Source: Sinorhizobium meliloti (lineage in GTDB: Bacteria; Pseudomonadota; Alphaproteobacteria; Rhizobiales; Rhizobiaceae). From it: a DNA stretch of 64,000 nucleotides. Of this stretch, positions 1 to 64,000 are shown in pieces. Made by a program: the position numbers and the translations under genes. How positions within the stretch are numbered: position 1 is the stretch's first letter; each line of letters starts with the position of its first letter. Location: the NCBI RefSeq assembly GCF_035610345.1, contig NZ_CP141212.1:563976-627975 (forward strand), read 5' to 3'. A model generated the notes under the pieces. That model searched no databases, was not told the origin of the DNA, and worked only from the letters and a program-made list of their open reading frames with translations.

Positions 1-1
1 T

Positions 2-220
2 GTGGGCGGTTCCAACCACGTGCTGCCGACGGCGCGTTCGGCGCGGTTCTCCTCGGGCCTCGGCGTGCTCGACTATGTGAAGCGAACCTCGATCCTGCGG
101 CTCGGCCCGGATCAGTTGCGCATTCTCGGGCCCGCCGCGATCGCGCTGGCAAGATCGGAAGGCCTCGAGGCCCATGCCCGATCGGTTGCCATACGCCTCA
201 ACCTCGGGGAAGAGGGATGA
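2..220 (+). CDS. hisD: Histidinol dehydrogenase, C-terminal fragment cut by window edge
   Basis: This is the last 72 residues of an open frame that runs in from the left edge. The stretch GGSNHVLPT followed by [15 protein letters not shown] is the conserved C-terminal region of HisD, the NAD-dependent zinc enzyme that oxidises L-histidinol to histidine. The first codon visible is GTG but encodes an internal valine, so no start lies in the window. The stop codon overlaps the ATG of the next gene, which suggests translational coupling. Confidence 0.9.
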
Positions 221-693
221 AGGCCGATCGCAACCTGCGGCTCTGCGATGTCGTGCTGGACGAGACGATCGGCCGCTCGACGCCGGATGTGGAGCATGAG
301 CGCGCGGTTGCGATCTTCGACCTGCTCGAAGATAATCTGTTCGAACCCGTCGGGCATTCCGGCGGCCCCTATCGGCTCAACCTGTCGCTGGTCGACGCGA
401 AGCTGGTCTTCCGGATTTCGACGGATGGCGGTACCGAGGTCGCCACCCACATCCTCTCGCTCACGCCCTTTCGCCGTATCGTGAAGGACTACTTCATGAT
501 CTGCGAAAGCTATTACCAGGCGATCCGGTCGGCGACGCCGAGCCAGATCGAGGCGATCGACATGGGGCGGCGCGGCATCCACAACGAGGGTTCTCAGACC
601 CTGATGGACCGGCTCTCGGGCAAGATCAGGCTGGATTTCGACACGGCGCGCCGGCTCTTCACGCTCGTCTGCGTGCTCTACTGGCGCGGCTGA
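217..693 (+). CDS. UPF0262 family protein
   Basis: A 158-residue protein that I recognise as the alphaproteobacterial UPF0262 family by overall sequence, including a central [25 protein letters not shown] block and the C-terminal [11 protein letters not shown] ending. The family has no established function. It has no signal peptide or membrane segment, so it is probably cytosolic. Its ATG overlaps the hisD stop (ATGA), and in rhizobia this gene commonly sits between hisD and a phosphatase gene, as here. Confidence 0.85.
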
Positions 694-706
694 CGGGGAG
701 GCGGAG

Positions 707-1186
707 ATGATCGCGACCGCCACGCCGCAATCGAAAGCGCCCCGCTCGGTTCTTTTCATGTGCGGCATGAACGCCATCCGTTCGCCGATGGCCGAGGCGC
801 TCGCCCGCGTGGCGCTTCCGAAGGGGACCTACGTCGCCTCCGCCGGCGTCCGGCAGGGCGAGCGGGATCCCTTCGTAGACGTGGTCCTCGAAGAGGTCGG
901 GCTGACGATCGGCCGGCATCAGCCGCGCACGCTCGAAGAGCTCGAAGACGATTACTTCGACCTCATCGTGACGCTGGCGCCCGAAGCCCACCACATGGCC
1001 CTTGAATTGACCCGATCCATGGCCGTGGATGTGGTATACTGGCCGACACCCGACCCGACCGTTGCGACCGGCACACGGGAGCAGATCGTGGCCGCCTACC
1101 GGGCTGTGCGCGATCATCTGGCGACGCTGATCGCAAGCCGTCTCGCCGTGGAAAGCCCCCAGAAAGGCAGTCCTCCGGCGGCATGA
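707..1186 (+). CDS. Low-molecular-weight phosphotyrosine phosphatase / arsenate reductase-like protein
   Basis: A 159-residue protein with the P-loop CGMNAIRS near the N-terminus (Cys19, Arg25), which fits the CX5R catalytic motif of the LMW-PTP family. The segment WPTPDPT towards the C-terminus would supply the general-acid Asp. It is 13 nt downstream of the UPF0262 gene and likely co-transcribed. ArsC of the LMW-PTP fold shares this architecture, so substrate cannot be decided; the lack of arsenic genes nearby favours a protein phosphatase role. Confidence 0.8.
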
Positions 1187-1343
1187 TTCCGATCCTCGCG
1201 CCGCAATTCGATGCGCGATGATCGGGTACCCGAAAAAGCCTGATCAAAGCGGTTCACAAAGCCGCGGCGATTGTGTAGTTTCCGGCAACTTTTCGAGGAT
1301 GCCTGTTGCGTCCGCTATTGAGCACGAGAAAGAACAGTCCTGC

Positions 1344-1562
1344 ATGGCGAAAGAAGAAGTCCTAGAATTTCCGGGCGTGGTCACCGAATTGCTTCCCAAC
1401 GCGACGTTTCGCGTGAAGCTTGAAAACGAGCACGAGATCATCGCCCACACGGCGGGCCGCATGCGCAAGAACCGTATCCGCGTTCTGGCCGGCGACAAGG
1501 TCCTCGTCGAGATGACGCCCTATGACCTGACGAAGGGTCGCATCACCTACCGCTTCAAGTAG
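1344..1562 (+). CDS. infA: Translation initiation factor IF-1
   Basis: A 72-residue protein beginning [11 protein letters not shown] and ending GRITYRFK, the typical length and near-invariant sequence of bacterial IF-1, an OB-fold protein that binds the 30S A site during initiation. The open frame extends upstream to 1218, but the family length and conserved N-terminus fix the start at the ATG at 1344. It is separated from the phosphatase gene by about 157 bp that probably carry its own promoter. Confidence 0.97.
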
Positions 1563-1659
1563 GCCCCGGCCGAATGCACGTCGCCCAAAAGTGCTGAGCG
1601 ATTTTGGGCAGCGACATGCACGAGCATGGCACAAACTCCGCGAATAACGGCTCGCATCG

Positions 1660-2280
1660 ATGGCAGTGACCAAGAAACTGATACTGGCGTCCGGATCGCC
1701 GCGTCGTGTCGAGCTCCTGGCGCAGGCGGGAATCGAGCCCGCGCGCCTCATGCCTATGGACCTGGACGAAACGCCGAAGCGTTCGGAACACCCCCGCTCG
1801 CTTGCGCGGCGGCTCTCGGCTGAAAAGGCGAAGGCGGCGCTTTCTGCGATTACCGGCGACCCGGCCTGGGACGGCAGCTACATTCTCGCAGCCGACACCG
1901 TCGTTTGCGTCGGCCGCCGTATCCTGCCGAAGCCGGAACTGGTGAGCGAGGCGTCGAGCGCATTGCATCTTCTGTCGGGCCGCAGCCACCGCGTCTATAC
2001 GGGCATCTGCCTCGTCACGCCCGACCGCACGCTTCGTCAGAAGGTGATCGATACCAAGGTGCGCTTCAAACGCCTTTCCACGCTCGACATCGAAAGCTAT
2101 CTCGCTTCCGGCCAGTGGCGCGGCAAGGCCGGCGGATATGGTATCCAGGGAATTGCCGGAGGTTTCGTCGTGAAGCTGGTCGGCTCCTACACCAATGTGG
2201 TAGGCTTGCCGCTCTATGAGACCGTCAATCTACTCGTCGGCGAAGGGTACGACGTGCACGATCGTTGGCTGGAAGGCTGA
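1660..2280 (+). CDS. maf: Maf-family nucleoside triphosphate pyrophosphatase
   Basis: A 206-residue protein with the Maf signature LASGSPRR at residues 9-16, followed by DLDETPK and the AADTVV segment containing the catalytic Asp. Maf proteins hydrolyse non-canonical or excess NTPs to NMP and pyrophosphate. The order infA-maf-yacG is conserved in rhizobia. Which nucleotides are preferred (the dTTP/UTP or m7GTP type) was not resolved from sequence. Confidence 0.92.
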
Positions 2281-2284
2281 GAGG

Positions 2285-2497
2285 ATGCGCGGCGAAGGCA
2301 AGAAAAACGGGTCGAACGTAGAACCCCTGCGCGCAACGCGTCCCTGCGCGGAGTGTGGACGTCCGTCCGTGCGCGAGCATTATCCCTTCTGCTCCGAGCG
2401 GTGCCGTAACGTCGATCTCAATCGCTGGCTGTCCGGTTCCTATGCGATCCCGGTCGCCGACGACGAGTCGAAGGCCGACGACGGCGACGAACGGTAA
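2285..2497 (+). CDS. yacG: DNA gyrase inhibitor YacG, zinc-finger protein
   Basis: A 70-residue protein with a CAEC...CSERC four-cysteine zinc-finger pattern and the following RNVDLNRWLSG segment, which is diagnostic of YacG. The E. coli homologue binds GyrB and inhibits gyrase. It starts 4 nt after the maf stop with GAGG just upstream of the ATG at 2285; the longer in-frame extension from 2216 overlaps maf and lacks YacG similarity. The acidic C-terminal tail (DDESKADDGDE) is a common rhizobial variant. Confidence 0.93.
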   Translation: MRGEGKKNGSNVEPLRATRPCAECGRPSVREHYPFCSERCRNVDLNRWLSGSYAIPVADDESKADDGDER

Positions 2498-2738
2498 TTC
2501 TTCGCTCCACCCGAACATCGGTTATTTCGAAGCGGCCCCCCGGGAATTCGCGGACGCCGGCGATCTCTCTGAATTCCTTCGACTTTCTCCATCTTTCCGC
2601 AGCCAGCTAAATTCCTTCGAAAAAGAGTCATTTGGTGCTGGACACGGCCGAACAAGATGTTATAACCCCGCTCGCTTCCGGGGCGAACGACACGCCCCAG
2701 CGGTTTCCCGAAGGAGACTGCCGCCGTCAAGGCAGGAT

Positions 2739-2814
2739 GCCCGGATAGCTCAGTTGGTAGAGCAGCGGATTGAAAATCCGCGTGTCGGTGGTTCAAATCC
2801 GCCTCCGGGCACCA
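2739..2814 (+). tRNA. tRNA-Phe (GAA)
   Basis: A 76-nt cloverleaf: acceptor stem GCCCGGA pairs with TCCGGGC before ACCA, the D arm reads TAGCTCAGTTGGTAGAGC, the anticodon stem GCGGA/TCCGC brackets loop TTGAAAA with anticodon GAA, and the T arm contains GGTTCAAATCC. The CCA end is encoded, and a T-rich run (TTTTTCTCTT) follows as a likely terminator. The tRNA is intact. Its anticodon arm is duplicated 1.06 kb downstream. Confidence 0.97.
2770..2787 (+). repeat. Direct repeat copy 1, within tRNA-Phe anticodon arm
   Basis: The 18-nt word TTGAAAATCCGCGTGTCG, covering the anticodon loop, 3' stem and variable loop of tRNA-Phe, is repeated exactly at 3833-3850. tRNA anticodon arms are standard attachment sites for tyrosine integrases, so this may be one end of a decayed integration event. 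Confidence 0.75.
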
Positions 2815-2844
2815 TTTTTCTCTTAAAATCATTGTTAAAAGCTC

Positions 2845-3069
2845 TTTGAGCCTTCTTGCGCCGTCGGTTGCGGGACGGACAGCGCGGAGATTCTGGCAGT
2901 GCTCTTTGCGCCGGCGGAAGAGCTGGCTCACATGAACGCCCGCCGAGTGCGCGATCTCCGAAACGCTTGCGCCTGACTCAAGCGTCGCCGCGACCAGCCG
3001 CTCCTCCTCCCGAGACCAGCGCCGACGCCGCTCGACCGACATAATCACCTCAATCTGATGCTTCGTCAC
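2845..3069 (-). pseudogene. IS66-type orfA (TnpA/IS3-like HTH) remnant
   Basis: Reading from a GTG at 3069, about 75 codons resemble the N-terminal helix-turn-helix accessory protein of IS66 elements: MTKHQIEVI, then RRRRWSREE, VAATLESGASVSEIA and GVHVSQLFRRRKE. The similarity stops near 2845, and the frame then runs on through the antisense of the tRNA without meaning. No orfB or orfC and no complete element are present. It is read as a truncated insertion-sequence relic. Confidence 0.75.
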
Positions 3070-3153
3070 AGGACTAATCCGAGTGTTACGTGAAGCTATT
3101 CAGCAGCCTCCGCAGCCGTGTTTCCGCGCGAATGCGGCTTGATACCAATCATA

Positions 3154-3167
3154 AATGTAGTTACATT
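3154..3167. promoter_or_regulatory. Palindrome upstream of brnTA, candidate autoregulatory operator
   Basis: AATGTA-GT-TACATT is a perfect inverted repeat ending 5 nt before the brnT ATG. BrnA antitoxins carry a ribbon-helix-helix DNA-binding domain and repress their own operon in characterised cases, so this is the obvious candidate operator. This is inferred from position and symmetry only. Confidence 0.5.
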
Positions 3168-3172
3168 AATTC

Positions 3173-3457
3173 ATGAAAATTGTATGGGACGAGCCCAAAC
3201 GGCAAGCCAACCTTGAAAAGCATGGTTTCGATTTTGCCGATGTAAGCGACATCGATTGGGCGAGTGCCATCATTGAGGACAGCAGGACAGATGCTTCGGG
3301 CGGAAAGCGCTTGAAGGCTATCGGTTATTTTCGTGATGGGACAGCAGCGGTCATTTTCGCGACACTCGGAACGGAAGCTATATCGATCATCAGTTTTCGT
3401 CCTGCTAGCGACAGAGAAAGAAGGAGGCTTCCATGGCCACCAAAACCCAAAAGTTGA
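3173..3457 (+). CDS. brnT: BrnT family toxin (type II toxin-antitoxin)
   Basis: A 94-residue protein matching the BrnT pattern: WDEPKRQANLEKHGFDFADV at the start, a central DASGGKRLKAIGYF strand region, and the SFRPASDRERR end. BrnT is a RelE-fold ribonuclease. It overlaps brnA by 25 bp in the usual toxin-first order. The local sequence has lower GC than the flanks, in keeping with acquisition by transfer next to the tRNA. Confidence 0.88.
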   Translation: MKIVWDEPKRQANLEKHGFDFADVSDIDWASAIIEDSRTDASGGKRLKAIGYFRDGTAAVIFATLGTEAISIISFRPASDRERRRLPWPPKPKS

Positions 3458-3750
3458 AAACGTTTGAGCCAGGTCACGGTTACACGAAAGAAGACTGGGA
3501 CGCTGTCGATTTTCCCGAGTTGACCGACGAAGAGCTTGCCAACATGCGCCCGGCAAAAGAGGTGCTACCGCCTGAGTTTTTCAGAGCTATCGAAGAGCAT
3601 CGCAGATCGCGTGGGCGCCCACCGCTGGAGCATCCGAAAAAGCAAATCACCCTCCGGCTGGACGAAGATGTGATTGCTAAGTTTCGAGCAAGTGGCAAAG
3701 GCTGGCAGGGCCGGATGAATGAGGCGTTACGAAAAGCTGCAGGCATATAG
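3433..3750 (+). CDS. brnA: BrnA family antitoxin
   Basis: A 105-residue protein with the BrnA C-terminal ribbon-helix-helix region (KKQITLRLDEDVIAKFRASGKGWQGRMNEALRKA). The acidic N-terminal half (DFPELTDEELANMRPAKEVLP) should wrap the toxin. It overlaps the toxin gene and uses an ATG preceded by AAGGAGG. It likely neutralises BrnT and represses the operon through the palindrome upstream of brnT. Confidence 0.9.
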   Translation: MATKTQKLKTFEPGHGYTKEDWDAVDFPELTDEELANMRPAKEVLPPEFFRAIEEHRRSRGRPPLEHPKKQITLRLDEDVIAKFRASGKGWQGRMNEALRKAAGI

Positions 3751-4331
3751 CCGGCGCGAAAATTCACGCATTTCCAGCACATGCGCATAGAGGCGGCCTA
3801 TAAACCGCCAGCTTCGCGGATCTTTCGGCCAGTTGAAAATCCGCGTGTCGCCAGGTGTCCGGCTTCCATCGAGATATTGGCCTTTACCGGGCGACGACTC
3901 GACGATGGCGGGAACGACAACGAAGGCCGCTCCATCCGCGAGCTGTTCGGCGACCTCGGATACTGACGCAGTTCGTCAATGTTTCGCGGCTCCGGGACCT
4001 CGCCGTCATCGTTCCGCGGCCGCATCAGCGCGCAATACCTCATCACAGTCTGGCCCATCGCAGTCGCGCCGGGTGCAGCAGGAAGGCGACACCGTAAGCC
4101 CCATCGTGTTCGTCGCCGCCGATATTGTGCCAGCATCACCTCCAAGCGGGCCACGGCGCTCATCCGCGGCCTTAACTCGAGCTGCTTATTTTCGCTGCCG
4201 AACGATGTATCTTTAGCAGTATCCCATTGAATCCTCTGCCGTGGACGCCGCGTCGGGGCTGGCGGGATCGCGAATTTTCGACCACAAATACGAAAACATG
4301 CCGAGGCACGCGGCAGCGCGAGGGGGTTGGA
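3751..4331. other. Intergenic stretch with decayed accessory sequence
   Basis: There are 581 bp with no supportable gene. Near its left end an imperfect hairpin (CGCGGAT...ATCCGCG) overlaps the second copy of the tRNA-Phe repeat and may also terminate brnTA. Several open frames cross the rest, but none has a convincing ribosome-binding site or recognisable domain. The region upstream of 4332 should hold the promoter of the kinase gene. Confidence 0.6.
3833..3850 (+). repeat. Direct repeat copy 2 of the tRNA-Phe anticodon arm
   Basis: An exact 18-nt repeat of tRNA positions 2770-2787. The flanking bases on both sides do not match the tRNA, so only the anticodon arm was copied. With copy 1 it bounds the IS66 relic and brnTA, but no integrase gene lies between them. 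Confidence 0.75.
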
Positions 4332-5432
4332 ATGAAATTCCGCGTCTCCGACGGGGCACGATTTTTTCTGCTCGGACAGCGCAAGACGATTTTCGTCGAA
4401 GCGTCGCAGCAGATTTTTGAGGTTGACGACCTTACCGCGTATCTCACCTGCCTTCTCGCCGAACCCATGTCGCAGCGCCGGCTGGAGGCCGATCTCGTGG
4501 CACGCGGCGCCGGCCGGGCCGAAGCGCGAAAATCGGTGCGGGATTATCTCCTTTATATGTCCCGCGAGGGTCTGCTGGAGATTGCCTTCGACGCCGAGGA
4601 CGGGGAGCCGATACACACGCATGTGCTGGACATGCATGGAGCCGCCGTCTCGATAGCATATCACGATAGGGGCCTCCTCGATCTCATCCTGCCCGTATTC
4701 GATCATCAGGCGTCAGAGCGCCTGAAGCCTTCGGTCTCCTATGCGGTGGCGAAGTTCGGCAACCGCGTGTGCGTCAGCCGCAACCGTTCCCCCGGCATGA
4801 TCGTCGCGGCCAACGAAGCGGTGCCGGCGCTGAAAGCGTTGCTGACGGAGGATGTGCTTGCATGCCTCGGCACGAAGGTGGCGCTTCATGCCGCGCTCCT
4901 GGTGAAGAACGGGAAGGGGCTTCTGATTTGCGGCGCGCCGGGCGCGGGCAAGTCGACGCTGGCGCTCGCGCTCCTCGAAGCAGGCTTTGCCTGCGGCGGC
5001 GACGATATCGCGCTGATGAGGCCGGACGGCCTGCTGCGGGGCGTTCCCTTCGCCCCTGCTCTGAAGCGCGGCTCATGGGGTCTCCTCGAAGGCATGCGCG
5101 GCACGATCGAAGCGGCGCCGGTTCATCGCCGCCTCGACAATCGATATGTCCGCTACCTGGCGTCGATCCCCTTTGCGTCTGACGATGCAGTGCCGCTTGG
5201 CACCATCGTGCTGCTGCGCCGGCGCAAAGGCCGGACGGAGCTTGCCGCGGTCGAACCGGCGCGGGTTCTGTCGGAACTCTTTCTCGGCGCCTTTACGCCG
5301 ACACGGCGCCTCGATCTGTCGCAGTTCGACGCCCTGCTGAACGCCATTCGCGGCGCCAGTGCCGTAGAGCTTTCCTATATGCGGCTGGACGAGGCCGTAG
5401 AAATGCTGAGCAGGCACCATGACGGGACGTAG
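4332..5432 (+). CDS. PqqD-like / HPr-serine-kinase-like fusion protein
   Basis: A 366-residue protein. Residues about 10-85 resemble the PqqD/RiPP-recognition fold: a short beta-rich start, then helices with the pattern LTCLLAEPMSQRRLEADL and YLLYMSREGLLE. From about 180 the sequence follows HPr kinase/phosphorylase: LHAALLV, the Walker A loop GAPGAGKST (201-209) and a GGDD pair (222-225) where HprK has its catalytic acidic residues. It lacks the N-terminal domain and length of true HprK. The start at 4332 has GAGGGGG upstream. Its end overlaps the nucleotidyltransferase gene by 14 bp. Such kinases occur in RiPP clusters, where some phosphorylate precursor peptides; the substrate here is unknown. 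Confidence 0.75.
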   Translation: MKFRVSDGARFFLLGQRKTIFVEASQQIFEVDDLTAYLTCLLAEPMSQRRLEADLVARGAGRAEARKSVRDYLLYMSREGLLEIAFDAEDGEPIHTHVLDMHGAAVSIAYHDRGLLDLILPVFDHQASERLKPSVSYAVAKFGNRVCVSRNRSPGMIVAANEAVPALKALLTEDVLACLGTKVALHAALLVKNGKGLLICGAPGAGKSTLALALLEAGFACGGDDIALMRPDGLLRGVPFAPALKRGSWGLLEGMRGTIEAAPVHRRLDNRYVRYLASIPFASDDAVPLGTIVLLRRRKGRTELAAVEPARVLSELFLGAFTPTRRLDLSQFDALLNAIRGASAVELSYMRLDEAVEMLSRHHDGT

Positions 5433-6501
5433 CTACCGAAACCTTCTCGCGCTCACATCCTGCCTCAACGGCAAGCCTCCGCCTGACGTGGACTGGGAGC
5501 ACGTCATCGCGCTTGCGAATGATAGCCTGACGATATCCTCGCTCGCTCTCGCGGCGAGGAAATATGCGGTGGACGTGCCCGAGGATGTCCATCGCTACCT
5601 CTCTCTGATTTACGACAGGAACGCGGAGCGCAACAGGAGACTGTTGGCGCAACTGACCGAGGCGGTACAATGCCTCGACCGCATCGGCGTTGAGCCGGTC
5701 CTCATGAAGGGTGCGGCAATCCTGGTTGCACAGAAGCCGGACGAGATCGGGGCGCGGATGCTGACCGACCTCGATATTCTCGTCCGCCCCGCCGACATGG
5801 CTTCATCGATTGGAGCACTGCAGGACATCGGTTACGAGATCCGCCTTGCCGCCGGCAGCGGCTCATGGCCGGGAAACCCCAAATTCCATCTGCCCGCAGT
5901 CCTGGAGCGGCCGACGGATGCAGGGAGCATCGATCTTCAATGCCGGCCTAAAGGGCCGGCCTCCTTCAGCGACATCGAATGGCTGTATGGGCACAGCCGG
6001 AGGATCGCCCTCGATGGCGGAGACGTTCGCATTCCGTCGCCCTTTGCCCAGATCGTCTTCCTGATCTTGCATGATCAGTTCCAGGATGGCGACTACTGGC
6101 GCGGCCTGATCGATCTACGACACCTTCTCGATCTGTCGAAGCTCGCAGCTTCGGACAGCGTCGACTGGGAACATCTGATGTCGCTTTTCGCCAGAGGGTA
6201 CGAAAGACATGCGGTTGAGACGCAGATTCTGACAGCCGACATGCTGTTCAGGATAGGTGGGGCGTCCGCTTTGTCCGCCGGGAAGCTGCCGCGGCTTCAA
6301 TTGCAACGCAGACGCGTCCAGCTTGGAAGGGATTATCTCTTCGTCCCCTTCACCGTTTTCACGCTCCTGACCGAGATCGCCCACTACCCGTCCTGGGACC
6401 GGTACGGCGGTGAGTCATACCCGTCGCGGCGCCAGGAGGCCAAGCGGAAACTCCGCGAGCTCCGACGCATCTTTCGGTCGAGACCGTCCGGAAAGATCTA
6501 G
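5419..6501 (+). CDS. NTP_transf_5 family nucleotidyltransferase
   Basis: A 360-residue protein of the uncharacterised nucleotidyltransferase family PF14907. The segment VEPVLMKGAAIL (Lys97-Gly98) and the acidic motif LTDLDILVRP (Asp117, Asp119) fit its active site; residues after about 200 are helical with conserved ILHDQFQDGDYWRGLIDLRHLLDL. It is translationally overlapped with the kinase gene, so the two products probably act together. Relatives are found beside PqqD/HprK-like genes and lasso-peptide clusters. No lasso cyclase or protease is visible here. Confidence 0.75.
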   Translation: MTGRSYRNLLALTSCLNGKPPPDVDWEHVIALANDSLTISSLALAARKYAVDVPEDVHRYLSLIYDRNAERNRRLLAQLTEAVQCLDRIGVEPVLMKGAAILVAQKPDEIGARMLTDLDILVRPADMASSIGALQDIGYEIRLAAGSGSWPGNPKFHLPAVLERPTDAGSIDLQCRPKGPASFSDIEWLYGHSRRIALDGGDVRIPSPFAQIVFLILHDQFQDGDYWRGLIDLRHLLDLSKLAASDSVDWEHLMSLFARGYERHAVETQILTADMLFRIGGASALSAGKLPRLQLQRRRVQLGRDYLFVPFTVFTLLTEIAHYPSWDRYGGESYPSRRQEAKRKLRELRRIFRSRPSGKI

Positions 6502-6704
6502 AGTGGATATTGATGGCTGAAGGGTGCCGATTTCCTGTAACGTTCTTGAGTCTACACCAGAATAAATCTTTGTAGCTATTTATGGCTAATTATAATTGAT
6601 TATATAGTATTCTATATTGCGGGAAGCACCCAAATGTAACACTATTGCCCAGAAAAATTTTACTGTAAATTCGGCGAATAATCAACGCACAGGGGGAGGC
6701 GTCC
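6502..6704 (+). promoter_or_regulatory. AT-rich leader region of the Gly-rich protein gene
   Basis: About 200 bp of strikingly AT-rich sequence in a GC-rich chromosome. A possible sigma-70-like pair is TTGTAG (6570-6575) and TATAAT (6591-6596), although the 15-nt spacing is short. It suggests that the small protein downstream is expressed separately from, and perhaps more strongly than, the kinase/transferase pair. Confidence 0.4.
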
Positions 6705-7019
6705 ATGAGTTCCGAAATGCCAAACGGGCTGCCGTCGCGCAGCGACGAAGACCGGCGTGAATTTCTGAAGAACTGCGGGCGCTTCGCGGTGGTGACGCCC
6801 CCCGCCGTCACCATGCTGCTTTCGACCAGCCTTACATCGAATGCAATTGCCAAGTCGGGTGGCGGCGGCGGTGGTGGCGGCCCGAAGGGCAACAATGGCT
6901 ACGGCAACGGACCGGACGGAACAAATCCCGGTAGCTCGCATGGCGGCGGCGTGTCGCAGGGCGGCCCGGGAGCCGGGCAGTCGCAGGGCGGTTCGAAGTC
7001 AGGCGGGGTCTTGCGTTAA
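6705..7019 (+). CDS. Small Tat-leader, glycine-rich protein; candidate substrate of the adjacent enzymes
   Basis: A 104-residue protein with strong Shine-Dalgarno GGGGGAGG before the ATG. The leader contains DRREFLK (Arg17-Arg18), a good twin-arginine motif, a hydrophobic stretch (27-43) and a possible cleavage site after SNAIA. From residue 51 the mature part is almost wholly Gly, Ser, Asn, Gln and Pro, beginning with eight glycines. It contains no Cys in the mature part and several Ser. The family is not one I can name. Its place next to a PqqD/HprK-like kinase and a nucleotidyltransferase suggests a modified secreted peptide; this is inference. Confidence 0.65.
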   Translation: MSSEMPNGLPSRSDEDRREFLKNCGRFAVVTPPAVTMLLSTSLTSNAIAKSGGGGGGGGPKGNNGYGNGPDGTNPGSSHGGGVSQGGPGAGQSQGGSKSGGVLR

Positions 7020-7183
7020 TCGCTCGCCAATGCGGGTTGTGGGCCGGAGCAAGCCGGATCACGCCAATGAAGGTGATTTGTTAACCAATTTCTTACAAAA
7101 TTCTTGACGCCGATGATCACGGGCCGGCTGGCCCGTCGATCCGGCGCAGGTGCGGCATTCGTCTTCCTGAGGAGCTGGGTAGG

Positions 7184-7279
7184 ATGTACGAAATGACGGA
7201 ACACATGATGAAGGTGCTGATGAGCATCATCGCCGCACTGTCGCTCGGGTCCCTGGTGTTCCTGATGGCGATCGTCTAG
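7184..7279 (+). CDS. 31-residue putative single-span membrane peptide
   Basis: A short frame with GAGGAGCTGGGTAGG upstream of the ATG at 7184. The product begins MYEMTEHMMK and continues as one hydrophobic helix (VLMSIIAALSLGSLVFLMAIV) ending at the stop. Codon use is ordinary for this genome. It lies 164 bp after the Gly-rich gene on the same strand. The ribosome-binding site and clean hydrophobic segment support a real miniprotein, but function is unknown. Confidence 0.5.
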   Translation: MYEMTEHMMKVLMSIIAALSLGSLVFLMAIV

Positions 7280-7302
7280 ATCGCGATGACTGTGCGGCTC
7301 CC

Positions 7303-7692
7303 TTAGGGATAAAGATAGAGCTGGTCCCAGTTCTCCCGCGGCACACGTTCTCCAATCTTGTATTCGAAGGACAGCACCTCAAGGTGCTCGGAATCCGTTT
7401 TGCACCTGAATGCCAGTTTGTACCAGTCGCCCTTGCTTCGGAATACCGCGCCCGTCGCCTTCATCCTGTCGCCTTTCATGACGGGATCGGAGAAGGTATA
7501 GGCGATGACCTTGTCCGGTTTGAACCGGTTCTTGTCGGCGCCGATCCGCTCCATCGCTTCCGTATCGCAACGCTGCTCCAGCCGCGTCTGGGGATCGAGC
7601 TTCTCGAATTGCCGGACGAGGGACCGGTCCATCGCTTGCGTTGGGCATGCCGCCAATGTGGCGAGGGCGAGGGCGCATGCGCGTGATTTCAT
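7303..7692 (-). CDS. DUF930 family secreted protein
   Basis: A 129-residue protein with an N-terminal signal peptide (MKSRACALALATLAACPTQA) and the DUF930 core: LDPQTRLEQRCDTEAMERI and FKPDKVIAYTFSDPVMKGD. Two cysteines in the mature part (QRCDTEA, FRCKTD) could form a disulfide. The start at 7692 is preferred over 7728 because the signal peptide begins there and ACGGAGA precedes it. It is probably periplasmic; function unknown. Confidence 0.75.
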   Translation of the reverse strand: MKSRACALALATLAACPTQAMDRSLVRQFEKLDPQTRLEQRCDTEAMERIGADKNRFKPDKVIAYTFSDPVMKGDRMKATGAVFRSKGDWYKLAFRCKTDSEHLEVLSFEYKIGERVPRENWDQLYLYP

Positions 7693-7853
7693 TCTCCGTA
7701 CCGCTCCAGATCTACAACGCGGTGGCATTCCGACTCATCGGCCTGCTTCGCGGGGTGGGGGAGTTGTCAGCATTCAGTTAAACTATGTGGCCATTCCAAG
7801 GCCGCTGCCCAAGGCCGCTGCCCAAGACCACTGCGTGCCGCGGCATGTAGACG

Positions 7854-8315
7854 CTACACCGCCGAGACGTCGATCCATTTTGCACCGGTCAGCTCGGCCA
7901 TCCGCTCCGGGCTGATATGGACGGCGGCGTTGGTCGCACCAGCTGCGGGCACGACCACGTCGAAAGCTTTGAGAGACTCGTCACAATAGACGCTGTGAGG
8001 CTTGGCGAGCCCGAAGGGGCAGACCCCGCCGACCGGATGGCCCGTTTCCGCCTCGACCTCGTCGAAGCCGAGCATGCGCGCCTTGGTTCCAAACCGCGCC
8101 TTGTATTTCTTGTTGTCGAGGCGCGCATCGCCGCGCGTGACGATCAGGATGATTTCGTCGCCCACCCGGAGCGCGAGCGTCTTGGCTATCTGCGCCGGTT
8201 CGACGCCATGGCCTTCTGCCGCGAGCGCCACGGTGGCGGTGCTCTGCTCCAGCTCGATGACGTCGATGTCCGGTGCGTGCCGGGAAAAGAACTGTTTGAC
8301 GGAAGCGAGGCTCAT
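7854..8315 (-). CDS. YbaK/EbsC family aminoacyl-tRNA deacylase
   Basis: A 153-residue single-domain protein of the YbaK/ProRS-editing superfamily. The segment AKTLALRVGDEIILIVTRGDARLDNKK and the later GHPVGGVCPFGL loop are conserved substrate-pocket features. Relatives remove misacylated Cys or Ala from tRNA-Pro. It stands alone, convergent with nothing obvious. Start at 8315 has only a weak ribosome-binding site, but the N-terminus aligns with the family. Confidence 0.85.
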   Translation of the reverse strand: MSLASVKQFFSRHAPDIDVIELEQSTATVALAAEGHGVEPAQIAKTLALRVGDEIILIVTRGDARLDNKKYKARFGTKARMLGFDEVEAETGHPVGGVCPFGLAKPHSVYCDESLKAFDVVVPAAGATNAAVHISPERMAELTGAKWIDVSAV

Positions 8316-8393
8316 TTCGGCAATCTGTAGTTTGGATCAAATTTGCGTCGGCGCGGCACAGGGCTAAAAACCGCCGTTCAGGCGCGGCACATT

Positions 8394-8582
8394 TCAGTCG
8401 TCGTTCGAAGCATCGAGATCTTCGGGACGCATCCCTTCCTGCTGCGACGGCAGGTAGCCGTTGCTTGCGAACCAGGTTTCGAGGATGGTGGAGATCGCCT
8501 GTTCGCGCGTCAGGGTGCCGGGGTGGTCCGCGATGTAGGACTTGAGCGCGTCCTCGATCTTTTCCGCGTAGAGTTCGGTCAT
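8394..8582 (-). CDS. Conserved hypothetical 62-residue protein
   Basis: A 62-residue acidic protein (MTELYAEKIEDALKSYI...) with good GGAGG spacing before the start. It looks helical and soluble, with no signal peptide or cysteine motif. I recognise no family. The upstream ribosome-binding site, typical codon use and gene-like spacing support it as real. Confidence 0.6.
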   Translation of the reverse strand: MTELYAEKIEDALKSYIADHPGTLTREQAISTILETWFASNGYLPSQQEGMRPEDLDASNDD

Positions 8583-8652
8583 TTTCGCCTCCGCTCGTTG
8601 GCTTGCGATGGCCGGTCCGCGTTTGGCGCGGACCGTATGGGGGTAACGCGGA

Positions 8653-8907
8653 TCAGGCCTGTTTGACGACGCGAATCAGCACCAAAAGGATCACGGCTCC
8701 GATCGTCGAGTGAATAATGGCAGAAAAGATGCCGGTGCCGATGCTGATCCCGATGGCCGGGAAGAGAAGGCCGGCGATGAAGGCGCCGACGATGCCGATC
8801 ACGATATTCCCGAGCAGACCGAAGCCGCCTCCGCTGACGATCAAACCGGCAAGCCAGCCTGCAACCGCGCCGACGATCAGGAATACCAGAATGCTTTCAA
8901 TGCCCAT
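8653..8907 (-). CDS. GlsB/YeaQ/YmgE family stress-response membrane protein
   Basis: An 84-residue integral membrane protein with three hydrophobic helices and the signature GAVAGWLAGLIVSGGGFGLLGNIVIGIVGA (about 13-42) of the transglycosylase-associated/GlsB family. GAGAGGGTG precedes the ATG. Members are small inner-membrane proteins often induced by general stress; molecular function is not established. Confidence 0.88.
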   Translation of the reverse strand: MGIESILVFLIVGAVAGWLAGLIVSGGGFGLLGNIVIGIVGAFIAGLLFPAIGISIGTGIFSAIIHSTIGAVILLVLIRVVKQA

Positions 8908-9015
8908 GAATCACCCTCTCGTTGTATCTGAGGAGAGGATAAACCATGTTTTCGAATGCGATAGAAGTCGCGCATCGTATTTTTGACGGCGGGGAATGCC
9001 TTCTTCGCCGCCGCC

Positions 9016-9049
9016 GCGACTTTCTCCCCTTCTGGCAGGGAGAAGTCGC
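9016..9049. repeat. Palindromic intergenic element
   Basis: GCGACTT-CTCCC pairs with GGGAG-AAGTCGC around a loop, just beyond the rhaI stop on the minus strand. The same CTTCTCCCC/GGGGAGAAG core occurs between rhaS and rhaT, so it looks like a copy of the mosaic palindromic repeats common in rhizobial intergenic DNA. It could also act as the rhaDI transcript terminator. Confidence 0.55.
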
Positions 9050-9061
9050 TGCCGGCGCGGT

Positions 9062-10354
9062 TCAGACGATGCCGCCGCCGCCGCCGGCGACTGCAGGACG
9101 CTCGGCTGCCACCCTGGCGCGGTAGCCGCTTGCCCGGTAGGCGGAAACCGGCGCAATGGCGCCGCCATTTTCCAGACGGGCCATGGCGAGGATGGGCTCG
9201 ACGTCGGTCCGGAAGGCAGTCTTCAGTGTTTCTGATGCCATCAGCGCATCGTTCTCCTCCTGATAGCCTGCAAGTGCGTTACGGTCGACGATCAGCGCCT
9301 GAGCATAGGCACGGCCGACCTCCATGGCGCTCGTCATCAGGCTTTCGATCGGATCCGTCACGTTATGGCTCTGGTCGAGCATATGGGCCGGATCGAAACC
9401 GTCCGCGGCGCGTGTCTCCGCATCGACGAGCTCGTTGAAAACGAGGAACAGGCGGTAGGGGTCGATCGATCCGGTGTCGAGATCGTCGTCCCCGTATTTC
9501 GAATCGTTGAAATGGAAGCCCCCGAGCTTCTTGAACTGGATCAGCCGGGCGACGATCATCTCGATGTTGACGTTCGGTGCGTGGTGCCCGAGGTCGACGA
9601 GGCAGAGGGCCTTGGGCCCGAGTTCCTGTGCGATCAGGTAGTTCGTGCCCCAATCCTGCACGACCGTCGAATAGAAGGCCGGCTCGAACATCTTGTGCTC
9701 GGTGAAGATGCGCCAATCATCCGGAAGCGCCGCGTAAACCGCCTTCATCGAGTCGAGATAGCGTTCGAACGCCCGGGTGAAATTGCTCTGGCCGGGGAAG
9801 TTGGAGCCGTCGCCGATCCAGACGGTCAGTGCCTTGGAGCCGAGCGCTTTGCCGATCTCGACGCATTCGAGATTATGCTCGATCGCCTGGCGTCGGGTCG
9901 CGGAATCGGTGTGGGAGAGGGAGCCGAACTTGTAGGAATGCGCCTGGCCGGGCGCATCCGAGAAGGTGTTCGAGTTCATCGCGTCGAAGCTCAAGCCGAG
10001 CGCCGTGCCCTTCTCCTTCAGGGCCCCAAGATCGGAGACCTTGTCCCAAGGGATATGGAGCGACACGGCCGGCGTCGCCCGCGTCAATTGCTGGATGACG
10101 GCGCAGTCTTCAAGCTTGTCGAAGATATTGCGCGGCTCGCCGGGGCCGGGGAAGCGGGCAAAGCGCGTGCCGCCGGTGCCGACGCCCCAGGAGGGGACGG
10201 CAACGCCGTAGGCCGCGACCTTGGCCTTCACCGCATCGATATCGATGCCGCGGCGGGCGAGCCGCTCGCCCAGGCTTTCGTAGTCGCGCGTGAGACCGTC
10301 CCGGCGGCTTGCATTCTCTAAATCGAAGACGGATGTGCTGATCATCAGGGTCAT
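9062..10354 (-). CDS. rhaI: L-rhamnose isomerase (rhizobial type)
   Basis: A 430-residue TIM-barrel sugar isomerase converting L-rhamnose to L-rhamnulose with divalent metal. Segments such as FTEHKMFEPAFYSTVVQDWG, LVDLGHHAPNVNIEMIVARL and GGFHFNDSKYGDDDLDTGS supply the metal-binding His, Asp and Glu residues of the Pseudomonas stutzeri/rhizobial isomerase type, not the E. coli RhaA type. The start at 10354 has GGGAGGC spaced 4 nt upstream and lies 13 nt after the rhaD stop; a longer frame from 10405 would overlap rhaD. Confidence 0.9.
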   Translation of the reverse strand: MTLMISTSVFDLENASRRDGLTRDYESLGERLARRGIDIDAVKAKVAAYGVAVPSWGVGTGGTRFARFPGPGEPRNIFDKLEDCAVIQQLTRATPAVSLHIPWDKVSDLGALKEKGTALGLSFDAMNSNTFSDAPGQAHSYKFGSLSHTDSATRRQAIEHNLECVEIGKALGSKALTVWIGDGSNFPGQSNFTRAFERYLDSMKAVYAALPDDWRIFTEHKMFEPAFYSTVVQDWGTNYLIAQELGPKALCLVDLGHHAPNVNIEMIVARLIQFKKLGGFHFNDSKYGDDDLDTGSIDPYRLFLVFNELVDAETRAADGFDPAHMLDQSHNVTDPIESLMTSAMEVGRAYAQALIVDRNALAGYQEENDALMASETLKTAFRTDVEPILAMARLENGGAIAPVSAYRASGYRARVAAERPAVAGGGGGIV

Positions 10355-10367
10355 CGGAGCCTCCCGG

Positions 10368-12467
10368 TCAGCGGGTGAAGGACTGGGCATTGCCCGCGTC
10401 GACATTGACGATATTGCCGGTGGATTTCGCCGACATGTCGGAAGCCAGGAAGTAGATCGCCTCGGCGATATCTTCCGGGAAGACGCTGAGCTTCAGCATC
10501 GAGCGTTCGCGGTAATGCGCCTCCAGCTCGTCGACGTCCATCTTGTAGGCAGCTGCGCGCTGCTCCTTCCATTCGCCGGTCCAGATCTTGGAGCCGCGCA
10601 GAACCGCGTCGGGATTGACCACGTTCACGCGGATCTGCGCCGACGCCCCCTCGAGCGCCAGGCAGCGGGCGAGATGGATCTCGGCCGCCTTGGCCGTGCA
10701 ATAGGCCGACGCGCCGGGCGAGGCCGCAAGCCCGTTCTTGGAGGCGACGAAAACGACATTGCCGCCGGCCTTCTGGTTGCGGAAGATGCGGAAAGCCTCG
10801 CGCGAGACCAGGAAGTAGCCGGTCGCGAGAATGTCCATGTTCTTGTTCCAGAGCGCCAGCGTCGTGTCCTCCACCGCCGCCGACGTGGCGAGGCCGGCAT
10901 TGGAAACGAGAATATCGAGGCCGCCGAAGGCGAGGAGCGCGTCCCCGAAGCCCGATTCGACGGCCGCCTCGCTCGTGACGTTCATGTTGACGGAGCGGAC
11001 GAAGTCCTTGCCGTAGCGGGTGGAAAGCTCGGTCTGAGCCGCTTCGAGCGCCGTCTCGTCGATATCGGCAAGCACCACGCAGGCGCCCTCCTGCATCAGC
11101 CGGTTGGCCGTCGCCTTGCCGATCCCGCCGGCGCCTCCGGTGACGAGCGCGATGCGCCCGGCTAGGCTCTTCGGCTTCGGCATGCGCTGCAGCTTGGCTT
11201 CTTCGAGCAGCCAGTATTCGATATCGAATGCTTCCTGCTCCGGCAGCCCGACATAGGTCGATACGCCGGACGCGCCGCGCATCACATTGATCGCATTGAC
11301 GTAAAACTCGGCCGAGATGCGCGCCGTCGCCTTGTCCTTGGCGAAGGTGACCATGCCGACGCCGGGCACCAGATAGACGACCGCGTTCGGATCGCGCATG
11401 GCCGGGCTGTCGGCGCGCTTGCAGCGCTCGTAATAGGCAGCGTAGTCGGCGCGATAGGTGGCGATCGCCTCGGGCAGGCCCGCAAGGGTTTTTCCGACAT
11501 CCGGCTGCGTCGGGTCGAAATCGACGACCAGCGGTCGGATCTTGGTGCGAAGAAAGTGATCGGGGCAGCTCGTGCCGAGCGCCGCCAGCGGCTCGAGGCT
11601 GGTCGAGGTCACGAAGTCGAGCACCGCCTGACTGTCGTCGAAATGACCGACCTTGCTTTCCCCGGCGCTGATGAGACCGCGGATCACCGGCATCAGCTTC
11701 CTGGCGATCGCGGCGCGATCGGTGGCGGCGAGCACCGGTTTGGACCGACCGCCGAAGGCGGGGCCCGTGTTCTCGGTCTCGAACCAGGCGATGGCGCGGT
11801 TGATGATCTCGATCGTGGTCTCGTAGGCCTCCTTCGCCGTGTCGCCCCAGGTGAAGAGGCCGTGGCTTTCGAGCACGACGCCGCGCGCATCCGGGTTTTC
11901 CTTGCAGAACTTTTCAAGCCAGAGGCCGAGCTCGTAGCCGGGCCGTTTCCACGGCAGCCAGCCGATCTCGTCGCCGAAGATCCTGCTCGTCAGTTCCCTG
12001 CTGTTCTTCGAGGCGGCGATGGCGATGATCGCATCCGGATGCATGTGATCGACATGCGGCTTCGGAACATAGGCGTGTAGCGGCGTGTCGATCGAGGCGG
12101 CGCGGGGGTTGAGGTTGAAAGTGCAGTGCGGCAGGTAGCCGACCATCTCGTCTTCGAATTCGACGCCGCGATAAATGCCCTTCAGCGCGCGGAGCTTGTC
12201 CATATAGAGGGTGGAGAAGCCGTCCATCTTGATCGTGCCGACGTCGCCGCCGGAGCCCTTGACCCAGAGGACCTCGACCATTTCGCCGGTCAGCGGATCT
12301 TTTTCCATGACCTTGGCGGAGGTATTGCCGCCGCCGTAATTGGTGATCCGCTTGTCCGATCCGAGGAGGTTCGAGCGGTAGAGGAGCTTTTCCGGCTCGG
12401 TCATTCCTGCCGCCTTGCCCTCATCCCAAAGATTGGCAAGGCGCGCGCCCTGGTGCTTGTCGAGCAT
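10368..12467 (-). CDS. rhaD: Bifunctional rhamnulose-1-phosphate aldolase / short-chain dehydrogenase
   Basis: A 699-residue fusion. The N-terminal part (to about 400) is a class II aldolase with HVDHMHPDAIIAIAA metal-site histidines; the C-terminal part is a short-chain dehydrogenase with VTGGAGGIGKATA nucleotide-binding and YCTAKAA catalytic motifs. It cleaves L-rhamnulose 1-phosphate and then acts on L-lactaldehyde. GGGAGGAG precedes the ATG at 12467. It is the first gene of rhaDI, divergent from the regulator rhaR. Confidence 0.93.
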   Translation of the reverse strand: MLDKHQGARLANLWDEGKAAGMTEPEKLLYRSNLLGSDKRITNYGGGNTSAKVMEKDPLTGEMVEVLWVKGSGGDVGTIKMDGFSTLYMDKLRALKGIYRGVEFEDEMVGYLPHCTFNLNPRAASIDTPLHAYVPKPHVDHMHPDAIIAIAASKNSRELTSRIFGDEIGWLPWKRPGYELGLWLEKFCKENPDARGVVLESHGLFTWGDTAKEAYETTIEIINRAIAWFETENTGPAFGGRSKPVLAATDRAAIARKLMPVIRGLISAGESKVGHFDDSQAVLDFVTSTSLEPLAALGTSCPDHFLRTKIRPLVVDFDPTQPDVGKTLAGLPEAIATYRADYAAYYERCKRADSPAMRDPNAVVYLVPGVGMVTFAKDKATARISAEFYVNAINVMRGASGVSTYVGLPEQEAFDIEYWLLEEAKLQRMPKPKSLAGRIALVTGGAGGIGKATANRLMQEGACVVLADIDETALEAAQTELSTRYGKDFVRSVNMNVTSEAAVESGFGDALLAFGGLDILVSNAGLATSAAVEDTTLALWNKNMDILATGYFLVSREAFRIFRNQKAGGNVVFVASKNGLAASPGASAYCTAKAAEIHLARCLALEGASAQIRVNVVNPDAVLRGSKIWTGEWKEQRAAAYKMDVDELEAHYRERSMLKLSVFPEDIAEAIYFLASDMSAKSTGNIVNVDAGNAQSFTR

Positions 12468-12553
12468 GTCGAACTCCTCCCGCTGATCTGGCTGCCGCAA
12501 CTTGGAACCGCGGCCCTATGATTGGCACCAGATCACACGGTGATTACCCCGGT

Positions 12554-12624
12554 GTCAATCAAAAACGATCAAAAACTTTCATGATGCGCCGCACAATGAA
12601 AAAACATGATTGGTTGTGATTGAC
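12554..12624. promoter_or_regulatory. Inverted repeat between rhaD and rhaR, candidate RhaR operator
   Basis: GTCAATCA (12554-12561) and TGATTGAC (12617-12624) are exact inverted half-sites about 55 bp apart in the divergent promoter region, with AATCAAAAACGATCAAAAA beside the first. DeoR-family regulators typically bind such spaced repeats to control divergent sugar operons. Inference from position and symmetry. Confidence 0.5.
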
Positions 12625-12668
12625 AATGCTCGGAAGGGATGGAAGCATGCGGAGCATCGGAGGAGCGC

Positions 12669-13481
12669 ATGCACGAGAAAGAAAGACACAGGATCATCCT
12701 GTCGGCGGTGCAGGAAAAGCCGGTCGCAACCGTGCCTGAACTGGTCGATCTCACCGGCAGTTCGGAGGCGACGATCCGCCGCGACATCGCGGCACTGCAT
12801 GTGCAAAAGCGGCTGCGCCGTGTCAGGGGCGGTGCCGAAGCGATCAACCCTCCGCAGTTCGTAGGCCTTGCCGGCCGCCCCTTCCGAGTGAACGAAGGCC
12901 TGCATGCGCGGGAGAAGCAGGCGATCGCCCGGGAAGCGGTGGCGCTTTGTCAGGACGGCGAACCGATCATCATCAATGGCGGCACCACGACCTTTCAGAT
13001 GGTGCATTTCCTCGCCAATCGCCGGATGCAGGTCTTCACCAATTCCTTCCCGATCGCCGAGCACCTGCTCAAGCATTCCAAGAACACCGTCATGCTGTCG
13101 GGCGGGACGATCTATCGCGAGCAGAACATCATATTGAGCCCCTTCGAGAACGACGTGACGCGCAACTTCTATGCGCGGCGCATGTTCATGGGAGCGCAGG
13201 GGCTGGGGCCTCTCGGGCTGATGGAGGCCGATCCGCTCCTGATCCAGGCTGAGCAGAAGCTGATCGACCAGGCCGACGACCTCGTCGTGCTCGTCGATTC
13301 CTCGAAATTTCACAGGCGATCGAGTCTCATTCTGTGCGGTCTCAAGCGCATCGCCACCGTCATTACCGATTCGGGTATCGAGGACAGACATGCCTCGATG
13401 CTTGAAAATGCCGGCGTCAGCCTGATCGTCGCCGCTCAGAGCGCCAAGGCCGACGCCGAAAAGGCTTCGACACCCGCATGA
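12669..13481 (+). CDS. rhaR: DeoR-family transcriptional regulator of rhamnose genes
   Basis: A 270-residue protein with an N-terminal DeoR helix-turn-helix (VPELVDLTGSSEATIRRDIAALH) and the C-terminal sensor domain carrying GGTTTFQM phosphate-sugar loop and LVDSSKFHRRS. The start at 12669 is chosen over 12639 because GGAGGAG lies 5-11 nt upstream. It is divergent from rhaDI and heads rhaRSTPQUK, so it probably represses both until a rhamnose intermediate accumulates. Confidence 0.92.
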   Translation: MHEKERHRIILSAVQEKPVATVPELVDLTGSSEATIRRDIAALHVQKRLRRVRGGAEAINPPQFVGLAGRPFRVNEGLHAREKQAIAREAVALCQDGEPIIINGGTTTFQMVHFLANRRMQVFTNSFPIAEHLLKHSKNTVMLSGGTIYREQNIILSPFENDVTRNFYARRMFMGAQGLGPLGLMEADPLLIQAEQKLIDQADDLVVLVDSSKFHRRSSLILCGLKRIATVITDSGIEDRHASMLENAGVSLIVAAQSAKADAEKASTPA

Positions 13482-13595
13482 AGCATGGGGAGAGGAGCTG
13501 ATGTCCCGAGCTTCCGGGTGAAGATCGGGAAATGATTGTTCGGGCAGGAAGACGCAGCCACTCCGGATGCGGGCCCATGGGAGGAGAGAAAAACG

Positions 13596-14585
13596 ATGAA
13601 AGTCCTAAAATCATTGATGGTGACGGCCGCCGTCGCCGTGGCGCTGATGGCAAACGCCGCTCATGCGGAGAACAAGAAGATCGCCCTTGTCGTTAAGGCA
13701 TTGGGCATCGGCTTCTTCGAAGCGGCCAACAAGGGCGCTCAGGAAGCGGCCAAGGAACTCGGCGACGTCGAGATCATCTATACCGGCCCGACCTCGACGA
13801 CGGCCGAAGGCCAGATCGAAGTGATCAACTCGCTGATCGCCCAGAAAGTCGATGCGATCGCGGTTTCTGCCAACGACACGGACGCGCTCGTCCCCGCGCT
13901 GAAGAAGGCGATGGACCGCGGCATCAAAGTCATCTCCTGGGATTCGGGTGTGGCCAAGGAAGGCCGCCTGATGCATCTCAATCCGTCCTCGAGCCCGCTG
14001 ATCGGCAACATGATCATCAAGCTCGCCGCCGACAATCTGCCCGAAGGCGGCGACGTCGCAGTGCTCTCGGCCTCCGCAACGGCGACCAACCAGAATACGT
14101 GGATCGCCGAAATGAAGAAGGTCCAGGGCAACTACAAGGGCATCAATGTGGTCGCCACCGTCTATGGCGACGACCTGGCCGACAAGTCCTATCGCGAGAC
14201 GCAAGGGCTCATCCAGTCCCATCCGAACCTGAAGGCCATCATAGCGCCGACCTCCGTCGGCATCGTCGCCGCGGCGCAGGCCGTGACCGACGCCGGCAAG
14301 ATCGGCCAGATCAACGTCACCGGTCTGGGCCTTCCCTCCGAAATGGCCGGACACGTGAAGTCCGGCGCCTCGAAGTCCTTCGCCATCTGGAATCCGATCG
14401 ACCTCGGCTATTCGGCAACGATGATCGCCTACGACCTCATCAACGGTGCCGAAGCCAAGCCCGGCGCGGAACTCAAGATGGGCCGCATGGGCATGGTCAA
14501 GCTCGACGAGAACAACGAAGGCGCCATGGCCGACCCGTTCGTCTATGATGCCTCGAACGTCGAGGAATTCGCGAAGATCTTCTGA
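13596..14585 (+). CDS. rhaS: Rhamnose ABC transporter substrate-binding protein
   Basis: A 329-residue periplasmic binding protein of the sugar CUT2 type. It has a classical signal peptide (MKVLKSLMVTAAVAVALMANAAHA), the paired lobes with KKIALVVKALGIGFFEAANKGAQEAA and a DAIAVSANDTDALVPALKKA segment. GGGAGGAG precedes the ATG at 13596. In this operon type RhaS binds rhamnose for the RhaT/P/Q importer. Confidence 0.92.
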   Translation: MKVLKSLMVTAAVAVALMANAAHAENKKIALVVKALGIGFFEAANKGAQEAAKELGDVEIIYTGPTSTTAEGQIEVINSLIAQKVDAIAVSANDTDALVPALKKAMDRGIKVISWDSGVAKEGRLMHLNPSSSPLIGNMIIKLAADNLPEGGDVAVLSASATATNQNTWIAEMKKVQGNYKGINVVATVYGDDLADKSYRETQGLIQSHPNLKAIIAPTSVGIVAAAQAVTDAGKIGQINVTGLGLPSEMAGHVKSGASKSFAIWNPIDLGYSATMIAYDLINGAEAKPGAELKMGRMGMVKLDENNEGAMADPFVYDASNVEEFAKIF

Positions 14586-14632
14586 GCGTCACGAGGAGGC
14601 GGCGTCCGCCCCTCATTCTGCCTGCCGGCCAC

Positions 14633-14711
14633 CTTCTCCCCGTTCTGACGGGGAGAAGCGACGTGCGGCAATCTTCTCCTATCCCTCTCCCCGCGAGCGG
14701 AAAGAGGGATA
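14633..14711. repeat. Mosaic palindromic intergenic element between rhaS and rhaT
   Basis: Two adjacent hairpins: CTTCTCCCCG/CGGGGAGAAG (14633-14658) and TATCCCTCT/AGAGGGATA (14680-14711), framed by CCTGCC and GGCAGG. The form fits the rhizobial intergenic mosaic repeats (RIME-like). Its position after the binding-protein gene could also stabilise the rhaS message relative to the rest of the operon. Confidence 0.6.
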
Positions 14712-14775
14712 GGGATAGGGGGCAGGCTCATGCGATCGAGGACTTGGCCGCCATCCAATTGAAACGACCGAACTG

Positions 14776-16326
14776 GTGGATCCACTCTTGTTGCAGGACA
14801 CAACCACATCGCGGATGAAGCCCGCCATTGCGCTTGAGGGCATATCGAAGTCCTTTCCGGGCGTGCGCGCTCTTTCCGATGTCTCGCTCGCCCTCTATCC
14901 CGGTTCGGTGACGGCGCTCGTCGGCGAGAACGGCGCCGGCAAGTCGACGCTGGTCAAGATACTGACCGGCATCTATCAGCCCGATGCGGGCAGCATCCGG
15001 CTCGGCGACACGGAGACCATCTTTCCGACCGCCCTTGCTGCGTCCCGCGCCGGGGTCACGGCAATTCATCAGGAGACGGTGCTCTTCGACGAGCTCTCCG
15101 TCGCGGAAAACATCTTTCTCGGCCACGCTCCGCGCAACCGGTTCGGCCTCATCGACTGGAAGAAGCTCAACGCCGACGCTCAGGCCCTGTTGCGCCGCGC
15201 GGGCGCCGATTTCGACCCGACCATCCGCCTGCGCGATCTCGGCATCGCCAAGAAGCATCTGGTCGCGATCGCCCGGGCGCTCTCGGTCGATGCGCGCGTC
15301 GTCATCATGGACGAGCCGACGGCCGCTCTGTCGCACAAGGAAATTCACGAGCTCTACGAACTGATCGAGCGGCTCAAGGCCGACGGCAAGGCCATCCTGT
15401 TTATCAGCCACAAATTCGATGAGATATTCCGCATCGCCGACCGCTACACCGTCTTTCGCGACGGAGCGATGATCGGCGAAGGGCTGATCGCCGACGTCAG
15501 CCAGGACGATCTCGTCCGCATGATGGTCGGCCGCGCCGTCGGCTCCGTCTATCCGAAGAAGGAGGTGACGATCGGTCAGCCGGTGCTTACCGTTTCCGGT
15601 TATCGCCACCCGACCGAATTCGAGGACATCAACTTCGAACTCAGGCGCGGCGAGATCCTCGGTTTCTATGGCCTTGTCGGCGCCGGGCGTTCGGAATTCA
15701 TGCAGTCGCTGATCGGCATTACCCGCCCGTCCGCCGGTGCCGTGAAACTCGACGGCGAGGTGCTGGTCATCCGCAGCCCGGCGGAGGCGATCCGCGCCGG
15801 CATCGTCTATGTGCCGGAAGAGCGCGGACGGCAGGGAGCGATCATCGGCATGCCGATCTTCCAGAACGTCACGCTGCCCTCGCTTTCACAGACCTCGCGC
15901 TCGGGCTTCCTGCGGCTTGCCGAGGAATTCGCGCTGGCGCGCGAATACACCTCCCGGCTCGATCTGCGGGCCGCCGCGCTGGATCAGGACGTCGGCACGC
16001 TTTCCGGCGGCAACCAGCAGAAGGTGGTCATCGCCAAGTGGCTCGCCACCCGGCCGAAGGTCATCGTCCTCGACGAGCCGACCAAGGGCATCGACATCGG
16101 CTCCAAGGCGGCCGTTCATGCCTTCATGAGCGAGCTTGCGGCGCAAGGTTTGAGCGTCATCATGGTTTCCTCGGAAATTCCCGAGATCATGGGGATGTCG
16201 GACCGCGTCATCGTCATGCGCGAGGGGCGCGTCGTCGGAAGATACGAGCGGTCGGAACTGACCGCCGAGAAGCTGGTGCGCGCCGCAGCCGGCATAGAAA
16301 CGCAAGCCGATGGGAGGGCCGCATGA
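14776..16326 (+). CDS. rhaT: Rhamnose ABC transporter, duplicated ATP-binding subunit
   Basis: A 516-residue protein with two ABC modules, as in CUT2 sugar importers. The first has GENGAGKST (Walker A) and VVIMDEPTAALS (Walker B) with a degenerate signature; the second lacks a standard Walker A but has LSGGNQQKVVIAKWL signature and VIVLDEPTKGID. Start is uncertain: GTG at 14776 gives the coordinates, while ATG at 14815 (MKPAIALEG) would also fit; neither has a clear ribosome-binding site. Its end overlaps rhaP. Confidence 0.88.
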   Translation: MDPLLLQDTTTSRMKPAIALEGISKSFPGVRALSDVSLALYPGSVTALVGENGAGKSTLVKILTGIYQPDAGSIRLGDTETIFPTALAASRAGVTAIHQETVLFDELSVAENIFLGHAPRNRFGLIDWKKLNADAQALLRRAGADFDPTIRLRDLGIAKKHLVAIARALSVDARVVIMDEPTAALSHKEIHELYELIERLKADGKAILFISHKFDEIFRIADRYTVFRDGAMIGEGLIADVSQDDLVRMMVGRAVGSVYPKKEVTIGQPVLTVSGYRHPTEFEDINFELRRGEILGFYGLVGAGRSEFMQSLIGITRPSAGAVKLDGEVLVIRSPAEAIRAGIVYVPEERGRQGAIIGMPIFQNVTLPSLSQTSRSGFLRLAEEFALAREYTSRLDLRAAALDQDVGTLSGGNQQKVVIAKWLATRPKVIVLDEPTKGIDIGSKAAVHAFMSELAAQGLSVIMVSSEIPEIMGMSDRVIVMREGRVVGRYERSELTAEKLVRAAAGIETQADGRAA

Positions 16327-17303
16327 TGGCCAGGCTCCTCAAGAACCGAGAAATCCTGCTCGTCGTCGCGATTGCCGTACTGCTTGCCCTGATCGCCTTG
16401 CGCTTTCCGGCTTTCGTGGCTCCTTCCAATCTTGCGCGCGTCTATGGCGACACCTCAATCCTCGTCATTCTGGCGCTGGGGCAGATGGCCGTCATTCTCA
16501 CGCGCTGCATCGATTTGTCGATGGCGGCCAACCTCGCGCTCTGCGGCATGGTCGCGGCCATGTTGAACAACGCCTTTCCCGACCTGCCGATACCGCTCAT
16601 CCTTGTTGCCGTCATGGTGCTGGGCGGCTTCCTCGGGGCGATCAACGGCACGTTGGTCTGGAAGCTCGATATTCCCCCGATCGTCGTCACGCTCGGAACG
16701 CTGACGATCTATCGCGGCCTGATCTTCGTGCTGACGAACGGCAAGTGGATCAATGCCCATGAGATGAGCGACGCCTTCAAGGCGCTGCCGCGGCTGGATG
16801 TGGCCGGCATGCCGGTGCTTTCCTGGCTCTCGCTCGTCATGGTCGCACTGATGTTCCTGGTCATGGGGCGCACGCCGCTCGGACGCGCCTTCTATGCCGT
16901 CGGCGGCAATCCGCACGCAGCCGTCTATACGGGTATCGATGTCGGGCGCACGCGTTTCTTCGCCTATTGCCTCTCGGGCGCGCTTGCGGGCCTGTCGGGC
17001 TACCTCTGGGTATCGCGCTATGCGGTCGCCTATGTGGACATCGCGGCCGGCTTCGAGCTCGACATCATCGCAGCCTGCGTCATCGGCGGCATTTCGATTG
17101 CCGGCGGCATCGGCTCTGTGGCGGGCGCCGTCCTCGGAGCGCTCTTCCTCGGCGTGATCAAGAACGCCCTGCCGGTCATCAATATCTCGCCCTTCGCACA
17201 GCTGGCGATATCCGGAACGGTCATCATCATCGCGGTTGCCGTCAACGCCCGCGCCGAGCGGCGCAAGGGCAGGGTCATTCTCAAGAAAGCGGAGGCGGTC
17301 TGA
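16323..17303 (+). CDS. rhaP: Rhamnose ABC transporter permease
   Basis: A 326-residue polytopic membrane protein of the CUT2 permease family, with hydrophobic helices beginning at ILLVVAIAVLLALIAL and the conserved TLGTLTIYRGLIFVL and GGISIAGGIGSVAGAVLGA blocks. ATGATG at 16323 overlaps the rhaT stop and GGGAGGG lies upstream. With RhaQ it should form the heterodimeric rhamnose channel. Confidence 0.9.
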   Translation: MMARLLKNREILLVVAIAVLLALIALRFPAFVAPSNLARVYGDTSILVILALGQMAVILTRCIDLSMAANLALCGMVAAMLNNAFPDLPIPLILVAVMVLGGFLGAINGTLVWKLDIPPIVVTLGTLTIYRGLIFVLTNGKWINAHEMSDAFKALPRLDVAGMPVLSWLSLVMVALMFLVMGRTPLGRAFYAVGGNPHAAVYTGIDVGRTRFFAYCLSGALAGLSGYLWVSRYAVAYVDIAAGFELDIIAACVIGGISIAGGIGSVAGAVLGALFLGVIKNALPVINISPFAQLAISGTVIIIAVAVNARAERRKGRVILKKAEAV

Positions 17304-18307
17304 TGGCGGACGCGCAAATTTCTTCCCGCCACATTCCCGATCGGCTGCAAGGAGGCGGCGCTCGCCTTCTGAAAAGCTGGGAAGCGCTGCTCTTCGTGGT
17401 CGCCGCCGTGATCTTCCTCGGCAATTCGCTGGCGTCGCCCTACTTCCTCGATCCGTGGAACCTCTCCGACGCCACGTTCAACTTCACCGAAAAGGCGATG
17501 ATCGCCTTCGCCATGGCGCTGGTGATCATCTCCGGCGAGATCGACCTCTCGGTCGCTTCCATCATCGCCCTTGCCTCGACAGCCATGGGCTATGCGGTGC
17601 AACTCGGGTTCGGCACACCCGCGCTCGTCGCGACCGGCCTTGGCGTCGGTCTCCTCTGCGGTCTCGTCAACGGGCTCCTGATCACAGGCCTGGGTCTGCC
17701 GTCGATCGTGGTGACGATCGGCACCATGAGCCTGTTTCGCGGCCTGTCCTTCATCGTGCTCGGCGACCAGGCCTTTACCGGCTATCCCGAGAGCTTCGCC
17801 TGGTTCGGCCAAGGCTATGTCTGGTGGGTTTTCTCCTTCGAGTTCACGCTCTTCGTCGTGCTCGCCGTCATTTACGCAGTCCTGCTGCACAGGACGAATT
17901 TCGGCCGTGCCGTCTATGCCATCGGCAACAACCAGACGGCGGCACTCTTTTCCGGCGTGCGAGTCGGGCGGGTCAAGTTCACGCTCTTCCTGCTGACCGG
18001 CCTTATGGCCGGGCTCGCCTCCGTCTGCCTCACCTCGCGGCTTGGCTCCACACGGCCCTCGATCGCACTCGGCTGGGAGCTCGAGGTCGTGACCATGGTG
18101 GTGCTCGGTGGCGTGAACATTCTCGGCGGCTCCGGCACGATACCCGGGGTCGTGCTGGCGGCGCTGATCATGGGCATGGTCACTTTCGGCTTCGGCCTCC
18201 TGAACGTGCCCGGCATCGTCATGTCGATCTTCATCGGCCTGCTCCTGATTTCGGTGATCGCGCTGCCGATCCTTTGGCAGCGCGCCCGCCACCGTTCCGT
18301 TCGTTGA
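17303..18307 (+). CDS. rhaQ: Rhamnose ABC transporter permease, second subunit
   Basis: A 334-residue CUT2 permease related to RhaP, with [19 protein letters not shown] and [23 protein letters not shown] motifs. Its ATG shares one base with the rhaP stop, so the two are translationally coupled. Longer upstream frames overlap rhaP and are not supported. Confidence 0.9.
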
Positions 18308-18317
18308 GATGCAAGTC

Positions 18318-18632
18318 ATGGAAAAATACGCATTCCGCATGCGACTCCATCCCGGCAAGGCCGCCGAATACCAGGCGCGTCACGACGCGATCTGGCCGGA
18401 GTTGGTCACGCTCCTGAAGGACGCCGGTGTCTCCGATTATTCGATCCACCTCGATGAGGAGAACGGCCTGCTCTTCGGCGTCCTCTGGCGTTCGGACGAT
18501 CACAGGATGGCCGATCTGCCGTCGCACCCGGTGATGCGGAAATGGTGGGCCCATATGGCCGATATCATGGAGACTCGCGCTGACAACGAGCCCGTCGCCG
18601 TGCCGCTCAAAACCGTCTTCCACCTCAAATGA
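18318..18632 (+). CDS. rhaU: L-rhamnose mutarotase
   Basis: A 104-residue protein, the same length as E. coli RhaM, interconverting rhamnose anomers. Diagnostic residues include [12 protein letters not shown], where the His is catalytic, and [11 protein letters not shown]. An earlier in-frame ATG at 18309 would add three residues; the family N-terminus favours 18318. Called rhaU in Rhizobium and rhaM in enteric bacteria. Confidence 0.9.
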
Positions 18633-20017
18633 TGATGAAAACCGTCGCCGTCATCGATATAGGCAAGACAAACGCCAAGGTCGCACTCGTCGATCTCGAG
18701 CGCTTCGAGGAAATCGCCGTGCGCAAAGCCGGCAATGGTGTCAGCGCTGACGGGCTTTACCCGCATTTCGACACCGAGCGCCTCTGGCGTTTCATTCTCG
18801 ACAGTCTGGCCGCGCTTCACGGCGAGCACCCGGTGGATGCGATTTCGGTGACCACGCATGGCGCGACCGCCGTGCTGCTCGATGAAGCGGGCGAGCTCGC
18901 CTTGCCGGTTCTGGACTATGAATTCGCCGGTCCGGATGCGCTCGCGGAGGAATACGAGGAGGCGCGCCCTCTCTTCACGGAGACCGGTTCGGCGCGCCTG
19001 CCGATGGGGCTCAATGTCGGCGCTCAGCTCTTCTGGCAGCAGCGCATGTTTCCGGAGCATTTCGCCCGCGTCGCGACGATCCTCACCTATGCGCAATATT
19101 GGTCCTACCGGCTGACGGGCGTCAGGACGAGCGAGTTGACCTCGCTCGGCTGCCACACCGATCTCTGGAATCCGAAGGCGGCAACCTTCTCGTCGATGGT
19201 CGATGAGCAGGGTTGGCGCTCTCTCTTCGCACCGGTGCGAAGGGCGGGCGACGTGCTTGGTCCCCTGCTTCGGCAGGTTGCCGATGAGACGGGCCTGCCG
19301 CCGGAAACGCCGGTCCACTGCGGCATTCACGATTCGAACGCCTCGCTGCTGCCGCATCTCATTACGCGCCAGGCGCCGTTCTCCGTAGTCTCGACCGGAA
19401 CCTGGGTCGTGATGCTCGCCGTCGGCGCCGAGCCCGTGAAACTCGACGAGCGGCGCGACACGCTCATCAACGTCAACGCACTCGGTGATCCGGTGCCTTC
19501 GGCCCGCTTCATGGGCGGGCGCGCCTATTCCCTGCTGATCGGCGACGATCCGCCGCCGGCCTCGCCCGAGGCCGAAGCCAGTGTCCTGGAACAAGGGCAT
19601 ATGCTGCTGCCGTCGCTGCCGGGTGGTTCGGGGCCGTTTCCGGCTGCGCGCCCCTGCTGGACGACGGACGAAGGCAAGCTCGCTCCCGCCGAACGGCTCG
19701 CCGTCGTCTCCTTTCATCTTGCACTGATGACGGCGACCTGCCTCGATCTGATCGGGGCAAGGGGCGAGATCCTGGTCGAGGGGCCGTTTGCCTTGAACGA
19801 CGCCTATCTGAGGATGCTTGCCGGCGCCACCGGCCGGCCTGTGCTTGCCAACAGGCTGAACAGCACGGGAACGAGCCTCGGCGCCGCCTGCCTCGTTGCG
19901 GGCGCCCGCGTCAGGACGGGGACCGCGCCGATACCGGCCGCAAATCCGGACGCCTGTGCGGCTTATGCCGAGACATGGCGCCGGCGCACTGCTGCGCATG
20001 TCCGGAGTGATCCTTAA
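18629..20017 (+). CDS. rhaK: Rhamnose/rhamnulose kinase, FGGY family
   Basis: A 462-residue FGGY carbohydrate kinase. [15 protein letters not shown] is the phosphate-1 loop, [15 protein letters not shown] and STGTWVVML the ATP-binding core. It overlaps rhaU by 4 bp and closes the operon. In Rhizobium leguminosarum the RhaK protein is needed both for phosphorylation and for transport activity, so it may also interact with the importer. Confidence 0.9.
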
Positions 20018-20024
20018 AGGAATT

Positions 20025-20138
20025 TCAGAAGACGGACGTTCTGCTCGCTGCGCGGCCATACTCAAGGTTGACGACGATCGATATCGCTGCCATTGCGAGC
20101 GTTGCGGTGATGATGGCGCCTATTCCAAGAACAATCAT
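20025..20138 (-). CDS. Possible 37-residue membrane peptide antisense to the rhaK 3' flank
   Basis: A minus-strand frame immediately past rhaK. It starts MIVLGIGAIITATL, continues hydrophobic to about residue 24 and ends EYGRAASRTSVF. One transmembrane helix is likely. The upstream purine-rich GGGAC is only a weak ribosome-binding site, so this is a tentative call. Confidence 0.3.
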   Translation of the reverse strand: MIVLGIGAIITATLAMAAISIVVNLEYGRAASRTSVF

Positions 20139-20540
20139 TGTTCACGTCCCGTGGCGCACCGTCATGATGCCGCCCATTGCCTGAAGATGCTACTCAACGC
20201 GTAGTTCGCGCCATCACACCTGCATGTTCTGGATCGCAGCCGACACCAGGAACATGCAGCACTTCAAATGCTATAGCGACCTCTGCCCGTCCGATGGGAG
20301 ACGCATGACGCTGTATGCTTCGATACTGAACGGCAGGCAGATCCGCAATTCTAAACTCTCATCATTGAAAACCTGTGGCTGCGTTCAAAGAAAACGTTGC
20401 ATCGCTAGCGGACGGCAAAGCTCCGGTTGAATTTTAGCGATTCCGGTTAGGAGGCATGAGGCATTAACTTTCAAGCAAGGAATTAACCATAAACATGGTC
20501 CAACACGTCGGAATAGGAAGTCTCTACTTCTCCTCAAGGC
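20139..20540. other. Intergenic region between rhamnose and chemotaxis loci
   Basis: About 400 bp without a supportable gene. The last 100 bp become AT-rich and presumably contain part of the chemotaxis operon promoter. I see no tRNA, terminator with a T-run or mobile-element remnant. Confidence 0.5.
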
Positions 20541-22323
<1,783 letters not shown>

Positions 22324-22347
22324 CAGGGCATGTCAAGCGAGGGAAAA

Positions 22348-22641
22348 ATGGCCAGCAGAAACTCCGCACGAAACACGCTGAAGCTCGCTCCGGTATTGGA
22401 CCTGAACGAGGCAACGGTGCTGCATGAAAGCCTCCTGGCACTGAAAGGCGGTGCCGTGGCGATCGACGCGTCCGCCGTCGAGCGCGTCGGGGCGCTTTGT
22501 GTCCAGGTGCTCATGGCCGCCGCGAGAAGCTGGGAAGCGGATCGCCTGTCTTTCACCTTTGCCGAGGTGTCCGACGCTTTCATCAAGACGACACAGCTCA
22601 TCGGGGCGGACATCGGTCCCCTGATGGCAAAGGAGATTTGA
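22348..22641 (+). CDS. cheS: CheS, STAS-like accessory protein of chemotaxis
   Basis: A 97-residue protein between icpA and cheY1, matching the size and position of S. meliloti CheS. The sequence (GGAVAIDASAVERVGALCVQVLMAA) is that of a STAS domain. CheS is reported to bind CheA and speed CheY1 dephosphorylation. The start at 22348 has GAGGGAAAA upstream; a frame six codons longer is less likely. It is 3 nt from cheY1. Confidence 0.88.
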   Translation: MASRNSARNTLKLAPVLDLNEATVLHESLLALKGGAVAIDASAVERVGALCVQVLMAAARSWEADRLSFTFAEVSDAFIKTTQLIGADIGPLMAKEI

Positions 22642-22644
22642 GCA

Positions 22645-23010
22645 ATGAAGAAGAGAGTCCTGACTGTCGACGATTCCCGGACGATCCGGAACATGCTTCT
22701 CGTCACCCTCAACAATGCCGGATTCGAAACGATCCAGGCGGAGGATGGCGTCGAGGGCCTCGAGAAGCTCGACACGGCCAACCCCGACGTCATCGTAACG
22801 GACATCAACATGCCGCGCCTCGACGGCTTCGGCTTCATCGAGGGTGTGCGCAAGAACGATCGCTACCGTGCGGTGCCGATCCTCGTGCTGACCACCGAGA
22901 GCGATGCGGACAAGAAGAACCGTGCGCGGCAGGCGGGCGCCACCGGCTGGATCGTCAAACCGTTCGACCCGACCAAGCTGATCGATGCCATCGAGCGCGT
23001 AACGGCCTGA
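22645..23010 (+). CDS. cheY1: Chemotaxis response regulator CheY1 (phosphate sink)
   Basis: A 121-residue single receiver domain. Asp9-Asp10 form the acidic pocket, Asp53 (VTDINMP) is the phospho-acceptor, Thr83 and Lys105 (VKPFDP) complete the site. In S. meliloti CheY1 does not stop the motor but drains phosphate back from CheY2 through CheA. Position between cheS and cheA identifies it as Y1. Confidence 0.93.
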   Translation: MKKRVLTVDDSRTIRNMLLVTLNNAGFETIQAEDGVEGLEKLDTANPDVIVTDINMPRLDGFGFIEGVRKNDRYRAVPILVLTTESDADKKNRARQAGATGWIVKPFDPTKLIDAIERVTA

Positions 23011-23030
23011 ATTCCGGGGACAGCCATCCA

Positions 23031-25307
23031 ATGGACATGAACGAAATCAAAGAGATTTTCTTCCAGGAATGCGAGGAGCAACTCGCGGAACTGGAATCGG
23101 GTCTCCTCAAGCTCAATGACGGCGATCGCGATCCGGAAACGGTGAATGCCGTTTTCCGTGCGGTCCATTCCATTAAGGGTGGCGCCGGCGCCTTCGGGCT
23201 CGACGATCTCGTCTCCTTCGCGCATGTGTTCGAGACGACGCTCGATTGCGTTCGATCCAACAGGCTGGAACCCAATCAGGACGTTCTGAAAGTCATGCTG
23301 AGATCGGCGGACGTGCTTGCCGATCTCACCAACGCCGCCCGTGACGGCGGCGGCGTCGACGAGGCGCGCAGCCGGCAACTGATCAAGGAACTCGAAGCAC
23401 TCGCCAACGGCGAATTGCCGCAAGCCGCCGCCGAATCCGCGCCGAAGACGGCGCCGGTCGGCATTGCCCCGGCTGCTCCGGCCGTCAACGAGGAAGGCTT
23501 CCAGCCGGTTGCCTTCTCCTTCGACGATTTCGAGACAGGCGACGAGCCGACGATCGAACCGTCCACCTATGAGATCGTCTTCAAGCCCAAGTCGGATCTT
23601 TATTCCAAGGGCAACGACGCCACGCTGCTCCTGCGCGATCTCTCGCGCCTCGGCGAAATGAGCATCCATTGCGAGATGGACACTCTGCCGCCGCTGGACC
23701 GGATGAATCCGGAGGAGGCCTATTTCTCGTGGAAGGTTTCGCTCAAGACCGACCAGGGCGAAGAGGCGATCCGCTCCGTATTCGAATTCGCCGAGTGGGA
23801 TTGCGACCTCGACGTCGCGCTTGCCGGCGGTATGGTCGGGATGGACGAGGACCTGCCGATGCAGCCCGTCCCCTTCGACCTTTCGATCCTCGATGAGGAA
23901 GCCCAGGCGCCTGCCGGGCAAGAGAACCGGGCCGCCACCAGCGAGGGCGACCCCCGGAATGCGGCCGTCGCGGCGGCGCAGACGGCGAGCAACGTCCTGC
24001 AAATGGCGCAGTCTACGGCGCGCGTCTCCCCGGAGAATGCCCGCAATTCCCAGTCGGCATCGGCGGCACAGGCTGCCGCCCAGCAGGCCGCTTCCGCCGC
24101 GACCCCGACCATTCGCGTCGATCTCGATCGGGTCGACCGCCTGATCAATCTCGTCGGGGAACTCGTCATCAACCAGGCGATGCTGTCGCAGAGCGTGATC
24201 GAAAACGACACCAACGGCACGTCGTCGATCAATATGGGCCTGGAGGAACTGCAGCAGCTTACGCGCGAAATCCAGGACAGCGTCATGGCGATCCGCGCGC
24301 AGCCGGTCAAGCCGGTCTTCCAGCGCATGTCCCGCATCGTCCGCGAAATCGCCGACATGACCGGCAAGTCCGTCCGTCTCATCACCGAGGGTGAAAATAC
24401 GGAAGTCGACAAGACGGTCATCGACAAGCTCGCCGAGCCGCTCACGCACATGATCCGTAACGCGGTCGATCACGGTCTCGAGACGCCCGAAAAACGGGTT
24501 GCCGCGGGCAAGAACCCGGAAGGAACGGTGCGGCTCACGGCCAAGCACCGTTCCGGCCGCATCGTCATCGAGCTTGCAGACGACGGCGCCGGCATCAATC
24601 GCGAGAAGGTGCGCCAGAAGGCGATCGACAACGATCTCATTGCCGCGGACGCAAACCTTTCGGACGAGGAGGTCGACAACCTGATCTTCCACGCGGGTTT
24701 CTCCACGGCCGACAAGATCTCCGACATTTCCGGCCGCGGTGTCGGCATGGATGTCGTCAAGCGCTCCATCCAGGCACTCGGCGGCCGCATCAACATCTCT
24801 TCGAAGCCGGGCCAGGGCTCGATCTTCACCATGAGCCTGCCGCTGACGCTCGCCGTCCTCGACGGCATGGTGGTGACTGTCGCCAACCAGACGCTCGTCG
24901 TGCCGCTGACGGCAATCGTCGAGACGCTGCAGCCGGAGGCCTCCGCGATCCACAGCTTCGGGTCCAGCCAGCGGCTGATCTCGATCCGCGACTCCTTCTG
25001 CCCGCTGGTGGATGTGGGCCGCATCCTTAACTTTCGCGGGGCACAGGCCAACCCGGTCGAAGGTGTGGCGCTTCTCGTCGAATCCGAAGGCGGTGGCCAG
25101 CGCGCGTTGATGGTCGATGCCATCCAGGGCCAGCGCCAGGTGGTGATCAAGAGCCTCGAAGCCAACTACACGCATGTGCCCGGCATCGCCGCGGCCACCA
25201 TTCTCGGCGACGGGCGCGTGGCACTCATCCTCGATGTCGACGCCATCGTTGCTGCGTCGCGCGGGCAATCCCTGAAACCCGAAATGTCTCTTGCTGCCGC
25301 CGGATAA
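23031..25307 (+). CDS. cheA: Chemotaxis histidine kinase CheA
   Basis: A 758-residue kinase with the full CheA domain order: Hpt domain with His46 in [13 protein letters not shown]; a variable CheY-binding region to about 280; a Gln/Ala-rich linker; dimerisation helices from about 360; a HATPase with [15 protein letters not shown] and DDGAGI plus [10 protein letters not shown]; and a C-terminal CheW-like domain. ATG at 23031 follows cheY1 by 20 nt. It phosphorylates CheY1, CheY2 and CheB. Confidence 0.96.
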
Positions 25308-25312
25308 TCCCC

Positions 25313-25780
25313 ATGACCAATGCCGCAAAACATCTGACGAGTGGGGGACGGGAGCTGATCGCTTTCCGCGTCGGCGACCAGGAATTCTGCGTCAATATCA
25401 TGTCGGTGCGCGAAATTCGCGGATGGACGCCGGCGACCCCCATGCCGCATGCGCCCGCCTGCGTGCTCGGGGTCATCAATCTGCGCGGCGCCGTGCTGCC
25501 GATCGTCGATTTCTCCGCCCGGCTAGGCATGAAGGCGGCCGAGCCGACGGTTCGGCACGTGATCATCGTCGCACAGGTCAACAGCAGGGTGGTCGGCCTG
25601 CTGGTCGACGCCGTTTCCGACATTCTCACCGTCTCCGACCGCGATATTCAGCCGACACCGGACATCGCGTCCGATTTCGAGCGGAGTTTCGCACGTGGCG
25701 TGTTGGCGATAGAGGGGCGCATGATCTGCCTCGTAGAGCTCGACTCGGTCTTCCCGAGCGAGGAAAGGGAGGCGGCATGA
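25313..25780 (+). CDS. cheW: Chemotaxis coupling protein CheW
   Basis: A 155-residue CheW domain with [24 protein letters not shown] start (seen as [11 protein letters not shown]), [23 protein letters not shown], and [12 protein letters not shown]. It couples receptors to CheA. It begins 5 nt after the cheA stop and overlaps cheR by 4 nt. Confidence 0.95.
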
Positions 25781-26685
25781 GCGTCCGGGCCAACATCGAT
25801 CAGAGTCCGTATCCGGACGAATGTCTCGCGAGCGGAGAATATCCGCTGACCCGCCGCGATCTTACCGAGATCGCCGCGATGATCTACGCAGATGCCGGCA
25901 TCTATCTCAACGAATCGAAGGCATCGCTCGTCTATTCGCGGCTTTCGAAGCATATCCGCAATCTCGGACTGAAGGGGTTCCGCGAATACTGCCAGCTCGT
26001 CGCTTCGCCTGCCGGGGCGGCGGCGCGCCGCGACATGCTTTCGCATCTCACGACGAATTTCACCCGCTTTTTCCGCGAGAACCATCATTTCGAGCACCTG
26101 AAAACAGACGTTTTGCCGGGTCTCATCGCCCGCGCGAAGAACGGCGGTCGCGTTCGCATCTGGTCTGCGGCGTGTTCGGATGGCCAGGAGCCCTATTCGA
26201 TGGCGCTGACGGTGCTGTCGCTGCTGCCCAATGCCGCGGACTACGACTTTCGCATCCTCGCGACCGATATCGACCCGAAGATCCTGGCGCTGGCGCGGGC
26301 CGGCGCCTACGACGCGACGGCGATCGAGACGGTGAACCCTGCCATGCGCAAGCAATGGTTCAGCGAGGTCGAAGTCGGCGGCCGCCGCAAGTGGCAGGTC
26401 GACGATCGCGTCAAGCGGCTGATCACCTTCAACGAGCTCAACCTGATGGCGCAGTGGCCGCTCAAGGGGCCGTTCGACGTGATCTTCTGCCGCAACGTCG
26501 TGATCTATTTCGACGAGCCGACGCAGATGAAGATCTGGTCGCGCTTCGCCGGCGTGCTGGACAATGGCGGGCACCTCTATATCGGCCACTCGGAACGTGT
26601 GTCGGGGGATGCAAAGGCGCTCTTCGACAATATCGGCATCACGACCTATCGCCACACCGGCAAGTTCCACGGAGGTCGGGCATGA
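25777..26685 (+). CDS. cheR: Chemoreceptor methyltransferase CheR
   Basis: A 302-residue SAM-dependent glutamate methyltransferase. The N-terminal helical domain precedes [15 protein letters not shown], and the catalytic domain has [15 protein letters not shown] (SAM site), [11 protein letters not shown], and [14 protein letters not shown]. The true start is ATG 25777, overlapping cheW; upstream open frame is a shadow of cheW. Confidence 0.95.
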
Positions 26686-27731
26686 GCACTCCCGCACGTG
26701 TTCTCGTCGTCGACGACTCGGCCACCATGCGCGGCCTCATCTCCGCCGTGCTCAATGCCGATCCGGACATTACGGTCGTCGGTCAGGCTGCCGACGCGCT
26801 CGAGGCGCGCCAGGCGATCAAGCAGCTCGACCCCGATGTCGTGACCCTCGACATCGAGATGCCGAATATGAACGGCCTCGAATTCCTCGACAAGATCATG
26901 CGGCTGAGGCCCATGCCGGTGATCATGGTCTCGACGCTGACGCATAGGGGCGCGGAAGCCACGATCGCCGCGCTCGAGATCGGCGCCTTCGACTGCGTCG
27001 GCAAGCCGCAGCAAGGGGATCCGCATCCGTTCCGCGATCTCGCCGACAAGGTCAAGGCGGCCGCGCGTTCGCAGCGCAAGTCCATGATCACCAGCAACAG
27101 GGCGGCCGCGCCGGCGGTGACAGCCGTTTCCGACTACCGGGCAGGGCGCAAGATCGTCGCGATGGGAGCTTCGACCGGCGGGGTCGAGGCTCTGATCACG
27201 GTCCTGCAGAAATTCCCGGCGAATTGCCCGCCGACGGTGATCACGCAGCACATGCCGCACACCTTCACGAAGAGCTTCGCCGAGCGGCTGAACCGGCTTT
27301 GCGCCCCCACGGTCCAGGAGGCGACGGATGGCGCGCGGCTCGAGGTCGGAAAGGTCTACCTGGCGCCCGGCGGCGAACGGCATCTTGAGGTGCATAATGC
27401 CGCCGCGCCCTGCTGCCGGCTGGTGGATCAGCCGGCGGTCAACGGACATCGACCCTCGGTCGACGTGCTGTTCGGTTCCGTCGCCGAACTGGCGGGCCGC
27501 AACGCCGTCGGGGTGATTCTTACCGGAATGGGCCGCGATGGCGCCGCCGGTCTTCTGAAATTGCGGCATGCCGGGGCACGCACCTTCGGTCAGAACGAAA
27601 AGACCTGTGTCGTCTACGGCATGCCGCGCGTCGCCTATGAATTGGGCGCGGTCGAAACGCAGCTCCCCCTCGGATCGATCGGGGAGGAGATTTTGAAGAC
27701 GGCGGCAGCCCGAAAAGAAGGAATCGAATAA
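26682..27731 (+). CDS. cheB: Chemotaxis methylesterase CheB
   Basis: A 349-residue response regulator/esterase. The receiver carries Asp57 ([11 protein letters not shown]); the C-terminal esterase has Ser in [11 protein letters not shown], His in TQHMPHTFT and Asp in [10 protein letters not shown]. It removes receptor methyl groups and is activated by CheA. ATG at 26682 overlaps cheR; its stop overlaps cheY2. Confidence 0.96.
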
Positions 27732-28120
27732 TGTCTCTCGCCGAAAAGATAAAAGTTCTGATCGTCGACGATCAGGTCACGAGTCGTCTGCTCTTGGGCG
27801 ACGCACTGCAGCAGCTCGGCTTCAAGCAGATCACCGCAGCCGGTGACGGGGAACAGGGCATGAAGATCATGGCTCAGAATCCCCATCATCTGGTCATCTC
27901 CGATTTCAACATGCCGAAAATGGATGGGCTCGGCCTGCTCCAGGCGGTGCGTGCGAACCCGGCCACGAAGAAGGCGGCCTTCATCATCCTCACGGCACAG
28001 GGCGACCGCGCCCTGGTGCAGAAGGCGGCTGCGCTCGGCGCCAACAACGTGCTGGCCAAGCCGTTCACGATCGAAAAGATGAAAGCCGCGATCGAGGCCG
28101 TGTTCGGGGCGCTGAAATGA
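27731..28120 (+). CDS. cheY2: Chemotaxis response regulator CheY2 (motor-binding)
   Basis: A 129-residue receiver domain with Asp58 in [11 protein letters not shown], matching the known phosphorylation site of S. meliloti CheY2, and Lys in [10 protein letters not shown]. CheY2-phosphate slows the unidirectional flagellar motor. It shares one base with the cheB stop and overlaps cheD by 4. Confidence 0.95.
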
Positions 28121-28668
28121 ACACCGAGGCTGCCGGCAGGCGCGTTCATGTCATTCAGGGCGAGTTCAAGGTCGTCAACGATCCGGATATCGTGCTTTCG
28201 ACCATTCTCGGCTCCTGCGTGGCCGCCTGCATGCGCGATCCGGTGGCCGGCGTCGGCGGCATGAATCACTTCCTGCTGCCGGGATCGGCGACCTCGCCGA
28301 GCTCCGGCGCGGACGCCACGCGCTACGGCGTGCACCTGATGGAGCTTCTCATCAACGGCCTCCTGAAGCAGGGGGCGCGGCGCGACCGGCTGGAGGCGAA
28401 GATCTTCGGCGGCGCCAGGACGATTGCGCGTTTCTCGAATGTCGGCGAGCAGAATGCCGCCTTCGCGCGCCAGTTCCTGATGGACGAGGGTATCCGCATC
28501 GTCGGCGAAAGCACCGGCGGCGACCATGGGCGCAAGCTCGAATACTGGCCGTCGTCCGGGCGCGCGCGCCAATATGCGCTGACGGGCGTGGAGGCACAGC
28601 GGGCGCTTCAGATGGACCAGCGGCCCGCCGTGCCGAAGCCGGCCGAAAGCTCCATCGAATTCTTCTGA
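28117..28668 (+). CDS. cheD: Chemoreceptor glutamine deamidase CheD
   Basis: A 183-residue protein with the CheD catalytic pattern: [15 protein letters not shown] (Cys), GGMNHFLLP (His) and the FGGARTI loop. It deamidates receptor glutamines. Start ATG overlaps the cheY2 stop. Thirty nucleotides separate it from cheT. Confidence 0.95.
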
Positions 28669-28698
28669 TCATACCGGCCGAGGCCACGTGAGGAAACA

Positions 28699-29073
28699 AT
28701 GCAGAAAGACCACAACCAGCCTCACACGGAAGAATCTCTGCCGGACGTGCTGATGCGCGTCGTCACGGAGCTCCACGATGTCGCTTATCTGATCGAGCGC
28801 ATAGAGCCTCAACTCATGAGCGACGACTGCGCCGGTGCGGACAGGATCATGGTGCTGCAGGGCATCGACCTCGCGGTGCAGAAGACGCGCGGGCTCGCCG
28901 AGTTCATCGATACCATCACCGCCTCCATTCCCGACACCTGCCTGGTCGACGTCACCACCGCAGTCAGCCTCGTCAAGCTTGCCGACATGAAGAAAGCGCT
29001 CGGCAGCGGCATTCTCCGGCATGGGCATTCGCAGCCGCTGACCAAGGCGGCCGGCGACTTCGAGGCCTTCTGA
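28699..29073 (+). CDS. cheT: CheT, small chemotaxis signal-termination protein
   Basis: A 124-residue, mainly helical protein at the end of the che operon, corresponding to the S. meliloti gene long called orf10 and more recently CheT. It is described as acting in signal termination and adaptation. The sequence QGIDLAVQKT contains Asp57 and Gln61, the DxxxQ arrangement of CheZ-type phosphatases. GAGG lies upstream of the start. Confidence 0.85.
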   Translation: MQKDHNQPHTEESLPDVLMRVVTELHDVAYLIERIEPQLMSDDCAGADRIMVLQGIDLAVQKTRGLAEFIDTITASIPDTCLVDVTTAVSLVKLADMKKALGSGILRHGHSQPLTKAAGDFEAF

Positions 29074-29393
29074 GGGGCGCCGTCGCAGAGGAGTGCCCCT
29101 TCCTTCGGGTCGCACCCGGGTTTAACCGAGGGCTAACCCTCTCCCGACTGGCGGACGAGGGGCGGCCGCGCGATCGGGACGGTGCGCTGCGCGACAGTTC
29201 GCCGATACCTGACCTTTCGCCAAGTTCGCGCAAGTTTCGTGTCCTAGCTTCGCTTCCGGGGCTGGTAGATTCGCGGCTAATGCAGAACGGCTGAGCGCAA
29301 GCCGTTTTCCAGCAAACCCGAATGTTGGATCTGCGCAGGGTACCGACCGGATAATCGGAGCGGGTGCCTTGCGATACTGGGTGCGGAAACAGA
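29074..29393. other. cheT-fliF intergenic region
   Basis: 320 bp with no gene. It contains the weak hairpin at 29286-29308 and presumably the fliF promoter. I see no shared flagellin-type element here. Confidence 0.5.
29286..29308 (+). terminator. Hairpin between cheT and fliF, possible weak terminator
   Basis: AACGGCT pairs exactly with AGCCGTT around a 7-nt loop and is followed by only a short T-run (TTTTCC). It lies 210 bp after cheT and 85 bp before fliF, so it could end the chemotaxis transcript or sit in the fliF leader. Confidence 0.35.
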
Positions 29394-31067
29394 ATGAATC
29401 TGTTCGATCAATTCTCGATGTTCACGAAAAATCTGAGCAATCTCGGACAAGGAAAGCTCATTGCGCTTGCCGTGGCCGGCGTCGTGGCGATCGGCTTCGT
29501 CCTCGGTGCCGGTATCTATGTGAACCGGCCGTCCTTCGAGACGCTCTATGTCGGTCTCGAACGCAGCGACGTCACCCAGATCAGCATTGCGCTTGCAGAA
29601 GCCAACGTCGACTTCGAAGTCGGCACCGACGGCGGCAGCATCCAGGTGCCCGTGGGCATGACCGGCAAGGCCCGTCTGCTGCTTGCCGAGCGCGGCCTGC
29701 CGAGCAGCGCCAATGCCGGTTACGAGCTCTTCGACAATGTCGGTTCGCTCGGGCTAACCTCCTTCATGCAGGAAGTGACCCGCGTTCGGGCGCTCGAGGG
29801 CGAAATCGCCCGCACGATCCAGCAGATCTCCGGCATCGCCGCCGCACGCGTCCACATCGTCATGCCGGAGCGCGGCAGCTTCCGCAAGGCCGAGCAGACG
29901 CCGACGGCCTCGGTCATGATACGGGCAAGCGCCACGGTCGGCCGCAGCGCCGCGTCCTCGATCCGGCATCTGGTCGCGTCGTCCGTGCCGGGCCTCGATG
30001 TCGACGACGTCACCGTCCTCGATTCGACCGGCCAACTGCTCGCATCCGGAGACGACCCGTCGAACAGCGCGCTCAATCAGTCACTCGGCGTCGTCCAGAA
30101 CGTTCAGAGCGATCTCGAAAAGAAGATCGACAATGCGCTGGCGCCATTCCTCGGGATGGACAATTTCCGCACCAGCGTCACCGCCAGGCTCAACACCGAT
30201 GCGCAGCAGATTCAGGAGACGGTCTTCGATCCGGAATCGCGCGTCGAGCGCTCGACGCGCGTGATCAAGGAAGAGCAGAAGTCCAGCCAGCAGCAGCCGG
30301 ACAATGCCGCGACGGTCCAGCAGAACGTCCCCCAGGCCGCGCCGCGCGGCGGAGCCGGTCAGCAGTCGAGCGACGAGGCGGAGAAGAAGGAAGAGCAGAC
30401 GAATTACGAGATCAACAGCAAGACGATCGCCACCGTCAAGAACAGCTATTCGATCGAGCGGCTGTCGATCGCGGTCGTCGTCAATCGCGGGCGCCTTGCG
30501 GCCATGGCTGGCGAACCGGCGGATCAGGCGAAGATCGATGCCTATCTCCAGGAGATGCAGAAGATCGTTTCCTCTGCCGCCGGGATAGATCCGGGCCGCG
30601 GTGACGTGGTGACGTTGAACGCCATGGACTTCGTGGAGACACAGCTCCTCGACCAGGCGGTGCCGGGTCCGGGGATCATGGAAATGCTGACGCGCAACCT
30701 CGGCGGCATCATCAACGCGCTCGCCTTCGTCGCAGTCGCTTTCCTGGTCGTATGGTTCGGGATGCGACCGCTTGCCCGCCAGCTGGGCTTCGGCGGACAG
30801 GCGGGCAAGCTCGAAGGCGAAGCCGCCGGGCTCGAACTGCCGGACTTCTCGCCGGCAGGCGCCGGCGCAGGGGGTGCCCTCATGGAAGGGTTCGGCTCCG
30901 ATTTCGGCTTCGACGGCGGCGACGATCTGCTCAATCTCGGCGACGAGGCGGGCTTCAACCGCCGCGTCAAGGAAGGGCCGGAGCGGCGTCTCGCCCGGAT
31001 GGTCGAGATCAGCGAAGAGCGGGCGGCGAAGATCCTGCGAAAATGGGCGGTCGATCGGGCAGCGTGA
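29394..31067 (+). CDS. fliF: Flagellar MS-ring protein FliF
   Basis: A 557-residue protein with two membrane helices (about 22-43 and near 435) flanking a large periplasmic region, and a C-terminal cytoplasmic tail ending in EERAAKILRKWAVDRAA, the FliG-binding part. Starting at MNLFDQF (29394) gives the length expected for S. meliloti FliF; the frame opens ten codons earlier. It forms the MS ring and C-ring base. Confidence 0.95.
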   Translation: MNLFDQFSMFTKNLSNLGQGKLIALAVAGVVAIGFVLGAGIYVNRPSFETLYVGLERSDVTQISIALAEANVDFEVGTDGGSIQVPVGMTGKARLLLAERGLPSSANAGYELFDNVGSLGLTSFMQEVTRVRALEGEIARTIQQISGIAAARVHIVMPERGSFRKAEQTPTASVMIRASATVGRSAASSIRHLVASSVPGLDVDDVTVLDSTGQLLASGDDPSNSALNQSLGVVQNVQSDLEKKIDNALAPFLGMDNFRTSVTARLNTDAQQIQETVFDPESRVERSTRVIKEEQKSSQQQPDNAATVQQNVPQAAPRGGAGQQSSDEAEKKEEQTNYEINSKTIATVKNSYSIERLSIAVVVNRGRLAAMAGEPADQAKIDAYLQEMQKIVSSAAGIDPGRGDVVTLNAMDFVETQLLDQAVPGPGIMEMLTRNLGGIINALAFVAVAFLVVWFGMRPLARQLGFGGQAGKLEGEAAGLELPDFSPAGAGAGGALMEGFGSDFGFDGGDDLLNLGDEAGFNRRVKEGPERRLARMVEISEERAAKILRKWAVDRAA

Positions 31068-31098
31068 AAAACGCCGGCGGAAACCTGAACTGGAACGA

Positions 31099-31126
31099 AG
31101 TCCCGCCCAACAGGCGGGACTTTGTC
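31099..31126 (+). terminator. Rho-independent terminator after fliF
   Basis: AGTCCCGCC (31099-31107) pairs with GGCGGGACT (31113-31121) around CAACA, followed by TTGTCTATT. It is 31 bp past the fliF stop and separates fliF from visN. Confidence 0.8.
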
Positions 31127-31892
31127 TATTGGGCGCGCCTCAATCCGGCCCGCGCCGGCGCAAGGGCCTTCCGAGAGTATTGGCGAGTCTAGCTCCGGCT
31201 GGCGACGACATGGCGGAGTCCGGCCAAAGAATCCGCCCCGCGTCGTGGATCCCGTCCGATGGCCGTCGGGAAATTTAAACCAATTTTTAATTAATTTAGA
31301 TTCGCACGCCGCTCTCCGTGCTGCGGCTCGCGCAGTCAGTTACTCCGCGTTGTTTGCGGGATCCGGAGCTGTATTAAAATATATCTTCGAAAGAGCGGAA
31401 TATAATTTCAAGCACAGACTTTCCGTATTCCCGGCGTTGCTGTCAATGAGCCCGCCAGGATTTGATGCATTTCGGCAACATTCCCCGGCTTAAAGTAAGT
31501 CTTGGATGAAGAGTTGAGGCGTCCTGAAAGCATCCTATCTGCAACGAAAGGGCGAACTCCCGTCCGGTGTGACGGATTTTCAACCGCGCGGCCACAAACG
31601 ACGATTGCAGGATACCGTTTATTATCAACATCTTGATTAGAGAATTGGTCGGGGTGAAAGCGTGCCCGGCGGCCGACCGGCTCACGCATACGTGAATGGC
31701 TCAAGGCAAGGTTGGCAAGTAATCGCGCAACAGGACGCCCTGTCTTTTTGGGGGCGGCGATGTACAGTTTAGCAATTGATTCGCGTCCTGATACTCGCTT
31801 GGTGGCAAGAATACCGGCGAAGCCGGCTGTCGGGGACGACAGGGCAAGCGTGACATTCCAGGGCGCCGAATCCGGCACGGGGGCTGAGAGTT
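31127..31892. other. Long non-coding leader region upstream of visN
   Basis: About 770 bp without a supportable gene before the master regulator gene visN. It has a marked AT-rich patch near 31273-31305, an AT-rich stretch near 31370-31405, and the short hairpin ACAGG-ACGC-CCTGT followed by CTTTTT at 31730-31748. It probably contains one or more promoters and a long 5' untranslated region, or a small RNA. Confidence 0.5.
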
Positions 31893-32630
31893 ATGGAAAT
31901 GTCGCGGTCGGACGCAGTCTGGTCTTCGGAGACCGCTGCGCCGCGGGTTTGTGGACGCAAAATATCAAGGGAGCAACTGATCCGAAGGCTTGGAGAAGTG
32001 GCCTCGGGTACGGGACTCGGCAACGGATTGGCAGCGCTGACGGAATATGTCGGCGCAACCCATTACCTTCTCGCCCGGCACGATGTTTCGCAGGACGGCG
32101 GACTGGATTTTGTCGTCTGTTCCGACTGGCCGTTCGACATCGTTCGGCGTCTTTCGGGCATCATCGCCGGGCTCCATACGAAGATCACCGAACTGGAAAA
32201 GTGCCTCGCCCAACTGCAGCCGGCCTTCCATACGCTGCCCGACGATATCGGTTTGCCGCGGGGGGTCAGCCGGAGCTATTGCGCCGTGACCTTCAGCGTA
32301 GGGCGCACGCGGTTCTCGTTGATGCTGCTCTTCCCCGAGGACGTGATCCTCTCCCAGGAGGCGCTGCGCGACATCGCGGTGCTTGCCGGCTATGTCGCCA
32401 GTCACAAGATCAAGGCCGATGTGCGCCACGACCGGGAATGCGAACTGACCGAGCGCGAGCTCGAATGTCTTTTCTGGATTGCCGAAGGCAAGACGAGCGA
32501 TGAGATCGCCGTCATACTCGGGATCTCCCGCAACACGATCAACAACTACATCACCAGCGTAATGCGCAAGACGGCGACGCGAACGCGGTCGGAAGCGATC
32601 GCCCACGCCGTGCGCAACAATCTGGTTTAG
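31893..32630 (+). CDS. visN: LuxR-type motility master regulator VisN
   Basis: A 245-residue regulator with an N-terminal ligand-type domain and C-terminal LuxR helix-turn-helix (ELTERELECLFWIAEGKTSDEIAVILGISRNTINNYI). VisN acts with VisR as the top activator of motility in S. meliloti. It is immediately upstream of visR. ATG at 31893 and at 31899 are both possible. Confidence 0.93.
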   Translation: MEMSRSDAVWSSETAAPRVCGRKISREQLIRRLGEVASGTGLGNGLAALTEYVGATHYLLARHDVSQDGGLDFVVCSDWPFDIVRRLSGIIAGLHTKITELEKCLAQLQPAFHTLPDDIGLPRGVSRSYCAVTFSVGRTRFSLMLLFPEDVILSQEALRDIAVLAGYVASHKIKADVRHDRECELTERELECLFWIAEGKTSDEIAVILGISRNTINNYITSVMRKTATRTRSEAIAHAVRNNLV

Positions 32631-32641
32631 GAGCGGTGACG

Positions 32642-33382
32642 ATGGCTTATCTCGTGACGCAGGATCGCGACGACGCCGGCCGGTCGGGTCGCAACGTCCG
32701 CGCGGCGCGGGCGGCGACGCTGGTGACGCGCTTGCAGGCCATGCAACGGCAGATCAACGCCAAGAATTTCGCCGTTTTGCGAACGAATGGCAGGGGCGTC
32801 CCCGGAACGCGTAAGCTCACCTGCGTCCTCCACAACTGGGGAGCCGCTTGCGAGGAAAACGCGCGTGATCTGATCATTCTCTACGGCGACGAGTTGCTCC
32901 AGCATCTCGATCTTTCCCTGCTGCCGGTGCTCTGGAACGGTCAGGGCGAGCATCAGACCGCCGAAGCCTCGGATTTCGGCCCGTTCACGCGCCGGCTGAG
33001 AGAGCGCAAGCTTTCCTATTCGGGCATCGCCTTTCCGATAAGGCTCGGCGCGCAGGGCAACGGCTACGTGATTTTCGCCGGCAGCTACATCGATGTTTCG
33101 GGCGAACAGATCGTCGAGCTGCACGGCCGCAGCGCGCAGATCATGACAGACCTCCTGGCCGCCGACGAGAAGCGCCTGTTCAAGACCGAAGCCTTGAGCG
33201 ATCGCGAGATCGCCTGCCTGCAAATGGCCGGCGATGGACATATCAGCGAGGAGATCGCCGACAAGATGGGCCTCTCGATACATACGGTGAATGCCTATCT
33301 CGGGGCCGCGACGACGAAGCTCGACTCCGTCAACCGGATTCAGGCGATAGCCAAGGCGATACGCCTTGGCTATATCAGCTAG
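32642..33382 (+). CDS. visR: LuxR-type motility master regulator VisR
   Basis: A 246-residue partner of VisN with the same layout; the C-terminal HTH reads ALSDREIACLQMAGDGHISEEIADKMGLSIHTVNAYL. The GGAG lies before ATG 32642; a GTG two codons upstream (32636) is also in frame. It is followed by convergent genes on the other strand. Confidence 0.93.
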   Translation: MAYLVTQDRDDAGRSGRNVRAARAATLVTRLQAMQRQINAKNFAVLRTNGRGVPGTRKLTCVLHNWGAACEENARDLIILYGDELLQHLDLSLLPVLWNGQGEHQTAEASDFGPFTRRLRERKLSYSGIAFPIRLGAQGNGYVIFAGSYIDVSGEQIVELHGRSAQIMTDLLAADEKRLFKTEALSDREIACLQMAGDGHISEEIADKMGLSIHTVNAYLGAATTKLDSVNRIQAIAKAIRLGYIS

Positions 33383-33437
33383 CCATAGCTAAGGTCCGTC
33401 GAGATTCGGAATTCCCGCCGCGGCCTGTTCGATTTCC

Positions 33438-33884
33438 TCAACTCGCCAGCGGCAGCGGATAGGTTTTGACGAACTTCGCTTCTGCCAGGCTCTTGGCGAG
33501 AAAGGCCGTGTTCTCGTCCGGATTGCCGGAAGGCTGTTGAAAGTTGATGTGGCTGATCTCGATGCCGGCCGTATCGCCCGCGAGCACGAGGCGCGCATAG
33601 ACAGTCACGCCGCGGGGCTTCAGTTCGAGGTCGAGGATAACCTCCGGGCGACTGTCCCAGTCGAGGTTATAGTTGCCGCCGAGGCCGAAGTTCACGGTGC
33701 CGGGCAGGAAATAGAGCTCTGCCGCCGATTCCACCAAATCGGCGATGCTCGCATAGGACTCGAAGCGCAGGAGCGCGATGAAATCCGCAGCATCGATGAG
33801 GCGCAATTCGGTCGCAACCGGACGGATCGCCTCCGCAACTATCTGTTCTCGTTCTTCGGAGAATTGGCACTTTTTCAAGATCAT
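33438..33884 (-). CDS. Conserved hypothetical protein of the flagellar cluster
   Basis: A 148-residue protein overlapping the flhB stop by 4 nt, so it is the last gene of the motA-fliM-fliN-fliG-flhB operon. It has alternating strand-like segments ([56 protein letters not shown]) and no signal peptide. I recognise it as conserved at this place in rhizobia but not as a named family. Confidence 0.75.
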
Positions 33885-34963
33885 GTCACCCGTCTTTGTT
33901 GCGGCTGAGCTGCATAAACCCGGTGAATCAGTTCGGCGACTGCCTTGTAAAACACCGGTGGAATGACACTATCCACCGAGACTTGTGCAAACATGGAGCG
34001 TGCAAGCGGCGGATCCTCGAAGACGGGGATGCCGTTCTTCTCCGCAATTTCGCGAATCTTCAGGGCCACCAGGTCCTTTCCCATGGCCACGACGACCGGC
34101 GCGTCACTCTCCTCGCGCACATAGCGCAGTGCTACGGCATAGTGGGTCGGGTTGGCGATGATCAGGGTTGCTCGCGGAACCGAGGAGATCATCCGCTTGC
34201 GGGCGCGGTCGCGCTGCATCGATCTGAGCCGCGATTTGACGATCGGGTCGCCCTGCGATTGCTTCAGCTCGTCCTTGACCTCCTGCTTCGTCATCCTGAG
34301 CTCCGTGTACCAGTGATGGCGCGTCCAGAAGAGATCGACGATGGCGAGCGTCGCGGTGGCGAAGAGAACGACGATGATGATCTGCTTGAGGTCGGAGATC
34401 ATCGTCGTGAAGATCGTCACCGGATCGGAGAACATCATGTCGAGCGTGGCGAAATAATCGTTCCAGAGCACGAGGACGACGACGATCGAAACGACGATGA
34501 TCTTGAACAGCGACTTGCCGAATTCCACCAGCCCCTGAACGCCGTAGATCCGTTTGAAACCGGCCACGGGCGATACCCGGTTCCATTTCGGCTGGATGCG
34601 GTCGAGGACCGGCCGCGGCAGGTTCTGGAAGATCGACGACCCGACGCCGAAGACGATAAGTAGGATGAAAACCGGCAGAACCAGCGCGGCGCATTTCAGA
34701 ACGACATGCGAAATCAGGGCGACGGCGTCGGTTGCGGTGTCGAGGCGCCAGGCTTCCGGCTGCTCGAAAATGTCCTTCAGCGCCTCGGCCATGTTTGCCG
34801 CGCCGTCCGAAAGGAAAAAGACGACGAAAATGTAGATCGCCAGCGTCGAGGCGAAAGCGGTCACCTCACGCGAGAAAGGGACGTTGCCTTTCTCGGTCGC
34901 GTCGGAGATCTTCTTTTCCGACGGCGCTTCTGTTTTACTGTCCTTGTCCTGCTCTTCCGCCAT
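33881..34963 (-). CDS. flhB: Flagellar export apparatus protein FlhB
   Basis: A 360-residue type III export switch protein. It has four membrane helices in the first two thirds (starting with [13 protein letters not shown]) and a cytoplasmic domain with the autocleavage motif NPTH ([14 protein letters not shown]). It controls substrate switching from rod/hook to filament. Confidence 0.95.
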
Positions 34964-35172
34964 GAAACAGCAAGCTCCTCAGCAGGCGACAATGTGAACG
35001 ACGCTTCCGGTTACCCCTCGACCCGAATTCGCGAGGGAATCGTGGCAGCAGACGCAAGCGCTCGCTTTGTGGTGAACCCGGACAGGCCCCTGCGCAAGTG
35101 CGGGTGTGCGGCAGCCCGCGCGGGTCAACAGAAATCGGAAACGAAACGCGATATATCGGCAGGCCGGAGGCG

Positions 35173-36210
35173 TCAGGCGGCCTCCGCTTCCTTTTCCTTG
35201 AGCTCGAGCTGCCCGCTTGCGGAGAGGCGAATCGCCTCCTGCGTGATCGAGCGCCTCGCGATCGCGATATCGCGGGGATTGATGCCGGCATCGCCGGCGG
35301 CGAGGTCCGATTCGATCATGCGCCGCTGGCGGGCGCCGATGGAGGCGAGAATAGACTCGCGCAACTCCGCAGCAGAACCTCTGAGCGCCATGGTGATGAC
35401 GTCGGTGGAGACGTCGTTGAAGAGCTGCACGCGGCTGCGCTGCGGCATGAAAAGGATGTCGTCGAAGAGGAATATCTTCGGCCGGACCTTCTTGACCGAA
35501 TCGGTGCTGATCGTTTCGAGCGAGGCGAGCAGCGTGTCCACCTGCGGCTTATCGAGCTCGTTCATCACTTCGGCGATCTTAGCCGGGCCGGGCGAGTTGC
35601 GCTCGGCCTCCATCTCTTCGATGATTTCGATCACCCGCGCCTCGATGATTGCCGCCGCCTTCGGGTTGACGTTCTTGATGTTGACGGCACGGTTGAGAAT
35701 CTCGGGCCGCTGTTTGTCGGACAACTGCAGCAGCACCTTGGCGCCGAAGCTCGACGGCATCATCGACAGAACATAGGCGATCGTCTGCGGATGTTCCCGG
35801 GCGAGCAATTGCGCGATGATCGCAGGATCGCAATCCATCAGCCGGTCCCAGATGCTCGCCTCGTAGGACTGGAAGGTGGCGCGGCGGCCGAGGAGGCCGT
35901 CCACCTCGTCGGGCGTCAGGCCCTCTTCCAGAATGCTCTCAATGGCCTTGGCATTGTCCATGAGGCCTGCACCTTCGGTGAAGAGATCCTCGAACTCGTT
36001 GACGAGCGCTTCCAGTTCGTGCGGCGGCACGGCTCTGAGCGACTGTGCCGCGGCGATGATGGCCTGCAGCTCGCTCTGGGTGAAGAATTTCAACAGATTC
36101 CCGGCAATCGACTTGCCCATTGCGAGCAGCACCGCCGCCGCCTTTTCCGTCTGGCTCAGCGGTTGTGCGAGCGCCTGAGCCTGTGCCTCGAAACTTCCGA
36201 AATCCGTCAT
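35173..36210 (-). CDS. fliG: Flagellar motor switch protein FliG
   Basis: A 345-residue protein with the three armadillo-like FliG domains. Recognisable parts are AAAVLLAMGKSIAGNLLKFFT, EHPQTIAYVLSMMPSSFGAKVLLQL (middle, MotA/FliM contact) and MFLDDILFMP-type torque helix (KIFLFDDILFMPQRSR). It bridges FliF and FliM. Confidence 0.95.
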   Translation of the reverse strand: MTDFGSFEAQAQALAQPLSQTEKAAAVLLAMGKSIAGNLLKFFTQSELQAIIAAAQSLRAVPPHELEALVNEFEDLFTEGAGLMDNAKAIESILEEGLTPDEVDGLLGRRATFQSYEASIWDRLMDCDPAIIAQLLAREHPQTIAYVLSMMPSSFGAKVLLQLSDKQRPEILNRAVNIKNVNPKAAAIIEARVIEIIEEMEAERNSPGPAKIAEVMNELDKPQVDTLLASLETISTDSVKKVRPKIFLFDDILFMPQRSRVQLFNDVSTDVITMALRGSAAELRESILASIGARQRRMIESDLAAGDAGINPRDIAIARRSITQEAIRLSASGQLELKEKEAEAA

Positions 36211-36297
36211 GGATTCATCCCCGCCCGGTCATCGGGCTCCAAGTGAGTTGAAACGGGATGCGGGCGGAAAACCGCTTACACCTTTCCTCATCCCGCT

Positions 36298-36870
36298 CTA
36301 TTTCCTGCTGCCTTTGATCTCCAGGAGCTTGACGCCGAAGCGGGTCACATCGCCCTCGAGAACGGTGATTTCTCCGCGACCGATCACCCGGCCGTTGACC
36401 ATGATCTCGACCGGTTCGCCGATCTTGCGGTCGAGCGCGATCGTTGCGCCCTCGGTGAGCGCCATGAGGCCGGAGACCTGCATGCGGCTTGTCCCGAGTA
36501 CGATCTGGACATCGATCGGGATGTCCATGATCAGGTCCATATTGGCGGTCATTCCGCTGCCGGGCGCTGTTTCGCCGGCGGCCGGTGCCGAATCGAAATC
36601 CCCGCCGGCAACCCCGGAGTCTGCGCTGAAGGCGGATTCCGTGAAGTCGGCGCCGAAATCCCCGCCGAATCCAGCGCTGTCGGCGGAACCGAAGTCGCTG
36701 CCGAAATCCATGGGCTGTTCGAGCGGCCCGGCGGCGGCGAAATCGGCGCCGAAGTCAGCCTCGCCGTCCTTCTTGAGAACGCCGCGCAGGTCGTCGATCG
36801 CCTGGTCGAGCTCGGCGTCTGCCGCGAATGCGGCCGGTTCTGCGATGGGTGCTGCTTTCTTGGGTGCCAT
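36298..36870 (-). CDS. fliN: Flagellar motor switch protein FliN
   Basis: A 190-residue protein. The first half is low-complexity with repeats of DFGxDF and Ala/Gly; the C-terminal SpoA domain ([48 protein letters not shown]) is typical FliN. Start at 36870 (MAPKKAAP) is preferred by similarity; a frame opening at 36906 adds 12 residues. It builds the C ring with FliM. Confidence 0.9.
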
Positions 36871-36925
36871 GTGCCGAATATTCCAGTTGAAGCTTGCCTC
36901 AGGCATTCTGCCAGGCGAGGGAGGA

Positions 36926-37873
36926 TTAACTCATGATGTGGCGAAGGATGTCCTGCTCGGAGCCGTGGGTATCCTTGACCCGGACCGTATATCGCGAACC
37001 CGAACGGCCGAACTCGCAGACATAGAGGTCGCGCCCGTTGGCGCTCACCTCCACGCGGACATCCTGCCCGTCGTGAAAAGGGATGACATCCCCGGCCTGC
37101 AGGCGGCTGAGAGTGTCGAGCGTCAGGCTTTCCAACCGGATGCGCGCCTCGAGCGCGACGGCCGATCGGCGGACCTGCTCCTCCAGCTGTTCCGTCCATT
37201 CGGTTTTCGCGTTCCGGTCCTCGCCGGCACCTTTGCGAGAGATGATGCGGGTCTTGAGGAGCGTGCTTTGCGGGACGATGACCGAGAAAGTGGAGAGCAC
37301 CGGCCCGAGGCCTATGGTCATGTCGATCGAGGCTGCGAAGACGTCTTCAAGCACTGGGTCGGGCTTTGCCCGTTCCGCGCTGTTGTAAGGACGGCCGACA
37401 ACGGGCTCGAACCCGCCGGGCGCGTTCACTGCAGTGCGCAGGACCTCGGCGATGCCATGAAACACCGGCAAGGCGACATCGATCTCGATCTTCGACAGAG
37501 AGCGTGGGGCCGGCTCCTCGATGCTCGTCGGTTCGGCCCCGAGCAGAGCCTCGACAAGTGCGATCAGAACCGGACTGTCGCAGCCGACCTGGAAGTCCGC
37601 GCACCAGTTTCGCAGGGAGAGATCGCCGAGCAGGACCCCGTCTCCGAGAGCAGCGATGAGCTCGTTGCGGAGCCCCGTCCGGAAGCCCGCATAGGCGATC
37701 GTGACGTCGCATCCGGTCTCCGATTGCAGGACACCGGGCAGGAGTTCGTCGAAGACCTGGGCAAGCTCGAGTGCGGTTCGGCCGATGGCCTTGTCGTCGC
37801 CGAGCGCGCCGGTCATGCGCGCGATCAGCCTTCTGTCGAATGCATGGACGTTCGATGCGGTACTCGTGCTCAT
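36926..37873 (-). CDS. fliM: Flagellar motor switch protein FliM
   Basis: A 315-residue protein with a middle CheC-like domain and a C-terminal SpoA domain ([22 protein letters not shown]). FliM is the CheY-phosphate target in the C ring. Only one nucleotide separates its start from the motA stop. Confidence 0.88.
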
Positions 37874-37874
37874 G

Positions 37875-38753
37875 TCAGGCCGCCTTGCTTTCGCTGCCGC
37901 CGCCGGGATTCATCATTTCCTGTTCGACCGCATCGATGGACGGCCGTTCATAGGCGGAGATGGTCTTGCGGCCGTATTCGAGTGCGACCTGCGGAACCGA
38001 ACCGTTCATGTAGGCAAGCAGCGTCTGCTTGACGATGACATAGAGTCGGTTCTGCTTTTCCCGTACGGACTTGATGTTTGCGACGAGGGGACCGACGATC
38101 GAATAGGAAAGAAACACGCCGAGCAGCGTTCCTACGAGTGCGGCGGCGATCTTGGCGCCCAGCACTTCCGGTGCTTCGCTGATCGCGCCCATCGCCTTGA
38201 TGACGCCGAGAACCGCCGCGACGATGCCGATCGCCGGCAGCGCATCGCCCATGCTCGTCAGCGCGTGGTAGCACTTCATCTTGTCGTGGGTGATCGTCTG
38301 GATTTCCTCGTCCATCAGCGCCTCGATCTCATGCGAGCGGGCGTTGCCGATGATGATCAGCCGCACATAGTCGCAGATGAAGGCGGTCAGCTCCTTGTTC
38401 TGCAGGACGGTGGGTGCGGACTGGAAGATCGAGGATTCTTCCGGATTGTCGATGTGGCTCTCGATCTCGTTGCGAGACTTCGTCCGCAGGTCGCGCATCA
38501 GGCTGTAGAGGACGCCGAGCGTGTCGAGGTATTGACGTTCCTTCGGCACCTTGTGCCTGAAGGCCTCGCCGAGCGCCTTGCCGGTGTCTTTGACCACCTT
38601 CATCGAGTTGGCCATGATGAAGCCGCCGATGCCGGCCCCGCCGATGATCATCAGCTCGAAGGGCTGATTGAGGACTTCCAGGTGGCCGCCCATCGCCATG
38701 TAACCGCCGAGGATACAGCCGAAAGTCACAAGAAGCCCGATGATGATGTTCAT
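37875..38753 (-). CDS. motA: Flagellar stator protein MotA
   Basis: A 292-residue inner-membrane protein with four helices, beginning [23 protein letters not shown] and including [19 protein letters not shown] and [19 protein letters not shown]. The cytoplasmic loop with charged residues contacts FliG. The start is at the ATG 38753; the frame upstream lacks similarity. It is the first gene of the minus-strand motor operon, divergent from the DUF1217 gene. Confidence 0.95.
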
Positions 38754-38978
38754 TGCCGATACCTGTCGCGATCGTGATTTTCCTCCGATGAAATAGGGTG
38801 CGATCCTTGCGTGAGGCTGGCCGCGGAGACCCGGCGTCCGGGACAGGTTCGCGCAAGCCAACGCCGTCAGGGTTGTTGGCCAAGGTCGGATCGCATCGCG
38901 TTCCGAACCCCGACAGTCGGTGCGGGCTGAAGACCGCACATATTTCCTCACGCTTCATTGCGACAGGGCGAGCCGATC

Positions 38979-39758
38979 GTGACGACGACCTATACGAGCT
39001 ACAGGCTGATCACTGCGGATCTGACGAAATCGCTGGAACGCGTTTCGGCGCAGCCGGACGTCGCCCGCGAGACGGAGTACTATCTGTCGAAGATCGGCAG
39101 CATCAAAACGCTCGACGATTTCTTCGCCGACAACCGGCTCTACAACTACGCCATGAAGGCGCACGGCCTCGAGGACATGGCCTATGCCAAGGCCTTCATG
39201 CGCAAGGTGCTCGCCGAAGGCATCGACAGTGACGACGCCTTTGCCAACAAGCTGGCCGACGGGCGCTACAAGGCGCTGGTGGAGTCGTTGAATTTCGCCC
39301 GGCACGGCGAAGCCGCTACTGCCTTCGAGAGAGCGCAGAAGGGCGTGGCCGAAAAATACACGCGGCAGACGCTGGAGCAGAAAGCCGGCGAGGAAAACAC
39401 CGGCGTGCGGCTGGCGCTCTATTTCCAGCGCATGGCGCCGACGATTGCCAATGGCTTCGAAATCATCGCCGACGAGGCCCTCTCGAGTGTGGTCCGTACC
39501 GTCCTGCAGCTGCCGGCCGAATTCGCGGCCGCCGATGTGGATCGTCAGGCGGAGGCCTACGAGGCGGCGATCGATTTCAAGGATTTCCAGGACCCTCAGA
39601 AAACAGCCGAGTTTCTGGACCGCTTCACCGCCCTTTGGGAAATCGACAATCCTTCCGGCGGCTATGACCCGCTTGCGGTTTTCGGCGCGTCGAGCGGCTA
39701 CGGAATTTCTCCCGACCTGCTTCTGACCATCAACAATCTCAAACTCGGGGGACGCTGA
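38979..39758 (+). CDS. DUF1217 family flagellar-cluster protein
   Basis: A 259-residue protein with the DUF1217 features DARETEYYLSKIG-like segment, FADNRLYNYAMKAHGLEDMAYAKAF, and GNTGVRLALYFQRMA-like (NTGVRLALYFQRMAPTIAN). The family is confined to flagellar regions of rhizobia and relatives; role unknown. Start: GTG at 38979 with AGGGCGAG upstream is preferred over TTG 38958. It is followed directly by flgF. Confidence 0.8.
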   Translation: MTTTYTSYRLITADLTKSLERVSAQPDVARETEYYLSKIGSIKTLDDFFADNRLYNYAMKAHGLEDMAYAKAFMRKVLAEGIDSDDAFANKLADGRYKALVESLNFARHGEAATAFERAQKGVAEKYTRQTLEQKAGEENTGVRLALYFQRMAPTIANGFEIIADEALSSVVRTVLQLPAEFAAADVDRQAEAYEAAIDFKDFQDPQKTAEFLDRFTALWEIDNPSGGYDPLAVFGASSGYGISPDLLLTINNLKLGGR

Positions 39759-39759
39759 T

Positions 39760-40485
39760 TTGCAGACCGGTCTCTATGTCGCGCTTTCGTCGCAGATGGC
39801 GCTTGAAAAGCGCCTGAACACGCTGGCCGACAATGTCGCAAACTCCAACACGGTCGGCTTCCGCGCCACGGAAGTGAAGTTCAACCAGGTGCTTGGCGAC
39901 ACCAGGCCGACCAAGGTTTCCTATGTGTCGGAAGGCGAGGAATTCCTGAGCAGCAAAACGGGCGCGCTCGCGCGCACCGGCTCCGCGCTCGATTTCGCCA
40001 TCAAGGGCGACGCCTGGTTCTCGATCGAGACGCCCGGCGGCCCGGCGCTGACGCGCGACGGCCGGTTCACGCTGACGGAGACCGGCGAGCTCGTGACCAT
40101 CAAGGGATATCCGGTGCTCGATGCCGGCGGCGCGCCGATCCAGCTGAACGGCGGTGCCGGTGAAATTACCGTCGGTGCCGATGGAGCCATTCACCAGAAC
40201 GGCGTGCAGATCGCCCTGCTCGGGCTTTACGAGACGGATTTCAGCAAGGGCTTCATGCGTTACGACAACAGTTCCGTTATGCCGGCTGTCCAGCCGGAGC
40301 CGGTCGTTGATCGGTTCGATGTCGGCGTGATGCAAGGCTTCCTGGAGGAGTCGAACGTGAACGCGGTACAGGAAATGTCGCAGCTGATCATGATTACCCG
40401 CGCCTTCGACAACGTCACCGCGCTCATGCGCGACAGTGAGGGATCGCTCGACAAAGCCATCGAGACGCTCGGCGGCAGCCGTTGA
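39760..40485 (+). CDS. flgF: Flagellar proximal rod protein FlgF
   Basis: A 241-residue rod protein with the N-terminal QTGLYVALSSQMALEKRLNTLADNVANSNTVGFRA and C-terminal SNVNAVQEMSQLIMITRAFDN motifs that define rod/hook proteins. The start is TTG with GGGGGA upstream. It is the first rod gene in the plus-strand series. Confidence 0.9.
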   Translation: MQTGLYVALSSQMALEKRLNTLADNVANSNTVGFRATEVKFNQVLGDTRPTKVSYVSEGEEFLSSKTGALARTGSALDFAIKGDAWFSIETPGGPALTRDGRFTLTETGELVTIKGYPVLDAGGAPIQLNGGAGEITVGADGAIHQNGVQIALLGLYETDFSKGFMRYDNSSVMPAVQPEPVVDRFDVGVMQGFLEESNVNAVQEMSQLIMITRAFDNVTALMRDSEGSLDKAIETLGGSR

Positions 40486-40530
40486 TGATTCTGTCGACGG
40501 AATTTAGGGCGGGACGGAACGGAAAGCCGG

Positions 40531-41934
40531 ATGGCACGCGAAGCTGCTGAAAAAACTGCAACATCGACGTCGCTCGCGGCGCTCGCCGGTTTGGTCGAGC
40601 GCTATGCAAATCCCGACTTTGCCATTGCACCGGGGGGTCATGTCCAGACGATTTCGCCGGGGCACTACACGGTCAGCGGCCTGTCGCGGCATGTCCGGCT
40701 CGGGGACTTCGTCGCGCACAAGAGCACGACCGGCACCCATCTCGGCGAAGTCGTCCGCGTGGAGCCCGAGCGGGTGGTCGTCTGCCCGATCGAACCGGGG
40801 GACCCGATCGGCATCCATGACGTCGTCATCCGCAAGGGCGCTTTCCGCATAGCGCCGACAGACAACTGGTGCGGCCGCACCATCAATGCGCTGGCCGAGC
40901 CGATCGACAGTCTGGGCCCGCTGCTGCAGGGCGACATCCGCCGCTCGATCGCGAACACCGCGCCGCCATCCATGACGCGAAAGCGGGTGGAGCAGGGCTT
41001 CAAGACGGGCGTGCGGGCGATAGACATCTTCTCCCCGCTCTGCCTCGGGCAGCGCCTCGGCATCTTCGCGGGTTCCGGCGTCGGCAAATCGACGCTGCTT
41101 TCCATGCTGGCCCGCGCCGACGCCTTCGACAAGGTGGTGATCGCGCTGGTCGGCGAGCGCGGCCGCGAAGTGCGCGAGTTCATCGAGGACACGCTGGGCG
41201 ACAATCTTTCGAAATCGGTCGCCGTCGTCGCCACCAGCGACGAGAGCCCGATGCTGAGAAAAATGGCTCCGCTGACCGCGGTCACGATTGCCGAACATTA
41301 TCGCGACAAGGGCGACAACGTGCTGCTCATCGTCGACAGCGTCACCCGTTTCGCTCATGCGATCCGCGAGGTGGCGACGGCAGCGGGGGAGCCACCGATC
41401 GCCCGCGGCTATCCGGCTTCGGTCTTCACCGAATTGCCGCGGCTGCTCGAGCGCGCCGGGCCCGGCGCCGAGGGAACGGGCACGATCACGGCGATCATTT
41501 CGATCCTGGTCGACGGCGACAATCACAACGACCCGGTCGCCGACTCGGCGCGCGGCATTCTCGACGGGCACATCGTCCTCGACCGAAGCCTTGCCGAAGA
41601 GGGGCGCTACCCGCCGGTCAATCCGCTCGCCTCCATCTCGCGCCTTGCCAGAAAGGCCTGGACGCCGGACCAGGAGAAGCTGGTCGCCCGGCTGAAATCC
41701 TTGATCCACCGCTTCGAGGAAACCCGGGACCTCCGGCTCATCGGCGGCTATCGGCCGGGCGGCGACGCCGATCTCGACATGGCGATCAAGCAGGTGCCGG
41801 TCATCTACGACGTACTGAAGCAGATGCCCGGCGAACGGCCCGCCTTCGACGCCTTCACGGACCTCGCCAACGCGCTGAAGGCAGCCGCGATGGGCAATCA
41901 GCCGGGCGCCGCCGGCCTGCGCGGAAGGGGATGA
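40531..41934 (+). CDS. fliI: Flagellar export ATPase FliI
   Basis: A 467-residue F1-like ATPase with Walker A GSGVGKST in FAGSGVGKSTLLSML and Walker B VLLIVDSVTRFA. It energises the type III export apparatus, probably with a FliH-type regulator (see the gene at 53306). Its stop overlaps the following small gene by 4 nt. Confidence 0.95.
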   Translation: MAREAAEKTATSTSLAALAGLVERYANPDFAIAPGGHVQTISPGHYTVSGLSRHVRLGDFVAHKSTTGTHLGEVVRVEPERVVVCPIEPGDPIGIHDVVIRKGAFRIAPTDNWCGRTINALAEPIDSLGPLLQGDIRRSIANTAPPSMTRKRVEQGFKTGVRAIDIFSPLCLGQRLGIFAGSGVGKSTLLSMLARADAFDKVVIALVGERGREVREFIEDTLGDNLSKSVAVVATSDESPMLRKMAPLTAVTIAEHYRDKGDNVLLIVDSVTRFAHAIREVATAAGEPPIARGYPASVFTELPRLLERAGPGAEGTGTITAIISILVDGDNHNDPVADSARGILDGHIVLDRSLAEEGRYPPVNPLASISRLARKAWTPDQEKLVARLKSLIHRFEETRDLRLIGGYRPGGDADLDMAIKQVPVIYDVLKQMPGERPAFDAFTDLANALKAAAMGNQPGAAGLRGRG

Positions 41935-42482
41935 ATTTGACGGACTTCGATGCAGACGAGATCGTGCGCCAACGCCGCCGCGAAACCGGGATGCCGCTGA
42001 TCGACAGGATACTCGGTGCGATCGGCCTGGCCATGGCTGCCTGCGCGACGTTGCTGCCCTGGTACGTCTATCTGCATCCGGAGAAATTCTCGATGCCTTC
42101 GCTCTGGCAGGGAACGACGCGCGATCTGCCGGAGCGCCCGGAACGGCAGATCCTCTCGGTGTCGCCGCTGGCGATGACGGACATGGACGAGGAGACCGCC
42201 GCCGCGGTCGATCGCCTGACGACCGCGACGGTGCCGGGACTCCACCAGGATCCCGCCGAAGGCACGGACATGGGGGCTCCCGATCAGCCGTTCCCCGCAA
42301 AAGAGAGCTTCAAACTCATGCACGTCGCCAATGGCCGCGCGCTCATCGAGGATGCCAGCGGCATGTATATCGTCCGTATCGGTTCGGTATTGCCGGACAA
42401 CAGCCGGCTTGCGACCTTCGAGGAGCGCGACGGCCGCTGGGTGATGATCACGTCCAAGGGCGAGATTTTCGCGGCGAAGTAG
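41931..42482 (+). CDS. Hypothetical membrane-anchored flagellar-cluster protein
   Basis: A 183-residue protein translationally coupled to fliI. One membrane helix (LGAIGLAMAACATLLPWYVYL, about 28-48) precedes a periplasmic domain rich in Asp/Glu/Pro, ending in VRIGSVLPDNSRLATFEERDGRWVMITSKGEIF, which resembles a small beta-rich domain. I do not recognise a named family. Context suggests a role in assembly or motor function. Confidence 0.75.
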   Translation: MNLTDFDADEIVRQRRRETGMPLIDRILGAIGLAMAACATLLPWYVYLHPEKFSMPSLWQGTTRDLPERPERQILSVSPLAMTDMDEETAAAVDRLTTATVPGLHQDPAEGTDMGAPDQPFPAKESFKLMHVANGRALIEDASGMYIVRIGSVLPDNSRLATFEERDGRWVMITSKGEIFAAK

Positions 42483-42516
42483 CGCCTTTGCCGAGGCGTG
42501 GCGAAGGACGTCCAGA

Positions 42517-42604
42517 CCTTCCCCAACCCCTCCGGAGGGGCTTTTCGGGCGGCGAGGGTGCGGCAGAAGTAGCTCCGCCCCTCGTGGGGAGGGGTTGGGG
42601 AGGG
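42517..42604. repeat. Inverted-repeat-bounded intergenic element before flgB
   Basis: The ends CCTTCCCCAACCCCTCC (42517-42533) and GGAGGGGTTGGGGAGGG (42588-42604) are inverted copies with one mismatch, enclosing a GC-rich mosaic. Such elements are frequent in rhizobial intergenic DNA. It lies between the fliI-coupled gene and flgB, in the middle of what is otherwise a tight gene series. Confidence 0.65.
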
Positions 42605-42700
42605 GGCTTATGAGACGCCCGAAACGGTTCCTTCCGCATCTTCGACAAGTCCCACGCAAGATTACCGGCCTAGGTTCCCCATCATCAGCAGGAGCTCTTG

Positions 42701-43081
42701 ATGGAACCGATTCAGCTTTTCGAACTCGCGTCGCGGCAGGCCCAGTGGCTCACCGTCCGCCAGAACGTGGTGGCGGGCAACATCGCCAATGCCAATACGC
42801 CGCACTACAGGGCAAAAGACGTCCAGCCCTTCGAAAGCGTGCTCCAGAACACCGGCATCCAAATGGCCGCGACGCATCGCGCCCATTTCACCGAGAGCCC
42901 GGAAGCCGCCCATGTGACCGAAGTCAGCGCTCTCGACGATGTCGCGGTGCAGCAGTCCGGCAATACGGTCGCGCTCGAAGAGGAATTGATGAAGACCGGC
43001 GCGATCAAGCGCGACTACGAGCTCAATGCCGGGCTGGTGAAATCCTTTCACCGGATGATTCTCATGACGGTACGGAAGTAA
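42701..43081 (+). CDS. flgB: Flagellar basal-body rod protein FlgB
   Basis: A 126-residue rod protein beginning MEPIQLFELASRQAQWLTVRQNVVAGNIANANTPHY, the conserved FlgB N-terminus. ATG 42701 has GGAG 7 nt upstream; the TTG at 42698 is in frame but unlikely. First gene of flgBC-fliE-flgG. Confidence 0.93.
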   Translation: MEPIQLFELASRQAQWLTVRQNVVAGNIANANTPHYRAKDVQPFESVLQNTGIQMAATHRAHFTESPEAAHVTEVSALDDVAVQQSGNTVALEEELMKTGAIKRDYELNAGLVKSFHRMILMTVRK

Positions 43082-43087
43082 GCGACC

Positions 43088-43507
43088 ATGGATCCATTGA
43101 CCTCCGCCCTTAAGGTTTCCGCCTCCGGTCTGCAGGCGGAATCGACGCGCTTGCGCATCGTCTCGGAAAACATTGCCAATGCCCGCTCCACCGGCGACGC
43201 CCCCGGCGCCGATCCTTTCCGCCGCAAGACGATCAGCTTCGCCGCGGAGGTCGACCGTGCAAGCGGCGCGTCCCTCGTCGAGGTCGAACGCCTCGGCACG
43301 GACGATTCGGATTTCAACATCGAGTTCGACCCGGGCAATCCGGCCGCCGACGAAAAGGGCATGGTGAAATTGCCGAACGTCAACATCCTGATCGAGATGG
43401 CCGACATGCGCGAGGCCAACCGCGCTTACGAGGCCAATCTGCAGACCATCAAGCAGTCTCGCGATCTCATCTCCCAGACAATCGACCTGTTGAGGGCTTC
43501 GCAATAA
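43088..43507 (+). CDS. flgC: Flagellar basal-body rod protein FlgC
   Basis: A 139-residue rod protein with [36 protein letters not shown] and a C-terminal [27 protein letters not shown]. It is 6 nt after flgB and overlaps fliE by one nucleotide. Confidence 0.95.
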
Positions 43508-43842
43508 TGATCGACGCAATTCAGTCCTTAGGGGCGTTTTCGACCATCAGGGAGACCGAAGGCGCCGGCCCGACCTCTTCCGCCTCGCTCGTTATGCCGG
43601 GTGCCGGCGCGGCCGCGCCTCAGGCGGGGAGCTTCGCCGAAGTCCTCGGCAACATGACCACGGACGCCATCCGCTCGATGAAGTCTGCCGAGGGGGTCTC
43701 GCTTCAGGCGATCCGCGGAGAAGCGAATACCCGCGAAGTCGTCGATGCCGTCATGAGCGCCGAGCAGTCTCTCCAGACCGCAATCGCCATCCGCGACAAG
43801 GTGGTCACCGCCTATCTCGAAATCGCGCGCATGCAGATCTGA
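43507..43842 (+). CDS. fliE: Flagellar hook-basal body protein FliE
   Basis: A 111-residue protein with the FliE C-terminal helix region ([41 protein letters not shown]). It joins the MS ring to the rod. Its start shares one base with the flgC stop. Confidence 0.93.
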
Positions 43843-43853
43843 GGAAAAGACAC

Positions 43854-44642
43854 ATGAAGGCCCTTTCCATCGCCGCCACGGGCATGAACGCCCAGCAATT
43901 GAATCTCGAAGTCATCGCGAACAACATCGCGAACATCAACACGACCGGCTACAAGCGGGCGCGCGCAGAATTTTCGGACCTGCTCTACCAGACCGAGCGG
44001 GCGCAGGGCGTCCCCAACCGCTCGAACCAGGCGATCGTGCCGGAAGGCGCGATCATCGGCCTGGGCGTCCAGACCTCCGCCGTGCGCAACCTTCATATCC
44101 AGGGCAGCCTCGTCAATACCGGCAACGACTACGACCTCGCGCTCGTCGGCCGCGGCTGGTTTCAGATCGAGACGCCGGATGGCGAGACGGTCTACACCCG
44201 CTCGGGGGCTTTCAACACCAATGCTACGGGCCAGCTCGTCACCATCGACGGCTATACCGTGGTTCCGGGCGTCACCGTGCCGCAGGACGCGACCGAGATC
44301 GTCTTCACCTCGTCGGGCCAGGTGATGGTGCGGATCGGCAACGACACGGAACTGCAGGAAGTCGGACAGCTGACGATCGCGAACTTCGTCAACGAGGCGG
44401 GCCTCGAGCCGATGGGCGAGAACCTGTTCCGGCAGACGCCGGCGTCCGGGGATCCGATCGTCGGCACGCCGGCCGATCCGGGCTTTGCACAGATCAAGCA
44501 GAACTACCTGGAATCTTCGAACGTCGACCCGGTCAAGGAAATTACCGACCTCATCTCGGCCCAGCGTGCCTATGAGATGAATTCGAAGATCATCCAGGCC
44601 GCGGACGAAATGGCCGCCACGGTGAGCAAGAACCTGAGGTAA
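43854..44642 (+). CDS. flgG: Flagellar distal rod protein FlgG
   Basis: A 262-residue rod protein with [40 protein letters not shown] and the C-terminal [25 protein letters not shown]. Starts 11 nt after fliE. Confidence 0.96.
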
Positions 44643-44660
44643 CAGGAAGAGGAGGCAAAC

Positions 44661-45170
44661 ATGATGTTTCGCCGATCCCCCGGAGGAAAAGCAATTTCAG
44701 GCGGCCTCGCGCAGCCGGCGCGTGCCGTTCTGTTTGCCGCAATGGCGGGTTGCCTGCTGTCGCCGGCCGCAGCTCTTGCCGAGCCGCCGACGGCCGTCAT
44801 TCCGAAGCAGACGATCTATCCCGGCGAAAAGCTCGATGCGAGCATGCTGGAGGTGGTCGACGTGACCAACCCGGACCTGCGCGACGGCTATGTGCGCTCG
44901 ATCGACGAGGTCGACGGCATGGTGACCAAGCGGACCCTTCTTCCCGGGCGGGTCATCCTGGCCTCGGCGTTGCGCGAGCAATATGCGGTCGAGCGCGGCT
45001 CCACCGTTCGTCTCGTCTTCAACAATGGCGGTCTGACAATAACGGCCGCCGGCTCGCCGCTGCAGGATGCCGCGGTCGGCGATCTGATCCGCGTGCGCAA
45101 CGTCGATACGGGCGTGATCGTCTCCGGGACGGTGATGGCGGACAGCACGATCCATGTGGTGGCGAAATGA
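44661..45170 (+). CDS. flgA: P-ring assembly chaperone FlgA
   Basis: A 169-residue exported protein with a signal peptide ending near ALAEPP and a SAF domain (KQTIYPGEKLDASMLEVVDV...LLPGRVILASALREQY). It assists FlgI polymerisation in the periplasm. Shorter than enteric FlgA, as usual in alphaproteobacteria. Overlaps flgI by 4 nt. Confidence 0.92.
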   Translation: MMFRRSPGGKAISGGLAQPARAVLFAAMAGCLLSPAAALAEPPTAVIPKQTIYPGEKLDASMLEVVDVTNPDLRDGYVRSIDEVDGMVTKRTLLPGRVILASALREQYAVERGSTVRLVFNNGGLTITAAGSPLQDAAVGDLIRVRNVDTGVIVSGTVMADSTIHVVAK

Positions 45171-46282
45171 ACATCAATGCATGCAAGTGGCTGCTGACGC
45201 TCGCGGTGGTCTTCGCCACGAGCTTGACCTCTGCCTATGCGGCCTCGCGGATCAAGGACGTCGCGTCCCTGCAGTCGGGCAGGGACAACCAGCTCATTGG
45301 TTACGGCCTGGTGGTGGGCCTGCAGGGTACCGGTGACAGCCTGCGCTCGTCTCCGTTCACGGATCAGTCGATCCGCGCCATGCTGCAAAACCTCGGCATT
45401 TCCACGCAGGGCGGCGAGTCGCGCACGCGCAACGTCGCCGCGGTGCTCGTCACCGCCACGCTCCCGCCCTTCGCGAGCCCCGGCAGCCGGCTCGACGTGA
45501 CCGTCGGTTCGCTGGGCGATGCGACGTCGCTGCGCGGCGGGACGCTGGTCATGACCTCGCTTTCGGGCGCCGACGGCCAGATCTACGCCGTGGCGCAGGG
45601 CTCGGTGGTCGTCAGCGGTTTCAACGCGCAAGGTGAAGCCGCCCAATTGAGCCAGGGCGTGACCACGGCGGGACGTGTCCCGAACGGCGCCATCATCGAG
45701 CGGGAACTGCCGTCGAAATTCAAGGACGGCTTCAACCTGGTGCTGCAACTGCGCAACCCGGACTTTTCCACCGCCGTCGGCATGGCTGCGGCGATCAACA
45801 AATATGCCGCGGCCCAATTTGGCGGTCGCATCGCCGAGGCCTTGGACTCGCAGTCCGTCCTGGTCCAGAAGCCGAAGATGGCGGATCTCGCGCGCCTGAT
45901 GGCCGACGTGGAAAACCTGGTGATCGAGACCGACGCGCCGGCCCGGGTGGTCATCAACGAGCGCACCGGCACGATCGTCATCGGCCAGGACGTCCGCGTC
46001 GCCGAAGTGGCCGTCAGCTACGGTACGCTGACGGTGCAGGTCAGCGAGACGCCGACGATCGTCCAGCCGGAGCCGTTCTCGCGCGGTCAGACGGCCTACG
46101 AGCCCAACACCACGATCGAAGCGCAGGCCGACGGCGGCACGGTCGCCATCCTCAACGGCTCCAGCCTGCGTTCGCTGGTCGCGGGCCTGAACAGCATCGG
46201 CGTCAAGCCGGACGGGATCATCGCGATCCTCCAGAGCATCAAATCGGCGGGAGCCCTACAGGCGGAGCTTGTTCTGCAATGA
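45167..46282 (+). CDS. flgI: Flagellar P-ring protein FlgI
   Basis: A 371-residue protein with a signal peptide (MNINACKWLLTLAVVFATSLTSAYA) and the highly conserved SRIKDVASLQSGRDNQLIGYGLVVGL and GTGDSLRSSPFTDQSI motifs. ATG at 45167 overlaps flgA; the open frame upstream is a shadow. Confidence 0.96.
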   Translation: MNINACKWLLTLAVVFATSLTSAYAASRIKDVASLQSGRDNQLIGYGLVVGLQGTGDSLRSSPFTDQSIRAMLQNLGISTQGGESRTRNVAAVLVTATLPPFASPGSRLDVTVGSLGDATSLRGGTLVMTSLSGADGQIYAVAQGSVVVSGFNAQGEAAQLSQGVTTAGRVPNGAIIERELPSKFKDGFNLVLQLRNPDFSTAVGMAAAINKYAAAQFGGRIAEALDSQSVLVQKPKMADLARLMADVENLVIETDAPARVVINERTGTIVIGQDVRVAEVAVSYGTLTVQVSETPTIVQPEPFSRGQTAYEPNTTIEAQADGGTVAILNGSSLRSLVAGLNSIGVKPDGIIAILQSIKSAGALQAELVLQ

Positions 46283-46818
46283 CCGGAAACTTCGATCGTC
46301 TTTTCGGCCAGGCACGCCGCGTTCTCCTGGGCTCGGTCGCCGCCGCGCTCATGCTTTCGATGCCCGGTGCTTTCGCGCAGGACGTCACGTCGCCGCCGGC
46401 CGACAGCGCGACCGCGAGCGAAATCGAAAAGTTCTGCACCAATATCGCCGACGCCGCGCGCGACCAGCGCTACGTTTTGCAGCGCCAGGACCTGGAGAAG
46501 CTGAAAGCGAGTGTCGACGAACGGATTGCGACGCTGGAAGCGCGCCGGGCGGAATACGAGGACTGGCTTAAGCGCCGCAACGATTTCCTCAAACAGGCGG
46601 AGCTCGGCCTCGTCGACATCTACAAGACGATGAAGCCGGATGCCGCCGCCGGCAAGCTCGAAATGGTGCGTCCCGAGATCGCGGCGGCGATCGTCATGCG
46701 GCTGCCGCCACGCCAGTCGTCGCTGATCCTGAGCGAGATGAGCGACGAAAGGGCAGCGGTGCTGACCAACATCATTTCGAGCGCGAGCGACCCCAATACC
46801 TCCAAGGAGCCATCATGA
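46279..46818 (+). CDS. motE: MotE, chaperone for MotC
   Basis: A 179-residue protein with a signal peptide (to about AFAQD), a coiled-coil region (QDLEKLKASVDERIATLEARRAEYEDWLKRRNDFL) and an MgtE-N-like helical end (EIAAAIVMRLPPRQSSLILSEM). In S. meliloti MotE is a periplasmic chaperone for MotC. Overlaps flgI and flgH. Confidence 0.92.
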   Translation: MTGNFDRLFGQARRVLLGSVAAALMLSMPGAFAQDVTSPPADSATASEIEKFCTNIADAARDQRYVLQRQDLEKLKASVDERIATLEARRAEYEDWLKRRNDFLKQAELGLVDIYKTMKPDAAAGKLEMVRPEIAAAIVMRLPPRQSSLILSEMSDERAAVLTNIISSASDPNTSKEPS

Positions 46819-47525
46819 GAACGCGCATCACGGCCGTACTGGCCGCAGGGCTCCTGGCGGGTTGCCAGAATCAGGCCTTCAACGAGATCGGGCGGGCGCC
46901 GGCCATGAGCCCGATCGGCAGCGGCCTGCAATATACGCAGACGCCGCAGCTTGCCATGTATCCGAAGCAGCCGCGCCACGTCACCAACGGCTACTCCCTG
47001 TGGAACGACCAGCAGGCGGCCCTCTTCAAGGATGCGCGCGCGATCAATATCGGCGACATTCTGACGGTAGACATCCGTATCGACGACAAGGCCTCCTTCG
47101 AAAACGAGACGGACCGCAGCCGCAAGAATTCGAGCGGCTTCAATCTCGGCGCCAGCGGGCAGTCCCAGACGAGCGACTTCGCCTGGTCGGGCGATCTCGA
47201 ATACGGCTCCAACACCAAGACCGAAGGCGACGGCAAGACCGAGCGTTCGGAGAAGCTCCGGTTGCTGGTCGCCGCGGTCGTGACCGGCGTCCTCGAAAAC
47301 GGCAACCTGCTGATCAGCGGCTCCCAGGAAGTGCGCGTCAACCACGAGCTGCGCATCCTCAATGTCGCGGGCATCGTCCGACCGCGCGACGTGGACGCCG
47401 ACAACGTCATTTCCTACGACCGCATCGCCGAGGCCCGCATCTCCTATGGCGGCCGCGGCCGCCTGACGGAGGTCCAGCAGCCGCCGTGGGGTCAGCAGCT
47501 CGTCGATCTCGTCTCGCCCCTCTGA
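46815..47525 (+). CDS. flgH: Flagellar L-ring protein FlgH
   Basis: A 236-residue lipoprotein with LLAGCQ at the lipobox and the FlgH core INIGDILTVDIRIDDKASFENETDRSR. It forms the outer-membrane ring. Ends in VSPL as usual. Confidence 0.95.
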   Translation: MRTRITAVLAAGLLAGCQNQAFNEIGRAPAMSPIGSGLQYTQTPQLAMYPKQPRHVTNGYSLWNDQQAALFKDARAINIGDILTVDIRIDDKASFENETDRSRKNSSGFNLGASGQSQTSDFAWSGDLEYGSNTKTEGDGKTERSEKLRLLVAAVVTGVLENGNLLISGSQEVRVNHELRILNVAGIVRPRDVDADNVISYDRIAEARISYGGRGRLTEVQQPPWGQQLVDLVSPL

Positions 47526-47541
47526 TCGGCCGGAACGCACA

Positions 47542-48033
47542 ATGGAAGAAATCGAGAGCAAAGAAACGAAGGTCCCCTCGCGGCTGACGACCATCGCGGC
47601 CGTGGTGGTGCTGACGCTCGTCGCCGGCGGCGGCGGCTGGCTTGCAGGCATGCTGCTCGCGCCGCCGCCGGCCGAGAAGACGGAAATCCCGGCCGAGCTT
47701 CCCGCCAACGCGACCGGCGAGGAGGACATACCGAAAATCGCCGCGGCGGCACACGGCATCGTGCAGCTCGATCCCATTACGACGAACCTTGCCTATCCGG
47801 CCGAAAACTGGGTTCGCCTCGAGGTCGCGCTCCAGTTCGATGGCGCTCCCGACGTTGCGCTGGCGGAGACGATACACCAGGATATTGCGGCCTACCTGAA
47901 GACCGTGTCGCTGCAGCAGATCCAGGGGCCGCGCGGCTTTCAATATCTCCGGGATGACATCCAGGAGCGGGTTGACCTGCGCTCCGAGGGCCGCGTAACG
48001 AATGTGATGTTCCGCACCTTCGTCATCCAATGA
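47542..48033 (+). CDS. fliL: Flagellar basal-body protein FliL
   Basis: A 163-residue single-span protein (helix LTTIAAVVVLTLVAGGGGWLAGMLL) with a periplasmic domain ending in VMFRTFVIQ. FliL surrounds or stabilises the stator. Located between flgH and fliP. Confidence 0.92.
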   Translation: MEEIESKETKVPSRLTTIAAVVVLTLVAGGGGWLAGMLLAPPPAEKTEIPAELPANATGEEDIPKIAAAAHGIVQLDPITTNLAYPAENWVRLEVALQFDGAPDVALAETIHQDIAAYLKTVSLQQIQGPRGFQYLRDDIQERVDLRSEGRVTNVMFRTFVIQ

Positions 48034-48040
48034 TTCGCTG

Positions 48041-48778
48041 ATGCTCCGGTTTGCCACCTTCATAATCGCCATGATGGCGATGTCGGGAATTGCCGGGGCT
48101 CAGAGCTTCCCCGCCGATATCCTGAACACGCCGGTCGACGGCTCCGTCGCCTCGTGGATCATCCGCACCTTCGGCCTCCTGACCGTCCTTTCGGTGGCCC
48201 CGGGTATCCTGATCATGGTGACGAGCTTCCCGCGCTTCGTCATCGCCTTCGCGATCCTGCGTTCGGGGATGGGGCTCGCCACGACGCCCTCCAACATGAT
48301 CATGGTGTCGCTCGCGCTGTTCATGACCTTCTATGTCATGGCGCCCACCTTCGACCGCGCCTGGAGCGACGGCATCGATCCGCTCCTGAAGAACGAGATC
48401 TCCGAGACGGAGGCGATGCAGCGGATGTCCGAGCCCTTCCGCGAATTCATGCTGGCCAACACCCGCGACAAGGACCTGCAGCTCTTCATCGACATCGCCC
48501 GGGAGAAGGGCCAGACCGTCGTCGTCGACGAGAAGGTGGACCTGCGCGCCGTCGTGCCGGCCTTCATGATCTCGGAGATCCGCCGCGGTTTCGAGATCGG
48601 CTTCCTGATCATGCTGCCCTTCCTCGTGATCGACCTGATCGTCGCGACCATCACCATGGCGATGGGCATGATGATGCTTCCCCCGACGGCGATTTCGCTG
48701 CCCTTCAAGATCCTGTTCTTCGTGCTGATCGACGGCTGGAACCTGCTCGTCGGCAGCCTGGTGCGCTCGTTTATCTGA
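48041..48778 (+). CDS. fliP: Flagellar export protein FliP
   Basis: A 245-residue polytopic membrane protein with a signal-like N-terminus, TSFPRFVIAFAILRSGMGLATTPSNMIMVSLALFMTFYVM, and FMISEIRRGFEIGFLIMLPFLVIDLIVATITMAMGMMMLPP. It is part of the FliPQR export gate. Only 7 nt after fliL. Confidence 0.96.
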   Translation: MLRFATFIIAMMAMSGIAGAQSFPADILNTPVDGSVASWIIRTFGLLTVLSVAPGILIMVTSFPRFVIAFAILRSGMGLATTPSNMIMVSLALFMTFYVMAPTFDRAWSDGIDPLLKNEISETEAMQRMSEPFREFMLANTRDKDLQLFIDIAREKGQTVVVDEKVDLRAVVPAFMISEIRRGFEIGFLIMLPFLVIDLIVATITMAMGMMMLPPTAISLPFKILFFVLIDGWNLLVGSLVRSFI

Positions 48779-48977
48779 TGTGGCGCAGGCGGCGCGCGCG
48801 CGGGCAGCGTGCCTCTACAAGACTCCGTTAAGCATAGGATTTTACAGGCGATTAACCACGCTTTCGCCGAGGCCGGATGAGTCTTCTCCGGTTAAACAGT
48901 TGGCAATGAATGGCTGCGAATTTCGTCCTCACACGACGGGTTTGGTATCCATCACGAGTTGAGCGGAGCCGAGTGGC

Positions 48978-49025
48978 ATGATGCCGGACCGTCGGGACCG
49001 GTAGCGTTTTTAAGTCCGGTATGTC
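48978..49025 (+). promoter_or_regulatory. Shared upstream element, flaA copy
   Basis: ATGATGCCGGACCGTCGG is followed by ACCGGT and, after 13 nt, CCGGTATGTCC. It matches the icpA-upstream element in the first block and in the paired CCGG half-sites. It ends about 32 nt before the flaA ATG and probably belongs to the flagellin promoter. Confidence 0.55.
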
Positions 49026-49057
49026 CCCCCAATCAGTATTTCGTAGGGACAACGAAT

Positions 49058-50248
49058 ATGACCAGCATTCTCACCAACAACTCCGCAATGGCCGCGCTTT
49101 CGACGCTGCGCTCGATCTCTTCCAGCATGGAAGACACGCAGAGCCGCATCTCCTCGGGCCTCCGCGTCGGCTCGGCCTCCGACAACGCCGCCTACTGGTC
49201 GATCGCGACTACCATGCGCTCCGACAACCAGGCTCTCTCCGCAGTTCAAGACGCGCTCGGCCTCGGCGCCGCCAAGGTCGATACCGCCTATTCCGGCATG
49301 GAAGCGGCGATCGAAGTCGTCAAGGAAATCAAGGCTAAGCTCGTCGCCGCTAGCGAAGATGGCGTCGATAAGAACAAGATCCAGGAAGAAATCAGCCAGC
49401 TTCAGGAACAGTTGACCAGCATTGCCGAAGCTGCATCCTTCTCGGGCGAAAACTGGCTGCAGGCCGACCTCAGCGGTGGCAACATCACCAAGAGCGTTGT
49501 CGGTTCGTTCGTTCGCGACGCCTCGGGCAACGTCTCGGTAAAGAAAGTCAACTACGACCTTAGCGCCTCTTCGGTCCTGTTCGATACGGCCGGCGACACC
49601 GGCATTCTCGACGCCACGACGACCATCGAAGGCAATGGCGTCTCGGTTGATGTCAACATTGGCGGCACGGTCAATTCCTACAACGTCGTCAAATACACGA
49701 CCGAACAGGTCATCGCCGATGGGGCGACGTTCGACAGCGGAGGTAAGGTCGCTGTCGGTGGCACGGCCGGATTTGCAGGCTATGTGAAGGTCGCTGACGA
49801 CACTTGGGTTGCCGCGATCGATCAGTCCGCTGCAACCGATCACGAAATCTTCGCCACCGATACCGACAATGGCGATGTCTGGGCAATCGACGAGACCAAC
49901 CTGGCGAGCGCCGCGGCCATGACCGCATCGGTCTCCACCTTTGAGATCGATGAAACCACGACGGCCACTCAGATTTCCGGGTTGATCTCGATGGTCGACG
50001 CAGCGCTTGAGACGATGACCAGCGCCGCTTCCTCGCTCGGTTCAATCTCTTCGCGCATCGATCTGCAGAGCGAATTCGTCTCCAAGCTGACCGACTCCAT
50101 CGACTCGGGCGTCGGTCGCCTCGTCGATGCCGACATGAACGAGGAATCGACCCGCCTGAAGGCACTGCAGACGCAGCAGCAGCTCGCCATCCAAGCACTT
50201 TCGATTGCCAACTCTGACTCCCAGAGCGTGCTGTCGCTGTTCCGCTAA
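49058..50248 (+). CDS. flaA: Flagellin FlaA
   Basis: A 396-residue flagellin with MTSILTNNSAMAALSTLRSI at the N-terminus and the conserved C-terminal DADMNEESTRLKALQTQQQL. GGGA lies upstream of ATG 49058. It is first of three tandem flagellin genes, each with its own upstream element and terminator. A 703-bp middle portion is identical at nucleotide level to the next gene. Confidence 0.92.
   Translation: MTSILTNNSAMAALSTLRSISSSMEDTQSRISSGLRVGSASDNAAYWSIATTMRSDNQALSAVQDALGLGAAKVDTAYSGMEAAIEVVKEIKAKLVAASEDGVDKNKIQEEISQLQEQLTSIAEAASFSGENWLQADLSGGNITKSVVGSFVRDASGNVSVKKVNYDLSASSVLFDTAGDTGILDATTTIEGNGVSVDVNIGGTVNSYNVVKYTTEQVIADGATFDSGGKVAVGGTAGFAGYVKVADDTWVAAIDQSAATDHEIFATDTDNGDVWAIDETNLASAAAMTASVSTFEIDETTTATQISGLISMVDAALETMTSAASSLGSISSRIDLQSEFVSKLTDSIDSGVGRLVDADMNEESTRLKALQTQQQLAIQALSIANSDSQSVLSLFR
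49305..50007 (+). repeat. 703-bp tract identical to flaB (copy in flaA)
   Basis: Every base from 49305 to 50007 equals 50748-51450 (offset 1443), as checked line by line by eye. The tract is bounded by single-base differences at 49304 and 50008. This degree of identity, including all synonymous sites, suggests recent gene conversion. Confidence 0.85.
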
Positions 50249-50291
50249 GCGTCGCGACACGCGGGAGGCTGACCCGCGCAGATCGATCTAT

Positions 50292-50330
50292 GAGAACCGT
50301 GCCCGGCAACTGGCACGGTTCTTCGTTTTC
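50292..50330 (+). terminator. Rho-independent terminator after flaA
   Basis: GAACCGTGCC (50294-50303) pairs with GGCACGGTTC (50312-50321) and TTCGTTTTC follows. It closes the flaA message 44 bp past its stop. Confidence 0.85.
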
Positions 50331-50428
50331 ATGAAGGACAATGCGCTTCAGTATTCGTTAACCATATTGCGCTTAGATAGCTCCATCGAAACGGCAGGTT
50401 GATCTTTTATATCAATTGGTTAACAAGC

Positions 50429-50466
50429 ATGACGCTGACAGCCGTTCCCGGTGCGACCGGAATGTC
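50429..50466 (+). promoter_or_regulatory. Shared upstream element, second flagellin copy
   Basis: ATGACGCTGACAGCCGTT, then CCCGGTGCGACCGGAATGTCC. It keeps the first block and the paired CCGG half-sites of the icpA and flaA copies, with a shorter spacer. The gene start is at 50501. Confidence 0.45.
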
Positions 50467-50500
50467 CCTTTCTTAATCAGCCATCAAGGGGCACTATCTC

Positions 50501-51691
50501 ATGACTAGTATTTTGACCAACATCGCGGCCATGGCCGCGCTGCAGACTCTGCGTACCATCGGTTCGAACATGGAAGAGACGCAGGCGCATGTCTCTTCCG
50601 GCCTGCGCGTAGGCGGAGCCGCCGATAACGCCGCCTACTGGTCGATCGCGACCACCATGCGGTCCGACAACATGGCGCTTTCGGCAGTCCAGGACGCCCT
50701 CGGCCTCGGTGCCGCCAAGGTCGATACCGCCTATTCCGGCATGGAATCGGCGATCGAAGTCGTCAAGGAAATCAAGGCTAAGCTCGTCGCCGCTAGCGAA
50801 GATGGCGTCGATAAGAACAAGATCCAGGAAGAAATCAGCCAGCTTCAGGAACAGTTGACCAGCATTGCCGAAGCTGCATCCTTCTCGGGCGAAAACTGGC
50901 TGCAGGCCGACCTCAGCGGTGGCAACATCACCAAGAGCGTTGTCGGTTCGTTCGTTCGCGACGCCTCGGGCAACGTCTCGGTAAAGAAAGTCAACTACGA
51001 CCTTAGCGCCTCTTCGGTCCTGTTCGATACGGCCGGCGACACCGGCATTCTCGACGCCACGACGACCATCGAAGGCAATGGCGTCTCGGTTGATGTCAAC
51101 ATTGGCGGCACGGTCAATTCCTACAACGTCGTCAAATACACGACCGAACAGGTCATCGCCGATGGGGCGACGTTCGACAGCGGAGGTAAGGTCGCTGTCG
51201 GTGGCACGGCCGGATTTGCAGGCTATGTGAAGGTCGCTGACGACACTTGGGTTGCCGCGATCGATCAGTCCGCTGCAACCGATCACGAAATCTTCGCCAC
51301 CGATACCGACAATGGCGATGTCTGGGCAATCGACGAGACCAACCTGGCGAGCGCCGCGGCCATGACCGCATCGGTCTCCACCTTTGAGATCGATGAAACC
51401 ACGACGGCCACTCAGATTTCCGGGTTGATCTCGATGGTCGACGCAGCGCTCGAGACGATGACCAGCGCTGCCGCCGACCTCGGTTCGATCGGGATGCGCA
51501 TCGATCTGCAGAGCGAATTCGTCTCCAAGCTGACCGACTCCATCGACTCGGGCGTCGGTCGCCTCGTCGATGCCGACATGAACGAGGAATCGACCCGCCT
51601 GAAGGCGCTGCAGACGCAGCAGCAGCTCGCCATCCAGTCGCTGTCCATCGCCAACTCCGCATCGGAAAGCATCCTGACGCTCTTCCGTTAG
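50501..51691 (+). CDS. flaB: Flagellin FlaB
   Basis: A 396-residue flagellin nearly identical to FlaA. The first 90 residues and last 45 differ by scattered substitutions (for example AALQTLRTIGSNMEETQAHV), while the centre is identical. Own terminator downstream. In S. meliloti the secondary flagellins co-assemble with FlaA. Symbol assigned by order. Confidence 0.85.
   Translation: MTSILTNIAAMAALQTLRTIGSNMEETQAHVSSGLRVGGAADNAAYWSIATTMRSDNMALSAVQDALGLGAAKVDTAYSGMESAIEVVKEIKAKLVAASEDGVDKNKIQEEISQLQEQLTSIAEAASFSGENWLQADLSGGNITKSVVGSFVRDASGNVSVKKVNYDLSASSVLFDTAGDTGILDATTTIEGNGVSVDVNIGGTVNSYNVVKYTTEQVIADGATFDSGGKVAVGGTAGFAGYVKVADDTWVAAIDQSAATDHEIFATDTDNGDVWAIDETNLASAAAMTASVSTFEIDETTTATQISGLISMVDAALETMTSAAADLGSIGMRIDLQSEFVSKLTDSIDSGVGRLVDADMNEESTRLKALQTQQQLAIQSLSIANSASESILTLFR
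50748..51450 (+). repeat. 703-bp tract identical to flaA (copy in flaB)
   Basis: Counterpart of 49305-50007. The ends are marked by T versus G at 50747 and C versus T at 51451. Confidence 0.85.
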
Positions 51692-51722
51692 TCGGACTAG
51701 GCAGTTTCACCTTATCAAATCA

Positions 51723-51760
51723 GGAACCGCGCTTCGGCAGAGGCGCGGTTCTTCGTATTT
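51723..51760 (+). terminator. Rho-independent terminator after flaB
   Basis: GAACCGCGC (51723-51731) pairs with GCGCGGTTC (51742-51750), followed by TTCGTATTTC. Similar in form to the flaA terminator. Confidence 0.85.
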
Positions 51761-51915
51761 CAGCTCGGCCGAAGCGTTGCTCCGCGCAGCCGTAACCACT
51801 CCTTTACGCCCCTTAATAATCCCTTACCGTCGTTAACCATTCGTTAACCATTGATCGTTAACGATCCATTAAGAACGGCGGTCTGTCACTCAGGGCAAAT
51901 GATGTGGCAGCGCGC

Positions 51916-51958
51916 ATGACGCCCCACTGTCCGTTGCCGGCCCTCTGCCGGGATGTTC
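51916..51958 (+). promoter_or_regulatory. Shared upstream element, third flagellin copy
   Basis: ATGACGCCCCACTGTCCG, then GCCGG and, after 8 nt, GCCGGGATGTTCC. It is the most diverged of the four copies but keeps the ATGAYGC block, two CCGG boxes and the ATGT end. It ends 28 nt before the ATG at 51986. Confidence 0.45.
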
Positions 51959-51985
51959 CCGTTCTCCCCAGCAGGGCAGTTTCCC

Positions 51986-52951
51986 ATGACCAGCATCTTG
52001 ACCAATCCCGCCGCCATGGCCGCATTGCAGACCTTGCGCGCCATCAACCAGAACCTCGAGACGACGCAAGGCCGTATTTCCTCCGGCTACCGTGTCGAAA
52101 CCGCGGCCGACAACGCCGCCTACTGGTCGATCGCGACCACGATGCGCTCAGACAATGGTGCTCTTTCGGCGGTTCACGACGCCCTGGGTTTGGGCGCCGC
52201 CAAAGTCGATACATTCTATTCGGCGATGGATACCGTCATTGACGTGCTGAGCGAGGTCAAGGCCAAGCTGACCGCTGCGACGGAGGACGGTGTCGACAAG
52301 GACAAGATCAATGCCGAACTGAAAGAGCTGAAAAACCAGCTCGCTTCCGCCGCGCAGTCCGCTTCCTTTTCCGGCGAGAACTGGCTCTATAATGACGCGG
52401 CTGCGGCCCTCGGCCCAAAGACCATCGTCGCCTCCTTCAACCGCAGCGCCGACGGCAGCGTTACGGTCTCGACTCTCAATTACGACACAGCCAAATCCGT
52501 CCTGATCGACGTCACCGATCCTGCGCGCGGCATGCTCACCAAGGCGGTGAATGCGGACGCGCTTCAATCCACTCCGGCCGGCACGGCGCGCAACTACTAT
52601 CTCATCGATGCAGGTGCAGCTCCCGCGGGCGCGACCGAGATCGAGATCGACAACGCAACGACCGGTGCGCAGCTGGGCGACATGATCAGCGTCGTCGACG
52701 AGCTCATCAGCCAGCTGACCGACTCCGCCGCCACGCTCGGCGCCATCACCAGCCGCATCGAGATGCAGGAAAGCTTCGTCGCCAATCTGATGGATGTGAT
52801 CGACAAGGGCGTCGGGCGTCTCGTCGATGCCGACATGAACGAGGAATCGACACGGCTGAAGGCGCTGCAGACGCAGCAGCAGCTCGGCATCCAGTCGCTG
52901 TCGATCGCGAACACCACTTCCGAGAACATTCTCCGCCTGTTCCAGGAGTAG
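51986..52951 (+). CDS. Flagellin, shorter third copy (FlaC/FlaD type)
   Basis: A 321-residue flagellin with MTSILTNPAAMAALQTLRAI and the same C-terminal region, but a shorter, different central region (FNRSADGSVTVSTLNYDTAKS). It did not take part in the conversion seen between the first two. Whether it is flaC or flaD in S. meliloti terms cannot be decided by sequence reading alone. An upstream frame opens at 51953 without similarity. Confidence 0.9.
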   Translation: MTSILTNPAAMAALQTLRAINQNLETTQGRISSGYRVETAADNAAYWSIATTMRSDNGALSAVHDALGLGAAKVDTFYSAMDTVIDVLSEVKAKLTAATEDGVDKDKINAELKELKNQLASAAQSASFSGENWLYNDAAAALGPKTIVASFNRSADGSVTVSTLNYDTAKSVLIDVTDPARGMLTKAVNADALQSTPAGTARNYYLIDAGAAPAGATEIEIDNATTGAQLGDMISVVDELISQLTDSAATLGAITSRIEMQESFVANLMDVIDKGVGRLVDADMNEESTRLKALQTQQQLGIQSLSIANTTSENILRLFQE

Positions 52952-53002
52952 CGACATCGCTTTCCGCCGTGCCGCCGGTCATCGGCATCGGTCGGAGAAA
53001 GG

Positions 53003-53038
53003 TTGGACCGCGCTATTGCCCTGGCGCGGTCCAACACC
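53003..53038 (+). terminator. Rho-independent terminator after third flagellin gene
   Basis: TTGGACCGCGC (53003-53013) pairs perfectly with GCGCGGTCCAA (53024-53034). The following CACCTTCG is poor in T, but the 11-bp stem is strong. Confidence 0.7.
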
Positions 53039-53210
53039 TTCGCACAAGTTTGACCGGATAGCCTTCCTTCGCAGTCATGTTGGAAATTGCCGGCCGGAAA
53101 CCACTCCGGCTGCCGCTTGCATCGCGCTTCGCCTTCCGCGAACCGCTGCAGAATCAAGAATGCCGGTCCGTCGCTATTCGGGCGAACGGGCCTAAGGAGA
53201 CGGTCAAGAC

Positions 53211-53309
53211 GTGTCGGGCTCTATGGATTTCCGGGCCGCAAGCGAGCCTTCGCAGATGCGGCTGGCAATATCGGCCTTCGCCGAGGTGAGCCGGGAGGCG
53301 TGCCGATGA
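53211..53309 (+). CDS. 32-residue ORF translationally coupled to the FliH-like gene
   Basis: A GTG at 53211 has AAGGAGA about 11 nt upstream; the frame reads MSGSMDFRAASEPSQ... and ends EVSREACR, with TGA at 53307-53309 overlapping the next ATG at 53306 (ATGA). No transmembrane segment. The Shine-Dalgarno and the 4-nt overlap, as elsewhere in this operon, suggest a real small protein or leader peptide. No family recognised. Confidence 0.5.
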   Translation: MSGSMDFRAASEPSQMRLAISAFAEVSREACR

Positions 53310-53953
53310 GCGCGTCGCTGTCCCGCTATCTCAAGGATTTCAGCCCGCCGAAGATCGAGCTGACGCGGGTAACGCCGAGATATTTTCCGGATCTCGACAC
53401 CGACCTTTCGCAGAACCGTGCATGGGCGGAGCCGGTCATGCCCGAGATCGATATCGACGCCGAGCGCAGCGAAGCATTTGCGCAGGGACGTGCCGAGGCC
53501 AGCGCCGAACTCGCTCTCGAACATCAGAAAGAGATCGCCGATCTCAAGGCGCGCCACGCAGAAGAGATCGACGCCCTGAAGCAGCGCCTCGAGGAACAGG
53601 CAGCCGCCAGGATCGCCGCTGGTTTCGGCGAAATGGCGGATCGGCTGGCGCTCGCGCTCGGCGACCAGGCGGCGCGCGTCCTCGCTCCGGTCATGGACGA
53701 GGCGCTCGCCAAGCGCGCGGTCGAGAACCTGGCCGGCATGGTCCGGCACGGCCTCACTGCCGGTGAAGGGATCGCGATCACGGTGCGGGGCCCGCTTGCG
53801 CTTTTCGAGGCTTTGAAGGCCCTGCTGCCCGAAGCGACCGCGTTCCGTCACGTCGAAAGCGATGATGTCGACCTGACCGTCGAAATGGGCGAGGCGATAC
53901 TGGTGACGCGAATGGCCGCGTGGTCCGATACTGTTCGCAAGGTTCTGGCATGA
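53306..53953 (+). CDS. FliH-like flagellar protein
   Basis: A 215-residue protein. After an acidic N-terminal part, residues about 55-110 are charged helical (EAFAQGRAEASAELALEHQ and ALKQRLEEQAAARI), then a globular C-terminal part (LAPVMDEALAKRAVENLAGMV, GPLALFEALKALLP). This layout matches FliH/HrpE-type regulators of the export ATPase. No other fliH is visible near fliI. GGGAGG precedes ATG 53306, and it overlaps motB by 4 nt. In the S. meliloti map it corresponds to an unnamed ORF. Confidence 0.7.
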   Translation: MSASLSRYLKDFSPPKIELTRVTPRYFPDLDTDLSQNRAWAEPVMPEIDIDAERSEAFAQGRAEASAELALEHQKEIADLKARHAEEIDALKQRLEEQAAARIAAGFGEMADRLALALGDQAARVLAPVMDEALAKRAVENLAGMVRHGLTAGEGIAITVRGPLALFEALKALLPEATAFRHVESDDVDLTVEMGEAILVTRMAAWSDTVRKVLA

Positions 53954-55128
53954 ACGACGAGAGCAACGGCAAGAACGAAATCATCATCGTCCGGCGTTCG
54001 GCAGAGAGCCACGACGGCCATCACGGCGGCGGGTGGAAGATCGCCTATGCCGACTTCATGACCGCGATGATGGCCTTCTTCCTCGTCATGTGGCTGATCA
54101 ACGCCGCGAACGAGGAGACCAAGGCGGCGATCGCCGCCTATTTCAATCCGGTGCAGTTGACCGATCAGAAGCCGGCGGAAAAGGGCCTCAAGGATCCTGC
54201 CAAGGATGCGCAGGGCGAACAGACGCAGCAGCGCTCCAAGGTCGACGGCGAACAGGCCAAGTCGGGCGGTTCGGCCAAAACGGGGGATCAGCTGACGGCG
54301 ACCTCGGGCGAAGAGACCAAATATTCGGATGCCGATTTCTTCGAGAATCCTTACTCGGTCCTGTCCGAAATCGCCCGCGAAGTGGGCCACGAGGCGAATA
54401 TCAGCGTCAAGGGCGACGGCGGGGCGGCCCAGTCCGGACCGTCAACCGGCGCCGCCGGGGGCGAAGCCTATCGCGATCCCTTCGACCCGGACTTCTGGAC
54501 CAAGCAGGTGGAAGTGAAGGACGCCGGCAACACGGCCGAAAGCGACATGGCGTCAGCGGCACACAGCGCCCGCGAAGCCGCTTCCGGGCCGAAAGCGCCG
54601 GATAGCGCGGAGGGTGCAAAGGCCGCGGATGCACCCGAGAACCAAGCGCCGGCTGAAAACCCGCAGAAGGAAGCCGAAGCCCTGAAGGCTGAAATCGAAA
54701 AGGAACTCGGGGGCGATGCCGGGCGGCTTCTCGAAAGCCTCGCCGTAACCCCGGCCGAGGGCGGCCTGCTGGTGACGATCAGCGAGCAGACGGATGCGCC
54801 GATGTTCGCGGTCGGGTCCGCCGTGCCGCAAAAGGAACTGGTGCTCGCGATGGAAAAGATCGGCAGGCTGCTTGCCGAGCGCCCGGGCGCTGTGGCCGTT
54901 CGCGGCCATACCGACGGGCGACCGTTCAAGGACGGCACCTACGATAATTGGCGCCTTTCGGCGGCACGTGCCCAGAGCGCCTATTACATGCTGGTGCGCG
55001 GCGGCCTGAAGGAAGAGCGCGTGAAGCAGATCAGCGGCTTTGCCGACCGCCGGCTCCAGGTGCCGAACGATCCCTATGCGCCTGCGAACCGGCGGATCGA
55101 AATCCTGCTGCAGTCGGGCCAGGGCTGA
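53950..55128 (+). CDS. motB: Flagellar stator protein MotB
   Basis: A 392-residue protein with one membrane helix (IAYADFMTAMMAFFLVMWLI; Asp35 is the proton-binding residue), a long Ala/Glu/Lys-rich periplasmic linker, and a C-terminal OmpA-like peptidoglycan-binding domain (AVRGHTDGRPFKDGTYDNWRLSAARAQ). With MotA it makes the stator. The long linker is typical of rhizobia, where MotC binds MotB. Confidence 0.95.
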   Translation: MNDESNGKNEIIIVRRSAESHDGHHGGGWKIAYADFMTAMMAFFLVMWLINAANEETKAAIAAYFNPVQLTDQKPAEKGLKDPAKDAQGEQTQQRSKVDGEQAKSGGSAKTGDQLTATSGEETKYSDADFFENPYSVLSEIAREVGHEANISVKGDGGAAQSGPSTGAAGGEAYRDPFDPDFWTKQVEVKDAGNTAESDMASAAHSAREAASGPKAPDSAEGAKAADAPENQAPAENPQKEAEALKAEIEKELGGDAGRLLESLAVTPAEGGLLVTISEQTDAPMFAVGSAVPQKELVLAMEKIGRLLAERPGAVAVRGHTDGRPFKDGTYDNWRLSAARAQSAYYMLVRGGLKEERVKQISGFADRRLQVPNDPYAPANRRIEILLQSGQG

Positions 55129-55131
55129 GAA

Positions 55132-56451
55132 ATGCTGAAGCGGCTCTGCATCGTTCTTGCGGCATCGGCCCTTGCCGCTCCCCTCGCGCTTGGCCCTGCC
55201 CGCGCGAGCGGGAATGAGGAGCTCACGCCTTACAAGATGATAAGGTCGCTGCAATATGTGCAGGATTCGGTGGTGCTCGGCGACCATTCGGCGATCGAGA
55301 TGCAGCGCTTCATGCTCGGCGCGATCGACGAGCGGCTGAGGGCCGCCGATCCTTCGGCGTTTCGCGATCCGCGCAATGTCGACGCGGCTCTCGTCTATGT
55401 CATGAGCGGCGGCAATCCAGCGACGCTCGACCTTCTGGCAGACCGCGACATCGAGGGCAATTTCGACTCGCGGGTGACCGATGCGCTCAGGCACTATCTG
55501 AACGGCAAGGGCCCTCTGATCGTCGAGAATCTCACCAAGGCCGCCCCGGAATACAAGAATTCACGCATCGGTCCGTATCTGTTCCTGATCCTTGGCAACG
55601 CCATGTCGCAGCAGGATCCGGTCGAGGCGATAAAACATTACGATTGGGCGCGCCTGACGGCACCGGGCACCATCATCGAGGAGGCTGCCCTTCGCCGTTC
55701 GGTCTCGCTGGCGGCGCGGGCCGGCCTTCCGGAGAAGGGCTTTCGATATGCGCTGAACTACGCGCGGCGCTTTCTGACCTCACCCTATGCGAGCCAGTTT
55801 GCCGATGTCTTCGTCGAGCTGGCGGTCGCCCATTTCGACGAGGCGGCCGATGGGCGCGTCTCGGAGGTACTCTCCTTCATGGACAGTGCGCGCCAGCGCG
55901 AGGTCTATCTGCGGGTGGCGCGCCGCGCCGCGATTGCCGGCAAGCAGGCCCTGGCGCGGCTGGCCTCCAGGCGCGCCGAGGAACTGGCAGGGGATGACAG
56001 TTCCCGATCGCAGGTGCTTGCGAGTTTCTACGAGGGGCTGGCTGCCGTGCCGTCCGCAGATGTCTTTTCGGCCGCCGAAGCCCTCGAAGCGATCCCCGAC
56101 GAAAACCTGTCCCCGCGCGACCGCGCCCTGCGCGAGGCGGCCAAGGCCGTAGCCGATGCGGTGGTGCGGCCACCATTGGGAGAAAGCCCGGCGCAAGCAC
56201 CCGGGCCTATAGCGGAAAGACCGGCCGGAGAGCAAAGCGAGCTGGTTGCGGAGGAAAGCGGAAGCGGCATGAGCCCCTTCGGCCAGCCTTTCGAGGGGTC
56301 GTCCGACCGGCCAACCGAGATGCCGGCCGAGGCCGGGACGGCCGAAGCCGATATCGCCGCTCCAGGCGATCCGGTGCTCGAAGGCTTTCTAGCCAGCGGT
56401 CGTTCGAAGATCGACGAGATCGATGCGCTGCTGAAGAGGGAAGGACAATGA
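55132..56451 (+). CDS. motC: Periplasmic motility protein MotC
   Basis: A 439-residue exported protein with a signal peptide (MLKRLCIVLAASALAAPLALGPARA) and many helical TPR-like segments (VFVELAVAHFDEA, RVARRAAIAGKQALARLASRRAEEL). In S. meliloti MotC interacts with MotB and sets motor speed. Three nucleotides after motB; overlaps fliK by 4. Confidence 0.93.
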   Translation: MLKRLCIVLAASALAAPLALGPARASGNEELTPYKMIRSLQYVQDSVVLGDHSAIEMQRFMLGAIDERLRAADPSAFRDPRNVDAALVYVMSGGNPATLDLLADRDIEGNFDSRVTDALRHYLNGKGPLIVENLTKAAPEYKNSRIGPYLFLILGNAMSQQDPVEAIKHYDWARLTAPGTIIEEAALRRSVSLAARAGLPEKGFRYALNYARRFLTSPYASQFADVFVELAVAHFDEAADGRVSEVLSFMDSARQREVYLRVARRAAIAGKQALARLASRRAEELAGDDSSRSQVLASFYEGLAAVPSADVFSAAEALEAIPDENLSPRDRALREAAKAVADAVVRPPLGESPAQAPGPIAERPAGEQSELVAEESGSGMSPFGQPFEGSSDRPTEMPAEAGTAEADIAAPGDPVLEGFLASGRSKIDEIDALLKREGQ

Positions 56452-57887
56452 GGCCTCTTGACGAGAGTTTGCGCGCGCCCGCCGCCAACAGGCCGGCACA
56501 GTCGCTGAGTGTTCGGGGTCAGCCGGAGGCCGAACCGGGGGCCTTTGGCGAGGCGATCGCCGATGCAGGCCGCCGCAGGACGCAGGGGCAAGGCGGCCAG
56601 GCATCTGCCGATGACGCGCGACGGGACCCCGTCGCGAACGGCGGCAACGCCTCGGCTGTGACGAAGGTCGACGGCTTTGGCGCGGATGATGCGGCATTCA
56701 TGGCGGATGCTGCGGCGCCCGGCGCTCGGCCCGCCTCCGGGCGCGCGATCGTGACACCGGGCCAGGCGACGAAATCATCGCAGCACGGCCACCCTGCCGG
56801 CGCGCCGCATCTGTCGCGGGAACGTGAAGGTGGCAAAGAGGAAATCGACCAGCCGGCGGAGCGGGCGGTGAGCCGCTCGCGTGGATCGGTGCAGACCTCG
56901 CGCGAGACCGTTGATGAAGCGTCGGTCGTAATGGCGAGGGAAGGCGGGGAGAACGGCGACCCTGCCAGCGGAACCGTCTCCGATCTCCTGTCGATGCTCG
57001 CCGGCGCCGCACCGGCGGTGGCCGCGGCTTCGCAGCCGGAAGGCAGGCCAAAGCCCGCCCCGGCGGTTCGCGAAGGCTTGGACGGTCTGGCAAAGACGGT
57101 AGGCGGCATATCGCCGGAAGCGGCGGACGGCGAGCATCAGCAGATCGGGGAGGTGAACGGCGACAGCGAGCCGGACCGGCTTTTCCGCTTCGCCCGTGCC
57201 GACGGCAAGGGGCAGGCCGTTTCCATGAGCATTTCGCGGGATGGCGAGCGGGCAGTCGTGGAGAACAGCCGATCGTCGGTCAAATCCGGAGTGGAAACCG
57301 TGACCGTTCTGGAGGCGCGCCGCTATCTCGGCCTTGCGCTCAACGAGAACGCTGCGTCGGTGACGAGCGCGATCGCCGGCGATAGCGGATGGGCCGAGGC
57401 ATTGCAATCGAGCGCCGCGACGACGAAGCCCGGAGCCTGGAGCCAGGCCGGCAAGACGCTCAATACGCTGAAGATCCAGATGCATCCGGTCGACCTCGGC
57501 ATGGTGACGGCGACACTGAGACTGAAGGACGACGAGCTGCAGGTCGATCTGAAGGTCGAAACCGGTGAGGCCTTCCGCCAGCTCAGCGACGACCAGAGCG
57601 AATTGGTGAAGGCCCTGCGGGCGCAAGGATTTGCGGTCGACCAGGTGAACATCGTCTTCAACGGCGGCGGAGATTCCGCAAATGGCGGCGGTGGCCAGTC
57701 CCAGTCTCAGGCCGAGGCTCAGTCACAGCTCGGCTACGAGGGCCGTGAGCGGGCAGGTGATGATGGACAGGGGCGTCAGCCGCGGGATGGCGGCCGGGCG
57801 GCGGCGGAAAGGTGGGCGGGCAATGATGCTACGGACGATATGGTTGACGGTGCCGAGCGTTCTCGCTCTGGCCACGTCTACATGTAG
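56448..57887 (+). CDS. fliK: Hook-length control protein FliK (formerly MotD)
   Basis: A 479-residue protein, largely low-complexity and Gly/Ala/Arg-rich, with a C-terminal Flg_hook domain (LNTLKIQMHPVDLGMVTATLRLKDDELQVDLKVETGEAFRQL). Originally named MotD, then recognised as FliK. Overlapped at its 3' end by the next gene. Confidence 0.9.
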   Translation: MRPLDESLRAPAANRPAQSLSVRGQPEAEPGAFGEAIADAGRRRTQGQGGQASADDARRDPVANGGNASAVTKVDGFGADDAAFMADAAAPGARPASGRAIVTPGQATKSSQHGHPAGAPHLSREREGGKEEIDQPAERAVSRSRGSVQTSRETVDEASVVMAREGGENGDPASGTVSDLLSMLAGAAPAVAAASQPEGRPKPAPAVREGLDGLAKTVGGISPEAADGEHQQIGEVNGDSEPDRLFRFARADGKGQAVSMSISRDGERAVVENSRSSVKSGVETVTVLEARRYLGLALNENAASVTSAIAGDSGWAEALQSSAATTKPGAWSQAGKTLNTLKIQMHPVDLGMVTATLRLKDDELQVDLKVETGEAFRQLSDDQSELVKALRAQGFAVDQVNIVFNGGGDSANGGGGQSQSQAEAQSQLGYEGRERAGDDGQGRQPRDGGRAAAERWAGNDATDDMVDGAERSRSGHVYM

Positions 57888-58389
57888 CGCCCTTGCGAGC
57901 GCAGGCGTGTGCGAGCGCGAGATCGCGTCCGCGGCCTCCAAATACGGCGTGCCGACCGGGATCTTATATTCCGTCGGATTGACCGAGACGGGCCGCAAAG
58001 GGTCCCTGCAGCCCTATGCGATGAACATCGAAGGCAAGGCCTATTTCGGGGCAAGCGTCCAGGATGTTCTCACACGATTCGGCGCGGCGCGTGCCCAGGG
58101 CGCCAAGCTCATCGATCTCGGCTGCATGCAGATCAACTACCACTTTCACGGCGAGCATTTCAGCTCTCCCGAGGAGATGCTCGATCCGCGCAGGAATGTC
58201 GAATATGCCGCCCGCTTCCTGTCCAATCTGCGCGCCCGGCACGAGAGTTGGACGATGGCGGTCGCTCGCTATCACGCCGGCCCCAACAACGACCCGGCGC
58301 AGAAAAAATACGTCTGCCGCGTCATCGCAAACCTGGTCGCGACCGGGTATGGCAAGTGGACGCCGAACGCGCAGCAGTTTTGCCGATAA
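57823..58389 (+). CDS. Lytic transglycosylase-like flagellar protein
   Basis: A 188-residue protein with an N-terminal hydrophobic export signal (MMLRTIWLTVPSVLALATSTCSALASA) and an SLT domain: the catalytic Glu in VGLTETGRKG and the YHFHGEHF, VARYHAGPNN motifs. It would cut peptidoglycan for rod or MotC/MotB insertion. Start ATGATG at 57823 lies within fliK; GGTGGG precedes it. Overlap of 65 bp. Confidence 0.8.
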   Translation: MMLRTIWLTVPSVLALATSTCSALASAGVCEREIASAASKYGVPTGILYSVGLTETGRKGSLQPYAMNIEGKAYFGASVQDVLTRFGAARAQGAKLIDLGCMQINYHFHGEHFSSPEEMLDPRRNVEYAARFLSNLRARHESWTMAVARYHAGPNNDPAQKKYVCRVIANLVATGYGKWTPNAQQFCR

Positions 58390-58660
58390 CCGACTTATGG
58401 TTGCATTGCCGCAGCCGCTGCCTCATTGTGGCGACAATGCGGACAGATTGTGATCGCAAGCGATTTCGGCATATCGCGTTAACTTTTCAACACCATGTTA
58501 GTGGTAAGGTTAACGGTCACCTACTAGATATAGGCCAAATCGGCACGGAATTCTTAATCAACTATTAAAATCCCCCATTAACTTCCTCTAGTTGTTCGCG
58601 ACTCCCGGGATTCGTACCTCTGTCTCAATGTGGCATCCATACTGATTCGGAGGCGGGCGA
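58390..58660. promoter_or_regulatory. AT-rich intergenic region upstream of rem
   Basis: 271 bp, AT-rich in the central 150 bp, without a gene. It must carry the rem promoter, expected to be activated by VisNR. No clear palindrome of LuxR-box form was recognised. Confidence 0.45.
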
Positions 58661-59332
58661 ATGATCGTGGTGGTTGATGATAGAGCTCTTGTGAAGGACG
58701 GCTACGCGTCCCTGTTCGGCCGCGAGGGCATTCCCTCGACGGGCTTCGATCCGAGGGAGTTCGGCGAGTGGGTAAGCTCCGCCGCCGATTCCGATATCGA
58801 CGCTGTCGAAGCTTTCCTGATCGGGCAGGGGGAGAGCACATTGACGCTGCCGCGCGTGATCCGGGATCGCTCCCGTGCGCCGGTCATCGCCATGAGCGAC
58901 ACGCCGTCGCTGGAAAACACGCTTGCGCTCTTCGACTGCGGCGTCGACGACGTGGTCCGCAAGCCGGTGCATCCGAGGGAAATCCTCGCACGCGTCGCAG
59001 CGATCCGCCGGCGTTTGACGGCCATCGCCAATTTCACGGATATCGGTCCCATCCGCGTTTTTGCCGACGGGCGCGATCCGGAGATCAATGGCGAAGTCTT
59101 CGCGCTTCCCCGTCGCGAACGGCGCATTCTCGAATATCTCGTCGCCAACCGCGGGCGCCGGGTATCCAAGTCGCAGATATTCAACGCGATTTACGGCATC
59201 TTCGACGAGGACGTCGAAGAGAATGTCGTCGAAAGCCACATCAGCAAGCTGCGCAAGAAACTGCGCAAGAAGCTCGGCTTCGACCCGATCGATTCGAAGC
59301 GTTTCCTTGGCTACTGCATCGACTGGAATTGA
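58661..59332 (+). CDS. rem: OmpR-type motility regulator Rem
   Basis: A 223-residue response-regulator-like protein with a C-terminal winged-helix DNA-binding domain ([53 protein letters not shown]). The receiver retains the N-terminal acidic pair (Asp6-Asp7) and a C-terminal Lys-Pro but lacks an Asp at the usual phospho-acceptor place. Rem sits below VisNR and activates flagellar genes. GGAGGCGGG precedes ATG. Confidence 0.92.
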
Positions 59333-59423
59333 GCGCAGAAACGGCAGGGCGAGAACAGCTCAAGACAGGTTCACGCAAGGCCCGGTCCCTAGTGTCGCCG
59401 CAACAAGGAAATGAGGATCCGAT

Positions 59424-60632
59424 ATGAGTCTCTACGGTACCATGAGAACGGGCGTGTCCGGCATGAACGCCCAGTCCAACCGACTCAGCACAGTCGCCGA
59501 GAACATCGCGAATGCCAACACCACCGGCTACAAGCGCGCATCGACGGAATTCTCATCGATGATCCTGCCGTCGGGCAACGGATCCTATAATTCAGGCGGC
59601 GTACAGACGGAGGTGCGCTACAGCATCTCGCAGCAGGGCGCGACGACCTTCACCACCTCGGCCAGCGATCTGGCGATCGACGGCGGCGGCTTCTTCATCG
59701 TCGAAGGCGCCAACGGCCAGGAATATCTGACTCGCGCCGGCTCCTTCGTTCCGGACAGCCAAGGCAATCTGGTCAATGCCGCCGGCTTCACGCTGATGGG
59801 CTACGAATACGAGGCCGGCGTCGACCCGACCGTCGTCGTCAACGGTTTCGATGGCCTGACCAGGGTCAATCTCGCTTCGGATGGGCTCATCGCGACCGGT
59901 TCGACCAAGGGTTCCATGGGCGCGAACCTGCCCTCGGGCGCGGCGGTGGGCGATGTTTCCACCACTTCGCTCGTCGTCTATGACAGCCAGGGCAATACCC
60001 GCATTCTGGATTTCAATTACGAGAAAACCGGGGCGAATGCTTGGTCCGTCGAGGTCGTCGACCGGACGTCGTCAACGGTCCTCGGCACACAGACGCTGAA
60101 TTTCAACCCGGACGGATCCCTTACCGCGACCCCTGCCACATTGACGACATCGGCGATGGCGGCTCTTCCCGGCACCGGGGCGAACCTCTCGGCCCTCACT
60201 ATCGATCTGACGAAGACGACGCAGCTCGGCTACGCCTTCAACGCCGACGGCGGCAACATCGACGGCAACGCGCCGAGCAAGGTCGCCGGCTACCAGATCG
60301 ACTCCGACGGCATCGTCTACGTAAAATACGAGAACGGCGAGCTCGATCCGCGCTATCGCATCGCGCTCGCCAATGTCCAGAGCCCGGACAAGCTGAAGCC
60401 GGAATCCGGTAACGTCTATTCGCAGGGCGTCGACTCCGGCGTCATCATCACCGGCTTCGCCGGCTCGGGCGATTTCGGCGAAATCCTCTCCGGCGCGCTC
60501 GAAAGCTCGAATGTCGATATCGCCGAGGAACTGACGGCGATGATCGAGTCGCAGCGCAACTACACGGCAAACTCCAAGGTCTTCCAGACCGGTTCGGAAC
60601 TGCTCGAAGTTCTCGTCAATCTGAAGCGGTAA
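59424..60632 (+). CDS. flgE: Flagellar hook protein FlgE
   Basis: A 402-residue hook protein with [38 protein letters not shown] at the start and the ESSNVDIAEELTAMIESQRNYTANSKVFQ end. GAGGAT precedes the ATG. Separated from flgK by 85 bp. Confidence 0.95.
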   Translation: MSLYGTMRTGVSGMNAQSNRLSTVAENIANANTTGYKRASTEFSSMILPSGNGSYNSGGVQTEVRYSISQQGATTFTTSASDLAIDGGGFFIVEGANGQEYLTRAGSFVPDSQGNLVNAAGFTLMGYEYEAGVDPTVVVNGFDGLTRVNLASDGLIATGSTKGSMGANLPSGAAVGDVSTTSLVVYDSQGNTRILDFNYEKTGANAWSVEVVDRTSSTVLGTQTLNFNPDGSLTATPATLTTSAMAALPGTGANLSALTIDLTKTTQLGYAFNADGGNIDGNAPSKVAGYQIDSDGIVYVKYENGELDPRYRIALANVQSPDKLKPESGNVYSQGVDSGVIITGFAGSGDFGEILSGALESSNVDIAEELTAMIESQRNYTANSKVFQTGSELLEVLVNLKR

Positions 60633-60717
60633 TTCCAACTTCGAAACTACGTACTTCCGGACGTAAGGCCCATTACGGGCTCTTCCCGGGAGTGCACTGA
60701 GAAAAACGGTCCCCGGC

Positions 60718-62136
60718 ATGTCGCTGTCTTCTGCAATCGCCATCGCGCAATCCGCGTTCAGCACCACGGCGCAACAAACCGCCACGGTCTCGAAGAACAT
60801 TGCCAATTCCGGCAATGCGGACTACTCGCGCCGCATGGCGATGCTCGGGACCACCCCGGGCGGCGCCCAGATCGTTTCGATCTATCGGGCGCAGAACGAG
60901 GCGCTCCTCAAGCAGAACCTGATCGGCATCTCGCAGTCTTCCGCGCAGAGCAGTCTCCTGTCCGGGCTGGAGATCATGAAATCGGCGCTCGGCGGGAACG
61001 ACTACGAATCGTCGCCCTCCACCTATCTCTCGGCCTTCCGCAACAGCCTGCAGACTTTCGCGTCGACGCCAGGCAATGCGACGATCGCCGCCACGGTGGT
61101 GTCGGATGCATCGGACCTTGCCAACTCGATCAGCAAGACGTCGGCCGCCGTTCAGGACCTTCGTCTCGACTCGGACAAGAAAATCGCCGAGGAGGTCGCC
61201 AATCTGAACCGCCTTCTCGCGCAGTTCGAGACGGCGAACAATGCCGTCAAGCAGGCGACCGCCGCAGGCACGGACGCGACCGCTGCGCTCGACGATCGCG
61301 ACAGGACCCTGAAGCAGATATCGGAGCTTGTCGGCATTTCCACCGTCACGCGGGCGAACAACGATACCGTCATCTACACCTCGGGCGGCACCGTTCTCTT
61401 CGAGACGCTTCCGAGAGAGGTCACGTTTGCGCCGAAGAGTGCTTACGATGCCACTGTCACGGGCAACGGCATATTCATCGACGGCGTGCCGCTCGCTGCC
61501 GGCAGCGGCGCTGATACCAGTGCCCAGGGCAAGCTCGCGGGCCTGCTTCAGCTGCGCGACGACATCGCTCCGAAGTTTCAGTCGCAGCTCGACGAGATGG
61601 CGCGCGGCCTCGTCACCCTCTTCCGGGAAGGGGGCTTGCCGGGGCTCTTCACCTGGTCGGGCGGAAGCGTACCGGTTGCGGGCGCCGTCCAGCCGGGGAT
61701 CGCCGCGAGCCTTTCGGTCAATCCCGCAGCGAAGGCCAACCCCTTCCTCCTGCGCGACGGCGGCTTCAACGGCGTCGTTTCGAACCCCGACGGCAATGCC
61801 GGTTTTACGGACCTGCTCGACGGATTCATCACCGCTTTGGACGGCGACATGGCGTTCGACGGCGCGACCGGGCTCGACGCAACGAGCTCGATCATGGAAT
61901 TCGCCGCGTCTTCCGTCGGCTGGTTCGAGCAGATACGCAGCGGCGCCTCCACGGCCGATGACAACAAGGCGGCGCTGCTGGCGCGCACGCAGGAGGCGCT
62001 CGGCAGCGTGACCGGGGTGAGCATCGACGAGGAACTGTCGCTGCTTCTCGACCTGGAACAATCCTACAAGGCCTCGGCCAAGTTGATCAGCACCGTCGAC
62101 GCCATGATGGCGTCGCTTCTCGAAGCCGTGAGGTAA
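60718..62136 (+). CDS. flgK: Flagellar hook-filament junction protein FlgK
   Basis: A 472-residue protein with SSAIAIAQSAFSTTAQQTATVSKNIANSGNADYSRRM and the C-terminal GVSIDEELSLLLDLEQSYKASAKLISTVDAM. It caps the hook. Two nucleotides separate it from flgL. Confidence 0.93.
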   Translation: MSLSSAIAIAQSAFSTTAQQTATVSKNIANSGNADYSRRMAMLGTTPGGAQIVSIYRAQNEALLKQNLIGISQSSAQSSLLSGLEIMKSALGGNDYESSPSTYLSAFRNSLQTFASTPGNATIAATVVSDASDLANSISKTSAAVQDLRLDSDKKIAEEVANLNRLLAQFETANNAVKQATAAGTDATAALDDRDRTLKQISELVGISTVTRANNDTVIYTSGGTVLFETLPREVTFAPKSAYDATVTGNGIFIDGVPLAAGSGADTSAQGKLAGLLQLRDDIAPKFQSQLDEMARGLVTLFREGGLPGLFTWSGGSVPVAGAVQPGIAASLSVNPAAKANPFLLRDGGFNGVVSNPDGNAGFTDLLDGFITALDGDMAFDGATGLDATSSIMEFAASSVGWFEQIRSGASTADDNKAALLARTQEALGSVTGVSIDEELSLLLDLEQSYKASAKLISTVDAMMASLLEAVR

Positions 62137-62138
62137 TC

Positions 62139-63182
62139 ATGAAGACGTCCTTCGTTTCGAACCTGGCCGTTCAGAACGCCATGCGGCTGACCATCCAACA
62201 GGGGCAGGCGGAACTTCTGAAGCTGCAGACCGAGGTGACGACCGGGCGCCACGCGGATGTGGGGCTGGCGCTCGGTTCCTCGGCGGCGCGCTCGGTAAGC
62301 CTGCAGCGCGAGCTGGCACGGCTCGATACGCTCGTCGATACCAATTCCGTCGTCACCCAGCGGCTTGCCGCTTCGCAATCCGCTCTCGCCACGATGGCCG
62401 AAGCGGCGCAGCAGGTGCGCAACACCCTCGTCACCTTCAAGGGCAATGATGCCGTCGATCAGCTCGCGATCCAGAAGACCGAAATACAGAGCGCCATGTC
62501 GGCCTTCTCTTCGGCGGCGAACCTGTCCTTCAACGGCGAATTTCTCTTTGCCGGCATCAACACCGACGTGAGGCCCTTCGAGGATTATGGCGCTGCGGCG
62601 AAGTCGACCTTCGACACCGCGCTCGCCACCTACATGTCGGCGAACGGCATTGCCTCCATGAGCGATTTCACGAAGGCCGATATGGAGGACTTCATCACCA
62701 ACACGCTCGAACCGCTTTATGCAAGCGATGCGCAATGGGCCACGGATTGGTCCAAGGCCTCGAGCCAGAACATGACGAGCCGCATCAGCACGACGGAAGT
62801 GGTGCAGAGCTCCACGAATGCGACGACGGAAGGCTTCCGGAAATTCGCTCTCGCCAGCGTGATCGCCCTGGAACTGATGGACGAAAATGTCAGCTCCGAA
62901 GTCCGGGCCTATATCGGTGAGACGGCGCTCGGCTATGTCGAGCAGGCCAATACGCAGGTCACGGCGGAGCGCAGCACTCTCGGTATTTCCGAAGCGCGCG
63001 TGAAAAAGGCGAATACCTCCCTCCAAGCCCAGATCAAGCTGATCAACACACATATTACCGATCTCGAAGGCGTCGACACCTACGAGGCTTCGACACGGAT
63101 GAACACGCTGCTGACGCAGGTAGAGACCTCCTACACACTGACGGCGCGGATCCAGCGGTTGAGTTTGATAGACTTCCTCTAA
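62139..63182 (+). CDS. flgL: Flagellar hook-filament junction protein FlgL
   Basis: A 347-residue flagellin-like junction protein with MKTSFVSNLAVQNAMRLTIQQGQAELLKLQTEVTTGRH and the end YTLTARIQRLSLIDFL. Overlap-free after flgK. Confidence 0.93.
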   Translation: MKTSFVSNLAVQNAMRLTIQQGQAELLKLQTEVTTGRHADVGLALGSSAARSVSLQRELARLDTLVDTNSVVTQRLAASQSALATMAEAAQQVRNTLVTFKGNDAVDQLAIQKTEIQSAMSAFSSAANLSFNGEFLFAGINTDVRPFEDYGAAAKSTFDTALATYMSANGIASMSDFTKADMEDFITNTLEPLYASDAQWATDWSKASSQNMTSRISTTEVVQSSTNATTEGFRKFALASVIALELMDENVSSEVRAYIGETALGYVEQANTQVTAERSTLGISEARVKKANTSLQAQIKLINTHITDLEGVDTYEASTRMNTLLTQVETSYTLTARIQRLSLIDFL

Positions 63183-63185
63183 TGA

Positions 63186-64000
<815 letters not shown>

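Follow-up and report, generated by a model that had tools for sequence, protein, structure and literature searches.

A stretch of 64 kb of a Sinorhizobium-like chromosome (G000:C1:563976-627975; here called the window), whose gene order is identical in S. meliloti Ak57, contains three adjacent genes, KIN, NT and GLY, which probably constitute a RiPP-like modification cassette whose substrate carries a leader that doubles as the Tat export signal. The recurrence of related trios in other genomes suggests that the small protein receives a chemical tag from the two enzymes ahead of its export. The features concerned are:

4332..5432, + strand: KIN, a fused RRE/PqqD-like and HprK/PEPCK-fold kinase protein of 366 aa
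5419..6501, + strand: NT, a PF14907 nucleotidyltransferase-like protein of 360 aa
6502..6704, + strand: AT-rich stretch with a ribosome-binding site of GLY's own just 5′ of that gene; a separate promoter is probable
6705..7019, + strand: GLY, the proposed substrate, 104 aa, with a twin-arginine leader (residues 1–49) and a Gly-rich core
6855..6857, + strand: codon for Ser51 of GLY, the proposed phosphate acceptor in view of the invariance of this Ser in close leaders

All named genes are open reading frames at these coordinates, and the start of KIN matches the annotated start of a “serine kinase” in S. meliloti Ak57. The first-pass annotation had described a kinase-like gene overlapping an NTP_transf_5 gene, and this is confirmed by a 14-base stop-start overlap (5419–5432) between KIN and NT. 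The AT-rich stretch that it had placed before GLY is also present: the 203 bases from 6502 to 6704 have a GC content of 38.9%, against 62.4% for the whole window, and hold its lowest-GC 165-base segment (34.5%, starting at 6526). This stretch is probably GLY's own promoter, and the ribosome-binding site, AGGGGGAGG 5′ of the ATG, is rated good.

KIN consists of an RRE/PqqD-like domain (approximately residues 9–85) followed by an HprK/PEPCK-fold kinase domain (approximately residues 90–366). Single-sequence scans give scores below the family cut-offs for TIGR04352 (66.2 bits, cut-off 200), for the HPr kinase model TIGR00679 (28 bits, cut-off 240) and, in Pfam, for Hpr_kinase_C (25.2 bits, cut-off 33.3). 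The HprK-like assignment, weak by single sequence, is firm by profile and predicted fold. The PqqD-like part has no match in the Pfam or NCBIfam scans and is visible only by profile comparison; KIN likewise has no match to TIGR04353 at E ≤ 0.01. A 10-sequence profile compared with solved structures matches the N-terminus to the lasso-peptide B1/PqqD leader-binding proteins TbiB1 (E = 7.6e-6) and TfuB1 (E = 3.1e-5), so that RRE and HprK matches occur in one protein, and the PqqD-like and HprK-like nature first read from the sequence is thereby supported. The best structural matches of the predicted kinase domain are PEPCKs, in alignments that span residues 70–366; pLDDT in the N-terminal domain is mostly 60–85. 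KIN resembles HPr kinase/phosphorylase and ATP-PEPCK in fold family and in having the Walker A region and a DD pair in the same order, but differs from both by the additional N-terminal RRE domain.

NT is a member of PF14907 (NTP_transf_5; 98.9 bits, gathering cut-off 31.2), with K97, G98, R113, D117 and D119 invariant among 15 sequences. Its predicted model (pLDDT 82.4, pTM 0.84) has nucleotidyltransferases as the nearest folds (E about 1e-3), and the fold resembles those of aminoglycoside nucleotidyltransferases and FKRP.

GLY is, as had been noted, a Gly-rich small protein with a twin-arginine leader. It begins with RREFLKNCGRFAVVTPPAVTMLLSTSLTSNAIA, continues with KSGGGG and ends in a Gly-rich tail; the twin-arginine motif is RREFLK. 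Scans of Pfam and NCBIfam, TAT signal models included, give no match for it at E ≤ 1. The predicted AIA cleavage site, read by eye, precedes Ser51 by two residues. A Ser located 34 residues past the first Arg is found in all 59 close leaders (those with E < 1e-14 among 69 collected leader-like sequences) and in 18/18 representatives, while only one of the 10 most distant sequences, which were left out of this count, has a Ser at equal spacing. In the close leaders the invariant Ser lies one or two residues past the likely AxA cleavage site, and the core beyond it is free to vary. The RR pair is present in 59/59, a figure forced by the anchoring of the collection on RR; F at +3 (58/59) and L at +4 (57/59) are not forced to that degree. 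The family thus has the twin-arginine motif ahead of a hydrophobic stretch that is expected of Tat substrates. Many alphaproteobacterial cores carry GNNGxGNGxxDGxPG and a C-terminal Arg. A single modified motif common to all cores was considered and rejected, as Lys-rich, His-rich and Trp-rich cores have the same leader.

The leader is conserved well outside the twin-arginine motif, its hydrophobic part included, and the alignments show the pattern CGRFAxxTPPxVTxLL. Across the 18 representatives the only invariant positions are R, R, G, A, P and Ser. Conservation past the twin-Arg (G8, A11, P16), as if the leader were read before Tat, would also suit a Tat proofreading chaperone, in which the RRE-kinase binds the leader and delays export, and the kinase domain regulates release and leaves the substrate unmarked. 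We consider such a chaperone improbable, since it leaves the NT gene and the invariant Ser past the leader unexplained.

The linkage of the three genes is very strong within the genus. KIN (E < 1e-40), NT and leader profile A4 were each searched in one set of 80 genomes; among the 32 genomes of the genus, all three occur in the same 20 and none in the other 12, in raw counts that, like all presence and linkage counts given here, ignore genome relatedness. A4 was built partly from genomes of the genus, so that finding a leader beside KIN is not independent evidence, whereas finding none in genomes that lack KIN is. In 22 of the 23 KIN+NT loci of the genus, a leader gene is found in the fetched stretch, either downstream, upstream or divergent; in the single exception (locus L047, genome G026) it is on another contig. 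Five of the 23 loci are paralogous cassettes whose kinases are approximately 32% identical to KIN, and all five have their own leader-gene variant. The genome of the window has one KIN and four leader genes. pSymA and pSMED01 also carry leader genes, with no kinase near them.

Beyond the genus, 10 of 385 alphaproteobacterial genomes have a leader match at E < 1e-5, and a weak one (7e-4) is seen in two others. A KIN-type kinase is found in eight genomes of this class outside the genus, full length in seven (G427, G440, G462, G265, G166, G392 and G158) and split over two contigs in G449. The leader gene adjoins the kinase in six of the eight (G427, G462, G265, G166, G449 and G392, in the last of which it is a weak fragment truncated where the contig stops) and is elsewhere in G440 and G158. 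The overlap of kinase and leader (7/8, against 10/384 genomes) has a chance probability of 4e-12, kinship ignored. A leader gene without a full-length kinase is found in G193 (99–100% complete), in G373 and in G201, which has only split, weak kinase pieces. The recurrent linkage whose absence would have refuted the first-pass annotation therefore extends across the Alphaproteobacteria. In a separate set of 45 named loci from a kinase P-loop pattern search, eight have a leader-profile match, by the kinase in Ensifer sp. IC3342, S. saheli, two Mesorhizobium and R. rhizogenes, and more weakly in a Terriglobia MAG, a Planctomycetota MAG and BMS3Bbin14. A regular-expression scan of the same loci gave a match in 18/45, several of them plainly chance ORFs, and serves as a lead only.

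These data bear on whether KIN, NT and GLY are neighbours by common ancestry or promoter only, with no working link. Much of the sampling lies inside one genus, GLY is preceded by an AT-rich stretch of its own, and the leader genes on pSymA and pSMED01 lie far from any kinase, all of which would fit. We nevertheless disfavor mere adjacency as very improbable, given the matching presence over 32 genomes, linkage that is kept while gene order varies, the leader gene in each paralogous cassette, and the recurrence in distant classes.

The closest studied system is that of the linear polyphosphorylated peptides (LPP) of the Bacillota, which combines an RRE with an HprK-like kinase and an NTP transferase and lacks a lasso cyclase (PMC13381572). 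As in the KIN-NT-GLY cassette, LPP precursors are short, with a conserved leader, a variable C-terminus and, as is proposed for GLY, the acceptor Ser at the start of the core (PMC13381572); KIN and NT are the counterparts of the LPP kinase and transferase. In LPP the residue that LppK phosphorylates is Ser3 of the core, just beyond the cleavage site (PMC13381572), and by this analogy the invariant Ser of GLY leaders sits where the Bacillota peptides are phosphorylated. The differences are that LPP has a discrete RRE, which in KIN is fused to the kinase, and a dedicated SipW-like peptidase and MsbA-like exporter (PMC13381572). The leaders also differ, YxxPxVLxHQxIxFETxxS in LPP (PMC13381572) as opposed to the twin-arginine leader with CGRFAxxTPPxVTxLL in the GLY family. 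LPP and lasso leaders share a [Y/W]xxPx[L/V/I] motif (PMC13381572); the GLY leader contains TPPxV, with neither Tyr nor Trp at the corresponding position. A word search of the main text of the LPP paper (PMC13381572) found neither “twin-arginine” nor “Pseudomonadota”.

The lasso peptide systems paeninodin and pseudomycoidin (PadeK, PsmK, PsmN) likewise have an HprK-like kinase acting on Ser, a nucleotidyltransferase homologue and a B1 leader-binding protein; in pseudomycoidin, PsmK phosphorylates and PsmN adds hexose to the phospho-Ser (PMC9266682). In these systems, as described, the modified Ser is C-terminal and a lasso cyclase and B2 peptidase are present. Identification of the cassette as a lasso cluster was rejected: B2-type PF13471 was found in 0/9 genomes at E ≤ 0.001, the genome of the window included. 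No lasso cyclase was noted among the ORFs read at the locus.

The cassette is also related to the “HPr-rel-A system”, which NCBIfam already names together with its PqqD-family peptide chaperone. The proposal of an undescribed system therefore stands only in part, with this family and LPP (PMC13381572) already on record. No PMC papers were found that name HPr-rel-A, HprK-rel, TIGR04352 or TIGR04353, none that name PF14907, NTP_transf_5 or “HprK-related”, and none on a twin-arginine leader in such a kinase system; subscription papers and preprints were outside the scope of these searches. The HPr-rel-A system (kinase TIGR04352, PqqD_rel_X TIGR04353) resembles the window cassette in its HprK-like kinase, its PqqD-like partner and a PF14907-like gene nearby, the last being an observation of this analysis and outside NCBI's definition. 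It differs in that KIN is fused, scores under the TIGR04352 cut-off and has no TIGR04353 match, and in its substrate family.

Among 397 genomes of the phylum, TIGR04352 scores over its cut-off at 51 places in 50 genomes, and at most of these loci the kinase is preceded by a small twin-Arg ORF. In 36 of the 51, the region upstream of the kinase holds a small ORF on the same strand that encodes a twin-Arg and a hydrophobic stretch, compared with 6 on the opposite strand (Fisher p = 1e-9), 3 farther upstream and 4 downstream; control dipeptides sought in the upstream region give 0 to 11 of 51. Association of the kinase with small proteins thus also holds at the level of the phylum, with proteins other than GLY. 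Reading by eye found that 33 of the 36 look real and that 8 more had been missed, which gives 41/51 with none seen in 10/51; this reading covered the misses and three doubtful matches, not the control zones, and so only 36 versus 3–6 is a fair comparison. An NT-like ORF is present in 44/51 loci, and three of five tested ORFs that lie between the small ORF and the kinase have a match to TIGR04353 (PqqD family). The window cassette therefore appears to be related, in fused form, to a common arrangement of four genes of the HPr-rel-A type. Nine further loci with sub-cut-off TIGR04352 scores were retrieved, and five of them have a leader-profile match.

None of the small proteins tested, GLY or the HPr-rel-A set, is named by an NCBIfam or Pfam family; ten of the latter gave no family over its cut-off, and two have weak, sub-cut-off matches to TAT signal models. 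A Ser occurs within +1 to +5 of the cleavage site in 31/38 HPr-rel-A small proteins, compared with 15–16/38 in three later five-residue stretches, and at +3 in 42% against a background of 9%. This enrichment is supporting only, because the AxA cleavage rule is crude and some assignments, L260 and L272 among them, are clearly wrong.

Among 84 neighbour proteins chosen from 145 ORFs near HPr-rel-A kinases, the XrtA glycosyltransferase model TIGR03088 has 10 matches and the XrtA amidotransferase model TIGR03108 has 9 (E ≤ 1e-15), although homologous enzymes can cross-match these models. The frequent position of HPr-rel-A loci among exopolysaccharide genes would suit KIN and NT acting on a sugar, lipid or polysaccharide intermediate, with the Tat protein a periplasmic pathway partner instead of the substrate. 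So would the structural proximity of the kinase domain to PEPCKs, which are small-molecule enzymes, and the likeness of NT to aminoglycoside nucleotidyltransferases and FKRP. A sugar or lipid target is nonetheless unlikely: the leader-binding domain in the kinase and a conserved leader with a varying core point to a peptide, and LPP and paeninodin loci sit in polysaccharide loci, yet the kinase acts on a peptide (PMC13381572).

For modification of GLY itself, we infer the following chemical steps and Tat export. The N-terminal domain of KIN, by homology to lasso B1, would bind the GLY leader, and the kinase domain would add one or more phosphates to Ser51, as its position and invariance suggest. 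NT could perhaps then add a further group, a hexose or nucleotide, to the phosphate, by analogy with PsmN. This capping is the weakest step: PsmN does add hexoses (PMC9266682), but deletion of lppN had no visible effect in the LPP study (PMC13381572). The finished GLY would be exported by Tat and the leader then cut by general signal peptidase; no dedicated transporter or leader peptidase would therefore be needed. Several leader-bearing substrates in a genome may share a single KIN-NT pair. Such a mechanism would explain the strict leader with a free core, the several leader genes per genome and the lack of a dedicated peptidase or transporter.

There is about an even chance that these systems represent a large unrecognised RiPP-like class of Gram-negatives, in which a Tat signal is the leader read by a PqqD/RRE domain, an HprK-like kinase and a PF14907 enzyme place a phosphate-linked group on the Ser of the new N-terminus while the protein is still in the cytoplasm, and Tat then exports it. 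If so, HPr-rel-A would be a machine of this kind acting on other substrates, and a substrate would be at hand for the HPr-rel-A kinases and PF14907, families of unknown role in most bacteria. Phosphorylated RiPP-like chemistry would reach from the Bacillota to Gram-negatives, root symbionts included, and one signal sequence would serve as both modification leader and Tat export signal. Given the XrtA-type neighbours and the position of LPP in polysaccharide loci, a surface or biofilm role is a fair guess.

Two other features near the cassette were considered as parts of it and rejected. BrnT/BrnA (3173–3750) is one, as BrnT was found in none of the 25 fetched loci. The other is the 31-residue membrane peptide (7184–7279), the one component of the first-pass interpretation that fell away while its linkage, PqqD-like domain and kinase held. 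The peptide gene is real and conserved, being found in 10/17 fetched orthologous loci, but it is part of a different gene block: at L041 and L045 it adjoins YbaK, approximately 2 kb from GLY, and in L042 and L043, where the block has moved, it accompanies DUF930 on KIN's far side.

The interval between tRNA-Phe (2739-2814) and KIN, the HprK/PEPCK-fold kinase with a fused leader-binding domain, is occupied by a toxin-antitoxin pair, and a conserved block lies downstream of GLY, the proposed substrate with a twin-arginine leader:

Window 3173-3750, BrnT/BrnA toxin-antitoxin pair
Window 7184-8315, 31-residue membrane peptide, DUF930 and YbaK

In S. meliloti Ak57, the slot matching 3173-3750 contains a HicB antitoxin together with a fragment of BrnA instead, and this site therefore appears to be variable. 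Across the compared loci, the downstream block moves separately from the cassette of KIN, GLY and NT (the PF14907 nucleotidyltransferase-like protein). In genome G031, the NT match is divided over two separate open frames (L043 5934-6731); either a broken gene or a misassembly may account for this.

Genes encoding a GLY-type leader, or one like it, are also found away from a kinase gene:

L032 9992-10303, L033 9980-10303 and L033 5734-6009 (on pSymA and pSMED01), free-standing leader genes
L159 5926-6837, three leader-like genes in tandem with Cys-rich cores (CEPCTPCD and similar), genome G158

The free-standing genes adjoin an ATP-dependent DNA ligase-like ORF, and no kinase was noticed among their longer neighbouring ORFs. 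In G158, the tandem genes and the kinase are on separate contigs.

Several cassettes (L053, L055, L056 and L151) adjoin large repeat proteins that, by eye, resemble Ig-like surface or type I secreted proteins. Loci of HPr-rel-A, the kinase system named in NCBIfam, are often surrounded by XrtA/PEP-CTERM exopolysaccharide genes (L243-L281). Several HPr-rel-A small proteins (L179, L180, L181, L187, L245, L255, L270 and L272) share a CxxSGxxSG-like start, followed in a number of them by an SPGYW-like motif, and could possibly represent a second substrate family.
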